From: Branchiostoma floridae
Taxonomy: Eukaryota > Chordata > Leptocardii > Amphioxiformes > Branchiostomatidae
Length of the DNA stretch: 64,000 nucleotides
Assembly (NCBI RefSeq): GCF_000003815.2
Contig: NW_023365778.1
Location: forward strand, 21,794-85,793
Direction of reading: 5' to 3'
Below, piece after piece: positions 1 through 64,000 of this stretch; within the stretch, counting starts at the first letter, position 1, and each line of letters opens with the position of its first letter. Under the pieces are notes generated by a model. It was not told the origin of the DNA. It worked only from the letters and a program-made list of their open reading frames with translations, and made no database searches. Position numbers and translations under genes: made by a program.

Positions 1-3000
1 ACAGGCTTTACTGGGCAGTGTTCACAGAGTATGTTCAGACCCTGATACGTAATGGAGACTCGCCCATGGAGTTCTTTGTGGAGGGGACGAGAAGTCGCAC
101 TTCGAAATCACTCTCTCCAAAATTTGGTAAGTCTACAAAATGTACATGTCACCATGATAATTCTTTATCCTTCTTAGTATTTTCAAATCATATCTCGTCT
201 GTGTCTGTATGTCTGTATATTAGGTAACATGACCAAAGCTTAACCTTTTGCATGCTAAAATAGCCATTGGCTACAAATGCTCTATTGGTTACTGGTTATT
301 AGGCAGCATGAAGAAGTTTAAACTTTCTTTCCCAGTAGATATCTACAAATGCATAGTGCATCTTACAAACTTTGAAGTAATGTTTCATGTTATAATGTCT
401 TGGCGTTCAAGGGTTAGGGTGTTTGACTCAAAACCCAGAGGTACAGGGTTTGAATACCCTGACATGCCATTGTAGTTGTGCCTTTAATTTGAAACAGGCA
501 CTTGGTGTGGCTATCCTAACACTCCACCTAAGTGTAAAAATAAGTATCTGACTTTGGTTCTGGAGGTGTAAAAACAGTGGAAGGGGAGGGATGGGCTCTG
601 TTTTCTTCTGCCTTAGGCCACACCAATTTAATTTCTTAGTTCACGGATTCGCTCGCTCCTATTTTTTGGAGAAAAAAATAAAAATAAAAATTACCACTCA
701 GCAAATTTTCACCATTAATGAAACCATTCACCAACTTTCTGGTGTAGCAAATTGGCCTTTGTATTATAAGCTCCTTAAAGTGTGGGTACAGGTGCTGTTA
801 CTGTACAATAATAGTGCTTTTGTACTTTTTTCAAGCTAAAAACTTTTTTCTTTATGTTTTGGATTAGCTGTTACCTTTACCCCAACCATTTTACAATTTT
901 TATTTTTATTTCGCCCTCTCGCTCCATATTTTTTATGAAAAAATCCGTGAACCAAGAAATTAGATTGGTGTGGCCTTAGGCACTGCCCCTACAGCCTCAA
1001 AAGAAGGCTAGTATTGGACTACCTTACAGTTTACCTTTACCTTTGTGTTTCTAGGTCTCCTGTCAGCAGCTATTGAACCGTTCCTGACCGGCTCAGTGTA
1101 CGACATTACCGTCGTCCCCATCAGTATCAGCTACGACCGGCGCCTGGAGGAAACCCTGTACGCCAGGGAGCTGCTGGGGATCCCTAAACCAAAGGAATCC
1201 ACTTCAGTAAGTAATTTAGCTGGTCCAAACAATAACAGAGGCAAATTCATATATGTTTCCATCTATTTCATCTCAAGACAACTTTATTACCCTTCAACTT
1301 ACTGTAAATACAGACATTTTTGCGGTGGTTTTATGTTCGCGGTTTTTGGGATGCCAATTCACCGCAAACTTAAAACTACCGCAAACATTTTTTATTGGCA
1401 GTAAGAGACTACAATGCATGATGCCACCATGAACTTAAAACCACTGCAAACAGTCCTTTATCCCGCTACCGCAAAATTAAATCCCCACAAACTTAAATGC
1501 ATTTACAGTATACAAAATCTGATTTCCAAGAAGGGGGCCCAGTATATACCTGTCAGGCATGTTAACGTTACAATCTGTGTGGTAAAGTATGCTCTGACCT
1601 TGACCTCTCGCTGTAGATACTTATGATATAGATGAGGTAGATACTAGCATAAAATTAACCACAATGTAATACATGTAGTCAATCCGAAGGCCTGCCGTAG
1701 GGTTGATACACATGCTTGATACATGCTTTTGATTCTTTAAAATTTAATTTGTTTCTTTCAGGGACTGGTGAAGGCACGTAGTGTGCTACAAGAGAATTAT
1801 GGGAACATCCACGTCTGTTTTGGTGAACCGTTGTCAGTTAGGAAGTTGGCAGAGGGAAGAATCGACCGCAGTATTCACGGACTACATCCAAGGTGTGTTT
1901 TAGATTGTCTACCAGGTAAAGGTAATGGTAAATAGCATTGTAAGCTGTAGGGGCAGAACATTGTTGTTCGCTACTGTGTTTACGGAATGGTATATGGAGG
2001 GAAGCCCAATATTCTTCTTCCGCAGCCTTTAACCTTCCCAACTTGCCAATTTTCATACCAGGTTGGAGTGAGGAAAGTCGTGTAAAGTGCCTTCCCCAAG
2101 GACACAGCGTCAAGTCAGGAATGCCAGGAATCAAACCCATGACTTCTCAACCTTGTGTCCGCTATCTATCTAATGAAGGATTATATATCACATTTGTAGG
2201 CATTGTGCACAAAATTAAAGTTTCAATTTGAAAGAATAAGTTTCCTATAATGCATTTCAATTTTACTAAACTGTATTGTATCACTAGTCTAAGAGTTTTG
2301 GCCAAAGTGTAAAACTGGACAGAAACAGGAAACACAACATTTTTTCCTAGGCCTAAGCTACAATGTTAACATGATGCATAATATTTGTCAGGCTGTGAAG
2401 ACATTTAAGAGATCTGCAAAGGTGTATCTGCATTTATATAACCAATAGTACTTAGTCCAAGGCAAAAAAAAATTGAACACATCAATCCCATGTACTTCAT
2501 AACCCTCATGTACTGAAAGGCAATGGGGGACATTGTACATGTATGTTGTACATATTCTCAAGGTGTCATTGTTCTGGTAACATTGTTCCCTGTGTTTCCA
2601 CCCCCAGACACATGTCCATGTTCACCAGTGAGGAGCACACCTTTGTCCAGCACCTTGCCCACCAAGTCATCCTGGCTCAACAGAAGTACATGGTCATCTC
2701 ACCCTGGTCACTGGTTGCTGCCGTCCTCTCCCAGCATCCTCAGGGGCTGTTGCTAAAGAAGCTTGTGCACGAGGTAGTCTGGCTGAAGAAGCAAGCAGTC
2801 GGTCTTGGTGCCTTTGTTAATTGGCCAGGTAAAACAAAAGCTTTCATTGCTCTCAAATTACGTTTACGCTCCCTCGTTATGCAAGTGACACAGCCAGGAA
2901 TCAAACTCATGACTTCTTGGTCCAGCGGAGTTATGTGTCTGACAAAATTCATTAACGCTAGTTCACCTTTATCAACGGGGTAACCTATTCCGTTGTTTTT

Positions 3001-6000
3001 AGAAACACGTCATTTAGGGATATCAAGTTGACGGACGGTGGGCGATATTTTCCAAACTGAAAGAAAGCAGTTTGAAACCACCGTCCGATATCTATAGATA
3101 CCATTCTTAAAAACAACAGATATAGGTTACCCAGCGGATAAAGGTGAACTAGCGTTATCTTTAATCATAGTCTGACTCTATCAACGACTCACAAACTTAA
3201 GGTTCCCTTCAATCACACGATATCAAAAATCAAAAGACGAGTCTACATTAAATTTTATTGATTTATCTCGTACTTGTTTCATCCCTCACAGCTAAGGCAG
3301 ACCCCAGTAACATTGTAAAGTCTGCATTAGAACTTCACCATCATGTTGTCACCCTGGGAGCCAATGGGAGGGTGGTTCTGAACCTCCCGACGCCGACGCG
3401 ACCCAAGATGGAGACTGAGATGGCGAGGAAACACAGGCTGATGGAGGAGGCCGAGGTGCGGCTGATGGTCGTCACGGGAACCAACCAGCTGCTCCACGTG
3501 TTTGTGAGGGTCGCACTGGTCCTGATGGCGCTGAGCAAGGATGGGAGTCAAACAAGAGGTTTGTGTTATCATTTTTTCTACACACAGACCAAACACAATA
3601 CCTCCAATTTTTGCAGAGGTAATGCTGTAGAGTTTTAGTGTATGCTCACATGTCAATATATTAAGAATATTGTTCTCTTGCAGATGAACTGTTCAGAATA
3701 TTCGGGTTCCTAAGAAGATTGCTAGAGAAGGATTTCATCTTCATGCCTGGACAAGATAAACAGGTAATACTAGTTGTCAACTCTTAGATTCTGTTTATAA
3801 TTACATATAATGTCTGATTGACAATGTTTAAACTTTCCCATTGTATTTATTGATCTCATATTTCAATGTTACTTCATGAAAACTTTGGTTTAAAAAAGCA
3901 TTAATTTGATTGTCAATTGTCTACTAGTAGGCTAGCATCACAATTTTCCAAACCGAGGAACAAAAAATAAATTCTGAAACGTATTACGTAAAAATATACC
4001 TAAGTGATGCCCACTACTATTATATTTATGTCTTGTGTAGTTTGGTGTCTTTTATACCATACTTTTCATTCCTGAAAGCTGCCCAGCCGGGCCCCAGTTT
4101 GGAGATGTGACATTATAAGGCCTTGGAATATTTTACTGTAATTGAATGCAGCAAAATGTGCTAGCTTTGTGCTAGACCTTGCTCCTTTTTCTGAGTTATC
4201 TTTTAGTTATCTTGTAATTATTCTTCAGGACTTTGACACAGCAGTGCAGTACCTGTCCAGAGCACATGTACTTGAGGAGAGAGGAGGTTGTGTCGGAGTT
4301 ACTGACTCAGGGAAGAAGCTTCAGAGTTTTCTGCATGAGATGTTCTCTCCATTCCTCTTGGGATACTGGGTAAGTAATCTCAAGTACGGCATGAGTAGGT
4401 AATTAGTGTTGATTAGAAGGTACAGAAACATATTTTGTTTCTCTGCTCAACCAAACACTATTTATATGTATATATAATATCATCTTTCCCTGAAGCGGCT
4501 TAATTTTAAAGGACGGGGATTTGGGGTGATTTCTAGACTTAAAATGTGCATTATGAAGAGTTCATTCTCACAGTTCATTCAATATTGGAACAGTCAATTT
4601 TTGCACATTAAGTACAAATGTAGGTACATGTAGGTGGATTGAAATATGCTGAATTTGCTCATTATTGAATACCAACCTTTCTAGTTTCTAGTGTTGTTGT
4701 TTTTTTGCCAGATGCACAGTGGCACGGGTGCAATGGCCAATGGATTAAGAGTGTTTGACTGCTTGCATTTGGTAGATTGAGTTCAATCTCCAGTCAACTC
4801 AAATTTTTACATACTGCTTTCTCCATTATATTAGACTTAGCCTTTGGGGAAGAGTATGAGTATGATAGTGCAAAACAGTTGAACCCAATAAACAGTTGAG
4901 GTACAGGTTGATTGTATTGGGGAAAGTCCCAAAGCCCTTTTTGAAAAGTATGATGACCACAGCTGAACGTCCCATCCTCCTATTAAGTCTGCGACCCTTT
5001 CTAGTGCTTATTGGATGATGATCAACACAACCAGGTTTGGAACTCATGACTTCTTGGTCCATAGCCTGGGTCATTTAAACCACTGGGCTACTTACACAAT
5101 GCTTTTTGTTCTTCAGACAATGTGCCAGTATCTCCTGACAGCGTCCTCGGATGATCCTCGCGGCAGCACCACCCAACAGCTGACCAGGGGTGCACAGGAC
5201 ATGGCGGCTACCCTTCTGACAAATGGTACATTCCTAAGGATTAACTGTAACTTGTTTGGACCTCCCAGTTTACCTGTAACAATGCCTTGAGCAAAGGATG
5301 GAAGTGCACATAATGTGACAGTATGCCTACCTTATAAACAGACGTAGCTTTGTTAGTGTCCTCCAACAAAAGTAAGGTGTTGTTTTTGGTGTGTCTGTCT
5401 GTGTGTGTCTGTATGAAGTAAGTCTTAGGACTGATGAATTATTATGTAAAGGTCAATTTGGGGCTCCCCAGTTGATGTCCTGGGTGCTAGAGCAGGGCAG
5501 ATATTTGTGTCTTTTTGTTCTGGACATGCTGACTGATTTTGATTGTTTTTTCAATGTCAAAAGAAGCAAGTGTTGTCAGTTTGTGCCCCAAGCAGATTGC
5601 TCATTTTGTGTAATCTACAACATGTAAAATTCAACTCATTGTGGTACTGTCTCGGAACTTGAAGATTTATATATAGAGATTCTAGGCTGATGACTTTGTT
5701 CTAATAATTATTTTGCTCTCATGTTTGTTGTAGGACTTGTGAAGAGATTTGAGATCCTGTCATTAGACATGCTGGGGAACTCCATCACTAGCTTTGTGTC
5801 TATGGGAGCAGTCAAGAGATTCAAGAGGTGAGGGACACCCAGAAATTAATGATAACTGTTTTTGATTGTATGTTGTGCACCATACATAAATTTTATGGTG
5901 TCATACATTGTATAAGACTGATCACTTGTTTTGTTAATCAATCTTGTTGTGAAATTTTGGAATTATCTCAGATACAAAACTTTGATGACTTTACATGGCA

Positions 6001-6960
6001 GATCTGTTTCTACTTGTGATAGTAGGTAACCTACATGTATATGACGACTTAAATCTTAGGTAGAAATGAGTACCTAGTTTCAGTAAAGGACATCGCTAGG
6101 ATAGGGTGTTAATTGCTAGTCCCGTCTTTGAGCCAAAGCTTAATGTTAACCCACAACAACTATCAAGAATATAAGGGGGGGGGAGTTTCTCAGTGTGAGT
6201 AGATCAAACCTTACACTCTGGCCTCATGTCATCTTGAAAAAAATGATGGTCACTTGTTCTGTCAATCCTAACGTTAAAAATAATTGACATATGTATGTTG
6301 CCTAATGTAACGTTAATACATATATCTTGTTTCAGTAATGGACATGCGCTGTTTCTTCCTGTCCAAGGAGAGATCTTCTCTTTATCCAAACAAATAGGTG
6401 AGACAGTTTTCCTTCCAAAGGTCCAAATTAAAGTACTAAGTTTATTGTCTGAAAATTACTTAATACAGTAAGTTTATTGTCTGAAGAGTGTGAATCAAGG
6501 ATCTATAATTGAAATCATGCTAACACGCAGTCCATGTTTGTAGACTCTTTTGTCTTGAAACAGACAATATTTTATTCATAGAACCCTTGAGATTAAATGT
6601 ATGAAGCAGTCAATATAGGTGCAACAGAAGACAATTGACTGTCATGTTTTTACCAGTGACTGTGTTCAGAGTTTGTTAGATATTGCATGTCTACAACTAA
6701 CGCATATTGGTTGACTTTAAACTATTACTGGATGTTAAACTAATCTTTTTTAATGTATATAACATAGCCATCTTTATCTCAATAGTAATTCGAATGCTCT
6801 AATTATGATAACTCTTAGACAGTATAAGTCTGCAATGCGGTATATATGATGAATAAAGTTCAAAGTAATCTATCTTCTGTTGTTCTATTTAGAAACAATC
6901 ATTGCAGTTCCTGACCTGAAGACAGCAGTGCAAGTCATCCCTGTGAAGTCACGTCTCTGA
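1..6960 (+). CDS. GNPAT: Dihydroxyacetone-phosphate acyltransferase, 3' part (11 exons, 5' end outside window)
   Basis: Exons read as 1-126, 1055-1206, 1762-1892, 2608-2828, 3292-3558, 3684-3763, 4229-4369, 5117-5225, 5734-5827, 6336-6397 and 6893-6960; all junctions are GT-AG and phases fit, giving 482 residues to a TGA at 6958-6960. Family knowledge: GNPAT acylates dihydroxyacetone phosphate in peroxisomes, the first step of ether-lipid/plasmalogen synthesis. Seen here: acyltransferase block [12 protein letters not shown] in the first exon (about 70-100) and a block IV-like VVPISISYD in exon 2, then a long C-terminal region that follows the GNPAT pattern ([25 protein letters not shown]). 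The last three residues are S-R-L, an accepted PTS1 variant (mammals use AKL), supporting peroxisomal import. The donor after exon 8 (gtacat at 5226) is weak. The N-terminal half, including the HX4D motif, lies outside the window. Introns carry several MITEs and SINE-like pieces. Confidence 0.93.
385..560 (+). repeat. tRNA-derived SINE-like fragment in GNPAT intron 1
   Basis: A degenerate B-box-like stretch (GGGTTTGAATACC, near 448-460) follows an A-box-like region, and the downstream part carries the 'aggtgtaaaaa' type tail seen in other copies in this window. Too diverged to be a tRNA gene. Boundaries are approximate. Confidence 0.45.
1300..1510. mobile_element. MITE with TACTGTAAATGCA-type inverted ends
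   Basis: The ends TACTGTAAATAC (from 1300) and TGCATTTACAGTA (to 1510) are inverted repeats. The inside is made of phrases such as 'gcggtggttttatgttcgcg' and their inverted forms. It is about 211 bp, lies in GNPAT intron 2, and has no coding capacity. A second complete copy lies at 44306-44508 and fragments occur at 26.8, 30.1, 37.9 and 38.4 kb. Confidence 0.8.
2040..2160 (-). repeat. tRNA-derived SINE fragment, reverse orientation
   Basis: On the minus strand the segment has a B-box-like GGTTTGATTCC followed by a 'ggaaggcactttacacgac' block. The same block occurs in plus orientation near 53625-53645, so both belong to one SINE family. It lies in GNPAT intron 3. Confidence 0.55.
2955..3155. 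mobile_element. MITE, about 200 bp, TIR ACGCTAGTTCACCTTTATC
   Basis: Positions 2955-3003 and 3097-3155 are imperfect inverted repeats of about 48 bp starting ACGCTAGTTCACC, with TA on both outer sides as a likely target duplication (mariner-like). It lies in GNPAT intron 4 and codes for nothing. Confidence 0.75.
4720..4800 (+). repeat. tRNA-like SINE relic
   Basis: GNPAT intron 7 contains an A-box-like start, 'gtgtttgactgcttgca', and a B-box-like 'gagttcaatctcc', as in the 385-560 copy. Degenerate. Confidence 0.35.
4975..5105 (-). repeat. tRNA-like SINE relic, reverse orientation
   Basis: Minus-strand reading gives 'agcccagtggtttaaatgac' and 'gagttccaaacc', resembling tRNA A and B boxes. 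It ends just before the acceptor of GNPAT exon 8 (5115-5116), so it forms the polypyrimidine side of that intron. Confidence 0.4.
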
Positions 6961-9685
6961 CAATGATACTCTAGAGATGCCTGATTTTGTCTACCTGAAC
7001 TACCGTTAAAGGGGCATTCCACTCCACACGGGAGTGTTATTTTCCGATAGATAACAACTTAGTGATAACTGCATACTACTTCACATTATACAATAAAGTA
7101 CCCAGTTGCTCCACATGCCTCAAAAGCATTCAATGTTCTACTAAACTCCCCAAGTACCCTCTAATTGAATTAATCCTATGGCTGAATACAATGCAAAACT
7201 TTTAGGTAAGGTTACAAAACTAATTTCAGGTTCGCTAAGAAATCTCGTCTTGTTCTTGTATTCTTTGCTATCTTATGAGCAATTTGCCTTCTCGGTGTGC
7301 TTAGCGTACCTCATTTATTCCGAAAGTATGTACGATAAACAAAGTGTCTAATAGATGCGTATAGGGAATGAATGGGTAGGGTCTGCATGGGTTTAGTGAG
7401 TGTCATTATTGTTTTATAAAACACACATCACATAATTCATCCCAAGGTGAATTCCACAAAATTTGGCTGATTATGTATTCATTGACACATTATCTATTGG
7501 AAAACAAGACTCCCTTCTGGAGTGGAATGCCCCTTTAAGCACTGGTGTAGGCAGGTACTTGTATCAAAGGCATCATACAATCTGAATGAATCAGCATGGA
7601 TGTAAACTGAGGGCACAATAAGAAAGAAGGCAGTGGTCACTTTCTTCTTGTGATACACATAAACCTGAATGCTGCTTTATCTAGATAGAACAATTTTACG
7701 ATGGGAAGGTGAATGGATATAGGTTCTTCAGGGATGAGGTATACGTTATGTAGGGTGAGGAATATATTTGTAATGAAGCTGTAACAAAGACAAATTGGTG
7801 ACCATGCGGAAGACGTAACAACTAAGAATTATATTACAATTAGAATCAATACACAGTGTATATCTAAGTGTGGAGCCTATAGGCTGAACGTCGCACCCCT
7901 GACATTTTTATATGTATGTAACAACACAGTTGTTTGAAAAATCTGCCATACATTTGATATAAAAATATGCAATCGAGGTTTGCAATTGATACATTGTATG
8001 TGATCATGCAGTAATAAGAAAACAATGTGCAGCTAATCATTTGATTTATGTATTGTTTGGATGATATGATGCATTGTTGGAAATAGATAGAATGGTTAAG
8101 AACAATTGTTGGCACCAGGAATACTCTAATTTTATACAATAGTTACAAAATGAACAAGCATTTCAGTAGTTGGTGGGGCAATTATTCTATTTGTACCAGA
8201 GAAAATTGAAAACTCTCTGGGCAAGGACTTTACAGGACAAGAAAAGGGCCTGTATTCAATCTGTCAGATTTCATATGTTGTATTATCACTCAGTTGTGAT
8301 TCATGTTCATGCAACTGAAGATTTTGCACTGAATATTTCAGATTTTCAAGGGAAAGGTTTGTCATGTATTTAGTTTTCTATCTTTGATTCCAGGAAAGGT
8401 AGTGACTTTGAAGCAATTGTGACAAGTACAGTGCACTTTTTCCATTTGTTTTGGGTGATATAATGTTACATGTATCACTTTCTTTGTCACTGAAGTGCGT
8501 ACTAGGTTTTGTTACTTTTTTCACCAAAAAAGGCTGTTTAGTACCTTTTGTTTCAAGCTCACAACTTTGAATACCTTTAAGTTAATATTGCTGTGATTTG
8601 TTTCACTCTATGTACCATGATCATTGGGCAGTTTCCTGAAAAACAGTGATTTCTTCCTTTTCTGTAGTATGGCCAGTTTAGTGCAATGCGGTGTTTATTT
8701 TCTTAGTTAGAGCATGTGAAAAAATATGAATAATAATGAATTTTTACATATTCAATGGAGGAGGTAATGTCTTAATTGCATTGACAATAAAAATTGTTTC
8801 ATAGGTAGACTGGTGGCATTACTATGTTCTCTGCCATTCTGTGTCTTAAATTTCTTACCATTATTGATGTTTAATTGAATAATCTTAACTTAATTATTGA
8901 TTTATCTTTTTTTTTTTTGCTGCTGAAGCCTCTTTAAGGACAGTTTTAAATGCACCCTTTTTCTTGGCTCTTGAAGTATATACTAGTAGTTTGGGAAAAG
9001 GTATGCACTTTGCAGGGACAGGTGTGTTTACTTCTGTGGGTGTTCAGCACCAAGGACAGGTATGCTCGCTTACCGGTTAGTAATAGTAGTGTTCAGCACC
9101 AGGGACAGGTAAGTTTGCCTCATACTGACAGTACAAGAATCACTTCATACACCTAGCCATAGCAAGAAAGAAAAGTCTGCAACCGTCAATTCGGCTATCT
9201 AAACATGGTTAGGGCACAGTGAGTAAATTTTATGATCGAGAAAGAAAATTTACGATCGAACTTACAATGTAGCTTAGTCTACAAGCCAAGTGTAGGAAAT
9301 GACTTTTCAGAGGGTCAAGATTTCAACATTTTCTCCAGACCTCCCTAGAGACGGCTTGCGCCTCTGGCGCTCACAACGACGTGGTGAAAATATGGGGGGG
9401 GGGGGTCATCGCCCTCAAACATATCTTTTTTTACAGAAATGTAATACAGCTATCGTCTTCAGCGTTCAAAATCGTGAAAATACGTTGCTTGGATTAGTCT
9501 GGCAGCAAAATTTGCCCTAAAAATGCAGGAAATAGCATTTTAAATCCAATAACATCTCCTATCTTCAGTTATGCATCTTCATGGACACATTTGATGCCAA
9601 GACTGCTGACGATGCCCTGTACCGTTATTTTTTTAAACAGCCCAATCCCAATTGAAACCGGAAGGGAGGACTTCGTGCAGACTGA
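6961..9685. other. GNPAT 3' flank/3' UTR and intergenic DNA
   Basis: No supported coding exon. AATAAA occurs at 7092-7097 (inside the MITE) and 8786-8791; either could end GNPAT transcripts, the second only if the MITE is part of the 3' UTR. The stretch 9300-9550 looks like degenerate repeat; 'aaatgcaggaaatagcattt' there (about 9521-9540) recurs inverted at 32385-32405. Confidence 0.5.
7010..7534. mobile_element. piggyBac-like MITE with TTAA target duplications
   Basis: Ends AGGGGCATTCCACTCCA (7010-7026) and TGGAGTGGAATGCCCCT (7518-7534) are perfect 17-bp inverted repeats, with weaker pairing about 10 bp further in. TTAA stands immediately outside both ends (7006-7009 and 7535-7538), the target duplication used by piggyBac-type elements. 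It is 525 bp, non-coding, and starts 50 bp after the GNPAT stop codon. Confidence 0.88.
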
Positions 9686-12600
9686 CTAAACGATCCCATT
9701 GGTATCATATATCTGTGTCATGGTCCCGTTAAGTACAAAATCTGGTCGGCTGATCTCCTCGCAATTGACATGATCAAGAATCTTTGAAATGATCCCCATC
9801 TCCCATTGCCCCAACCAACTATCTCCCCGACACGGTCCCCTACTGGCGAGAGAATGTCCGGTCTGGCTGTTGAATCCAAACACTTCTCGTATCTTCAGTT
9901 TTGCATCCTCGCTAACACACTTGATACCAAGAATTTCGATGACCTTCGCGACCATCTTCTCCTTGTATTTACACAGCTCCTCGTATCTTAGGATCACGTC
10001 GAAACATCGGTGGGCATCTGTTTTCGTCAGGTCGTGGGCTTTCTGCATGAACTCGAGCCAGACGCATGCTGTGAACCAAACAACCCCGTGCGGGACGGGG
10101 ATACACCTGAACACTGGGTTTTCCCATGGAGAATTTGGTGCCCAATGAAGGAAGTTGTTGATGTAGAAAGAATCTAGCCTAAGGGCTGTGATTAACCAAT
10201 ACTTCCAGTAGCTTCTCTCGGCCATAACGTGAGCCCAAGAGTCCACCGTACCAAGGAGGTTTCTGTAGAGTAAGACGGTCTTCACTTCTGGCAAGGCCCT
10301 CCGCAACAGATCCGCTATGGGGAAAACCTGTGAACACAATTAGAGTGGAGTTTATCGGCATTGCATGTGCAATATGCAACATATAATAAAAGTTGACCTG
10401 ATTCGATACAAAAAATGGCATTATATATGAATGCAGGCCAAACTTTTGTATGACCGACACTTTAAGGGGATTGGGACTTGCCCAAATTTTTGGCTGACGT
10501 GGACCGGTGTACTGATATTTACAGGACGTGATGTCACAGTCATGTGACTGCAGCAAGCAACTGGCCGTAAAGTGCCGGATAACCTGTGTCATCCCCCGTC
10601 CCGTCATCTCGTTTATGTGTTGTAATGTTGATCATGGTATGTTTAGTCTGCATTAACGAAGAGTATGTAAAATAAGCCCATTTTATCAACGTCAGGGCGG
10701 GCGGAACAACATTATCAGAGAGAACCTTAACTACACACATTGGGGTTGAATGTAGTAAATTGGACACAAAGATAATCGATAGCAAAACTATAGTATGTTA
10801 TGAATTATCCATATCTATAATTTACATCCTTCCCCTTTCTTACAACATGTGTAGGTGAATTTACAGAGTTTTCCCATTATATCGTAGTAAGATGATGACT
10901 TTGCATGTGTGAATAGATAAAGGTTCAAACAAACATTTTGTGCTTTTTCGGTGTGAATGTTCACATGATAATAATATTAATGATAAACCACTAAAGGTTA
11001 GGAGAAAGGATATAACTTAAACCCACGAGTTGTACCAACCTGTCCGCGCATTTTGTAACAGGTGATAGTTTTGGAAGGGTCTTTCAGCAGGAGAGTGTAG
11101 TTGAACAGGGTGTTGATGTGTCGAATGACCTCCAACAACATCTCTGTGACATCTTCAGGCATGGCCTTCTTTGACAGGACGTACCGAGAAATGTTGGCGT
11201 ACACGTCAGATTCGGACAAACTGTGCATCAGGCCGCTTGCTTCTAGCGACTTGATCAGTAGTGTAGAGCCGCAGCGCACTGAACATTAGCAAAACAATGG
11301 AGGAGTTAGAGCCTCACCATATGATTCATAAGTTAATATTGCAATTTTATACTTTATATCCGTACATAAAATAAAGCGCTTACCAACAAGCTTTCGACTA
11401 GTCCTCTGATCCTTCTCAAGTTGAGATGACCCGAAGCCCATGCCATACATCCAGACCAGAAGTGTGACGTCAGCAAAGGGTCAACGGTGCTTGGAAGTCG
11501 GTATCGTCCCCCGTATCGGTTTTAACTTGAGAAGGATCAGAGGAATGATCGGAAGCTTCTTGGGAAGCGCTTTATTTTGTGTACGGGTACAAAAGTCTAA
11601 ATTGCAGCGTAATGTTCATTACCGTCACAGATGAACTTTCATTCAAGATTCATAACTTTGTTTTAGCCAGTATTGGCCAGTTCTGCTCCATAAAATCACG
11701 GTCATATTCTGATATTAATGACTTCCAATAGCGCCAATATTCAATTTGGTATTTGGCACCTTATCATCATATAGGTATGCGACGTCCACCGTCCACCGAT
11801 CAGAAGGTCCCATTTCATATTTGTTATATGACGCCGTAACATGGAGAAATTGGTTAAACGCCAGTGTTAAATGCATTAAACACCGTCATCGGATACAGTC
11901 AGAAGGATAGTGGACAGGGCATTAATTGACCAATCAGAATAACAGCCAGCAGGTAGGAATGTCCACCAATACAGTACAGTATAGAAGATTTTGAAAATAT
12001 TTGACATACCAAAATAGCAACAATATTTTCTAAGGAAATTTTGGTTTCAAAATGAAATCCGTAATCTCCTTAAGTACCAAAAAGGACACGTTTAAATTTT
12101 CAACTGCATTTCTCATATACCCAGTGCATTTACAAGTATGGTATCAAAAGAATTTGTATGTCTTTTACGGGTACGTTTGGATAGGCTAATGACCCTCTTC
12201 GCTCACTCGGTGGTTTTATTCGGTAGCTAATAGATAATAGCCAGATAGACACCATATACATGTACACCTCGGGGCGGGTCATTAAGCCTTTTTTTTGCTA
12301 TCATTTGAAAGCAGTAGTGCATACAACTTTCTAACTTACTCGTTATATGAACAAAAATAGTCGTGATGTTCGCCACGTCAGCGGCAACCTCAGCAGCCAC
12401 GTCTGCCAACTCGGAGAACGGAATCACCAGGAGTTCGTCCGCTTGTCGTCGCAAGGCCTTCACCCCGGAAAAATTACAACAATCAGCGCAATGGAAAACT
12501 TCATGTATTTCATGTACATTGTGTATCAGTATATCACTGAGAACATATTCGCCATCTATCTGTTGTCCTCGCACTGCATATTTAATGACAAGTACATGGT

Positions 12601-13214
12601 CATTATAGGTATGAATAGCAAGTTGCGAAATCTAGACTTAAAGTTTATGAAACTGTGTCAGTCAGATATTAAGAATTATTTTGCTTTTCTCGGGAAAGGT
12701 GGTCTTAACTATGTCATCTAGTGGCTTACGTACAAATCGTTTTGCATCACCAATACCGATTCTTTATTTAATGTACTATCCAAACAGAGATTCGGCTCAT
12801 GCTGTTTGGGACGTTTTTCCCAAAAAAATGTTTTGTCTGGCTTGCTATTTTGTGTCATTTTCTTCATCTCTACCGGCCAGCAAAAATTCCTAAAAAGCGT
12901 CAAAACAACCAAACCTCTGCATGGAGAGTAACTTTCATACAAACACAGCATCATCCTTTTACCTCCCTGAAGAAAGGATCTCCCTTAAGAGTAAACATTT
13001 CTTTTGGCTTGACCAACACGAGCGCCAGGGTCTGGAAATCGGCACAGCACACGAAGTAGTCGCGGCCGTGGTCTCTGAAGAACCGGGCTGGGCTGCCCAC
13101 TGGTACTTTTGTCTCAACTGGCTCGAAGTCGTCCATGCTTGTTGGCTTCAACACGTGAAGTCCCATTTTGTGGTATACACTTTTGCAGCGTACTTGTCGT
13201 AGATAGGCCATCAT
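9686..13214 (-). CDS. Sulfotransferase-like P-loop protein (4 coding exons)
   Basis: Coding exons in transcription order: 13214-12963, 12559-12340, 11278-11040, 10327-9686; 450 residues, stop TAG at 9688-9686. The P-loop/5'-phosphosulfate-binding type motif RCGSTLLIKSL lies at residues 159-169, and a 3'-phosphate-binding type motif with R259 and S267 in LLYRNLLGTVDSW follows, the spacing expected of PAPS-dependent sulfotransferases. The P-loop is RCGSTLL rather than the common RSGSTLL. The first 155 residues (two exons) match no domain I recognise and no signal peptide is evident, so this is not a standard Golgi type II enzyme. The start is taken at the second of two in-frame upstream regions (MMAYLRQ); the acceptor of exon 2 (12560) is the in-frame choice but another AG is close by. 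A possible 5' UTR exon with a good donor ends at 14125. Substrate unknown. Confidence 0.72.
11358..11590. mobile_element. MITE, about 230 bp, in intron of the sulfotransferase-like gene
   Basis: Positions 11358-11424 and 11521-11590 are inverted copies of about 65 bp with a few mismatches (shared core 'cctctgatccttctcaagtt'; outer part 'aaaataaagcgctt'). The 97-bp centre is not coding. Confidence 0.8.
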
Positions 13215-13231
13215 TATAGTCAGGGGTAGTG

Positions 13232-13995
13232 AGTACCGGTACAAAACTGTTGTTTCTTGTTGGACCGTGGTCAGGGAAAATGGACCTGAAATGGACCGGA
13301 TTTTGCACCGATTTGAAAATCAAAAGCTTATACCGGGATGCGTTTGCGTCTTTTGGGGCTTACCGGCCCAAGAACATAACAAAAGCGAAGTAGAGGAGAG
13401 TTGGTGGTCATTTTTACCAAGTTTTGACAGTCAAACTTGGTCTAAATTAACAGAGGAATTAGTGTTATTTTGTAGTTTAGGCAAAGTAGAAGATGAAGTA
13501 CATTTTACTGTGGATTGTCCATTGTATGATAGCGATAGGAGCATTTTATTTGACTATGTGTCAAGGAAATATCCCCACTTCAGATACTTGAATAGTAAAG
13601 AGAAATTTATGTTCCTGACAGCTTTCGATAAACCAACTCTAACCAACCATACAGCTAGCTACATTTATGCAATTATCAAGAAGCGAGAGGAAGTCGAATG
13701 TCATAGAATAGATTATTATTAGACGCAAATCTGCATATATAGATGTGTATGATTGTTTCCATTGTTACATATATATAATTCTTACCATGTGACCTGTACT
13801 TAGCCCAGTGGGGCAAAAATGAGCAATAAAGGTCTTCATTCATTCATTCATTATATAGATAGGATTTTTAAAACGCCAATAGAAGTCGGATACTCCATCA
13901 TACAGATTCCTTTGCAGCGAAATGGACCATTGTTTTCAGCATCGTCCATTCAAGTTTTCACAGACAATTAGGTCCAGGTTCAGGTTCGCACCTGT
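13232..13995. mobile_element. 'Accggtacaaaa' MITE copy 1, interrupted by a LINE tail
   Basis: The segment 13232-13455 matches the first half, and 13860-13995 the second half, of the element found whole at 57236-57660 (shared phrases 'cagtcaaacttggtcta', 'ttttcacagacaatta', 'aggtccaggttcagg'). The two halves are split by the LINE fragment 13456-13855. The right inverted end is missing. Confidence 0.75.
13456..13855 (+). mobile_element. 5'-truncated LINE 3' end (CR1/jockey-like)
   Basis: An open frame to 13722 encodes about 90 residues typical of the C-terminal tail of invertebrate LINE polymerases: a VEDEVHFTVDCPLY-type motif, as in the full LINE at 47.3-50.1 kb (IEDERHFVMECSRY). After the stop comes AATAAA (about 13824) and a terminal (CATT)n run at 13838-13852, a common LINE 3' end. 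It was inserted into an older MITE. Confidence 0.75.
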
Positions 13996-15068
13996 CGTTT
14001 TATAATAGCCACGTACATGTGTGATAACTTGCATGCTATGAAGCTTTTTAAACCTAGGGTTCACAGCGACTGAAGAAAGCCTTCATTTCTTCACCCAGAA
14101 CCTGTACAGTAAATATATTCTCACCTGTGATACAAAGTTGGTGACAACGTTCGAGACCTTCAAGTTGACCTGTCCATGACACACCCCGTCTGAGATGCTG
14201 TCTAACCGGTTAAACTAGCCTGTCTCTACACTTAACTTGACTTGAGGTAAAAAGTTCAACGGCTGACGAGGGAAACATATATGCTCATTGTGCAATCAAC
14301 TGGAATAAAGAAATGCTAATGCGCCGTATTCCATGAAATGACTCTTAAAGCCATATTTTCCTAAAGAGGACAGTGCAATTTTTTAAAAGACCACATCTTT
14401 ATGTACACAAAATCGACTAAATTTGTAACAATTAATCACAGATGAGCAAACTCTGCACCGAGGCTCATGAATGTTGGCGGCCCCCTACATTTATGTATAA
14501 ACACGTACAAAATATTGACATGGTGTAACCCTACTCCAGCAAAATCATCGATCCCAAAGAACGGCAATAAATATGGTACTAGTAACCAACACCTAGTTAA
14601 TACTTTGATTATGATACTGTACAATCAAAAGCAATTGTCCGGTGAGGAGCGTTGCAAGACATTGAATACTTAACCAGCCAAGTGGCCTCAAGGGGCTAGG
14701 AGTCTATTTGTCTGTTGGAGGTTATACTTTGGTGCAACACAAACGTCATGAGACTTTTGTAAAGCGACAAAGACCAGATTAGATGAATAATCTGCAGATA
14801 ATGACCTATATAGAGGGGACATGTGACGTGGTCAAGACAAGTATCAATATGGTCGGCTCGAGCTCCCGAATCACTTAACAGGGCCCATCTTTGAAACATT
14901 CATTTTGAATTATTTGAATCTTCAGAATCATCGCTTGTCTCGTTATTTTGCATAAAAGACTTCTTAAAGAAGTCTTACACTAATCCTAATCGATAATCGT
15001 GAATATTCATTCTAAAGCCTTGAAAAGGCTATTCAACAGTTGTTAAAACGTCTTATAGCATTACAATT

Positions 15069-16019
15069 CAGGGCTTGAAATACATTTTCCAAATACATTC
15101 CAAACTAGAAAGGCAACATTTTTGAAAAAAAATGCAGGATGTGGGCGAAGGGAAAAGAAAGCAAAAATCGCAGGAAAAGAAGCAACAAGAAAGGCAACAT
15201 TTTCGCGAAAATGCAGCAAAAAGAAAAATAAATTAAAAAACATTGTCTGTCCACGGATTCGATCCCGGAGCGTTGATCCCATTGAGCCAGTGCTACAACA
15301 TGTTACGAGCGCTCGTTTTAACAGGTATACAAATGTATTGCGTTGCTTGAAAAAACCTGCGAGCTTCCGCTGGCTATTTTTCTCGCTTATAATCGAAGGT
15401 ATTTCACTAAAACTTGGACAGAATACTAGAATATTTTTTGTGGGGCATTTTTATGTTGTTATTTAGCCGATTAGATGCTCTGAACTTGCTGCATTTTCAA
15501 CGTTTTTGTGATACTGCGCTGCCGAGTGCCATTTTGTGACCTGTGCGTTGATAGGTATACCCCTGACGTATCCACCAGACAGTCAGAATGTTAGCCAATC
15601 AAAAAGCTGGAAACGTGGACTGCATGCTACAGGTTCCATTTTTTCTGAGTTTTGATTGGTCGGGTGGAATATCTGTAGAGAATACTAAATGTGTGGCTTC
15701 GCCCACATAATAAATGTGTGGCTTCGCCCACATAATTACCTGCACCAGGCAAATTTTACCTGCACCACTCTGAATTTAGGAAGTATGGATCATACTAAAA
15801 TTGTTCAGGAATCATTGCTACTTTTTTCTTTATACTTTATTGGTGGTAATATTCAATGCAGCCAATAAAAATCTACATACACCTACATCATATGACATTT
15901 ATGTATAAAACTCAATACAGTGCAGGTTAGGCTAGGTGCAGGCAAGACACCAGAAATACCTGCACAGCTCCAATTTTACCTGCACTAACCTGCATATGCA
16001 GGAGGTGTTTCGAGCCCTG
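15069..16019. mobile_element. hAT-like element with 5-bp target duplication
   Basis: Ends CAGGGCTTGAAATAC and (inverted) TTTCGAGCCCTG with CAATT on both sides (15064-15068 and 16020-16024). The right 280 bp match, in opposite orientation, the 334-bp element at 42497-42830. The centre includes a direct repeat 'atgtgtggcttcgcccacat' at about 15690-15735. No transposase frame seen, so non-autonomous. Confidence 0.78.
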
Positions 16020-16352
16020 CAATTGCATTGCGAACGTGTTGTAAGGATTCTAATGGCGTAAATGTGACATGACAAATAGGTTGGGAAAATTACACGACAA
16101 CATGGGTTGTCACCAAAATTGAAGTTATCAAGCAACTTGTCGGTCTCAACTGGGTAAGTTGAAAACCTTCAACGATATCTCCACCTACCTGGTGCACGGA
16201 TGGGAGAAATTGAAAGATAACCAACTTTGTCTAGAAATATGGTATAAACAAACACAACAGGTCACCCTGAAAGTGTCGCACAGGACAAACTCTGGTGACT
16301 CGTCTAACTACTTGCGTGAGCCAGCTTTATGCCCGCGGGGTCTCAGTAAAAA

Positions 16353-17719
16353 GGTCACAGAAAGTACATTTTATGGTTGACATCCTATGCAGACTGCAAA
16401 AAGAATGAGATAGGGCGAAGTAAAAACAAGATGGGTGAGAAAGAGATTTTGCCACTTAAACAGCAAACTTCAGAAAGTTCACAAGTTACAACAACGAAAT
16501 GTGTCGTCAGTCAGTCATCAAAGCCTTTTCACGGTTGCCGTTGAATTGCTTACGGTCTCACAGTGCCCCCTAGTGATCAAAAAGCAAAATGCAGATCTTT
16601 CGTTGACATATGGAACAGACTTGTTGTTGATTGGCTTATGCGGAATCTACTGTTGATATGATTGGACAAAGTAAACCAATGACAGACAAATAAATTTGAT
16701 GGACAGGGTAAAATGTACTGTAGGTGTTAAATTCATACGCTACCATTGGCCAATCTCTACCAATGAGACTGCTGAAGACATTACGAAATTGACCAATCAC
16801 AGATACGAAATCAAAATCATTCCACCTGAATTAATGATAATTGTGTCAACAAGGCGGCGTTTCTGTATCAGCACACATTGAGCTGACCACCACCGTGATG
16901 TTACCTGACTATCAAACATTACAAGACTTACAAGTTACTACAGCAAAACTCCAGCGGGCGTTGCTGTTGTTTTTGGCTTCCTGTTGGCAATTTGCGGACC
17001 ATGTTTGTTTATAAATGCCGACTGGCACGCATAGTCACACATAAGAATCATTGGGCAGCGGCACCCTCACACTCAGGGTTGACAATCGCGGCATGGCAAA
17101 GCCGCCTTAACCATATCACGTTAGGCTTTGCGGCGATTCACGGTCAACCCTGAGGGTGGACATGGCAGCGGGAACGGACTTAATTAATTAAACGTACAAA
17201 GAATGCTTTGACACTGCTGCTACAAAACTTTTACGCCACAAACGTTTAGCAAATAACGTCATCGTTGACTTATACTTATTCTTTTAACGTTACCTCACAT
17301 TCATTCCTTTCATACATGTATTATGGTTTGTTACACATATTCAAGAAGGACAGTTTTAAGGCACTTTCTAGGCAGCCACTGGGAATGTGAGCTACCGGTT
17401 TGCAGAATTTGAGGGCCTTCTTCCTTGGGCAATCTTCCCCGTCAAAAGAACACCAATCTTTTTCTGTTTAATGATTTTTTTAAAATGTTGACACCAGAGT
17501 TAACGTTACTTACTGTATCATTGAATACGAGACTAAAACTCTTTTGGGTTGTGATACCTGATTTATCGGTTCAAATCATGTTACAGACTTTTAGTTTATT
17601 GTCTCTAAATTTGAAATTGTTGGCATCTTGTTTACTTTACCGGAATCTTTTTTTGCGCACTCGTAATATATATCTTCAGTCTCCGTTGGTGTCATCCATA
17701 CAATGTACTTGCTGCAGCC
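16353..17719. mobile_element. Possible ATGGATGACATC-family element with inner insertions
   Basis: The left end 'ggtcacagaaagtacatttt' (16353) and the right end 'catccatacaatgtacttgc' (to 17719) match, in inverted relation, the ends of the 40335-40869 element; the interior next to the left end ('gagatagggcga', 'aacaagatgggt') also matches. The span is much longer than the 40 kb copy, so either other elements have inserted or the ends belong to separate copies. Confidence 0.45.
17063..17158. repeat. Small inverted repeat
   Basis: Arms 'accctcacactcagggttga' and its near-complement at 17139-17158 enclose a 55-bp loop that itself contains complementary 'aaagccgcctta' and 'taggctttgcggc'. Likely a tiny MITE. 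Confidence 0.55.
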
Positions 17720-17743
17720 TGCTGAACTGTTCAAACTGCCTAA

Positions 17744-18209
17744 GGCCATGTTGATTTGATTATATGGATGACATCCGCGCTCGCACCAATTTTCGGCCAT
17801 TTCCAAAAAAAAAAAAGTTTTGGACCACATAGTAAATTGTGCAAAGCAGCTGTAAAATGAGCACAAATATTCCGTAGATTGAAAAAAAAAAACTGATAAC
17901 TGATGCCAGAGAATGCCAAAATAAATCTCAAAAGTCAAAGAATAAGATGTAAAAGGACAGAAAGAAAAAAAAAAGTATTTTTGGTAGGGGTTTGTACATG
18001 TACTAGTAAATTCAGGATAGGTCCCGTTCAGGTCCAGAGGATCATCTCCAGGTGGACGTGAACCGGGACCTGATTGTCTGTGGAAACTTGAGAACTGATA
18101 ATACTGAAACCAACTTTTTTTTTTGGCCAAACTTTTTTTTTATTCGCTCGCTCGCATCAAGTTTGGACTTCCCAGTGGATGTCATCCATATAATCAAATC
18201 AACATGGCC
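17744..18209. mobile_element. ATGGATGACATC-family MITE, 466 bp
   Basis: Left end GGCCATGTTGATTTGATTAT continues to 'atggatgacatcc' (17776); the right end 18176-18209 is its exact inverted complement of about 33 bp. 'ta' flanks both sides. The inside holds A-runs and a reversed piece (about 18015-18090) of the 'accggtacaaaa' element's 'aggtccagg' tail. Confidence 0.85.
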
Positions 18210-18479
18210 TAATGTGCAAGTTCCAAACGCCCCCTATCGGCTACTGTCATTACTGCATCGTCCTATTTTTTATTTTTTTTAAATTTATTTTAGAAAAGAC
18301 AGACCTTAGAGTTATGTACCATATGGCGGTTAGAATTATTGAAAAAAAAAGAAACTCTTATTGTTGCAGTAGCACATATTTTGTTCCTAACACAAGAATG
18401 ACTGAACGCTGATTGGTCAACTCTGGTAAACAACAACAACAACCAGAAGTATCAATCAAAACCACGTGGTCCCTCGGCG

Positions 18480-18634
18480 CCAAGCAGGAATGTCACAAAA
18501 ACAGAGACCTGGCGGGCTGGGCGACTCTTTCTCTCAAGTTTAATCAAATGTACTCAATGACATTAACTGTCCAACAGGTGGCTCATTCCGACAAGTATTC
18601 GGTGAATATTAACGAGTAACCAAGAGAATTTGAG
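18480..18634 (+). other. Candidate non-coding first exon/promoter of the CXC gene
   Basis: A GC-richer stretch ends with a strong donor (ttgag|gtaagg at 18634/18635), while the first coding exon of the CXC gene opens with an acceptor at 20190. This fits an untranslated first exon, but no transcript evidence is available and the start site is a guess. Confidence 0.35.
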
Positions 18635-20003
18635 GTAAGGAATGTGTTTTTTGGGTACGATTTTTGGTTGCATCATCTGCAACATAATTTCTGCCATGTC
18701 GTCCAACTTTCCCGCGCTTTCCTCACACCCTCTATGTCTCGTGTTTCATAGATACTTACTAAAATGTTCCTCATTTTATACCTCTCAGGTCAAATCGTTA
18801 GTGCTACTCCACTTGTTGTCGATGTACCCTATTTATTTTTCCACTGAACGATGCGAAAGTAATAGAACGAAAACAACAACAAGAAAGACGCAAGTGTGGA
18901 CATGCGATCACAAAGTTCGTACAAGGTCAACCATAACTTTGTCCTTTGTAAAAAGAAGCCAAGAAAACAACGTAACGCATTTTTGTCACAGACTTCCACA
19001 CAGAAAAGTGCCACAGACCATCTCTGTGTCACATTAGGACTCCCTGCTGTTAATCTTCCGTCATTTGATTTACAACTTCCTGTCAGAGAAAAGATCCCCT
19101 CCTTCAATGAACTCCCCTCCCCCTTCTCAATTTTTTGCAGTGTGGGAGTTTAAGTTTGATTTTTATATTTTATATTTTTTATGTAACATTATGTATAATA
19201 TTTTCAGCGTAAAGACAATGACCATGAAAGTATATTCTAGGCGAGATTATGACCAAAAAATATGACAAACTGTTTGAATCTGAGATATGTTTTCCCTTTA
19301 TTTAATAGGGCATTCAAATTTCAACCTGTTTTCTGTCTGTTCTTGAACCTTCTTCTGAACAAAGTTTGTGGGCTGCCATTTTGATGATTAAAAAAATGTA
19401 ACTTTTACTAAACTTGTATTAAATCTGCTGGCCAAGGGATTTGATTAATTGGTCTCAAACTTGCCCATGGTATACCCATATTTTTCCCAAAATGAAAAAA
19501 AAAAGATATTTTGGGAAATTTTCACCAATAAATTAGAATGAAGATGTTTAGCAATTTTATGATTCACTTATGCTTCACGAAGGGCAATTAGTGCGTACAG
19601 AAAAAATGTGGTTCTAATAATTTTCAACAATTAAACAGGTACAGCAACTGTATGGAGGTAGTGTTTGTCTTTACGCTTTCCTTTTTGCAAATTTTTTGGA
19701 ATTTTTGTGCACCCTGTCACTCCATATTTTTCCTGAAAAAAAAAATTCAATAGATTTATCAATAAAAAACTGGTCTGCTCTAAACACCTGGCAGAAGCTT
19801 ACATGCAAATCGGCAACAAACTGAACTTCCTAACAATTTAGGGGTGGAAGAAAACGGAAACAGCCCTGCATAAGAGTCTTAACCTTTCCATACTAATCTT
19901 CTGTAAAACATCTGGCTTTGAAATATGCCTGTAACACTTTGATGCAAGAGTTGTGACACATTGCGAGATTATATCTGTCCCTCTTCCCTCCTTTCTCTCC
20001 CTT

Positions 20004-20011
<8 letters not shown>

Positions 20012-20043
<32 letters not shown>

Positions 20044-20058
20044 TCTCTCTCTATCTCT
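20012..20058. repeat. (CT)n microsatellite
   Basis: A nearly pure CT run, about 130 bp upstream of the acceptor at 20190. It could act as an extended polypyrimidine tract. Confidence 0.9.
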
Positions 20059-20196
20059 CAAATAGATCTGTCCAGATATATGCAGCTTGTACTGTTCAGT
20101 ACAAACCTGGTGTGTTGCGCCATAAGGCGGTTTACTGGGTATGCAAAACAAACAAAATGACTTCATTTCATCTCAGCAGCTACAGTACAGTGAGAC

Positions 20197-23100
20197 ATGG
20201 AGAATTCCCCAGACAGCATGTCGACCTGGCCACACCACAGGCTGCCAGAGTTCTCCTCCCTCCTGCGACCAGAGTCACGGGCCATGGCCAAACCAAGCCC
20301 TGCCAACAGGTCAGACATCCTTAACATTCAACCAGGGCTGTCAAGAGCTTTTAATTAAGTTTTTGTGTGTCCCACTCATTGTTGGGATGTCCCTGTAGCT
20401 CAACTGGTAGCAGTCTCACAGTTGAGCTCCTGCACAATTGAGTGACATGTTAGAAAACCACAGCATGTAAATGTTATGGATGACATTAGCACTAATAGTC
20501 ATTGGTTGATTTTTTTATTTTAGAAAGAGACTCCGAGATTTATCCCCTTAAGGAATAGATGGTCAGCATGACAAGAACTTACCAAAATGGGAAAATATGC
20601 TGTGTTGTAGCCTTCATTGATTTGTAGATTGAAGTGACATGAGTTAGCCAGGATTGTAGTTGTAGAAGTGACACCTAGTACATTCATTGTAGTAGTGGAA
20701 GTGACACCTGTTTGAAGTGCCTTGAGTGAAATAACCAGCTTATACTAGTCTACCACACTAAGTTTCACTTTGCACTGGAATAAAAGACTTGTTGGCTCAT
20801 ATAGGTGTCTAAGTTTTGTCTCTACATTGTTATTATATGTACAGTTGAATGAATTGTTACACAGTGTCTTTAATTCGTACCTACAGGACACCCAAGGATT
20901 CCTTGAGTCCAGGAGAAAACACTCAAAGCAAGGAAGCAGTGTGCACTCCCTCCATGCTCCCAGTAGGAGGCGCTGTGACCATGCGGCAGCTGTACATGGG
21001 CGAGTCCAGGTCCAGCACCAGTTCCAGCCTCTCCGACTCCCTGTCTGACTTCTGCACCAGCAGCCCTGATGCTAGGGACAGGATGAAGGGGAGAGAGACA
21101 GAAAGAGAAGCTCTGAGTAGAAAAGAAGATCACGAAAATGATGATGGTACTGAGAGAGCAACACTGTGTCAGCCAAGTGATGAGTGTAGTTCTGGAAGTA
21201 CAGAGCAAGTGGGATCAGAACGGCAGCCTAAAGATGATAGTGATACTTCAATGCACAAAGGATTGGGTCATCCTCAAAGCAGTACAGCAGATAGTGCAAC
21301 TGATTCTGAGGAGACTGAGAGTGAGAGTGAGTTTGCTGAAGGGATCGAAGCAGACGTGGATGGTAAAACCGTCGGCTCACACAGTCAGGATCAATTCAAC
21401 CTGCACATGACTCCAGAAAGTGTGGAATCTAACACACCTGAAAGTCCTTTGGTGAAAGATGCAGTAGGTATGGAGGATTCTTCCAGTGATGTCACCGTAT
21501 CCGGCGATAAGGCCTACTCTGCGACGTTCTCAGTTCTCTGTGCCAACAGCAGTCTGCAAGATTTCACCCAGGCGGACTTCATGGATAGGGTGAGGGCTCG
21601 AGTGAGAGTCGGCTCCCCGGACTGGTCCCTAGGCCTTGGTGCTGGTGACGTGAGGTACTGTACCACCCCCAGTTCTGAAGTCCTTCCCAGTGTGGAACAT
21701 GTCGACAATCCACCAGAGACTCACAGCACTCTGCATACTCCTCCGCTGACGGTCAACAGGAGTCCGAACGTTGTCGATATGGCGACAGAGCAAAACAAGA
21801 AACTCCACGAGGCCAGCGTGATTCCTTCTCTACCCACGACAAGTCCAGCGTTGGCCACCCAGACTGACAGTTGTTCTCAGAACACTTTGATTGGTGGAAC
21901 TGTAGCAGGAGGAAAGATCCCAGATGCTACTACGTGGTATAGGAGACTGCCTCAGCCGCCACAGCCTGTAGAACCTGTGATACCAGACTCAAACAGGACG
22001 ACCATTCCTGACAGCATGAGTTACCCATGTCCTGAGATAGATGCAGACATGATACAGGATGGTGCAGCCTTGATGTGGAACCAGTCTCCTGAACTCACAA
22101 GGGAAGGAGTACCTCTCCTCGAGTCTTCACAGCAAGAAGCCAGAACAAGCCTGAACAAGCACGGCTCGGCGTGGAAGTTCACCTACACCCATCCCTGGGA
22201 CTTCTCTCCCAGGAAAAGTGATGAGACGCTCACCGAGTACCAAGCAAAGCCGTCGTCAGCTCCTGTGCATAGTAGCGTGTGCAGTGATCTTGCTACTGAG
22301 GAGCACCTAGTGAGAATGACTGGCCAGGTGCCTGCGAAGACCAATGCTGACGTCACCCAGCAGACATGGTCAGCCTGTCCCATGTACACCCCGCTTCCAA
22401 GTACCATGTCCCCTGCTGTTAGTATATCCCAGCCAGCACACAATGATCTCAACCTGCTCACACAGACAGCTCAGGAACAGGCGGAAACGCTGTCGTCCAT
22501 CCTACCAGGGCAGCAGTTTCTCGTGTACCTGGTGCCGGGACCTCCGGACACATCCGGCACACCAGGTCCCCCCACCCTCCTGTACGTTCCCCACACCCCG
22601 GGGATAGCTCCTCCGGTCATCCGCAAGGACATCATGCAGCACGGGCAGATCCACGGCAACAAGGGCAACAACAACAACAACAAGTCTGGGTATGTCTTCA
22701 TCCCAGTCAGGCCCGATCCTGTCTCTTCCGCACAGTTCCAAACCGGCTATATCGGACAGCCCGTTCCACCATACGCAAACCCGCCCCAGTCAGGACACAG
22801 CTTCCCACAGGTGCAGAGAACGTTCCCAGATCCGACCCCACAGCAGCTGTACAACACAGGGGAGCCTCCAGTATCCACACCCGTGCTACAGGGTGGTACA
22901 ACAGGACAGTGGAGTCACAGCTGTCCAGTCTACAACACCATCCCCACCAGCTCTACCTACAGCTCCCACATGACCACTGCTCCAATGAGAGGCAACTCGG
23001 TTGGCCTGTTGAAGAAAACGAGAGGTCAGCCAGCAAGCTCTTCCGCAACTCAGTACGACACGCAAGCAAAAAACGTCGCAGCAGCCAACAACACCAACCC

Positions 23101-26100
23101 TGTCTCCATCCGCTACAACATGATCGGCTGCTTCACAGATGCTGGAGTTGTCACCCAAAACATTTTGACCCAATCCTCCAGTGGATTGCTCATGTCTCAC
23201 TGCAGCTCTGTGATGTCTGCACCTGGAAATAGCTTGCCTTCTCCTGTAGAATTGACAGCCATACCAGATGAAAGAGAGAGGACACAACAGGTGAACTGGA
23301 GACAGATGTACCCTGGCTACCTGCAGCAGCAGACTCACACCAAGTCCACCTCCCTCCTTCGACAGCACCTACAGTCCAAACAAGCTGCACTGGGGAAACC
23401 TCAAGCTTCGGCAAGCATTTCATCATTCTCAGGGCTAGAGAGTTTGGACTACAGCCTTTCAGTTAACAACAGCAGTACTGTCACTGGAAGCCGTGTCTCA
23501 GCTGTACCAGTGGAGGACAGCTCGATGCTGTCACAGTCAGGGATAACGTTGGTGATGGAAACAGGTACAGGTGCTGTCAGTCAAGTTAACCTTGCTGTCC
23601 AAGCTGTGGAAAGAGCACCTACATGTACAACGACACTGGATACAGTGAAGATTGCAGAGCCGACAGGTTAGTGTAAGAAATGTGGAAGAGTCAGCTGAAA
23701 AGGAATCGGTGATAAGTGCACCACTGATAAAAATTTGAATGCTAGATTTTGATATTGGAATTATAATTTTCTTTCTTTGTTCAAGGACACCAAATTTTCT
23801 TATCTTCTTACACATTTCGCATTGAAATATGTTTTCTTTGGTTGGGTACGACACAGAAAGAATATAACACGCATATACATTGTATGTACGTATTCTGCCT
23901 CGCCCTTATTCCAAGTCTAATCCTACCCGTGGGTGATCGGTGATACGGAATTCACCCTGTTGTATTCTCTGAATACAGGCTTAGAAACACATTTCATCAC
24001 CTAACAGCAGTAGTATAGAGTAAGACTAAGAGCCAATATTTTGCAGGTGTGAGAAGTGAGGTGCCAGAGTCCACGACAGGACAGATCTCAACAACTTCTC
24101 AGCCGAAGGTTGACCCCAGGATGCACCCACCAAGGCACTACGAGTTCAAGGTCATCCAGGTCGGGACATGGAAGGTGAGAGATTGAGGAAGTCTTCTTAT
24201 TGCCTCCATGAAAAATGGAAGTTTTGTTTTAGGTCTGGATTAACTGTAATAATATTTGGTTTGTGGGTAAGTATCTTTTGTCCTGGACATGATATCAAAT
24301 TGTTTGTTTTTTTGTGTGGCAGATTTCATATATGGAAGAAGTGGTATAGGTTTTGGTTTAGGCCCCCTAGCAGCTTGCACTGGAACTGCAGGGGCAGTTT
24401 GGTCTGTTCCATTTTTTTTGTTCAGCATTCTTGTATAATTGTTCCACAGATAGAGCATAAGGACAGTGATGTGGGACAGACTGCCAAAATCAAGCTGCTC
24501 TTTGCATCAAGGTACGGTCTTTTTTTTTTAGTTCAATCTTCTTTTACTGTGTCTTAAACATGAATTACTGACCTTGCTGTCATTAAGTTGTTTTTTCAGA
24601 CCTTGTAGTACCTAAAAGGCACTTAGGGCAGCAAGTTTCCTTGCTGGTCCAGTGTTTCTTTACAGGGAGTGGTAGCCAAGCCCTTCTCCTATTATGCCAA
24701 ACCCCGATTTTACATCCCTTCTTAAATATGGGTGAAGCCCCATCCAAATTGCCCTAACCAAGTTTAAACTATGGTCTCCCGGTTACCAACTAACTGGAAC
24801 CAGGAGCTCAACTGTGAGGTTGCTACTAGTTGAGCTACAGGGACTTCCTTACCTTGTTCTTATAGATAATGAATGAATGAAGACCTTTATTGTACGTTTT
24901 TGCTTTCTAACAAGCTAAGTACAGGTCAATGTGAATAGGATACAATGTTAAGCCATAGTTGACATTGTGTTTGATTTCTTGTCTGCCTAGGAAACTTGTG
25001 TACGAGTTCCAGTTGAATTCTGCCCTGAAAGCCCATGATATGGGGATGAGGCAGCTGGCAAGTGTGGAGATCCCATTCAACACCATAGTTGCCATCAATG
25101 CTAAGGTAAGCAATTTATCTGTTAGTCTCTTCGAGGTAACCATCATATTGGCTCAAAAGTTAGAGTTAAGAAGGTAACACTGTATGTCACACACACACAC
25201 TAACTATCTGGTTTGTGTGTCTGTAATGTATGCCTAAAAAGGTTTGCCTTAAGATGATATTTTTGTCAGCCAGTGACATTGTTGCTGTTAAGCTGGCATC
25301 ACACAGCAGGCAGCTAGTTAATCCAACAACATCATTTTTGGCTCAGATGATCTTGAGTACTGAGCAATTTTTTGGGATCCAACGATGTTCGATGGTTGAA
25401 GAAGCCCTAGGCCTATACAATGAGTGAAGGAAAGAAAGAGGGTGAATTTCAAACAAATTAGCTACACTGGATTCCTTGGCAATTTAGAAATTCATCAATC
25501 TTCTGGTAAAACAATTGCCTAAAGGTCATGATTTAACAGTGTGACATTTGTTTATTTGTTTATTAAACTTGACCATCACAATGGAATGGGAGCCAAAATA
25601 GGTGTTTTTTCACCTCTGCAATTCATATCTCTGTTGTTGTGACAGGTCGACAAGATAACTCTGGAGGTGTGTGAGGTTCCCATGATGTACTTCGGTACCC
25701 GGGTGTGTCCGCGGGAGGGCGGGGCTGTGTGCGGGAGGGCAGCACGGTACAGGAGAGACCAGCCAGCCGACATCACAGGGGGACAGCTCCAAACTGTACC
25801 CTACCACAAAGTGAGCGCTCTGTGATAGTTATTTATGTTGTATTGTACAGTTTCATATTTTATTTCTGAGCACAAAAGAAGTTATGAGGGCAGCTTAGTT
25901 TCAAAGATACCAAGGTGGTTAGTGTTAAATTATTGGATCAGAAACTTGGTCCTGGGTTCACGTCATTGACTTAGAAATTAAAGGTTCTTGGTAGTAATCC
26001 CAAGTAGATTATTGGTTCTAATCCTGAGCAGTCCCCAATGTTGTCTCCTTATGGCTCATAAAAGCTATATATTTCCTAACTTGACTGATGTGAGTACTAC

Positions 26101-29100
26101 CTAGCTTCGGTTATCGGTCTTCTAAGATTGAACATCATTGTCATTGTGAAATTGGAGGCCTCATGTTCTTTAAGAGACACACATTTGGAACCCACCACTG
26201 TAAAGGGTAATAGTCTATCCTGGTGCGAGTGGAACAAACCTAAGTATTACATGTACAGTTCATCTTAACAATCGTACAAAACTGTGATGTTATTTATTTC
26301 AAAACAAAGCATGTACCAATGCATGAAAAAATTTTGGTCTATCCCTGAGTTTCTCCAATGATACCAGTGACAATCACTGGGGAAAGTTGGCCATACAGCT
26401 AGTGTACGTCACTTGTAAGTTTAAACATAGTTACAAAGTTTGTAAATATTTACATATTTTTCTCCACAGATAAAGCTCCGCTCTGCGACTGCAGTGAAGA
26501 AGGTACAGGATTGCCTGGAGAGATTCGACCCCCGTTTTGTCACCATGATGAGAACTCCCCTTACTGTGGACCCCAACAAGCGCCTGATCATGACTGTGAA
26601 GAAGACCAGACCTGTCCCTGTAGTCACACAGCCACCCAGCTGTCCTCTGAGACCCAGGGGAGAGGCGGACGAAGGAGGTAAGGCCTAGGAAAATTAGTGC
26701 TGTGTTTTTTTCTATCCAGTAAAGGTTTAAGCATCATCAGTATTGGGCTGGCAACTAGGGCTCTCTATCTACTAAAATGCAGAAACTTTCTTGGTGGTTT
26801 TATGTTAACTTAACAGTTTTTGCAGAGGCCTCTTCACTACCAACTCAAAACCACCACAAACATTTTCCTTCTGTGTTCTACTTGTGCTGCAAAGGGCAGC
26901 CTGCTTCTCACTACATCTACCTACATGTATGTTACATTTTGTAATGGTATAGTAATATTGAAATGTATACTTGTCTCAGTGAAGAAACACGAATAAGCAA
27001 AATTATCAGATTTTTTAGTTCGCATTCATTTATTTCTCTGTATGGCTTACTGTATAACACAATAGTAGATAAGTAGTACTGTATTGGTAGAAAAGTTTAC
27101 AGTATTATGATGGAAGAAAGACATTTACATCCTTACCAACGACTTGTACCTCCCTGCAGAGAGAGTGGAACCTCCTCCCAAGCGCCCCCACGTGTCAGAC
27201 AGCTGCAGCTGTAGTTCGGGCTGCTCGTCGCGCCGGTGCGGGTGCTGGAGCTGCATGCGGCCGTGCGAGCCCAGCTGTCAGTGCACCAACTGTAACAACC
27301 CCCTCATGGTCCTCAGGCAGTTTGGGGTGGATGTGGACAAGGCACTGGAGGACGACTGTCTGGTGCTCAACTTTGCTAAGGTATGCGGTGGATTTTTCCG
27401 TTATTACCTCCGAGTCAGTAATTAAACCTAGTCATGCCTTAGCATCTCTTGAATTGTGACAATCAAACAGTTAAAGTCTGAAACAGACTTTTACTTCCCA
27501 CCCTATGAACGATTATATTATGAACTTTAAAGTTTAACATACTGAGTTCTTATGTTTGTGTGTATTTATGTATGTGTGTGTGTGTGTTTGTGTTTGGTAA
27601 CCGCATAACTCAAGTTGATGATCGTAAAATGAAAAAAAAAAAGATTACTAATAGATAATAGGGCCCCTAGTGTCTTTCAATGGTACTGCAGCATGATTTC
27701 CGGTGTTAATACCTCGTTTTTCAAGCAATTTTTCAAAGATATTTTACACTCAAGTATGACACTTATATCATGTCATCAATAGAATTTAAACTCCTGACCT
27801 CTTGTTCCAGAGGTAGAGTTTCTAACTGCAGCACTAGGCATGTGCACACTACTACTGTTAATATGCAATGTATGATAATGGAATTCACCCGCCCAGGTGC
27901 CTAACCTGCGTCAGCACCTGCAGACCCTGTACCACCTGCCGTGCTGCGGAGCCATGGTACAGCTGCTGGCCATGATCCCTGGCTGTCGCTCCTGCCCAAA
28001 GTGTAAAAACAAGGCCGTGTACTCCTACTCCTGGTGCAAGTGAGGCTGCTTTCTTCCTTTCTGTTGGGTGTTAAACCGTCTCTACTTAAAAAACAATTTC
28101 GTGTTTTTCAAATCTATGTTCTTTTCATTGAAGACAGATGACACTATATTACATTTGTAGTTGATGTTTCAATAGCCCTTGGGCAATGCAATTTTGTGCA
28201 ATCACCACAGCAGGACACAAGTCCACTAGTAGTGGTGAGTGTTCATCTACTGTGCTCTTTCCCGAATTCTGCGTGCTAAGGGAAAGCAGCTTGTGCTATT
28301 TTTAAAGACTTGGTGTGATTTGGCATAGGATCCTACTGCATCTGTCAAGGAGGGCCCAAGTCAAGTCACTTTATTATTGTTGTCACTAACTTCTTTGGCA
28401 ACATTGGTGGCTTGGACTTTCATTTTGCTAAAATGTTAAAGGAACAAGAAATTATACATCTACTGGAGCTTAATCTCTAAACTAAGGTTAACTTCATTCT
28501 GTGTTCCAGCTTTCTTCTGTGTGACCAAAACAAGAGGCCAAGGAATCACTGCACCAAATGTCGCAAGTGTAAGGACTTCAGGGATGTGCACTGCCAGGTA
28601 GGAATGACAATTGCTGCACGTTGATAAGTGTCAACCATGATCCCTTTTACATTGCTCACCACCTAAGTCCATCCTCTACACATGCCCCTACCAAAATACC
28701 ACAGTAACTGTGCCTCCTGTAATTCCTCTTAGCCCCCATTGCAAATCTGGTTAGCCCCCACCCTTCTACTTTGCCCCCAGTGGCTGCTCTCAACCAACAC
28801 TGCTCACAGTTGACACAAAAATCGTGACAAATGTAGCAATGCAGAAAGGTGATCCAGAATCACGTGTCCAGCTGCTTTTAGATTTTGTGACTGTTACTGT
28901 TACAGTTTCTTCCCAATTTTCCTGTCAACTATGAGCAGTGCAAAGTGGAAGGAGTCACAAATGTTGGTGGGCTACATTCAGGATCAATTCATACTCATTG
29001 GAAAATCACATCCAGTTACTCAAGCAACTGGATGTGATTTTACAAAATTCAAGAAACTGTTATTTGGCATATCTTATTACCTAGCAGTCTAACCATCATT

Positions 29101-29377
29101 GACATTGGATGAAAGAGTCAAATTTTCCCATTGATTTCTCTGTCAGAAATGTAACACCTGCTACTTCGCGGGAGCCCTGGGAGAACAGCGCTGCCCATGT
29201 TCGTTGCGACAGAGGACCAGCCAACAAACCGCCAGCACAGAGTCACTCTCTAGCTTCTTCCAGTTCTTTGCTGGAACCCACCAACAGCCATCAGGACAGG
29301 GGACCGGTCTTGGCCTGAACCAACTGGTACCATCCAGCTCAAACCAGCACGGACCAATTTCTGGTTCAGAAGTGTGA
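20197..29377 (+). CDS. Large low-complexity protein with C-terminal CXC-type cysteine-rich domain
   Basis: Coding exons 20197-20309, 20887-23666, 24047-24174, 24450-24511, 24991-25105, 25646-25810, 26470-26677, 27160-27380, 27897-28039, 28510-28597, 29147-29377: 1417 residues, all phases consistent. The start MENSPDSMSTW lies in a small exon whose phase 2 donor exactly completes the codon at 20887. Residues 1-964 are low in complexity (S/T/P/Q-rich, acidic stretches, an N-run GNNNNNNKSG-like at about 22663-22690). Residues about 995-1190 form a compact, mixed alpha/beta-looking domain spread over five short exons. From about residue 1205 ten cysteines in CxC pairs resemble the CXC DNA-binding domain of MSL2/tesmin proteins, and further C/H clusters follow to about residue 1355. 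I do not know the family; a nuclear DNA-binding regulator is an inference from the CXC part. No RING finger is visible, so it is not MSL2 itself. A variant poly(A) signal ATTAAA lies near 30004. Confidence 0.8.
20385..20450 (+). repeat. tRNA-derived SINE head
   Basis: The A-box-like TAGCTCAACTGGTAGCAGTC is followed by 'cacagttgagctcctg'. The same head is inverted at 24775-24850. It lies in intron 1 of the CXC gene. Confidence 0.55.
24270..24410 (+). repeat. Interspersed repeat shared with 52.1-52.25 kb
   Basis: 'ccctagcagcttgc' followed by 'tggaactgcaggggc' occurs here and at 52200-52232, with looser similarity upstream ('tatcttttg..ctg.acatg'). About 140 bp; probably a SINE or MITE piece. 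Confidence 0.6.
24650..24898 (-). repeat. SINE (reverse) next to a LINE 3' tail
   Basis: The minus strand shows the same tRNA-like head as 20385-20450 (about 24775-24850). Immediately beside it, 24868-24898 is the inverted copy of the LINE terminus seen at 13824-13855 ('caataaaggtcttcattcat'). It lies in a CXC-gene intron, ending about 90 bp before an exon. Confidence 0.6.
26790..26865. repeat. Degenerate fragment of the TACTGTAAATGCA MITE family
   Basis: 'ggtggttttatgtta' and its inverted partner 'aaaaccaccacaaac' match the interior of the copies at 1300 and 44306. Terminal repeats are not preserved. Confidence 0.5.
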
Positions 29378-30410
29378 GCTTCCTGTGTGTAGCTCACAAG
29401 CAAAATGTAGGATTTGTCTTTGACTTCTGTCAATGTTAGTTGTATTGTTAGCCTTCGGACAATCGTTCATGAAAATCATTTTTGCTTGACAATTTAGCAC
29501 TAGACTTGAGATTATGACATTTAAAGATACACAATTTGGGCCCCTTCTAATGTTGTATGGCCATTTGTTCCAGTTACTTAAGAAATGATGACACAGATTG
29601 ATCTCCATTGCTGTCTGTCTGACTAGAAGTAGGTTGTAGGGACTAGATAGGTCTGTGTTGTTTCGGTTCTTGTTCTGTCAGGAATTTCAAAGTGCCTTAA
29701 GACTCAATTTGGAAAATTAATGTTCCATGTATTTTGCCTTTCCAGTGACAGAAAGAAAGGCATAGCTTTCACTATATTCTGTTATGTTTTGTTCAGAATA
29801 ATTACTCTTGTTTCTATAGATTCTTTGAATTGTGTAAAGATTATAATTAAATTTCTATATTTTCATGTTTGTTGCTTTAATGGAAAATATATGATTTGTT
29901 GTGCATAAATTGTTATATCTATAATTCAAGATTTCTGTTGAATGTAGATTCTTAGCTCTAGTCTTAGTAGGTCACTAGTTTTTTTCTGAAAGTTTTACAA
30001 GAAATTAAAGTTTCTTCACACCTTTCTTTATCTTGGCATTTTATTTGTAAATGTGGAAAACAAGATACTGTACATAGCACATACTGTATTAAGGAGAAAT
30101 GCTAGCGGTGGTTTTATGTTCAAAATCACCGCCAACATTTCCGCTTTCGCAGTAAAACCTGCATTACATTTTCAACCGCGAACTTAGAACAACCAGGAAC
30201 ACTCAAGTTTCTCCATACAAGAAAATTAGATACACACAAACAACTCTTTTACCCTCTTTTACAGTAACTTGTAGCCTGACTAAAAATGAGATGTGGAGAA
30301 ATTATCTTTATTCCTAAGCTCCTCTCGACATGACCTGTCGACTGTTAAAACTGAAGTCTGAACTTGTTCATTGTGTTGAAACATGTTACTGATCTCGGTC
30401 GCAAACATAT
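29378..30410. other. 3' flanks between convergent CXC and HECT-like genes
   Basis: Contains the presumed 3' UTR of the CXC gene (last clear AT-rich signal ATTAAA near 30004), a MITE fragment at 30108-30190 ('agcggtggttttatgttca'), and on the minus strand AATAAA at 30312-30307, about 100 bp past the HECT-gene stop. The two genes converge with only about 1 kb between stop codons. Confidence 0.6.
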
Positions 30411-31509
30411 CTAAGGCTGGTTAAATGTTCCCTGTTCATTGTTTAACTGACTTTCCAACAATGCTTTGAATAAATCGAAGTCTGTGATCACTGGCATATC
30501 TACACTGAGCCCACAAGTAGAAAACTGGAAACCGAGAGAATTTGGTTTGAACCTGATATTCAACCGAGTGCCTGGCAGCAGGCTGTAACTTGCTGTTATG
30601 GCAAATAGAAACTGTTTCAGCATTACTTTGCCTGCATCCTGAAACCACTGCTTTACAAATGTTTTCATTTGTTCCCCAGCCTGGATATCCTCACACATAG
30701 TTGTGTCAAAATCTATTACAGAGAAAATATCCAAACCCGAGATGGCATGTTTAAATGTGTTCAGTAGTTCACATATTTCTTCCCTACACAACGTAACACC
30801 ATGTGCAGGGCCTGTGTTCCACAATTCCTGGAATCCTGTAACAAGACCCAAGATGGCAACAAATGGCCGATCCAGGCACTCAATACGAGATAGTCGCGGC
30901 AACAAAGCCTCCAAGTCTTCTCTTGTGGACGGCAATTTTGCAACATCAAATTCTAACACAGTATCTTTGACCTCCTTTTGCACATTTTTGCTTTTGAGAG
31001 CCTTTTGCAAGAGAGCTCTCACATTGTTTGGCAAGATATCATATACAAAGATATGTTGGTAGTCTCTGATGGTGTTCAATTGCTCCATGCCATTAAACAT
31101 GGCTTCCACCAAGTACAGGGTAGGTACACAGGGAACAGTCTGTGTAACACAAACATGTGGGCAGTATACCGACCCACAGCATGCCAGAAGTGATACACTG
31201 ATGGTTCAATATCAGGGGTCAGAGAAGGGATGCTGTCAAGTTTAGCATTTTTTTGCATTTCTGCCAAAACAGTTGAAAGCTCCCTGCTGGTCCCCCAACA
31301 TCTATGCCTTCTCCCATCAAAATACTACATACTGCTCATGCCAGATGCTTTCGGGGTTATCAAGGTAATAGTTGATATTCTGCTGGTGAAGTGGACTTCC
31401 ATCGTGTCTGTCAACTCGTAAACGCTGCGCCCGTGGGTTTGTGCTGATGTGTTGACGATGCCTTTGCCTGATTTCTTCAAGCAAAGATCTGGAAAGAAAA
31501 CAAAGACAA

Positions 31510-31665
31510 ATAATCGCTTGCAGGTAGATGTGCAAAAGTTAGGTGTGACGGGTTGGTTCAGTGTAATATAACCAGCTGCTGCCGCGCCACGTGCTCAGGA
31601 AGCTGATGTGTTGCGCTGAAGGGCGGTTATACCGGCTATATAGATACAGATAATCAAACTTTCTA
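31510..31665 (+). repeat. Interspersed repeat ending 'ccggctatatagatacagat'
   Basis: Copies in the same orientation lie at 43735-43895 and more weakly at 36990-37100 and 20075-20140. Shared blocks: 'agatgtgcaaaagtta', 'ttcagtgtaatataac', 'gtgtgttgcgctgaagg', and the ending named above. It lies in an intron of the HECT-like gene. Class unknown; SINE-like in size. Confidence 0.65.
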
Positions 31666-33554
31666 CTTTAATGATTTTGTCACTTGCTGTTTTCTTACTG
31701 GTATAGACCAATTTTATGGAATTTTTCAAACAAGTTTCACAAAGTACGAATTTTACAGAATTGACATGATTCATTACTAAGAAACATACAGACAAGTTTT
31801 ACAGACCCCTGATAGAGTGTTGAAAAGTAACCAAAACCTACTAAAAACTTACTAAACCTACTAATCCCTAAAAACCATGACCATGCCACATCCAGAACAC
31901 AATCTATCAAAACTTGAAGTTATGCTGCAGTTCCTTAGAAAGGACCATTGTTAAGCATTGTTAAGTAAACAAACCCAAATCTAAAGATTAAACTAAATGT
32001 ACTTACATCTGTCCAGGTGGTGCCTGGGGAAGCCAGTACTGGAAATTTGCCAGGTGTACTGGGGGTGCTGTACATACAAGAATAACATATTTCAGTTAGG
32101 CTGATTTGTTTTTGGGGTTTTTGCCAACATTACATACATGTCAATAAATACATTTATCATCACCAATTTGGCATGTAAAATTGATTAAAATAGATGACGA
32201 CTGTTTTTAACAAAGTAGCTTGCTAGCACAAAAAAACACCAGTTATAAGTGTTCTAGCCAGCCTTAATTTTTCTTAGTTCCGTCCCCTGGATTTTGAATT
32301 TGGAAATCCTGTCTAGGGCTGCAGGTGATCCTAGGGTGGTCCTGGGGCATGCTCCCCTGAAAAAAGTTCAAATCTAGACCCCCTGAAATGCTATTTCCTG
32401 CATTTTGAGGAGCACATTTTGCTTGTAGGCTCTGCTTGGTTCAAATGACAATCAAACTTGTCCTGAGCAACCACTTGATGGACTGAGCAAAAATGGTTGC
32501 TAAAGACAAGTGGTTGGTCCAGAAGTTGGTTGGCAACAGCATATATTAATAAATACATGTAAATGATTACATTCGGCACGATATACACTTTAGTTCCCAG
32601 GAAACATATCTAGTAGAGATGCCCACAGTTTTTATCTCAATGCTGTTATGAACTTAAAGTTCAAGAAACCATTGTTTAACATTCAGAGCTGTGTTTTTCT
32701 AGCAATTAAACAAAGTTTGTGTTGTAGTTGTCTGTTTCTAACACAGCTCAACAAGTGCTTTCAGTTTATAAAAATTCAATTTGCACTGTGCACAGTACTA
32801 GAAGTGTCAAATGCTTCACTGATTTTCAGACATTTCCTTAACAGATTTTTTACTGTTCTTCAACTGCATCTATCTATACCATATGGTGTTATTGTTGTGA
32901 ACATTACAGACAATGTGGATTTGAACTATTTCTGATCCAAATGTTATGACTGCTAGTGCCATAAAATGTAGAAATTCTCATTTTGAAATTGCCAATGGGC
33001 TTTATGTCTATCAATTTTTGCTGTTGTGGGGGTTTGAGAGACCCCTAGTTAAAAAGAAAAGTTGGTTGCTTGAGATAGGGTCTTAATATAGTATGTAAAA
33101 ATGGATGAGACTGTTTCAATATGTCCTCTGACGGCAGGTGGTTGTATCTTTGATTTTTGCCTGCAGATTTTTGTCCATCATAGACCTCGGAGTGGACGTG
33201 GCATGCTGAAGTTTGATCCAAATGTTTTGTTACCAAATGTAATTTGTACTTCTGGACGTAGACACCTTAGACATACTGATGATTACAACCTCAAACACAG
33301 CTAGCACTGCCCCAAAGCCAAAATAAAATTTAGCATTTACCATACCTGTTGCACGTCCAAACAGTTCTTCCTCAGTCAATCCCTCAAAATCTTCAAAAAT
33401 GGATCCTTGTATCTGTGATAAAAACATTCATAAGAAATGATTTTTTTTTTTAAATTACTTTAAAAAAATAACAGAAAATAGATACAAAATCTATCAAAAA
33501 ACATAAGTAAAAAGCAATATTAATGTAACAAATTAACAAACACCTGGTCTTCCT

Positions 33555-36160
33555 CATGGCTTGCTGCAGGTACATGAGCTGTCACCGCTAGCTCCTGGCT
33601 TGCTGCAGGTACATGAGCAGTAGCCACTAACTCCTGGCTTGCTGCAGGTACATGAGCTGTAGTGACTAGCTCCTGGCTTGCTGCAGGTACATGAGCTGTA
33701 GTGACTAACTCCTGGCTTGCTGCTGGTACGTGAGCTGTAGTGACTAATAACTCCTGGCTTGCTGCAGGTACATGAGCTGTCACTGCTACCTCCTGGCTTG
33801 CTGCAGGTACGTGAGCTGTCACCGCTAGCTCCTGGCTTGCTGCAGGTACGTGAGCTGTCACCGCTAGCTCCTGGCTTGCTGCAGGTACGTGAGCTGTAGT
33901 GACTAGCTCCTGGCTTGCTGCAGGTACGTGAGCTGTCACTGCTAGCTCCTGGCTTGCTGCAGGTACGTGAGCTGTCACCGCTGGCTCCTGGCTTGCTGCA
34001 GGTACATGAGCTGTAGCGACTAACTCCTGGCTTGCTGCAGGTACGTGAGCTGTCACCGCTGGCTCCTGGCTTGCTGCAGGTACATGAGCTGTAGCGACTA
34101 ACTCCTGGCTTGCTGCAGGTACGTGAGCTGTCACTGCTAGCTCCTGGCTTGCTGCGGGTACATGAGCTGTAGCGACTAACTCCTGGCTTGCTGCAGGTAC
34201 ATAAGCTGTAGTGACTAACTCCTGGCTTGCTGCAGGTACGTGAGCTGTCACCGCTGGCTCCTGGCTTGCTGCAGGTACGTGAGCTGTAGCGACTAACTCC
34301 TGGCTTGCTGCAGGTACATAAGCTGTAGTGACTAGCTCCTGGCTTGCTGCAGGTACGTGAGCTGTAGTGACTAGCTCCTGGCTTGCTGCAGGTACATGAG
34401 CTGTCACTGCTGTCTCCTGGCTTACTGTAGGTACAAGAGCTATATTAGCGACTAACTCCTGGCTTGCTGCAGGTACATGAGCTGTCACTGCTGGCTCCTG
34501 GCTTACTGTAGGTACAAGAGCTATATTAGCGACTGACTCCTGGCTTGCTGCAGGTACATGAGCTGTAGCGACTAGCTCCTGGCTTGCTGCAGGTACGTGA
34601 GCTGTAGTGACTAACTCCTGGCTTGCTGCAGGTACGTGAGCTGTAGTGACTACTAACTCCTGGCTTGCTGCAGGTACATGAGCTGTCACTGCTACCTCCT
34701 GGCTTGCTGCAGGTACGTGAGCTGTAGCGACTAACTCCTGGCTTGCTGCAGGTACGTGAGCTGTAGTGACTACTAACTCCTGGCTTGCTGCAGGTACATG
34801 AGCTGTCACTGCTACCTCCTGGCTTGCTGCAGGTACGTGAGCTGTAGCGACTAACTCCTGGCTTGCTGCAGGTACATGAGCCGTCACCGCTGGCTCCTGG
34901 CTTGCTGCAGGTACGTGAGCTGTAGCCACTAACTCCTGGTTTGCTGCAGGTAGGTGAGCTGTCACTGCTAGCTCCTGGCTTGCTGCAGGTACGTGAGCTG
35001 TAGCGACTAACTCCTGGCTTGCTGCAGGTACGTGAGCAGTACCGGCTAGCTCCTGGCTTGCTGCAGGTAAATGAGCTGTCACCGCTGGCTCCTGGTTTGC
35101 TGCAGGTACGTGAGCTGTCACCGCTGGCTCCTGGCTTGCTGCAGGTACGTGAGCTGTAGCGACTAACTCCTGGCTTGCTGCAGGTACATGAGCTGTCACC
35201 GCTGGCTCCTGGCTTGCTGCAGGTACGTGAGCTGTAGTGACTAGCTCCTGGCTTGCTGCAGGTACATGAGCTGTCACCGCTGTCTCCTGGCTTGCTGCTG
35301 GTACGTGAGCTGTAGTGACTAGCTCCTGGCTTGCTGCAGGTACATGAGCTGTCACCGCTGTCTCCTGGCTTGCTGCTGGTACGTGAGCTGTAGTGACTAG
35401 CTCCTGGCTTGCTGCAGGTACATGAGCTGTCACCGCTGTCTCCTGGCTTGCTGCAGGTACGTGAGAAGTAGCCACTAACTCCTGGCTTGCTGCAGGTACG
35501 TGAGCTGTCACTGCTAGCTCCTGGCTTGTTGCAGGTACGTGAGCTGTAGCCACTAACTCCTGGCTTGCTGCAGGTATGTGAGCTGTCACCGCTAGCTCCT
35601 GGCTTGCTGCAGGTACGTGAGCAGTAGCCACTAACTCCTGGCTTGCTGCAGGTACGTGAGCTGTAGTGACTAGCTCCTGGCTTACTGCAGGTACGTGAGC
35701 AGTACCGGCTAGCTCCTGGCTTGCTGCAGGTATGTGAGCTGTCACCGCTAGCTCCTGGCTTGCTGCAGGTACGTGAGCAGTAGCCACTAACTCCTGGCTT
35801 GCTGCAGGTACATGAGCTGTAGTGACTAGCTCCTGGCTTGCTGCAGGTACGTGAGCTGTAGTGACTAGCTCCTGGCTTGCTGCAGGTACGTGAGCTGTCA
35901 CTGCTAGCTCCTGGCTTGCTGCAGGTACGTGAGCTGTCACTGCTAGCTCCTGGCTTGCTGCAGGTACGTGAGCTGTCACCGCTGGCTCCTGGCTTGCTGC
36001 AGGTACGTGAGCTGTAGTGACTAACTCCTGGCTTGCTGCAGGTCTGTGAGCTGTCACCGCTGGCTCCTGGCTTGCTGCAGGTACATGAGCTGTCACTGCT
36101 AGCTCCTGGCTTGCTGCAGGTACGTGAGCTGTACCGGCTAGCTCCTGGCTTGCTGTTCCA
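33555..36160 (-). repeat. 39-bp coding minisatellite, about 66 copies
   Basis: The period is 39 bp (13 codons), with a few 42-bp units and two variant units reading ANIALVPTVSQE. On the plus strand the unit reads about 'ctcctggcttgctgcaggta' followed by 'cgtgagctgtcaccgctag'. Differences between units are mostly at a few fixed codons (ELA/ELV/EPA/ETA; VT/AT/TT), and neighbouring pairs recur as 26-residue units, a sign of unequal crossing over or conversion. Frame is kept throughout. Confidence 0.95.
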
Positions 36161-37202
36161 GGTAGATTTTGGTTAGCTGATGGTGGCAAAGGAGCCTCAT
36201 CTGTTGATAGCAGACTAGGTACAGATGTTGCTGAAGCTAGAGTAGCTGATGCCTGTCTGTTTATACTTTTCCAGTCAGTATGATTCATAATCCAGGTGGT
36301 TAGCTCACATATCTTAGTGAGTTTTTCCTGACACACGGAACTATCCACCTCATGGCCATCCCGTTGACGCCGACACTCATTTGCTGCTTCAGTGGCACGA
36401 AATGATATTTTTTCAAACAAAGACGCCATAGTTTCAGCCTCTCTGTTAGTTTTATTAAAGCTAGGTATTCTGCTATCTGCTACTGGTTTCTTCAGTTCAG
36501 GGGCATTTCCACACATGTCCTCCCATGTGCTCTTTTCTGGTGTCTTTACCTCTGTGTCATCAATTCCCACAGCATTTCCATCCATGCTGTTTACACTGTC
36601 AAAACCCGAGTCTCGTGCTGTTGCTGCACGCCTTCTATTTTCCTCCCTCATTTCTCTATCCATTCTGACATCTACTTCTTCAGTCCTGCCTTTCAGGTCC
36701 ATTTTCCTTAGATGAGATGTAAAAAACAAAAGACATACATCAAAGAAATGAAATGTCCATTTCTGCTGAATTCCTAGTCTTTTATATCAATACAATTACA
36801 GGTTTCAAATACGTTCAGAGATACTATATCAGTAATGGATGAATCAATGTTTGAAATGAAATTTGCAGTGATTTGATTTTGAAGTTAAGTGTAGAAAATG
36901 AAAATGAAGTGTCTGTAGTGGTGTTGTGTTTGCAATACCCCTGTAGTTACAAAATGCTACTGTAACAGCAATGGAAACATGGTGTAATATAACATATTGT
37001 TCAGTAAATGTAACCAACTGCTGTTGTGCTGTAGGCCTGTGAAGTTGGCGTGTTATGCTAAAGTTTGATTATACCGGCTATAATTTATGCAGATATATTG
37101 GTGCCTTTACAGACAGCCAGTCAGAAATCACCTACCAGCGAATCGGCAAAGGTTTTACAGACATACAAAACAACTGCCAATTTTTGTTAGTGCTGGCGTG
37201 AG

Positions 37203-37645
37203 GCCTAGAAAAAAAGTTTTGTTTCCTGTTTCAGTCCTGAAAAAATTAGGGTCGGTAGGTAAGGATTATCTTTTTTTCCTTGTAATTTTTCTTAGGTTGG
37301 TCAAAACTTACGTGTGACATATTACAATACAGTCAAACAAATTTAACTGAAATGCATGAGGGCACTAAATGTCTTTCAATGTCAAACTTGAATATTGTGC
37401 ATAATAGTAGTAGTAGTAGTAGTAGTAGTAGACACATTTATCCTTCATTAGATAGGACAAGCAGTGTTTTTTTTTACTTCAATACAAAGTTTATCCTTCA
37501 TTAGATAGGAAAAGCAGTGTTTTTACTTCAATGCAAAGCAGGCAGAATATGTGACTCCACTGCACACCTAAAGAAAGTCTAGGGTCGACAGGTTTTTCTA
37601 GGGTAGGTAGGGAAACAGGAAACACAACATTTTTTTCCTAGGCCT
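37203..37645. mobile_element. MITE with GGCCTAGaAAAAA ends
   Basis: The left end 'ggcctagaaaaaaagttttg' with 'tttcctgttt' and the right end 37613-37645 are inverted repeats of about 32 bp. Inside are a (TAG)n run (about 37408-37432) and a direct duplication of 'ttatccttcattagatagga'. A lone end lies at 2326-2354. It lies in intron 1 of the HECT-like gene. Confidence 0.72.
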
Positions 37646-38394
37646 GACCAACCTTCACTGATCTAAGCTCGAACTCTATTTGCCCAAGGACTGAATGATG
37701 GCTTTGACTTGGCTTGGATCTTAATAAACAATGTTGGAAAATTAGGTCTGTGTTCAATTAAGCCTTGATAGTATTTGTGAATCTTCACCATAACAGGTGC
37801 ACCTACATGTACATATTATGATTGCATTATGATACCATACAATGTAGTATGCACAGGTAGCACTTAGACAAGAGGGTTCTGGCAGAATACATGACAAAAA
37901 TATCTGGGGTGAAGAGGTCACTGCAAATCTAAAACTACCACAAAATAAATGCATTTCCAGTATTTATGTATATGCGCTCTGGTATCAATTTACTAATGAT
38001 TTCCTTTAATTTCATCATCAAAGTTGTTGCCCTGATATTTGTAACAAAATCAGTCATTTGCTAACAAAAGGAAAAGCAAAGTAAGATAACTATTCAACAT
38101 TTGCATATCAAAGTATAAGACAGGGTACCTAAACAAAACTTAGGCACGGGTACAGTTACTTGGGGTCAGGTGCAAATGTATAGGCCTGGACCGACTGTCT
38201 TTTCTTAGTGATGAAATGAAATCTTTGCATGAACTCTTCAACTGCAAGTTTTCTTCATTTTCAACTGCAAATTGATCACAATTGCCATCCTTTATATGGG
38301 ATTCTGTCCATCTGTAGCACTGTTGCCACGTCACTAGAACGTGGTTTCTGACTGGCTGTCCGTAAAGGTGTTTTCGTCACTGTAGCAGTATGTG

Positions 38395-38475
38395 ACTATC
38401 GTGAACGCAAATTCAAAACGACCGCAAACACTCTTACTGCGAAATTAAATCACACTTTAAATGCATTTACGATAC
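38395..38475. repeat. TACTGTAAATGCA-family MITE fragment (right half)
   Basis: 'aaaacgaccgcaaacactct' and 'aaatgcatttacgatac' match the right half of the copy at 1300-1510. Another short right-end piece lies at 37915-37962. Confidence 0.6.
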
Positions 38476-40334
38476 AATGCATTGAGTATTGAAAGCCTGA
38501 TGAAGATAACTGGATGGCTAAACAAATAAAACAAAAATTGGAGTGTGATTGACGTGTAGCATTCTGAGGGTTAAATCTAGCTTAGCAGACAAACTTAGTT
38601 ACCTACTTTTTCTGCCCCTCCTACTTCTGTCACAGAAGTTGGAGTAGACGGTCCTATGGCAGTCACGTCACTAGTTATTTTGAAATTGTCACCTGATAAG
38701 AAACCACAAATAAAGGGAGGGTGAAGTAAACAAACACAATTCATCAGTTATTGGATTAAGGACAAAATTTACCATCTTCATACGTACTAACAACTAGAAC
38801 ATTTGCAGAAACAACACACACAACAGCAATGGCGGACAAGCTGTGTTATGACATGCCGTCACATGCTTTCTCTAGTGCTCCATTGTGTCCCGAAGAACTG
38901 CGTCTACCCGTCCAACCTGCCGTGTTTACCACCACAGATAGTAGACATAAGGTACGACAAGGCTTAAGTTACACAAACTCCATGTTTACGAAACAATTAA
39001 AGGGAGAATTTGCCGATCAGAGGGGAAAGAAAGACAACCTACCTCTTCGCAATCTCGTCCATACGCCGTCCAAAAATGGCCGAGGTTGACGTCACTTCCT
39101 GGATCATACTAAATGCCTGCTTAAAGTTATTATGGTTACAAGAAGTAAGGCATCACAAAACTACCTTCAACATGAGCCATTCCATAGTTGCAGTCATTGC
39201 ATTGTAGTCTTGAGATACTAGGAAGAAAAATACTGTAGGCTTGAAAGTTTTCCTAAACCTTAACACACCTTTATCTAATGTTTTGGACTCGCCCATTATC
39301 GCACCGCGTGACTAGCCGACTTGCCTCAGGCATTGTGGGTAACCTGAAATCCGGAAGTTCAGAAATCACTTTCACCATTTTGGTTCCGCCATGATTGTAT
39401 CACGGACACATGTTGGTAAGCGAGTCTGCTGGGTTTACCTGACGGCGCTTTTAGATCAACCATTAATGTCAACAAGCATGACCCGGACAATCTAACAAAA
39501 GACATAAATATGTTCAACAGATCTCAAACAATGTGTTGTTTTCTTACTTTGAGGTATAGGTTGACAATCAAGCAAACAAAAACTTCTCTGTCCGGCAACG
39601 CTTAACTGGGGTACCTCCCATAGATCTGGTTTTGTAACATTCATCAGGTTTTAGACCTGGTGCCACAAACAAGGCTTAACTAATTTGGAGTTTTAAATTG
39701 CTGTAATTTTCCTTGAAAGCAAGCTTTTCAGAGCTGTGTTCTTACTACTCTTTGGCAGGGGGAGTTCTTCTAAGTAAAAAAAAATGTATGTTTAAATTCA
39801 TGCTGGTCAGGGTCACATGTGCAAGATCTAGGACAATTTATCCATAACACTGAATGGCTTATTATAATATTACACACGCATGTATGTACAATTTGCAATG
39901 GCATATCCGCACAAGATTGATTAATTCTTTATCAATGAATACTCTTTTTGCAAGGTTTGGCATACAGTACTTCCTTTAATTACAGCCTCTGTGGCTTATA
40001 TTTCAAAGGTAGGCCACACTGACTCGATTATATGGATGACTGTGCACGAATCAATTTTTGTCCATTTCCAAAACAGAAAAGTTTTCGCCCATACAAAGAA
40101 GCTGGAAAACGAGCAAATATATGCCTCACATCCAAAAAAAATATCGGAATGTGACTACTAATGTCGTAGAATGACAACGTCAATTCCAAAGTCAAAGAAG
40201 ATGTGAATGAACAAAAGTAAGAAATTCATTGCTTTGTATACCATATGCATGTTCTGTGCATTCTGTCATTTGTTCAAACTTTCTGACCACTAAGGTTTCA
40301 TAGTGAAGGCGATCTTTTCTTGCCAGACTTATAA

Positions 40335-40869
40335 GGCCACAGAAAGTAAATTATATGGATGACATCCTCTGCAGATGGCAAAAATAGTGAGATAGGGCGA
40401 AACAAAAACAAGATGGGTAGAAAAAAACAAGATGGTTAAATTTTCCAAATATACGCAATAAATGTTAAAAAAAGAATTAAAGCGATGAAACAAGGTATCA
40501 CAGCCTACAAGGCATTTATTTCTGTATTCAAGACGTGAACTGGTGTAGTAAAGGTGACACTAGGTGGTAGACTGGTATCAATTACCGACATGGCAACTAC
40601 ACTCATGGCTTCCATATTGGGGCCACTTTTACATTAGTTACAACTATCTAACTAAATTTTTAGTTTCACTTCTATAACTACAGTCATGGCTATCTGGCTA
40701 GTGTCACTTCTACAAGTACAACCATTAGCCTACAACACGACATATCTGCCCATTTTGGTACTTTCTCGTCATGTTCACCATCTCCGAAGAAAAAAAATCC
40801 TTTTTTTTTTAAATCAGACGAAAATTAATGCGCGCCTGATGTCATCCATAAAATTTACTTGCTGTGGCC
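40335..40869. mobile_element. ATGGATGACATC-family MITE, 535 bp
   Basis: The ends 'ggccacagaaagtaaattat' and, inverted, 'ggccacagcaagtaaatttt' both run on to 'atggatgacatc' (about 31 bp TIR). The related left end of a second copy starts at 40013 just upstream ('attatatggatgac'), and a lone right end lies at 54318-54350. Confidence 0.8.
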
Positions 40870-41202
40870 TAATCAAATCAGTTACGGGTAAAGCAGTCAT
40901 TCTCTGTTGAGGTGATCATGAAACATGATGCTTTTGAAGTACCGGTAACTTGTGGTATAGGAAATGTGGCTTCACTACAGCTCCGTTTTATTTTCTAAAG
41001 CACGCTGGGATACCCCTATTCTTCTCCACAAGCTCTAGAGTGCTGGATTCTTTTACGTGCAAAGGTTTGACCCTTCTGTCTGAAGCTCCCACATACATGG
41101 GGCCGCTGACTTAACGTCACCATCTGAAATGTCAAATGCAATCCTTTACAAGTATGGTCTTATATCAATTCACCTTGAACTTCACGTTTGGTAATGAACA
41201 CA

Positions 41203-41292
41203 CATCCTCCAACGCACAGTCCCCAACGGCGCTAGCTAACCGCCAATTGGGCTAGCTAGCGCTGTGGGGGACCTGCGTAGGAGGATATGAAC
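41203..41292. repeat. Near-perfect 90-bp palindrome
   Basis: Arms 'catcctccaacgcacagtcc' and its near-complement meet at a centre containing two GCTAGC sites ('ggcgctagctaacc' / 'gggctagctagcgc'). Codes for nothing; could form a long hairpin. Confidence 0.75.
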
Positions 41293-41311
41293 ACTCTGAA
41301 GAACATATCAT

Positions 41312-41557
41312 AAGGTGGTATCTCACTGCATTTGGGGCACCGGTGCGGCAGTGCGGGGTTTGTTCACTGTGGCACTGTGTTATTTTCACCAATTTTTTTA
41401 TAATCTAGATATTGTGTAATACGTAAAAGTAGGACTTAGAAGACAACAAAATACACATAACGTAAGAAAATTTGTACTTTATCTCTAAATCCGTTGAGTA
41501 ATGTTTCGAACTCTGCAGTGCCGCACCGGTGACCCAAGTGCAGTGAGATACCACCTT
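41312..41557. mobile_element. MITE, about 246 bp, TIR AAGGTGGTATCTCACTGCA
   Basis: Both 45-bp ends are inverted copies (left 41312-41358, right 41512-41557), each with 'gcaccggtgcggcagtgc' or its variant inside. It lies just past the SNRPD3 poly(A) region. Confidence 0.8.
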
Positions 41558-42362
41558 GAGTTACAAAACATCCACAAAATTGACATGAGACACAAGTGTT
41601 TACTACCATTTTATTATCTGAGAAATTTAAACTAAGTTGATGGTACCTAAAGAGACCCATACAAAAATTGACTTCTGGAATGTGGATCCCATCACTTGGC
41701 AAGGTTCGTTGCAAAGGATCTAATCATCAACATTATTTATGAGATATGAAATTCAAGGAACTTTATTTCGTTTACAATCTTATTTGTACGAGTTACATTT
41801 TTTGCCTTCTTTTCATGAAATATTTGAGACCGCCTTGTACGCCACTTAATGCTGATCTTTCTTAGCACAGGAGAAAAAAGAACTTGAAAAATACCAAGTT
41901 TTAGAAGTTTGTGGTTTAAATGAGACAAGCTCTTTGCCAAAATGAGACTGTCAGACACAACACAGCAGTTCAAAGATGCATACTTTTACACTCAATATCT
42001 TATAACAGGTACACGGTACTCAAAGAAAAGCCCCACTATTGTCCAGTATCAATCCATCGAACATGGTTTTACTTAAGTACAACAAAGGCGAAAAATCAAA
42101 GATAAACTTCCTGTTATTTTCTTTAAGAAATTTCCAGTCCATGACCAAACTTTTCTTGATGACCTTAGTTTACAAAATATGTGCCATTTTCTTCACGCTA
42201 CTTCCTAGTGAAACAAAATAATACAGCCAGTCAACAGATACACTACTGTGCATATTGAACTGCTTTTACAAAAAGTGTGCAGTTCTACATGAAACAAAAA
42301 TAGAGGATACAAAAAGGAGGACTTGGTACAAAAAAGGCCCTTGCTTCTGTCTGGTTGGTCTA

Positions 42363-45164
42363 TCATCGCCTTCTCTGGAAAACATTGCCTCTTCCCCGTC
42401 CGCGACCCCTGGCAGCTGTAGGTCACAAAGAAGATGTGTGTGTGAAACTAGGCACTACAGAAAACTAGTACATGTACATAATGTACATACCTATTTCAGG
42501 GTTCGAAATACCCCCTTGCATATGCAGGTAAAACTGGAGCTGTGCAGGTATTTCTGGTGTCTACCTGCACCTAACCTGCACTGGTCCATGTACTAGGTTC
42601 TATACATAAATATCCTAATGGTGTAGGTGCATGCGGATTGTTATTAGCTGCATTGACTCTTACCACCTATAAAGTATAAAAGAAAAAAATAGCAAAGGTT
42701 CGTGGACAATTTTAGTATTATCCATACTTCCTAATTCAGAGTGGTTCAGGTAAAATTTATCTGGTGCAGGTAATTTTCAAATGCCATCTGCACCATTGCA
42801 GGTATGCAAAAGAAAGTATTTCGAGCCCTGTATTTGTTTACGCCATGACGATTGAAGAATCAGGACACACTTGGAAAATAATGTATGTCCAGCCTGTTGT
42901 ATACAAAAACACATGGAACTGGCGTACATGATTGTGTAATTGGTGTAGTTTGTCCTGCAGATTGTGGCTTTCACTTTGAGTTTTTGAAGTAAAAAAAAAA
43001 CTGACAAGAAAAAGTACAAGCTGTGATAATAGACAAACAGGTACATGTTCAAAACTGACGAGTATATATTTGACAACAACATGCATTGATGACACATTAC
43101 AGTACTACATAGAAAAGTTTTCAAAATCATAATGTTATTAAGCATGTTACCTTGTGCTCTGAGGATGGCAGACTTGCCCATGGCTGCCTTCTGTCCCTTC
43201 TGTTGACTCTTGAACATAGGAGCGTTCTTTAACATGTCTGGTAATATCATGAACCTGATTTTGCTGCCACGGATGAAAACGTGCTCCAGCTGTGGGTTGA
43301 AAGGAAAACAGAACGTCGGGTTCAGACAATTCAAATTTTCTTTCTAGTAGTAGTACTACCTGTTTTATACTTGAGGCATAATTTCAAATCAGAAGTTACT
43401 CAATGAATTATCAGGAGCACAATAGACCCCTTTGAACCACACTAACTGCTTTCATCATAGGGGGGATTTTACTTACAGACCTCAACATCATCACACTTGT
43501 CCGTAAACAAAGAACATGTTAGAGAAAGTGTTTGCACGACCCAGAGGAAGCAGGTGTTCGACTACAATCTCCGCATTGACTGCTTTACAACAGGTAGACC
43601 GTAAGTACCAGAAAGACCTCTTTATCAGTATTTTACGCAAGTGGTGAAGGGGAACAGCCAAGTACATTATACTATAGCGATATTTTCGTATTTTCCCAGA
43701 ACTTTCATATTTTCCCAGAACTATCGTAGAGTGGAATTTCTGGTTAGGTTTAAAGATCACTTGCAGATAGATGTGCAAAAGTTAAATGTGGTGGGTCGTT
43801 CAGTGTAATATAACTACCAGCTGCTTGCATGCTGCAAAGCTGGTGTGTTATGCTGAAGGTCGGTTATACTGTACCGGCTATATAGATACAGATATGGAAA
43901 TGTCTGACCGCATGTGTGCCGGTGTTAGGCAGTCCACACAAGTGAATACTTGCGATATGGCGGGCCTCTTTCATGATACCACCACCAGTGGCTGGATTGA
44001 GCAACTTAAGGAATAAGATTCCATTTTTCCTAATATCTTTGCTCAAGATTAATACGATATCCAGACATACACGGATGGAAATGAGATTCTATTTTTTTCT
44101 AATATCTTTGCTCAATCCTAAAACGCTATCCTGACATCCATGATACTAGTTACCGTTCTAAGAGGTCAACACAATGTTGGTTACCTGTGCCACACGTCCA
44201 TCCCTGTAGGTGACTGTGATGTTGGCCATCTGACAGTTCATGTTGTCTTCTGCTTCCACCAGTTTCCCTCTGTACACCTGGGATCATATGGAAAGCAAAA
44301 TATGTTACTGTAAATGCATTAAAGTTTGCAGGGATTTGATTTCGCGGTTGCGGGAAAATGGACTGTTCGCGGTGGTTTTAAGTTCGCGGTAGCAGTGGCA
44401 CCATACACTGTAGTCTCTAAATGCCATGGAAAAATGTTAACGGTAATTTTAAGGCAACGCGAAAACCGTGAACATAAAACAACCGTGAAAATATCTGCAT
44501 TTACAGTACTAGTATTATTTTCACTCAGGCAATGACGTTGATGACAAAGTAGTCTAGCACTTGCAAATGATGTGACATGAAATGAAATACAAAGTCGTAG
44601 TGAAAATTGGTTTCAATTATTTTAGTATCATATATTATTGATTATATTAGGGACTAGGTTGGTAGGTAGCAGTATTATTGATTCATGTTGATATATTGTG
44701 CTATGACTTGTGAGGGTGATTCATTTCAAATTCAAGACTCAGTATCACAACATACAAAGACAAATATCAGGGAACAAAACTATATATTCACAACTTGTAT
44801 TTAGTTGTATGTTTTTTAACAGTTTGAGCAAAAGAACCCAACACATATAACTGTTTTTGCAGGAAAGCACGGGTATAAATTTTTTCTGTATTCAACTGTT
44901 GAACTAGTATAGACAAAACCACAAATTATGCACCCCTTCATAGTTACATTTTGCTTCAACTTATCTAGAAACAGTACAGCTGAATAAAGTAGTTTTTGTT
45001 CTTCCAAAAAGTAAAATAAGACAAAGACAAGCTGTACAGCAAAATATGCAGCACGTGTGCCCCCCTCCCCACCACGCGCTACTCACCTCGCCTGTTGTGG
45101 TCTCCAGTGTGACAATATGGCCCTCTGCTTCATGCAGAACCTTGATGGGGACCCCGATAGACAT
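42363..45164 (-). CDS. SNRPD3: Small nuclear ribonucleoprotein Sm D3
   Basis: Exons 45164-45087, 44277-44185, 43289-43151 and 42415-42363 join in phase to give 120 residues. The protein starts [19 protein letters not shown], carries the Sm1 and Sm2 motifs ([34 protein letters not shown]), and ends with an arginine-glycine tail [14 protein letters not shown]. Sm D3 is one of seven proteins of the ring on U1, U2, U4 and U5 snRNAs, and RG tails of Sm D proteins are methylated for SMN-dependent assembly (family knowledge). The human protein is about 126 residues; the difference lies between the Sm fold and the RG tail. The poly(A) signal AATAAA is at 41767-41762. Intron 3 holds a hAT-like element and intron 2 a SINE-like copy. 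It is a multi-exon copy and so not a retrogene. Confidence 0.97.
42497..42830. mobile_element. hAT-like MITE, 334 bp, in SNRPD3 intron 3
   Basis: Ends CAGGGTTCGAAATAC and (inverted) GTATTTCGAGCCCTG, with TATTT on both sides (42492-42496 and 42831-42835). The interior matches the right part of the 15069-16019 element ('acctgcac' repeats, 'ctgtgcaggtatttctggtg'). Confidence 0.85.
43735..43895 (+). repeat. Interspersed repeat, second copy of the 31.5 kb family
   Basis: Contains 'agatgtgcaaaagttaaatg', 'ttcagtgtaatataac' and the ending 'ccggctatatagatacagat'. It lies in SNRPD3 intron 2. Confidence 0.65.
44306..44508. mobile_element. TACTGTAAATGCA MITE, second complete copy
   Basis: Ends TACTGTAAATGCA and TGCATTTACAGTA. 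The interior has 'ttcgcggttgcgggaaaatg' and inverted 'gcgaaaaccgtgaac'. It lies in SNRPD3 intron 1, 29 bp from exon 2. Confidence 0.85.
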
Positions 45165-45300
45165 TCTGGCTTCTTAAAGACGTCTAACTGTCTTCAGGTG
45201 AGTGGGAAATGGAGGATCTTCTGTGTTTCTGGTCACGACCAAAATGGCGGAAAACGTCGGATGAACGCCGGGACAGTGCGCATGCGCTAACTTGTGGGTC
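45165..45300 (-). promoter_or_regulatory. Likely SNRPD3 promoter
   Basis: Upstream of the start codon lie the palindrome TGCGCATGCGC (45277-45287), the NRF1 consensus, and AAAATGGCGG (45240-45249), a YY1-like site. Both are typical of TATA-less housekeeping promoters. CpG content is locally raised. No TATA box seen. Confidence 0.55.
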
Positions 45301-46859
45301 CGTAGGGAGAGACCATGAGGCCTTCAGGGGGTGTAAAATAATACGCCTGCTGACTATTATAAGAAAAACGTCAAAATTATTACAATCTATTGTATGTTAG
45401 TCCGATATTGTACTGTCACATGCTAAAACATAGATATTCAATATAATAATATCATATCCTGTTCATATATCCGGCGCCTACGTAGGCCAATTCATTTACA
45501 ACGCTTGCAAAAATGAGACAAATTATGCTATATTGACATAATGATCTGAAGTATTATTTTTTATGACGATATTAACTAGATTGTTTATACTAGTACTGTT
45601 AAATTAGATTAGATTAGTTATTAGATATTTGCAATAGTATATAGTTCAACTCCCATATATATACAGATTGCCATACATTGTACCTGTTACAATTGTCGCG
45701 CAATAAGTTCTATCTATCTATAAACATTTGTATCTTAATACATATTCAGAGACTAATGTATGCAACAGGTTGAAATTCTACTCGCTTTTAAAGACGGAAT
45801 ATGAATGTTTCGTGCTATTCAAGTACTGGAATTTAGGGAAAATATCTCGTATAGAATCGAAGAGATCAATTCTCTCGTTGGTGTCAGTTAATGTAGATCT
45901 ACGGTTCACCGTTGATAAATAGTCTGGAGATAGAGACCGATATGCGTGCAATGCGGTTAACGAACTCCATACAAAGTTTCTTTTGCTGTTTCTATACCCC
46001 TGAGGTGTGCTCTTAGTCTATAAGAATCTGAATGATGATAACTTGGTGCAGTAACGGATTGTGTATACATATAATTGGTCTGGTACATGACGTTTCAGAG
46101 CTCTTAAAACGATTTGACTCATTCATGCAATTGTTATATTCATCAATAGGGTTGTTTAACTGACCAAAGCCTGTTTTGTCTGGAATGGGCTCTTTGTTTA
46201 TGTATAACCACATGTGTGATCATAGCGCAGCAGTAAACAAGCACTCAGACTAGCAAAACTATTGTTCAGTCAGTTGGCTGAACAGGCAAAAGTGAATCAC
46301 CAAATCACAAGTGAGACCAACGATGATTGTTGTGAGCGTTGCAGCGAACTAATATTAAAGGTATTTCTGGCTTATTCTGTGGCCATTTCGTTTCTGTAGG
46401 AGATACACATAGTATCTCTATGCCAGCTCTTCCCACTGTACGCCACACATGTACTAGCGTATCTTCCAACAAACTTTTAAAAAGTCGCCAGAGTGAATAC
46501 CTGTGATACCTGCAAAGCCGATCAAGAAAAATGACTTATGTACATGCAGCTTGCATGGTAGATAAAGGTTTCGCAGTCTAGTTTTTGTTTAATGTTTTGT
46601 TGTATGATTTGGGGTGGGTGTGCAGGGACCTGTGTTCGACTGTACAGTTCGTGAGCTCGCCACTATATATCTACGGACGGTGCTAAGAGTGTTGCCCGCC
46701 CGCCCATTTAATAATTGTAGGGATTTTGTGGGATCGGTCCTAAATAAACGCTAGCGGCGAAAAAATTAGCTGGCTGGCTGAAAAGACAGGCTGTCAGAGA
46801 CTATGCTGGGGCTGCGAGAGGAGAAAAAACAGCTATCATTTGACATTTTTTTTTACCTA
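45301..46859. other. Intergenic DNA without recognised feature
   Basis: AT-rich in 45.4-46.3 kb. No consistent exons on either strand, and no clear inverted repeats. Confidence 0.5.
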
Positions 46860-47338
46860 TTTTGGCTACCGTTCGCTCCGGAGCTGGCCATGGACCACCG
46901 TGCGCTCCAGAGCTGGACTGTGCGCTCCAGAGCTGGATAGTGCACTCTGGAGCTGGACTGTGCGCTCCAGGGCTGGATCGATAGTGCCCTCCAGAGCTGA
47001 TAGTGCGCTCCAGAGCTGTAATAGTGCCCTCCAGAGCTGATAGTGCGCTCCAGAGCTGTAATAGTGCCCTCCAGAACTGATAGTGCGCTCCAGAGCTGGA
47101 TATAGTGCGCTAGCGCTCCAGAGCTGATAATGCGCTCCAGGGCTGGATAGTGCCCTCCAGAGCTGATAGTGCGCTCCAGGGCTGGATAGTGCCCTCCAGA
47201 GTTGATAGTGCGCTCCAGGGCTGGATAGTGCCCTCCAGAGCTGATAGTGCGCTCCAGGGCTGGATAGTGCCCTCCAGAGCTGATAGTGCGCTCCAGAGCT
47301 GTAATAGTGCCCTCCAGAGCTGATAGTGCGCTCCAGAG
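46860..47338. repeat. Minisatellite, left block (ctccagagctgatagtgcg type)
   Basis: Imperfect units of about 20 bp alternate as 'gtgcgctccagagctg' and 'gtgccctccagagctg', with 40-bp higher-order pairs. A landmark irregular unit 'ggatatagtgcgctagcgct' occurs at about 47098-47117. The block stops abruptly where the LINE 3' end begins. Confidence 0.92.
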
Positions 47339-50101
47339 CAAAATAATCTTTATTGACACGACAAAAGTACAGCGACTTTCGTAAGGTCTACATGTATAAC
47401 AACTACTTACATTACAACTAAACACATATATATGGATATCTATAGGTATGGATACATCAACATAAAGGGTTTAGCATGTCATTTATACTATTGGTTCTAC
47501 GGTATAAACAATCGTGGATATATTTGCCTACTTGTACACAATGTGGATTATCGCTTCCCAGAATGTACTTGAATTTATCTATCGAACAGAGAGTAGCAAA
47601 GTCTTTAGAGGAAGTGGAAAGTAATGTGAACAGCTCTGTGCGTTTATCATCATATCGAGAACATTCCATAACGAAGTGACGTTCGTCTTCGATCTCATTT
47701 GGGCAGAATGGACAAAACCTCTGGTCACGGGGAATTTTAGAATATCTTCCGGCTTCTATATTTAGTTTGTGACTACAGATTCTTATCTTTGTAATTGCTC
47801 TACGAAGTTCGAAATTGTGTACATTCGAAAGATACTTCTTTTGTCCGTATCTTTCCTTTAGCGTAGAATAAATGGAAAGTTTTGAGTTATTCTGGATAGA
47901 AGAATGCCATTCTTGAATGTATATATCCTGTAAACGGAGTCGTAATTGGTCGATTAGCGTATTAACATGATACAACCTCGGGTTTGTCCATACATACCCA
48001 AAACCATTATAGTTGAGAATGTCAGTTACGTGATTTGTCCAATCGTATTCAGCGGAAAGTACAACATCATATGCTTCACGTAGTAAAGAATCTTCGGGTA
48101 AGTTTGCTAGACGGTGCCAGTATTTGATTAATTGTATCTCAGCGTTGATCGAAATAGGAAATGATCCTAACTCACCACGGATGCCGTCATTTGATGATTT
48201 TGCATGTACTCCAAGTAAAAATTTTTGGAAATTCATGTCAATGGTATCAAATTCTGGGATACTAATATGTGAAGGAAGTCGTATGTTTTCAATTGCGAAG
48301 TTGTCATTTTCTAATTTCATTCCTGATGCCAGTCTCAATAATCTATCCTTGTCTGATCTTTTCTTAAAATGGATGACGTAAGTATGAGTGAGGTCCGAAG
48401 ACACACTCTTTCTAACAGTTGCAGGAAGATTTCCCTCTAAATGGAGTTTGTTTAAAAGGGAAGAGAAAACAGTTTTGGGTGAAGATTCTGGAATTTGTTT
48501 TGATACAATAATTTTGATTGTTTTAGAAGTTTGGTCAAAACATGTGAGTTCGGCTCCGTACAGTAGAATAGGTAGTACAAACTTGTTGAAAAGGCTCATT
48601 CCTAAATGAATTGGAATGTTCTTTTCAGAGAATAAAAGTGACTTCAATTTGAATAAAGCTCTCATGGCTTTAGTCTTTAAATATTTTCTGGCTGCTTTAA
48701 ACTTACCCGAAGAAGTCAGGGGAATACCAAGGTAAGTATAACTGTCGGCTACTTGTATTTCTTTGCCATATATATAGAATTTGTTTGATAATCTGTTAAT
48801 AGAACCTTTTGTAAAAACCAGTACTTTCGTTTTGGATACATTGACCCTTAATTTCCATTTGTTGCAATAAGCTTCCAGGTTATTGATACAATTCTGAAGC
48901 CCCTCTTTCGACAATGAGATCAAGGCTAAGTCATCTGCCCAAGATAGACAGTTGAGTGATTTAGAATTCAAAATTGCGGCATCACATTTATCATCAAAGC
49001 ATTGAGGTAAGTCGTTAATAAAAATATTGAATAATAATGGGCTGAGATTGCAGCCTTGTCTTACTCCGCATGTGGAAACAAAGGGGCTTGACAGGCCATT
49101 TTGTAGTCTGACAGTATAGTTAACATTGAGGTACATGGACTGCAATACATTGAAGAATTTCCCACCAACACCAAGATTTAACAATTTGTAGAATAAACCA
49201 TCCCGCCATACACTGTCAAACGCTTTCTTCATGTCAACAAAACAAACATATAATTTCCCTCCCTTTTTTTCAATATATTTCTCAATAAGAGCTTTCAGGA
49301 TAAATACATTGTCAGAGGTTCGGCACTTTCTTCTGAATCCGAATTGAGTGTCGGCTAGCAGACAATTGCTTTCAACGAATTTCTGTAAGCGACTATTTAA
49401 AAGGAATGTGAACAATTTGGATAGGCAGCTTGAGATAGCGATTCCTCTATAATTATCTACATTAGATTTGTCACCAGATTTAAAAATTGGTGTAAGGATG
49501 CTTGTGTTCCAGTTAGATGGAAACTTGTTGTTGGAAAGGATTGTATTAAAGAGAATGACCAGTGGTTCGCATATCTTTTCTGCCCCATATTTCAACATCT
49601 CGTTTGAGATAGAGTCAATACCACATGATTTTCCAGATTTTAGTGATTTCAAACCATTCATAATTTCTGGTGTCGTGAAAGGGTAATCTAATGAATTTGA
49701 AGTGTTTTTATCTAGATGTTTAAGAGAATCAGTGACACTTTTTTCAAAAGTACTGTCAAAATCATTGTTTTTTACCAGATTATTTAATCCTTGAAAGTGT
49801 TCTATCCATTCTTTACTTGTGATATTAGGATCTATATTACCGCTATATTTTGTGCCGTTTACTTCCTTATCAAGAGTATTGAACAATGACCAAAATTGTT
49901 TGGGGTTTTTCTCATTTAATGTTTCTAGATCACGTAATAGATTGGCTTTATAATTCCGTTTAGAATGTTTTATAATTTTTTTGTAGTCTTTCAAGGCTGT
50001 GAAGTACTTCGTTCTGGTTTCTTGTTTCCATGGTTCTTTCCTCAGTTCTAAAGATAATCTTTTAACTCTATGACGTAGGGACCAACAATTTTGATCAAAC
50101 C
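47339..50101 (-). mobile_element. 5'-truncated LINE, inserted in the minisatellite
   Basis: One open frame runs from the truncation at about 50100 to a stop at 47457, about 880 codons. Reverse transcriptase motifs are clear: an A-type VCFVDMKKAFDSVW, a B-type GVRQGCNLSPLLFNIF, and a C-type motif reading WADD instead of F/YADD. A C-terminal C-x2-C...H...C knuckle (FCPFCPNEIEDERHFVMEC) follows, related to the fragment at 13456. The endonuclease domain and first ORF are missing. A short 3' UTR holds AATAAA just before the end at 47339. The clade is not settled from motifs alone (CR1/jockey-like). With an intact polymerase but no 5' end it was probably dead on arrival yet young. Confidence 0.9.
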
Positions 50102-50405
50102 ATAGTGCCCTCCAGAACTGATAGTGCGCTCCAGAGCTGGATATAGTGCGCTAGCGCTCCAGAGCTGATAATGCGCTCCAGTGCTGGATAGTGCCCTCCA
50201 GAGCTGATAGTGCGCTCCAGGGCTGGATAGTGCCCTCCAGAGTTGATAGTGCGCTCCAGGGCTGGATAGTGCCCTCCAGAGCTGATAGTGCGCTCCAGGG
50301 CTGGATAGTGCCCTCCAGAGTTGATAGTGCGCTCCAGAGCTGGATAGTGCCCTCCAGAGCTGATAGTGCGCTCCAGAGCTGTAATAGTGCGCTCCGGAGC
50401 TGCAC
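50102..50405. repeat. Minisatellite, right block
   Basis: Same 20/40-bp units as the left block. From 50102 to about 50379 it aligns unit by unit to 47061-47338, including the irregular unit at about 50139-50158, with only a handful of differences. It ends in 'gctccggagctgcac'. Confidence 0.93.
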
Positions 50406-50729
50406 TTTAACGCCCGGGCATATGATAAAGCCTGGGTCTCTATCAATTTAAAATGTGATGCTGTCTACATGTTTAGATCAAGCGTTAGCTAGTTGATTTG
50501 GCTGTTCAGAATGTGCCTTATCCTGAGAGTGATCAAGGACGTTATATAACGTCATTGGTGTGATCAATGGTTTCGGCAAATGTATGAATTCCCACTTTAA
50601 GTCACTGTGGTTCGTTTTCTACTGTGAATTTACGTGATTTAGATACATGTTCCCGTCTTTTTGCAACTTTTGATAGAACTGGGTACGATCTTGATCACTG
50701 TTGACCTCCATTTTTTGCGGCCACTAGAA

Positions 50730-51966
50730 ATGACGGAAACCGACCCAAAGAAGCTTGCAGAAACGTCGGGGCCTGGGTTAACACGCCCCGCGCCCCCGCT
50801 GTCACCACCTCGCCATCTTGAGAGAGGAGAGCCGGTAACGGTGTCTGATACAGAGCACCAGGAAGAGTCGTGCTCTGATACTACCGACACACCGAAGGGT
50901 ACCGACGGCCGCGAGGGTGAAGATGCCGAGACGCCCCGTGTAAGCTACAGAGGTAGGTCCGGTTATAAGTCCAACGGTATAGCTGAAAAAATTGTTAAGA
51001 TTTTCTCCAACAGCACCAAATGTGTACTCCCCAGGCAGGGATTAGGTTCCGGCTATTGTTGTTTCTTTCAGGCGTCAAAGTTTTATCGGGCTTTCTACTT
51101 TGTACCGTTTTCTCTTTGTCTCGGGTCGCAAAACGTAAAGAAAACGGGCAAAATAGAAAGCCCGACAAAAACGCTTAAAAAAACGTCAAAAACAGGCGGA
51201 GCCTTACCTCTGCTAAGAGCTAGTGTGACTAGAAAAGTCAGTGAGAGATGAGCGCAGCCGGCTGTATTCTTATATGTGTGATAATTACAGACAGTAAAAT
51301 GGTTACTCATTATGACAATATTCAATGGTTCCCTGGGAGGAGCACTGTCGCCTTTCTTCAATGGAATCAAATGGTTTTGCTACGCCCAAGCATAAAACAA
51401 CGGCCTGAACTTAGACTGTTTTGGTGGTAAATTGTCTCTCTTCTATTGAGATTGCAAACTCACAGTATCATCTTAGATGTAGACTTCATTTGTTTTCTTT
51501 TTCTCAACATCCTTAGATTTTAACGTTTCATTGTTTAATTACTCATGCTCTGCGTGATCCCAAAATGCAATCACTGAGTCTTGGTTCTTTCGTCATTAGT
51601 GTCATAAAAGAGTTATGATAGACTAGCAACATTTTGAATAATTTTAATTTAGAAGGTTTTGATTTTGTTCTTATCAAACCTTAGATCGTTCCATGGGAAT
51701 GTGGAACAAGATGAAATCCAGCCATGTCTGCTGGCTTCTACTGGGTTGTGGCTTCGTGATAGGAACAGTTACCATTGCTATAGGCCTAACCGTAAGTCAC
51801 ATAGTCTTGATCGTAACTGCAAGGTAAGCCAACAAGTATTTACATCATGACTGAAGTGAAGTTATCTATGATAAAACTGAATATTCAATATTCTAATACA
51901 AAACTAGCAGTGTTAGAGCTTTATTATATCCACGAAAATGTAAATATTGTTTTGGAAGTGTCTTTG

Positions 51967-52007
<41 letters not shown>

Positions 52008-55000
52008 ATGTGTGCGTATGTTTGTTAACTTTGTGTTTCTGATTTTTGCAGTCAGCATAGCTCAAGAGCCTCTCGATGGATTACAATGATATTTTTATAA
52101 TTTTCATTTTTTGTATCTTTTGACCTGAACATGCTATGGTCTTAATCTTTTTTGTGGCGATAGCTTGTAATTTAAGGAAGGAGTGGTGTGTGTTTGGGCT
52201 CCCTAGCAGCTTGCTTTGGAACTGCAGGGGCGTTCCGAAATTTTTATGGAAATATGAGGTCTCCAATTTCTTGTTACTTCCTGTTGGGGTTCTGAAATTG
52301 AGCATTTGTCTAAACAGGAGACACGTGTTTTAAAGAATCGTTTGGTGATCGGGGAGAGGCTACAAAAGTCTCTTCTTCCTTGGGAGACAACATTCTACAG
52401 CAAGGGTAACCGCACGAACCTTGCCCATCTGACTCTACCCCCGGGATCGAAATGGACAGGACCATCATTGAGAGCTGTTACCAACACCGAGACGATACCA
52501 ACAACCATCATAGCTATGTCAACCACAGGTCAGTAACGTACATTGTCTGTAAAGCCCCCTTTACAAATCAAGAATTTAGCTCGGCCGAGTTGTCAGCGAG
52601 CTCTAAATTATGAGGAGGTATGACCCTGATGCCGACAAAGAAAATCTGCCATTTGTTTGTAGGCATCAGGGTCATGCCTCCTCGTAATTTAGAGCTCGCT
52701 GAGAACTCGGCCGAGCTAAATTCTTGATTTGTAAAGGGGGCTTTAAGAGGACATGATGCAGCTCTTGCCTGCAACGCCTTTTGTAACGACTAAACCATTT
52801 GATGATGATGATAAAGCAGAAGAAATGTGCACAAAAATTCCGATAAGCCTCCGTCACAAATTAAAAACTGAGCTCATTCGACGTGTCGACGGGCTCCAAA
52901 TGACCATTTTCGGCCAAACTACGCCCGACATCCTGGCGATTATGAGGGCTTCGGGCGATTTTAGCAGCTCGTCCGTTTGGGTTTAGATATCATTGTGATG
53001 TCAGCCGTGCACCAGAAAAGGCAGACAATAATTTAACTTTCCGGCATGACACACCGAGCCTAGTTTAATTTGTGATGGGGAAGATTTTCAGCGAAAAATA
53101 CAGTCGACACTCGGGCGATTTTGGCTATTCGGCGAGCTCCAGCGTATCTGGAAATTCGGCTGGCGTTCGCTTGAATTGTGACGCGGGCTTTGTATGGGAT
53201 ATAGGAGAATTCTTTTTACACAACCAGAGGTACTTACATTGCTTACGCTTTGATGTCCCTCAGACACTTTCGTCAGAACTTCTAACTGGAGTTCTGCATC
53301 TTACCGATATATGTAGCCAATGTAGGTGGCGCAGAACTCCAGTTAGAAGCTCTGACGAAGGTGTCTGATGAAACTATTTTCGGAGGCTTTATATGGGCGA
53401 GTAAAAGGCTGTGTTTTGTCTTGATGCAGAAGGCCAAGAGATGGTGTACCTGACACTGCCTGATGAAGTGTTTCGATGAAATGAAATGTTTAACTATCAA
53501 TGTTTAGCACGGATCATAGAAGTTAGGCGTCTTGTGGCATAACTGATGGAGCTTTCGGCTGGGAATCTAGAGGTCCCGAGGTCGATACCTGCCTTGCGTG
53601 CCCGGCCCGACTTTGTGCATTTGGGAAAGGCACTTTACACGACCTTCCTCACTTCACCCAGGTGTAAAAATGCGTACCTGACTTCGTTTGGGGAGGTAAA
53701 ATACTATCTTTATCTGTCTGTACTGTGTGTGTGTGGTACTTAATGTAAGTTACTAACTTCAGTGCAGTGCCACATTGCTCTCGTCTGTCCAAAAGCAAAT
53801 AGAAAAAAGCCAGGCACCACAATGACACGAATATTCCTTCTTTCATAGACATGGCGTGCATGACAAATCCCTGTCAACATGGGACCTGTGAAAACAAAGA
53901 TGGCGGCTACAACTGCACCTGCCTACCTGGATGGACTGGACGGAACTGCCAGCGTGGTGAGTTGTGTTTATCCAGTTTTGCTTTCTTTATCATGTTTCAC
54001 ATATTTTTCTTCAACACTTGAATTGTACTTTGAGAAATTAATGCTTAGGACGTACGCGTTCTATAGTTTCAAGTATTAAATCTCTTAAGACAAGAGGACA
54101 CATGGTCAGGGCATATAGAGCCACAGAGCCCTTGTTCCCCTCTTTAAACAGAAATGGCAATAAAAGCATTATTGAAATGGCAACGATTGTATCTTACAGG
54201 TTTACTGGAGGTGAATATAAGAAAGGAAAGGGTGTTTAGCCATGTGATGTAGCAGCATTTTTTGCTGGATTTTTTTCTCCTTTTTTGCCCTCGCGCATTA
54301 GTTTTGAAGTCTCCAGAGAATGTCATCCATAAAATTAAGTCTGTGTGACCTATTGTTTACACATTTTTGTGCCACGACCAACCACCAATTGAAGTTGTTC
54401 TTTCCGCCATGACATAGACATCAATGAGTGCACCAAGAAACCATGTCATCATGGGCGCTGTGTGAACAAAGGTGGCGGATACAAATGTACCTGCTCACCC
54501 GGATGGACTGGACAGAACTGTCAGCAAGGTGAATACGAGGACACCTGATATTCTCCACTGAGTTTATCACCAACTTTTTAGTTGCTATATCAACTGATTT
54601 TTTTACCTTCAATTTCAATACGTTTTTTTTTGTGTGCTTTTCACGCAGACATAGATGAGTGTGCCAGAAAACCGTGTCAACATGGACGCTGTGTGAACAA
54701 AGATGGCGGATACAAATGTTCCTGCTCATATGGATGGACTGGACAGAACTGTCAGCAAGGTTAGTTCGAATATTTAATCCCATAGCAACTAAGACATATA
54801 AATTGGCATTTCCCCCTTTGTTTCCAGTTTCCAGTTTCTTTGAACACCCAGTATATGTATAAGCATTCTTTACGTGGTTGAAAGTTACTGAATTGCCTTA
54901 ACAGACGTCAATGAGTGCATCGGAAAGCCATGCCGACATGGCGACTGTGAGAACAAAGATGGCGGATACATGTGCACCTGTAGGCAAGGGTGGACCGGAC

Positions 55001-57874
55001 CAAACTGTCAACATGGTGAGATGTTTTTACTTAATCAATAAGTCGAATTTCAACATCATTTTTAGATTGTCTTTATAAGTAACATTCATTTTTCCATATC
55101 ATCACACAGACAAAGATGAGTGTACCAGGACACCATGCCAACATGGACACTGTTTGAACACGGATGGCGGATACAAATGTACCTGCTTCCCTGGATGGAC
55201 TGGACAGAACTGTCAGCAAGGTGAGTTCCTTTTGTTGTAGTTAACTTCATCAAGTTGTCCTTTTTGTTTGGAAAATGTGTTTGTCTTTGTTTCCTTCCTT
55301 TCATTACAAGAGGTCTCCGTTTTATCCAATCATTTCAGGTTTGTCGTCGGGGTAAATGTCAATCAATGTGTCACATACAGAAGATAGTGGATCATTGAGT
55401 TGCTGGTGTAACGGACATTTGGCATATATTAGGTATATCTTATTGGTCCTTCGTCACACAGATGTAGATGAGTGTGCCAGCAAACCATGTCTACGTGGAC
55501 GCTGTGTGAACAAAGATGGCGGATACAAATGTACCTGCAAACCTGGATGGACTGGACATAACTGTCAGCAAGGTAAGTTCATTTTGTTTGGTCACCAAGA
55601 CCTCTCTTTCTGACTCACTAACTTAACTTGTGACACAAAAAATTTTGGTTATTGGTCATTGGTCACGAAATTCAACCTCTAGAATTGGGACAAAGATTCG
55701 AACTTGAGATCTGATCGCTTGTCGGACACCTGCTGACTTTTGTGTGGCAAACACATCTCTGATGGTCCATAATAGCGCTTGGCACTGCAAAACTTTTTTC
55801 TTGTTGGACCGGTCCGGAAAAATGGACTTGAAAAAATTAAGTAAACCGGATATTGGATCGATTAGAAAATGAACAGATTATACCAGCACTACGGCGACAG
55901 GCGTTCACGTGTTTTGATCATGAGGCTTATTGGTCCACCAAAAAAGCAAGAGCGACGTAAGGGAGAGCTGATAGTATCAAGTTTCTACAGTCAAACATTG
56001 TCCAACTTAATAGAGGCAGTTTATATAGTGTTGTTAACTTGAAGACAGCCTGCGTGAAGATACTGGATACTCCACCGAACAGATTCCCTTGTGGGAATGA
56101 CCATTGTTTTCAGTATTGCCCATTCACAAATAATTAGGTCCAGGTTCAGGACCGGACCTGGACCTGATCCTCTGGACCTGAACCGTACCTGGACCTGGAT
56201 GTTCTGTACCGGTACCCATACCTAGTATATAACCACCTCACTATCGTCTTCTACAGCCTTACAATGTCAGAGTGGGTGGCACAGATACAACATCCACTGC
56301 TACTACACGCAGATGGCAGACGAAGTCAATTGGTCCACAGCGAGCTCACGATGTAAACAACACGGCGCAATTCTTGCCTCTATCAAGGACCATGGCGAGA
56401 ACAACTACATTGCTGATCTCATCTCGAAAAGTGGGTAATAAGGTACTTCTTTTTGACCATGGATAGTGAAGATTTTGCAAGTTTTACGTCTAAGTATGAA
56501 CAGTGCATCAATCCTTTTTCACTTTCTCTGTATGTAACCGAAATCACTAAGTCATTAAGTGTCAAGTCCTTGCGTTCACCATGGATGTTGTGTACCCTTA
56601 GACCTGGCCAGGTTTTATCCTTAAATTTTCTACAACTACTCAAATACTAGTCATGGACAATGCCGGAATAGAGCACCAAAGCTAGGCAAAAGCATTCATC
56701 CCCGTAACTAAAACAAAGAGTTAGCAAATATCCTAGTAAAATGTCAGACTGTTTTTTTCAGGGGTACCTAAGCATTTGCACGAACCCTATGAAATTCGTA
56801 CGGATATTATGTAATACTCACAAATCACTATGCAAAAACGCATGAATCTTATGAAAATCTGGCCGATTTCGCATAAGGTTAGTACGTTTTCGCATAGTGA
56901 TTGGTGCGTACCACTTAACATTCGTACGAATTTCATAGGGTTCGTGCGAATGCTTAGGCATCCCTGTTTTTTATTGCAGCAATTGATAACAAGTTCCGGG
57001 CGGTCCCGTCCTTCTGGATTGGTCTTCATAAACAATCTGAACAATGGAAGTGGACGGATGGGTCACGTGTTGTCTACACCAACTGGAATCCGGGCGAGCC
57101 GAACGACAGTTTGCTCTTCTCGTTTTTCCAGGGAGAGGACTGCGGCTCCATGTACTACGAGGTGTGTGCTTTAATTTTCCCCTCTTTTGTTTAGTAAAGT
57201 AACTTTGAATATTAGCACGTCGACGAAGGTTAACCATACCGGTACAAAACCGTTTTTTTTTTCTTCTTGGACCGGTCCAGAAAAGAATCTGACCTAAAAA
57301 AAACAGTGGACCCGTTTTTGGACCGATAAGAAAATAAACACATTATACCAGTTGGAGATCCCAGCAAATGATCAGAGCGAAGTAAAGGGGAGTTGATAGT
57401 CATTTATCAAGTTTCTACAGTCAAACTTGGTCTATTAAAGTTAACAGAGGCAGTGTTGTGTACATCTGAAGATGGGGTTCAAATCGCCAGTGGAAGGCAC
57501 TAAACAGAATACAATTCTTAGAAGCAAGATTGACCATTGTTTGGTGTATTACCCATTCACAAGTTTTCACAGACAATCAGGTCCAGGTTCAGGTCCGGAC
57601 TTGGACCTGATCCTCTAGACCTGAACCGTACCTGAACCTAAATTTTCTGTACCGGTACCCGCCCCTATTACAAACAGATTCTTTTCATTTGCTTGATTGC
57701 AGAAATGTAAGAGAATGACATTGCAAAAAAATATAGTCATCATGATGAAATACTGCTGTATCGTTTAAACAGACCGGCAGAAATACAATGTGGATACAGA
57801 AGCGGCACACGGGACAGTGGAATGACGACCGATGCAGCTCTAACAAACCTTACATTTGCGAGAAACCAATTTAA
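50730..57874 (+). CDS. Type II membrane protein with six EGF repeats and a C-type lectin domain
   Basis: Exons: 50730-50952, 51685-51791, 52318-52528, 53849-53956, 54418-54528, 54649-54759, 54905-55015, 55110-55220, 55462-55572, 56257-56430, 56980-57161, 57773-57874; 553 residues, phases all fit. The N-terminal 74 residues are acidic, Pro/Ser/Thr-rich and without signal peptide; a hydrophobic segment at residues about 89-109 ([19 protein letters not shown]) is the likely signal-anchor, so the C-terminus is outside. EGF modules occupy residues 181-401, one per exon, all phase 1. EGF2-6 carry the calcium type D-x-D/N-E-C start and the Asn-hydroxylation pattern; EGF1 lacks the calcium start. The lectin domain (403-553) is of the long form, with WIGL, EPN (57096-57104) and WND (57818-57826) motifs, implying Ca-dependent sugar binding of the mannose type. 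AATAAA at 58173-58178. A surface pattern-recognition or adhesion role is inferred. Confidence 0.9.
51964..52024. repeat. (GT)n microsatellite
   Basis: A TG/GT-rich run with 'gtgtgtgtgtgtgtgtgtgt' core, in intron 2 of the lectin gene. Confidence 0.9.
52110..52250 (+). repeat. Interspersed repeat shared with 24.3 kb
   Basis: Second copy of the family at 24270-24410. It ends about 70 bp before exon 3 of the lectin gene. Confidence 0.6.
52551..52744. mobile_element. Foldback MITE, 194 bp
   Basis: Two arms of about 80 bp, starting AAAGCCCCCTTTACAAATCA, are inverted copies with few mismatches around a loop near 'acaaagaaaatctgccattt'. The ends read AAAGCCCCC / GGGGGCTTT. It lies in intron 3 of the lectin gene. 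Confidence 0.9.
53261..53367. repeat. 107-bp inverted repeat
   Basis: Arms 'cagacactttcgtcagaact' ... 'ctaactggagttctgc' and their inverted copy (53331-53367) enclose a 32-bp loop. It could fold into a long hairpin; same intron as the foldback MITE. Confidence 0.85.
53535..53705 (+). repeat. tRNA-derived SINE
   Basis: A B-box-like 'gaggtcgatacct' (about 53578-53590) is followed by 'gggaaaggcactttacacga' and 'cttcacccaggtgtaaaaat'. The same body is reversed at 2040-2160. Confidence 0.65.
55784..56217. mobile_element. 'Accggtacaaaa' MITE, copy 2
   Basis: Aligns along its length to the copy at 57236-57660 ('cttgttggaccggtcc', 'caagtttctacagtcaaac', 'gaccattgttttcag', 'ttctgtaccggtaccc'). The left end is degraded. 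It sits between the last EGF exon and the first lectin-domain exon. Confidence 0.8.
57236..57660. mobile_element. 'Accggtacaaaa' MITE, copy 3 (most complete)
   Basis: The left end 'ataccggtacaaaac' and right end 'tttctgtaccggtaccc' are inverted repeats of about 15 bp. The right third is made of 'ggacctgaacc'-like repeats. It lies in the last intron of the lectin gene, so two copies flank the two central lectin exons. Confidence 0.82.
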
Positions 57875-59068
57875 CAATGTCCATAGTAGAAAAAAGGCTT
57901 TGTACCAACCCTATCACTGAAGTCGTGTGTGTGTGTGTATAAACAAGTAACGTTAAGTAAGCCATTGGCCACTCTGAAGATATCTTCACTAGTTCTATAA
58001 AAAAACAGGATGCTTTTACTTATTGTGCTGGAACGAATGGTTATCTCTGTATCACATTTGTATCCAACGTAGATCAATTCTATGCTATTGTGATTATGTA
58101 TAGATTCTTTAATGCAAATTCATGCACTGAATATTGTTGGTTTACAACTTATATGTAGAGTCATTCAGTCAAAATAAAGTTAATCATCCATGTAGCCTCC
58201 TAGTGCAAAACAGTAAATCTACTATTGCCGAGTTTCACTTCTTCTTTATAAGTAGTGAAGAATAAAAAGTACATCTTTGTAGAGTCTTCAGATGCGAAAA
58301 GTCGAGGATGAATATTGTGAGATATTTTTCGGCTTCAAATTGAGGTAATTGATAAATGAATCGTATTCCACTTTTGATTTGATGCTTTGAATCACTATTA
58401 GTACATGTAAAATTGGTAAACAATGAAGAAACCGTCTGTGTATCTGCATTCGTATTCAATGTGTACACAGAATTCTGTGTGCATTTTGAGATATATGTCT
58501 AGGTGTAGCTTTTCCGACTAAATGAGAGCCAATGGTTGGATTAACTGGTTTGAACGATAACAATTTCTTCTTGCTTTTCTATTGCTATTGTTATCTTAAC
58601 CCGTAGAAAATTGTTTTTAATATTTAGAATTTCAAGGATTGACAAGAAAAACAATGGTTCCATGGAAATTCACACACCAAGAAACAATTTCTTTGTTTTC
58701 TTGTCAACAAGCCTATATTTCTGATCATGTTCACGTAAATATCAGAATTTAAAAAATAATATTACTTCATGAAAAATTACTTAGGACAAAATCTTTTCAT
58801 TGAACACAGATTTCTTCATTTTTGTGTACAAGAAGAAAGAGGAAAATGTATTTTTGGTAGTGAGCAATGTTTGGAAGTTGGAAGAAAGTAACATTACGTG
58901 TCGAGGCCGCTTAAATTGCATCGTACACAGTGTGCTAACGTAGTGTAGAGGACTTAGTATTTGTGATTACTAAATTCTGTTGCACATGTATAAATGTTTA
59001 TATGAATTATGATTATATTTCTTGGAGTTGAAGAGTATCAGTAACCTCTGTGTTCGTTTCTGACTAAA

Positions 59069-59363
59069 GATGGGTACCGTTTCACACGTATGCGTATATA
59101 TTCAAGTCCGTATGAGTTCTTAGCCTATACCAGGCTCCACAGGTCTCTTTAAAAACAGTAGCATCTGGACAACATGCCAGCAGAGGAGTTAGCTGGCCGA
59201 GGAGTATGGTTTGCAACACAGCTAACTCCGATGGCATGCTATTTGGCTATATTCGTCCAATTTCTATCATTCTTCCAGCGACCTATGGAGCCTGATATAG
59301 GCTAAGACTTCCATACGGACCTCATATGGACTCAAATATATACGCACGTGTGACCCAACCTTA
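59069..59363. mobile_element. MITE, about 295 bp, imperfect inverted arms
   Basis: The left arm (cacacgtatgcgtatatatt ... tagcctataccaggctcca) pairs with the right arm ending 'atatacgcacgtgtgacc'. A second inner palindrome ('aacatgcca..ggagttagct' / 'agctaactccgatggcatg') lies at 59165-59245. Confidence 0.75.
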
Positions 59364-59969
59364 AAGACAAATCGTGCCAAATAGACACTCCTTCTGAAAG
59401 GCCGCATAGGGCTATATAGCATCCGAGACAACGGAATGTTTGCGAGACTTATTAATAAAGGTACAGTAGAAAACAACACGGTTCAGCTCTTTTATATGGA
59501 AACAGTCCTTCAATGAATTTTTTATTAGACTACAGTATCACTTTAATCTTGAGAAGACGATCGTCCTATAGTGTAGATTTCAGTAACAGTTATGATTTGA
59601 TTGTATTGCAGTTATGATTTGATTATATTGCTTCGTGACCGTACTCAATTGCTGTTTATGCGACATTTCTTTAAGATATAATCAGCGGAAGGCCAGCGCT
59701 ACGAAAATACATACAAAAAGTTTTATCAGCGTTGTACAGAATATCGTTTTCGGAACCAAACATTTCACGATCCTAACCAGTTTCTGCAAGAATTTCACAC
59801 ACAAATCATCAACGTACAGAAGATGGTGAATAACAAAACCGCATACACAACAGCCGACCTTGACACTTTTCAATCTTTGACTCAGGTCATCAATCTAAAC
59901 GTTAAAAACGTCAGGAGACAGGAGACTCCCTTGTCGTACCCCGTTGTGTACAAGGTGTTTAATGTCTTG

Positions 59970-60910
59970 GAGGTATATAGTGTTGTGATCAAATAGATAG
60001 CACTGTATATTCTTAACTTTCAAACGCTATATGACGTCAATAATACATAGTGTGCGTTACTTTTATCACTTGAATTTTATAGGAAAAGCCGTAAACAGAG
60101 AGTTGAAGGCCAGTTGACTGCTAAACATTACTTCGTTACTTATTTACAAGGCTTCAAAACTATGTGATTCACCCCAAAAATCGGCGACTCGGAAAGTCTC
60201 TTTATCAATATTGTCTTGATTTGAGACGTTATGCCGTCACGATGACGCAATGTGCGTTAATTCTGATGCTCGAATCTGATACGATATGTCATTTACTGAT
60301 GGTTAAAAGTCCTTTGGATTTCAACAATTATTTAGTTACCTTGCTACAAGGCGTTTATGTATCAGAGGTATATAGTGTTGTAATTACAAAGATGACACTG
60401 TATATTCGTAACTTTCAAACGCTATGGAGTCAACATTATAAAGTGTGCGTTACTTTTATCACTTGACGTTTATAGAATAAGCCGTAAACAGACAGTAGAA
60501 AGTCATTTGACTGCATTAATTCTGATGCTTAAATCTGATACGATATGTCATTTAGTAATGATTGAAAGTCATTTCGATTTCAACAACAAATCTTGCTGCA
60601 AGGTGCTGTATGTCTTCACTTGGAGGTTCATAGTGTTGTAATTACATAGATGACACTGTATATTCTTAACTTTTAAACGCTATGGAGTCAATATTACAAA
60701 GTGTGCGTTATTTTTATAACTTGAATTTCATGATAAAACCCGTACAGAAAGCAGAATGCCATTTGAGTACTAAAAATTACTTCGTTACTTTTTTACAAGG
60801 CTTGAAAACTATTGGATTAATCGCGAAATTCGGGTAACCGGAAAGTTCCTTTTTCACAGTTGTCTTCATCTTCGACGTTATGACGTTACGATGACGCAAT
60901 GACGCAATGA
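59970..60910. repeat. Diverged direct repeats, three units
   Basis: The block 'actgtatattcttaactttc' + 'aaacgctat' + 'gtgtgcgttactttta' starts near 60001, 60388 and 60651. The block 'tcggcgactcggaaagt' + 'gacgatgacgcaatg' recurs near 60180-60260 and 60825-60905. Spacing is unequal (about 387 and 263 bp), so the array has lost segments. Confidence 0.75.
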
Positions 60911-61020
60911 TGAGGCCCTCCACTTCTAAGTCATATAACTCTTGAACGACGTGTCATGTGGCCACCAAATTTTTAAGAAATTATATAGCCATAATATCTG
61001 ACAAGTAGTAAACGTTTGAC

Positions 61021-61230
61021 GTTACGTTGACGTAATATGACGTAATAATGACGTCATCAATTTCATTGTATTGGCCGGACCCATGAAAAAAGGGTATTCT
61101 CAGAAAACTTCACGTTTTGCTCCAAAAATGTAACAACAAGTGCAGATAACAGAATAATAATGTTTGTTACGACTTGTGTTGCCAATAACAACACCATTGA
61201 CGTCAAAATGACGTCATACAATGACGTCAT
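61021..61230. promoter_or_regulatory. Cluster of TGACGTCA (CRE-type) palindromes
   Basis: Perfect TGACGTCA occurs at 61049-61056, 61198-61205, 61209-61216 and 61222-61229, with several TGACGTAA-like near matches. CREB/ATF proteins bind this site in animals. No gene starts nearby, and the cluster follows repeat DNA that also contains 'gacgtta' and 'tgacgcaatg', so it may be just repeat sequence. Confidence 0.35.
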
Positions 61231-64000
61231 GCACATCTAAGATACCAGTAGGGCTCCGCCATATTATATCCACCACCTTGAATTTTCAAAAATACTTTTT
61301 TTGCAATAAATAATCACAAAAGACAATGGAAATAGAATAAATACATTCATTTAGATGTTCTTTGATTTAAAAATACCAGGTATTTACAAATTCTAACGGA
61401 TAATAAGCCAGTTTTTCTTCATACGGTCAGCCATCTTGGATTTGGGGCTGATGGGGCTGATGGAGCTGATCAAATTAGCATAATTTATGCATATATAATT
61501 ATGAAAGATATTCTAATTAACGTAAGATTTTATTTATGTAACAAAATAGCAGTAATATATCAAATAAACGCGAAACATACATTGTTAGAACCGAAATTAG
61601 CGATTTTTGGCAAAACTGTCTGTCAACAAACGGTTGCCATGGCAACACGAAAAACTGGAAAATTTGTCAAGCTTCGTGAAATTGTTGCCAACAATATTTT
61701 AGGAAAACTCACTAAATTTCGTGGCTCTAGCATAAGCCGTTCTGGCTTTATAGGACATCAAAGTTGGCGCAGGCCTCAAAAGACCCCCCTCCCCGTCTGA
61801 ATAGGGTTAAAGAGGTTTGTGGATTACAATTCCGTACCAAGGGAGTCATTTTACGGTTTACCCCAGTTCATTTGGGTCTGAAGGAGGCTGCGCATCCTCA
61901 AGTCGAGAGGCCGTCTCTTCAAGAAAATAAATCTAAAGCAGAAAAGCCGTATATGGGAATGAAGGGTATCACTCCAACTTTAAGAACAGCAAAGTTTCCG
62001 TTTCTTTACTCTCTCCACTTTTCGTAATTTAAGGGGAGGAAAATTTTTTCACGTAACAAAGTATGCAAAAAAAATGGAATTTTGACCTGGAAATAAACCC
62101 ATCACCTATAGTTAAGTCATAAAAATGAGTGATATTATAAGCAAACTAGAGTTCGGGGACCTCATACCTCCATGAAATATTTATTGCTTTTTTGTGGATG
62201 GTATGTATGTTTATAGTCGGTTGTATTTGAGAGTAATGGTTATATGATATAAATGTTAAGGGAAAGTAGTGGTGTATTTATTTAATGACACAGAGGATGT
62301 CCATCTGATTAGTAATTATTAAAATGTGACACTTAATTGTGTAATGTGTGTTTAAGAGGTCGACGGCATATGGTAGCGTGGTGTTCCTTAAGCTTGATGT
62401 TTGGCATTTAAACTGTCTAAGGTTGTCAGCATTATTGAGGTTCGACTATGTGCCTCAGAGCTGTGTGGTGGGAGGAAGTTGGGAAACTCAGAAAGAAGAA
62501 GGGATGTGGCCAACTTTAGTCAGATGGTGATTTGATTTTCCACCAATATGTCATAACATCAACTGTTCACACGGTACAAAAACGAGATGAACACTTTTCT
62601 CTGACAGCCCTACACCAACTGTAAGATGAATACTTGGCGCCAACCCCGTCTGCTAAAAAACAAGTACCATTGGCTTCGAAAGAGACAACTAACAACTGTC
62701 CCTTATCGTAACAAAATCAGAACATCTGTGTCGCCCATAAAACTTCTGACACCCCACCCCGATGAGAGGACCTAATGGCATTTTAAACAGCTGTCACCTC
62801 TCCTTGTTGGTGGAGGTAAGCCCATCAACAAACACATAAAGCACGATGCCTGTACCAATATATCTCAAATATAGGGGTGATTTCTGATATTATTACATCG
62901 ATTATAACGAAAGATACGGCTCCCAAAATCTCATCGATTCGAGCTTTCATCACACCCCACCAACACAACAAGTATGAAACCAATCCATCCAGCCGTTCTT
63001 GAGTAATCATCTACACAGACAGAGACACATAACAGAAAATATAACCTCCATTCCATGACATTTCATGGAGGTAAAAATAAAGAAAATCGTAACACTGAGA
63101 TTTTTTACAATAACCCGACGCGCGAGGCATTACAACACGGCTCACAGAAAGCATATGGACGATGAATCTGGGTCAACGGGCGAATCACTTCCAACGCGTA
63201 GAAATACAAGGAAATGAAACTCGGGCCGAAAACCAATTAGCACCAAAAACACATCACTTCTTACGCTTTTTAGTCATGGCAGTATAAAATGCCACTTCGC
63301 AGCAGATTATGAGAAATTCGAACTCAAACCCAGACCTTCAAAACCCTTTCGTCACTTTTTTGTCGCGCACTATCTCGCACCCCAGTCGCGGAGTAATTGG
63401 TGTAAGCACCGTTTATTGATACAAATTATAATGAATTTTGAGTATGGCTTTACGGTCTAGGACCGGAGTTTCTTTTACGATTTCGGAGGTTGGCGTACAG
63501 CCTCAGGCCGAAGGGCTACAGTTCCGCTAGTAAACGTAGGACGCGAAACGTAAGCAATATGGTGGACAGCCGTTTACTGCCTCTTTCTGACAAACCTATT
63601 GGTATCGTCTTTTGCCTCTTTATTTCGGGTAGAATACGTAATAAAATTTTAATTTTGGACCCGAAAAGTATCAATTTTGGACACTTTTTTGATCGAAGCT
63701 GCTTGGAAAAAACGAATTTTCCGAGGATAACGGCCTACGTGGTAGAAAAGCTTTATTCTTCATGTTTGTGTAAAATGGAAATAAAAAAATTCCATGTGAT
63801 TACTTTTTTGCAATCTCAGATATCTTCGAAATCGCATGAAAAACGATGCTATTTGGGTAATCAGGCGAAAAAAACCGCATCACCGTTGCAGCGGAATAAT
63901 ACAAAAATGGTTTCGCTGGCCGACCAACTACTCCTCGCACAAAAATAATACAACCAAAGGGCTTTTCAGGAAATACGACAAATCTATGCTCAGCTATAAC

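Follow-up and report, generated by a model that had tools for sequence, protein, structure and literature searches.

Does the lancelet Branchiostoma floridae possess a HECT-type ubiquitin ligase with an arm of dozens of short repeats, or has the ligase died, or does the repeat lie outside its protein? The question is raised by a window of 64,000 nucleotides (the whole stretch that was analysed; assembly GCF_000003815.2, contig NW_023365778.1), in which a long, putatively coding minisatellite can be joined to a C-terminal region resembling a HECT domain. To our knowledge, the combination of a HECT-related gene with an array of this type was not known before. The features of the gene model, all on the minus strand, are as follows.

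39043..39062, minus: possible first coding exon (MDEIAKR), phase fitting the repeat exon; weak, with 20 bases only
33544..36706, minus: repeat exon with a unique N-terminal part (ATG at 36702, 183 codons) and the array; AG acceptor before 36706, GT donor after 33544
33565..36153, minus: array of 66 complete units, 863 amino acids by in-frame translation
33346..33412, minus: short exon IQGSIFEDFEGLTEEELFGRAT, GT-AG, phase fitting
32007..32067, minus: short exon PPVHLANFQYWLPQAPPGQ, GT-AG, phase fitting
30411..31488, minus: last exon, containing the HECT-like region and ending in a stop (30411-30413), placed by open reading frame, exon model and similarity to locus L010 (see below)
31118..31319, minus: HECT N-lobe stretch with three changes of reading frame, near 31319, 31296 and 31120
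30513..30515, minus: codon of the putative catalytic cysteine (STCG), which pairs with HTC of L010 in the alignment

The repeat exon and its open frame

TRF identifies a tandem 39-bp unit with a period of 39 and 66.4 copies at 33553-36155. In translation 61 of the units have 13 residues and five have 14, each of these five being longer by 3 bases, and the consensus is ASQEL[AV][VTA]TAHVPA, so that the original prediction of some 66 copies of a 13-residue unit, all kept in one frame, is borne out. The 863 residues include no lysine, no cysteine, a single arginine and 66 acidic residues. The stop-to-stop frame (33520-36786, 1088 codons) is open from the ATG through the array, and to this extent the claim of no frame break over 2.6 kb also stands; however, the lack of stops follows largely from the unit itself, since a stop arises from only 2 of the 117 possible single-base changes to the consensus and a different frame over the array meets three stops only. 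For these reasons we rejected the openness of the array as proof of coding. It is the unique sequence on both sides of the array and the broken stretch that clearly indicates coding. The 183 unique codons in front of the array hold no stop, versus a mean of 11.8 in shuffled sequences, none of which was open in 2000 trials. Measures of selection within the array give a mixed picture: a crude dN/dS-type ratio is 0.36 in frame, and the two remaining frames give 0.65 and 0.54, while diversity among units at codon positions 1 to 3 (0.092, 0.122 and 0.147) has no clear concentration at the third position.

The boundaries of the five-exon chain follow the GT-AG rule, and its phase is consistent as far as the last exon. 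The sequence is compatible with the predicted in-phase splicing of the repeat exon to the short exons, but for the HECT-like domain the prediction fails inside the last exon, where three frame changes had been overlooked. Among the inverted repeats of 28500-40500 none could be read as transposon ends flanking the gene. A search of the same genome gave one match only and no close second copy; as even L010 was not reported, that search excludes close copies only.

Arrays of this type are familiar in this genome: where the 10 kb in front of other HECT exons were examined, in 20 regions that alone form this background, ten contain arrays longer than 200 bp. Amphioxus genes are described as holding length-variable minisatellites, among them “mirages” that span an exon-intron boundary (PMC3087553). 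The present array shares with them its place inside a lancelet gene; unlike the mirages as described there, it lies wholly inside a model exon (33565-36153 within 33544-36706) and is translated in the model. By analogy with these minisatellites its copy number likely varies between individuals.

Relationship to HECT ligases and the broken N-lobe

The original prediction was to be refuted by the lack of a Pfam HECT (PF00632) match for 30411-31488, and taken to the letter this was the outcome: no match was found for the pieces 30414-31205, 31079-31309, 31331-31486, 30414-30701 and 30414-31151, nor for a joined reading of the last exon with X at the breaks. A relationship appears instead through an intermediate, locus L010 (G000:C2:8684000-8690000). 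The piece 30414-31151 matches it with E=1.7e-6 in the first locus set and with E=5.6e-6 among 37 loci (290,152 bases, with L009, which represents the window itself, and the 4-base L039 set aside), versus 0.005 for the best of 100 shuffles. The adjoining piece 31079-31309 matches L010 in the right order with E=0.001, where the best of 100 shuffles reaches 0.005. Pairwise BLASTP with L010 gives E 9e-9 over 172 residues at 22% identity. The C-terminus of L010 in turn exceeds the Pfam HECT cut-off (29.8 bits versus 23.9, E 6.2e-7), while its N-lobe piece has no Pfam match. The candidate cysteine is residue 213 of 246, 33 residues from the C-terminal end. Among 16 loci with HECT hits L010 is the sole match below E=0.01 (L011 and L012, partly N, were compared in part), and neither the N-terminal part of the gene nor the start of the last exon has a match below E=1 among the HECT-hit loci compared.

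No HECT chain was retrieved from the PDB by sequence with window pieces or a two-row alignment, and L010 itself retrieved 11 weak rows, nine of them HECT ligases (HUWE1, SMURF2 and E6AP; E 0.29-0.94). The AlphaFold2 model of the C-terminal half was unusable (pLDDT 37.7), and its fold search, which on such a model carries no meaning, gave no HECT protein in the best 50 of 63 matches. Members of the G2E3 subfamily carry PHD-type zinc fingers ahead of the HECT domain; a Pfam scan that covered, of the exons before the last, the repeat exon from the ATG at 36702 (1054 residues) found none. The only match above cut-off in that exon was Lysostaphin_N (PF25533, 64.2 bits, cut-off 60), with Cementoin sub-threshold. 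The lysostaphin repeat also has 13 residues, and we rejected this identity as a likeness of composition or chance between two 13-residue repeats; no peptidase domain was found in the pieces scanned.

Taken through L010, the gene resembles HECT ligases in its C-terminal position of the domain, the TC cysteine, the GEGIDVGG and SREL stretches and the ordered two-piece similarity, and it differs from them in lying below Pfam detection, in a frame broken in the assembly and in the 863-residue repeat in front. Sequence comparison thus supports, indirectly, a distant relationship of this gene to the HECT ubiquitin ligases.

The reading frame changes three times between 31319 and 31118 rather than crossing the two-lobed HECT domain unbroken. 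The phase brought by the upstream exons meets a stop at 31317-31319; GEGIDVGG is read in a second frame, the sequence from SREL onward in a third, and that from LYLVEAMF to STCGLSVDMP in the first again. The changes are confined to some 200 bases, go in one direction and lie each near a short single-base run. Downstream, the 246 codons of the C-terminal half contain no stop, versus 13.1 in shuffled sequences (0 of 2000 open). The two short pieces of the last exon that lie between these codons and the 183 before the array do not reach significance by themselves, since 152 and 239 of 2000 shuffles were open. Coding that is unbroken on either side of the changes points to an assembly error or a recent pseudogene, and we tend to consider errors of assembly more likely than true mutations. 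That programmed frameshifting should occur three times in so short a stretch, about 200 bases, we judge implausible. RNA folding over the stretch gave z -2.2, equalled in one of 20 shuffles.

A proposed lysine-free arm

Over 1028 consecutive residues of the joined model, 863 of them from the array, there is no lysine. The flanks that share this absence (38 and 127 residues) give P=0.004, the lowest among the 20 residues tested, which becomes 0.084 on correction; given this, and given that only three of the 117 single changes of the unit produce lysine, selection against lysine is not demonstrated. Long lysine-free stretches are described in “lysine-desert” ubiquitin ligases and their partners (San1, Slx5, RNF6, RNF111 and HECD1; BAG6), which the present gene resembles as a candidate member of the ubiquitin pathway (PMC10169902 and PMC10665810). 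In length, one of the two marks of the class beside conservation between orthologues, its stretch in the joined model exceeds the 950 residues reported there for BAG6 and the 253 of HECD1. It differs from those proteins in consisting of a simple repeat, a kind of sequence to which PMC10169902 applied a complexity filter, and further in an array nearly free of arginine too and known from one genome.

As the original prediction had supposed, no HECT ligase with such a repeat arm appears among the literature matches listed. The Ehrlichia effector TRP120 likewise combines tandem repeats with HECT-type activity, which is predicted here; it is bacterial, its repeats are reported as four of 80 residues, and the likeness is one of description only.

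The array may form a long flexible or multivalent arm. A folded beta rod with one strand per unit, which would be compatible with the gene history preferred below, appears doubtful to us: a single-sequence AlphaFold2 model of 12 units is confident (pLDDT 77.4, pTM 0.71, each unit forming a strand of 5-9 residues), but AlphaFold2 is reported to yield confident, unrealistic beta-solenoids for repeats, with stacks of uncompensated charge (PMC11795689), the array has its 66 acidic residues against one arginine and no lysine, and the top Foldseek match has E=0.091. In view of this reported bias and the Foldseek value, we do not accept a beta-solenoid as the established structure of the arm.

By generally known motif definitions the array holds 64 SQ, 63 TRAF-type ([PSAT]x[QE]E) and 63 USP7-type sites. 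Such matches alone prove nothing, since 5000 shuffled units contain the TRAF-type pattern in 5%, SQ in 16% and the USP7-type in 32%, and no literature on clusters of PIKK sites was found.

A working ligase, a relic or two neighbours

The explanation we prefer, and on which our confidence is about evenly balanced, is a fast-diverging HECT-family gene in which a coding minisatellite of the second exon expanded into a 66-unit arm between a short unique N-terminus and the C-terminal HECT domain. If the predicted transcript is made, the HECT end would form a thioester with ubiquitin and pass it on; the arm, having no lysine, would escape ubiquitination by the enzyme itself and could remain exposed, serving as a long tether. 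Since PAASQE recurs in each unit, one binding or phosphorylation site for a putative partner would be presented dozens of times, and unequal recombination would alter the number of sites with the frame kept. A bolder version, in which a working ligase bears a self-ubiquitination-proof, length-variable platform, SQE is a repeated docking site for a kinase, TRAF or USP7, and copy number sets a signal threshold that differs among individuals or even among somatic cells, strikes us as very improbable.

We give appreciable weight, well short of equal, to a recent pseudogene whose frame changes are true, whose ligase is dead and whose array is a passenger, open only as its unit rarely yields stops. 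The N-lobe frame changes, the scarcity of stop-creating changes, a divergence so high that Pfam misses the domain and the small contig (C220, 85,793 bases) all fit such a relic. Yet the 183 and 246 unique codons flanking the broken stretch are stop-free, neutral decay would not predict changes confined to about 200 bases, in one direction and near single-base runs, and two other long frames of the window are open (897 codons with a reverse transcriptase, and 940 codons). That the array is part of another transcript or of an intron, outside the HECT protein, is unlikely in our judgement; minisatellites are common here, as their frequency upstream of other HECT exons indicates, but the array exon opens with unique stop-free codons, has GT-AG boundaries and a phase that fits the next three exons, and all five longer units gained whole codons.

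Even as a pseudogene the locus would be a warning: where the period of a tandem repeat is a multiple of three, an open frame across it is poor evidence of coding. If the preferred reading holds and the gene is functional, nature would offer a HECT enzyme in which the lysine-desert idea can be tested at extreme length, in a chordate with length-unstable minisatellites, and its natural alleles could be compared for arm length, self-ubiquitination and stability.

Coding sequence around the repeat array

The original prediction had proposed about 66 copies of a 13-residue unit, and 66 complete units were counted:

33565-36153, minus strand: tandem array of a 39-bp unit, 66 complete units, 863 residues in total

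In the minus-strand frame the unit translates as ASQEL[AV][VTA]TAHVPA, is 13 residues long in 61 copies and 14 in the other 5, and the array holds 64 SQ. At the DNA level the 66 units comprise 39 different sequences, and variation within the unit falls mainly on residues 5-7. Identity between units is 0.896 at a spacing of two or four vs 0.857 for neighbours, which points to a higher-order period of two units. The Pfam profile Lysostaphin_N (PF25533) scores above its cut-off on the array (33544-36702), with 64.2 bits against a cut-off of 60. This is a misleading likeness by which repeat proteins of this kind could be wrongly labelled.

Only 2 of 117 single changes of the unit create a stop and a second frame across the array has just 3 stops, so the openness of the array says little alone. 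Coding is shown by unique sequence, namely the 183 codons before the array and the 246 codons at the gene end, both of which are open in 0 of 2000 shuffles (mean 11.8 and 13.1 stops, respectively). Two short last-exon pieces between them say little alone, since 152 and 239 of 2000 shuffles are also open. The five proposed exons have GT-AG boundaries and fitting phases, the first, of 20 bases only, being a weak candidate.

Relationship to HECT ligases

None of the window pieces scanned matches Pfam HECT, and a genome-wide PF00632 search gave 67 exon matches with none listed on this contig. The HECT-like domain predicted for this gene is supported by homology to a relative and not by a direct profile match. 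Among 16 loci at HECT matches, the C-terminal half (30414-31151) is similar to L010, a locus of the same genome (E=1.7e-6; 5.6e-6 in a larger 37-locus set, best of 100 shuffles 0.005), and the preceding piece (31079-31309) matches the same locus with order kept (E=0.001, best shuffle 0.005). The STCG cysteine (codon 30513-30515) is aligned with HTC of L010. Since the C-terminal end of L010 scores above the HECT cut-off, which its N-lobe piece does not reach by itself, the window gene is, judged by alignment, a distant HECT relative. None of the remaining 15 HECT-hit loci falls below E=0.01, L011 and L012 being compared in part. Neither the N-terminal part nor the opening portion of the last exon gives anything below E=1 against these loci. 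When the C-terminal half was searched against the whole genome, its own locus was the sole match; L010 was unreported there, so this search excludes only close copies.

Splicing in phase into the domain, as originally proposed, does not hold within the last exon. There the phase inherited from the upstream exons terminates at a stop (31317-31319, minus strand), and the domain is spread over three frames, with GEGIDVGG in the second, SREL...VYL in the third and the first again from LYLVEAMF onward. Because the three changes go in the same direction over about 200 bases, each beside a short single-base run, and other long unique parts are stop-free, they look more like consensus error than old decay. 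The predicted product is a putative ligase.

Minisatellites in the window and near other HECT genes

Other features of the window are as follows:

46900-47339 and 50102-50402: minisatellites either side of a reverse-transcriptase ORF, same 39-bp unit
47457-50150, minus strand: reverse-transcriptase ORF (RVT_1, 4.3e-40)
2477-2980, plus strand: ORF with a match to the glycerol-3-phosphate acyltransferase C-terminal region (PF19277, 5.7e-9)

The stretch 46900-50402 is a LINE whose ends are repeated, or else an element inserted into an array. HECT genes of this genome often have minisatellites nearby: of 20 upstream regions, each covering the 10 kb before another HECT exon, 10 hold arrays >200 bp (TRF score at least 100), the regions representing 20 of about 24 HECT gene places that we grouped from PF00632 matches. 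The longest of these arrays are 2324 and 1807 bp, and the 39-bp period is absent from arrays of the 20 regions. Upstream of another HECT gene, a 2.3-kb array (L030 1-2324, on G000:C7; 10-bp unit, 232 copies) reaches the edge of the examined stretch. Upstream of L010 lies an 18-bp tandem array with several frames open (L037 5275-5675, on G000:C2), which is probably outside the L010 gene; retroelement-like ORFs lie between the two. In amphioxus such arrays occur in genes, with haplotypes differing in length, and somatic instability is reported at one locus (PMC3087553).

A proposed lysine-free arm

The array contains zero lysine, zero cysteine and one arginine, and the lysine-free stretch in the joined model is 1028 residues long, made up of the 863 array residues with 38 ahead of them and 127 behind. 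Of the 117 single changes possible in the unit, just 3 produce a lysine. The flanks are lysine-poor (P=0.004, the lowest among 20 residues), which is suggestive only, as the corrected P is 0.084. Ubiquitin-pathway proteins are enriched in long lysine-free stretches, and lysines inserted into several of these increased ubiquitination (PMC10169902); that list was filtered by sequence complexity because lysine-less simple repeats would rank high. Lysine deserts are present in many E3 ligases (PMC10665810). An AlphaFold2 model of 12 units is beta-rich with fair confidence, repeats being a reported weak spot of the method (PMC11795689), and the closest solved structure gave E=0.091 only.

A survey of animal HECT genes placed most subfamilies early; its text contains neither "repeat" nor "Branchiostoma", and its silence on lancelets is therefore of little weight (PMC2837046). 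Among the literature matches listed, no HECT gene of such make is described, which does not prove absence. From the observed array, frame and homology, we regard the locus as a member of the HECT family in which a coding minisatellite has expanded. With the ligase activity, splicing and arm function that we infer, the encoded protein would tether a long multivalent arm, devoid of lysine, to a ligase.
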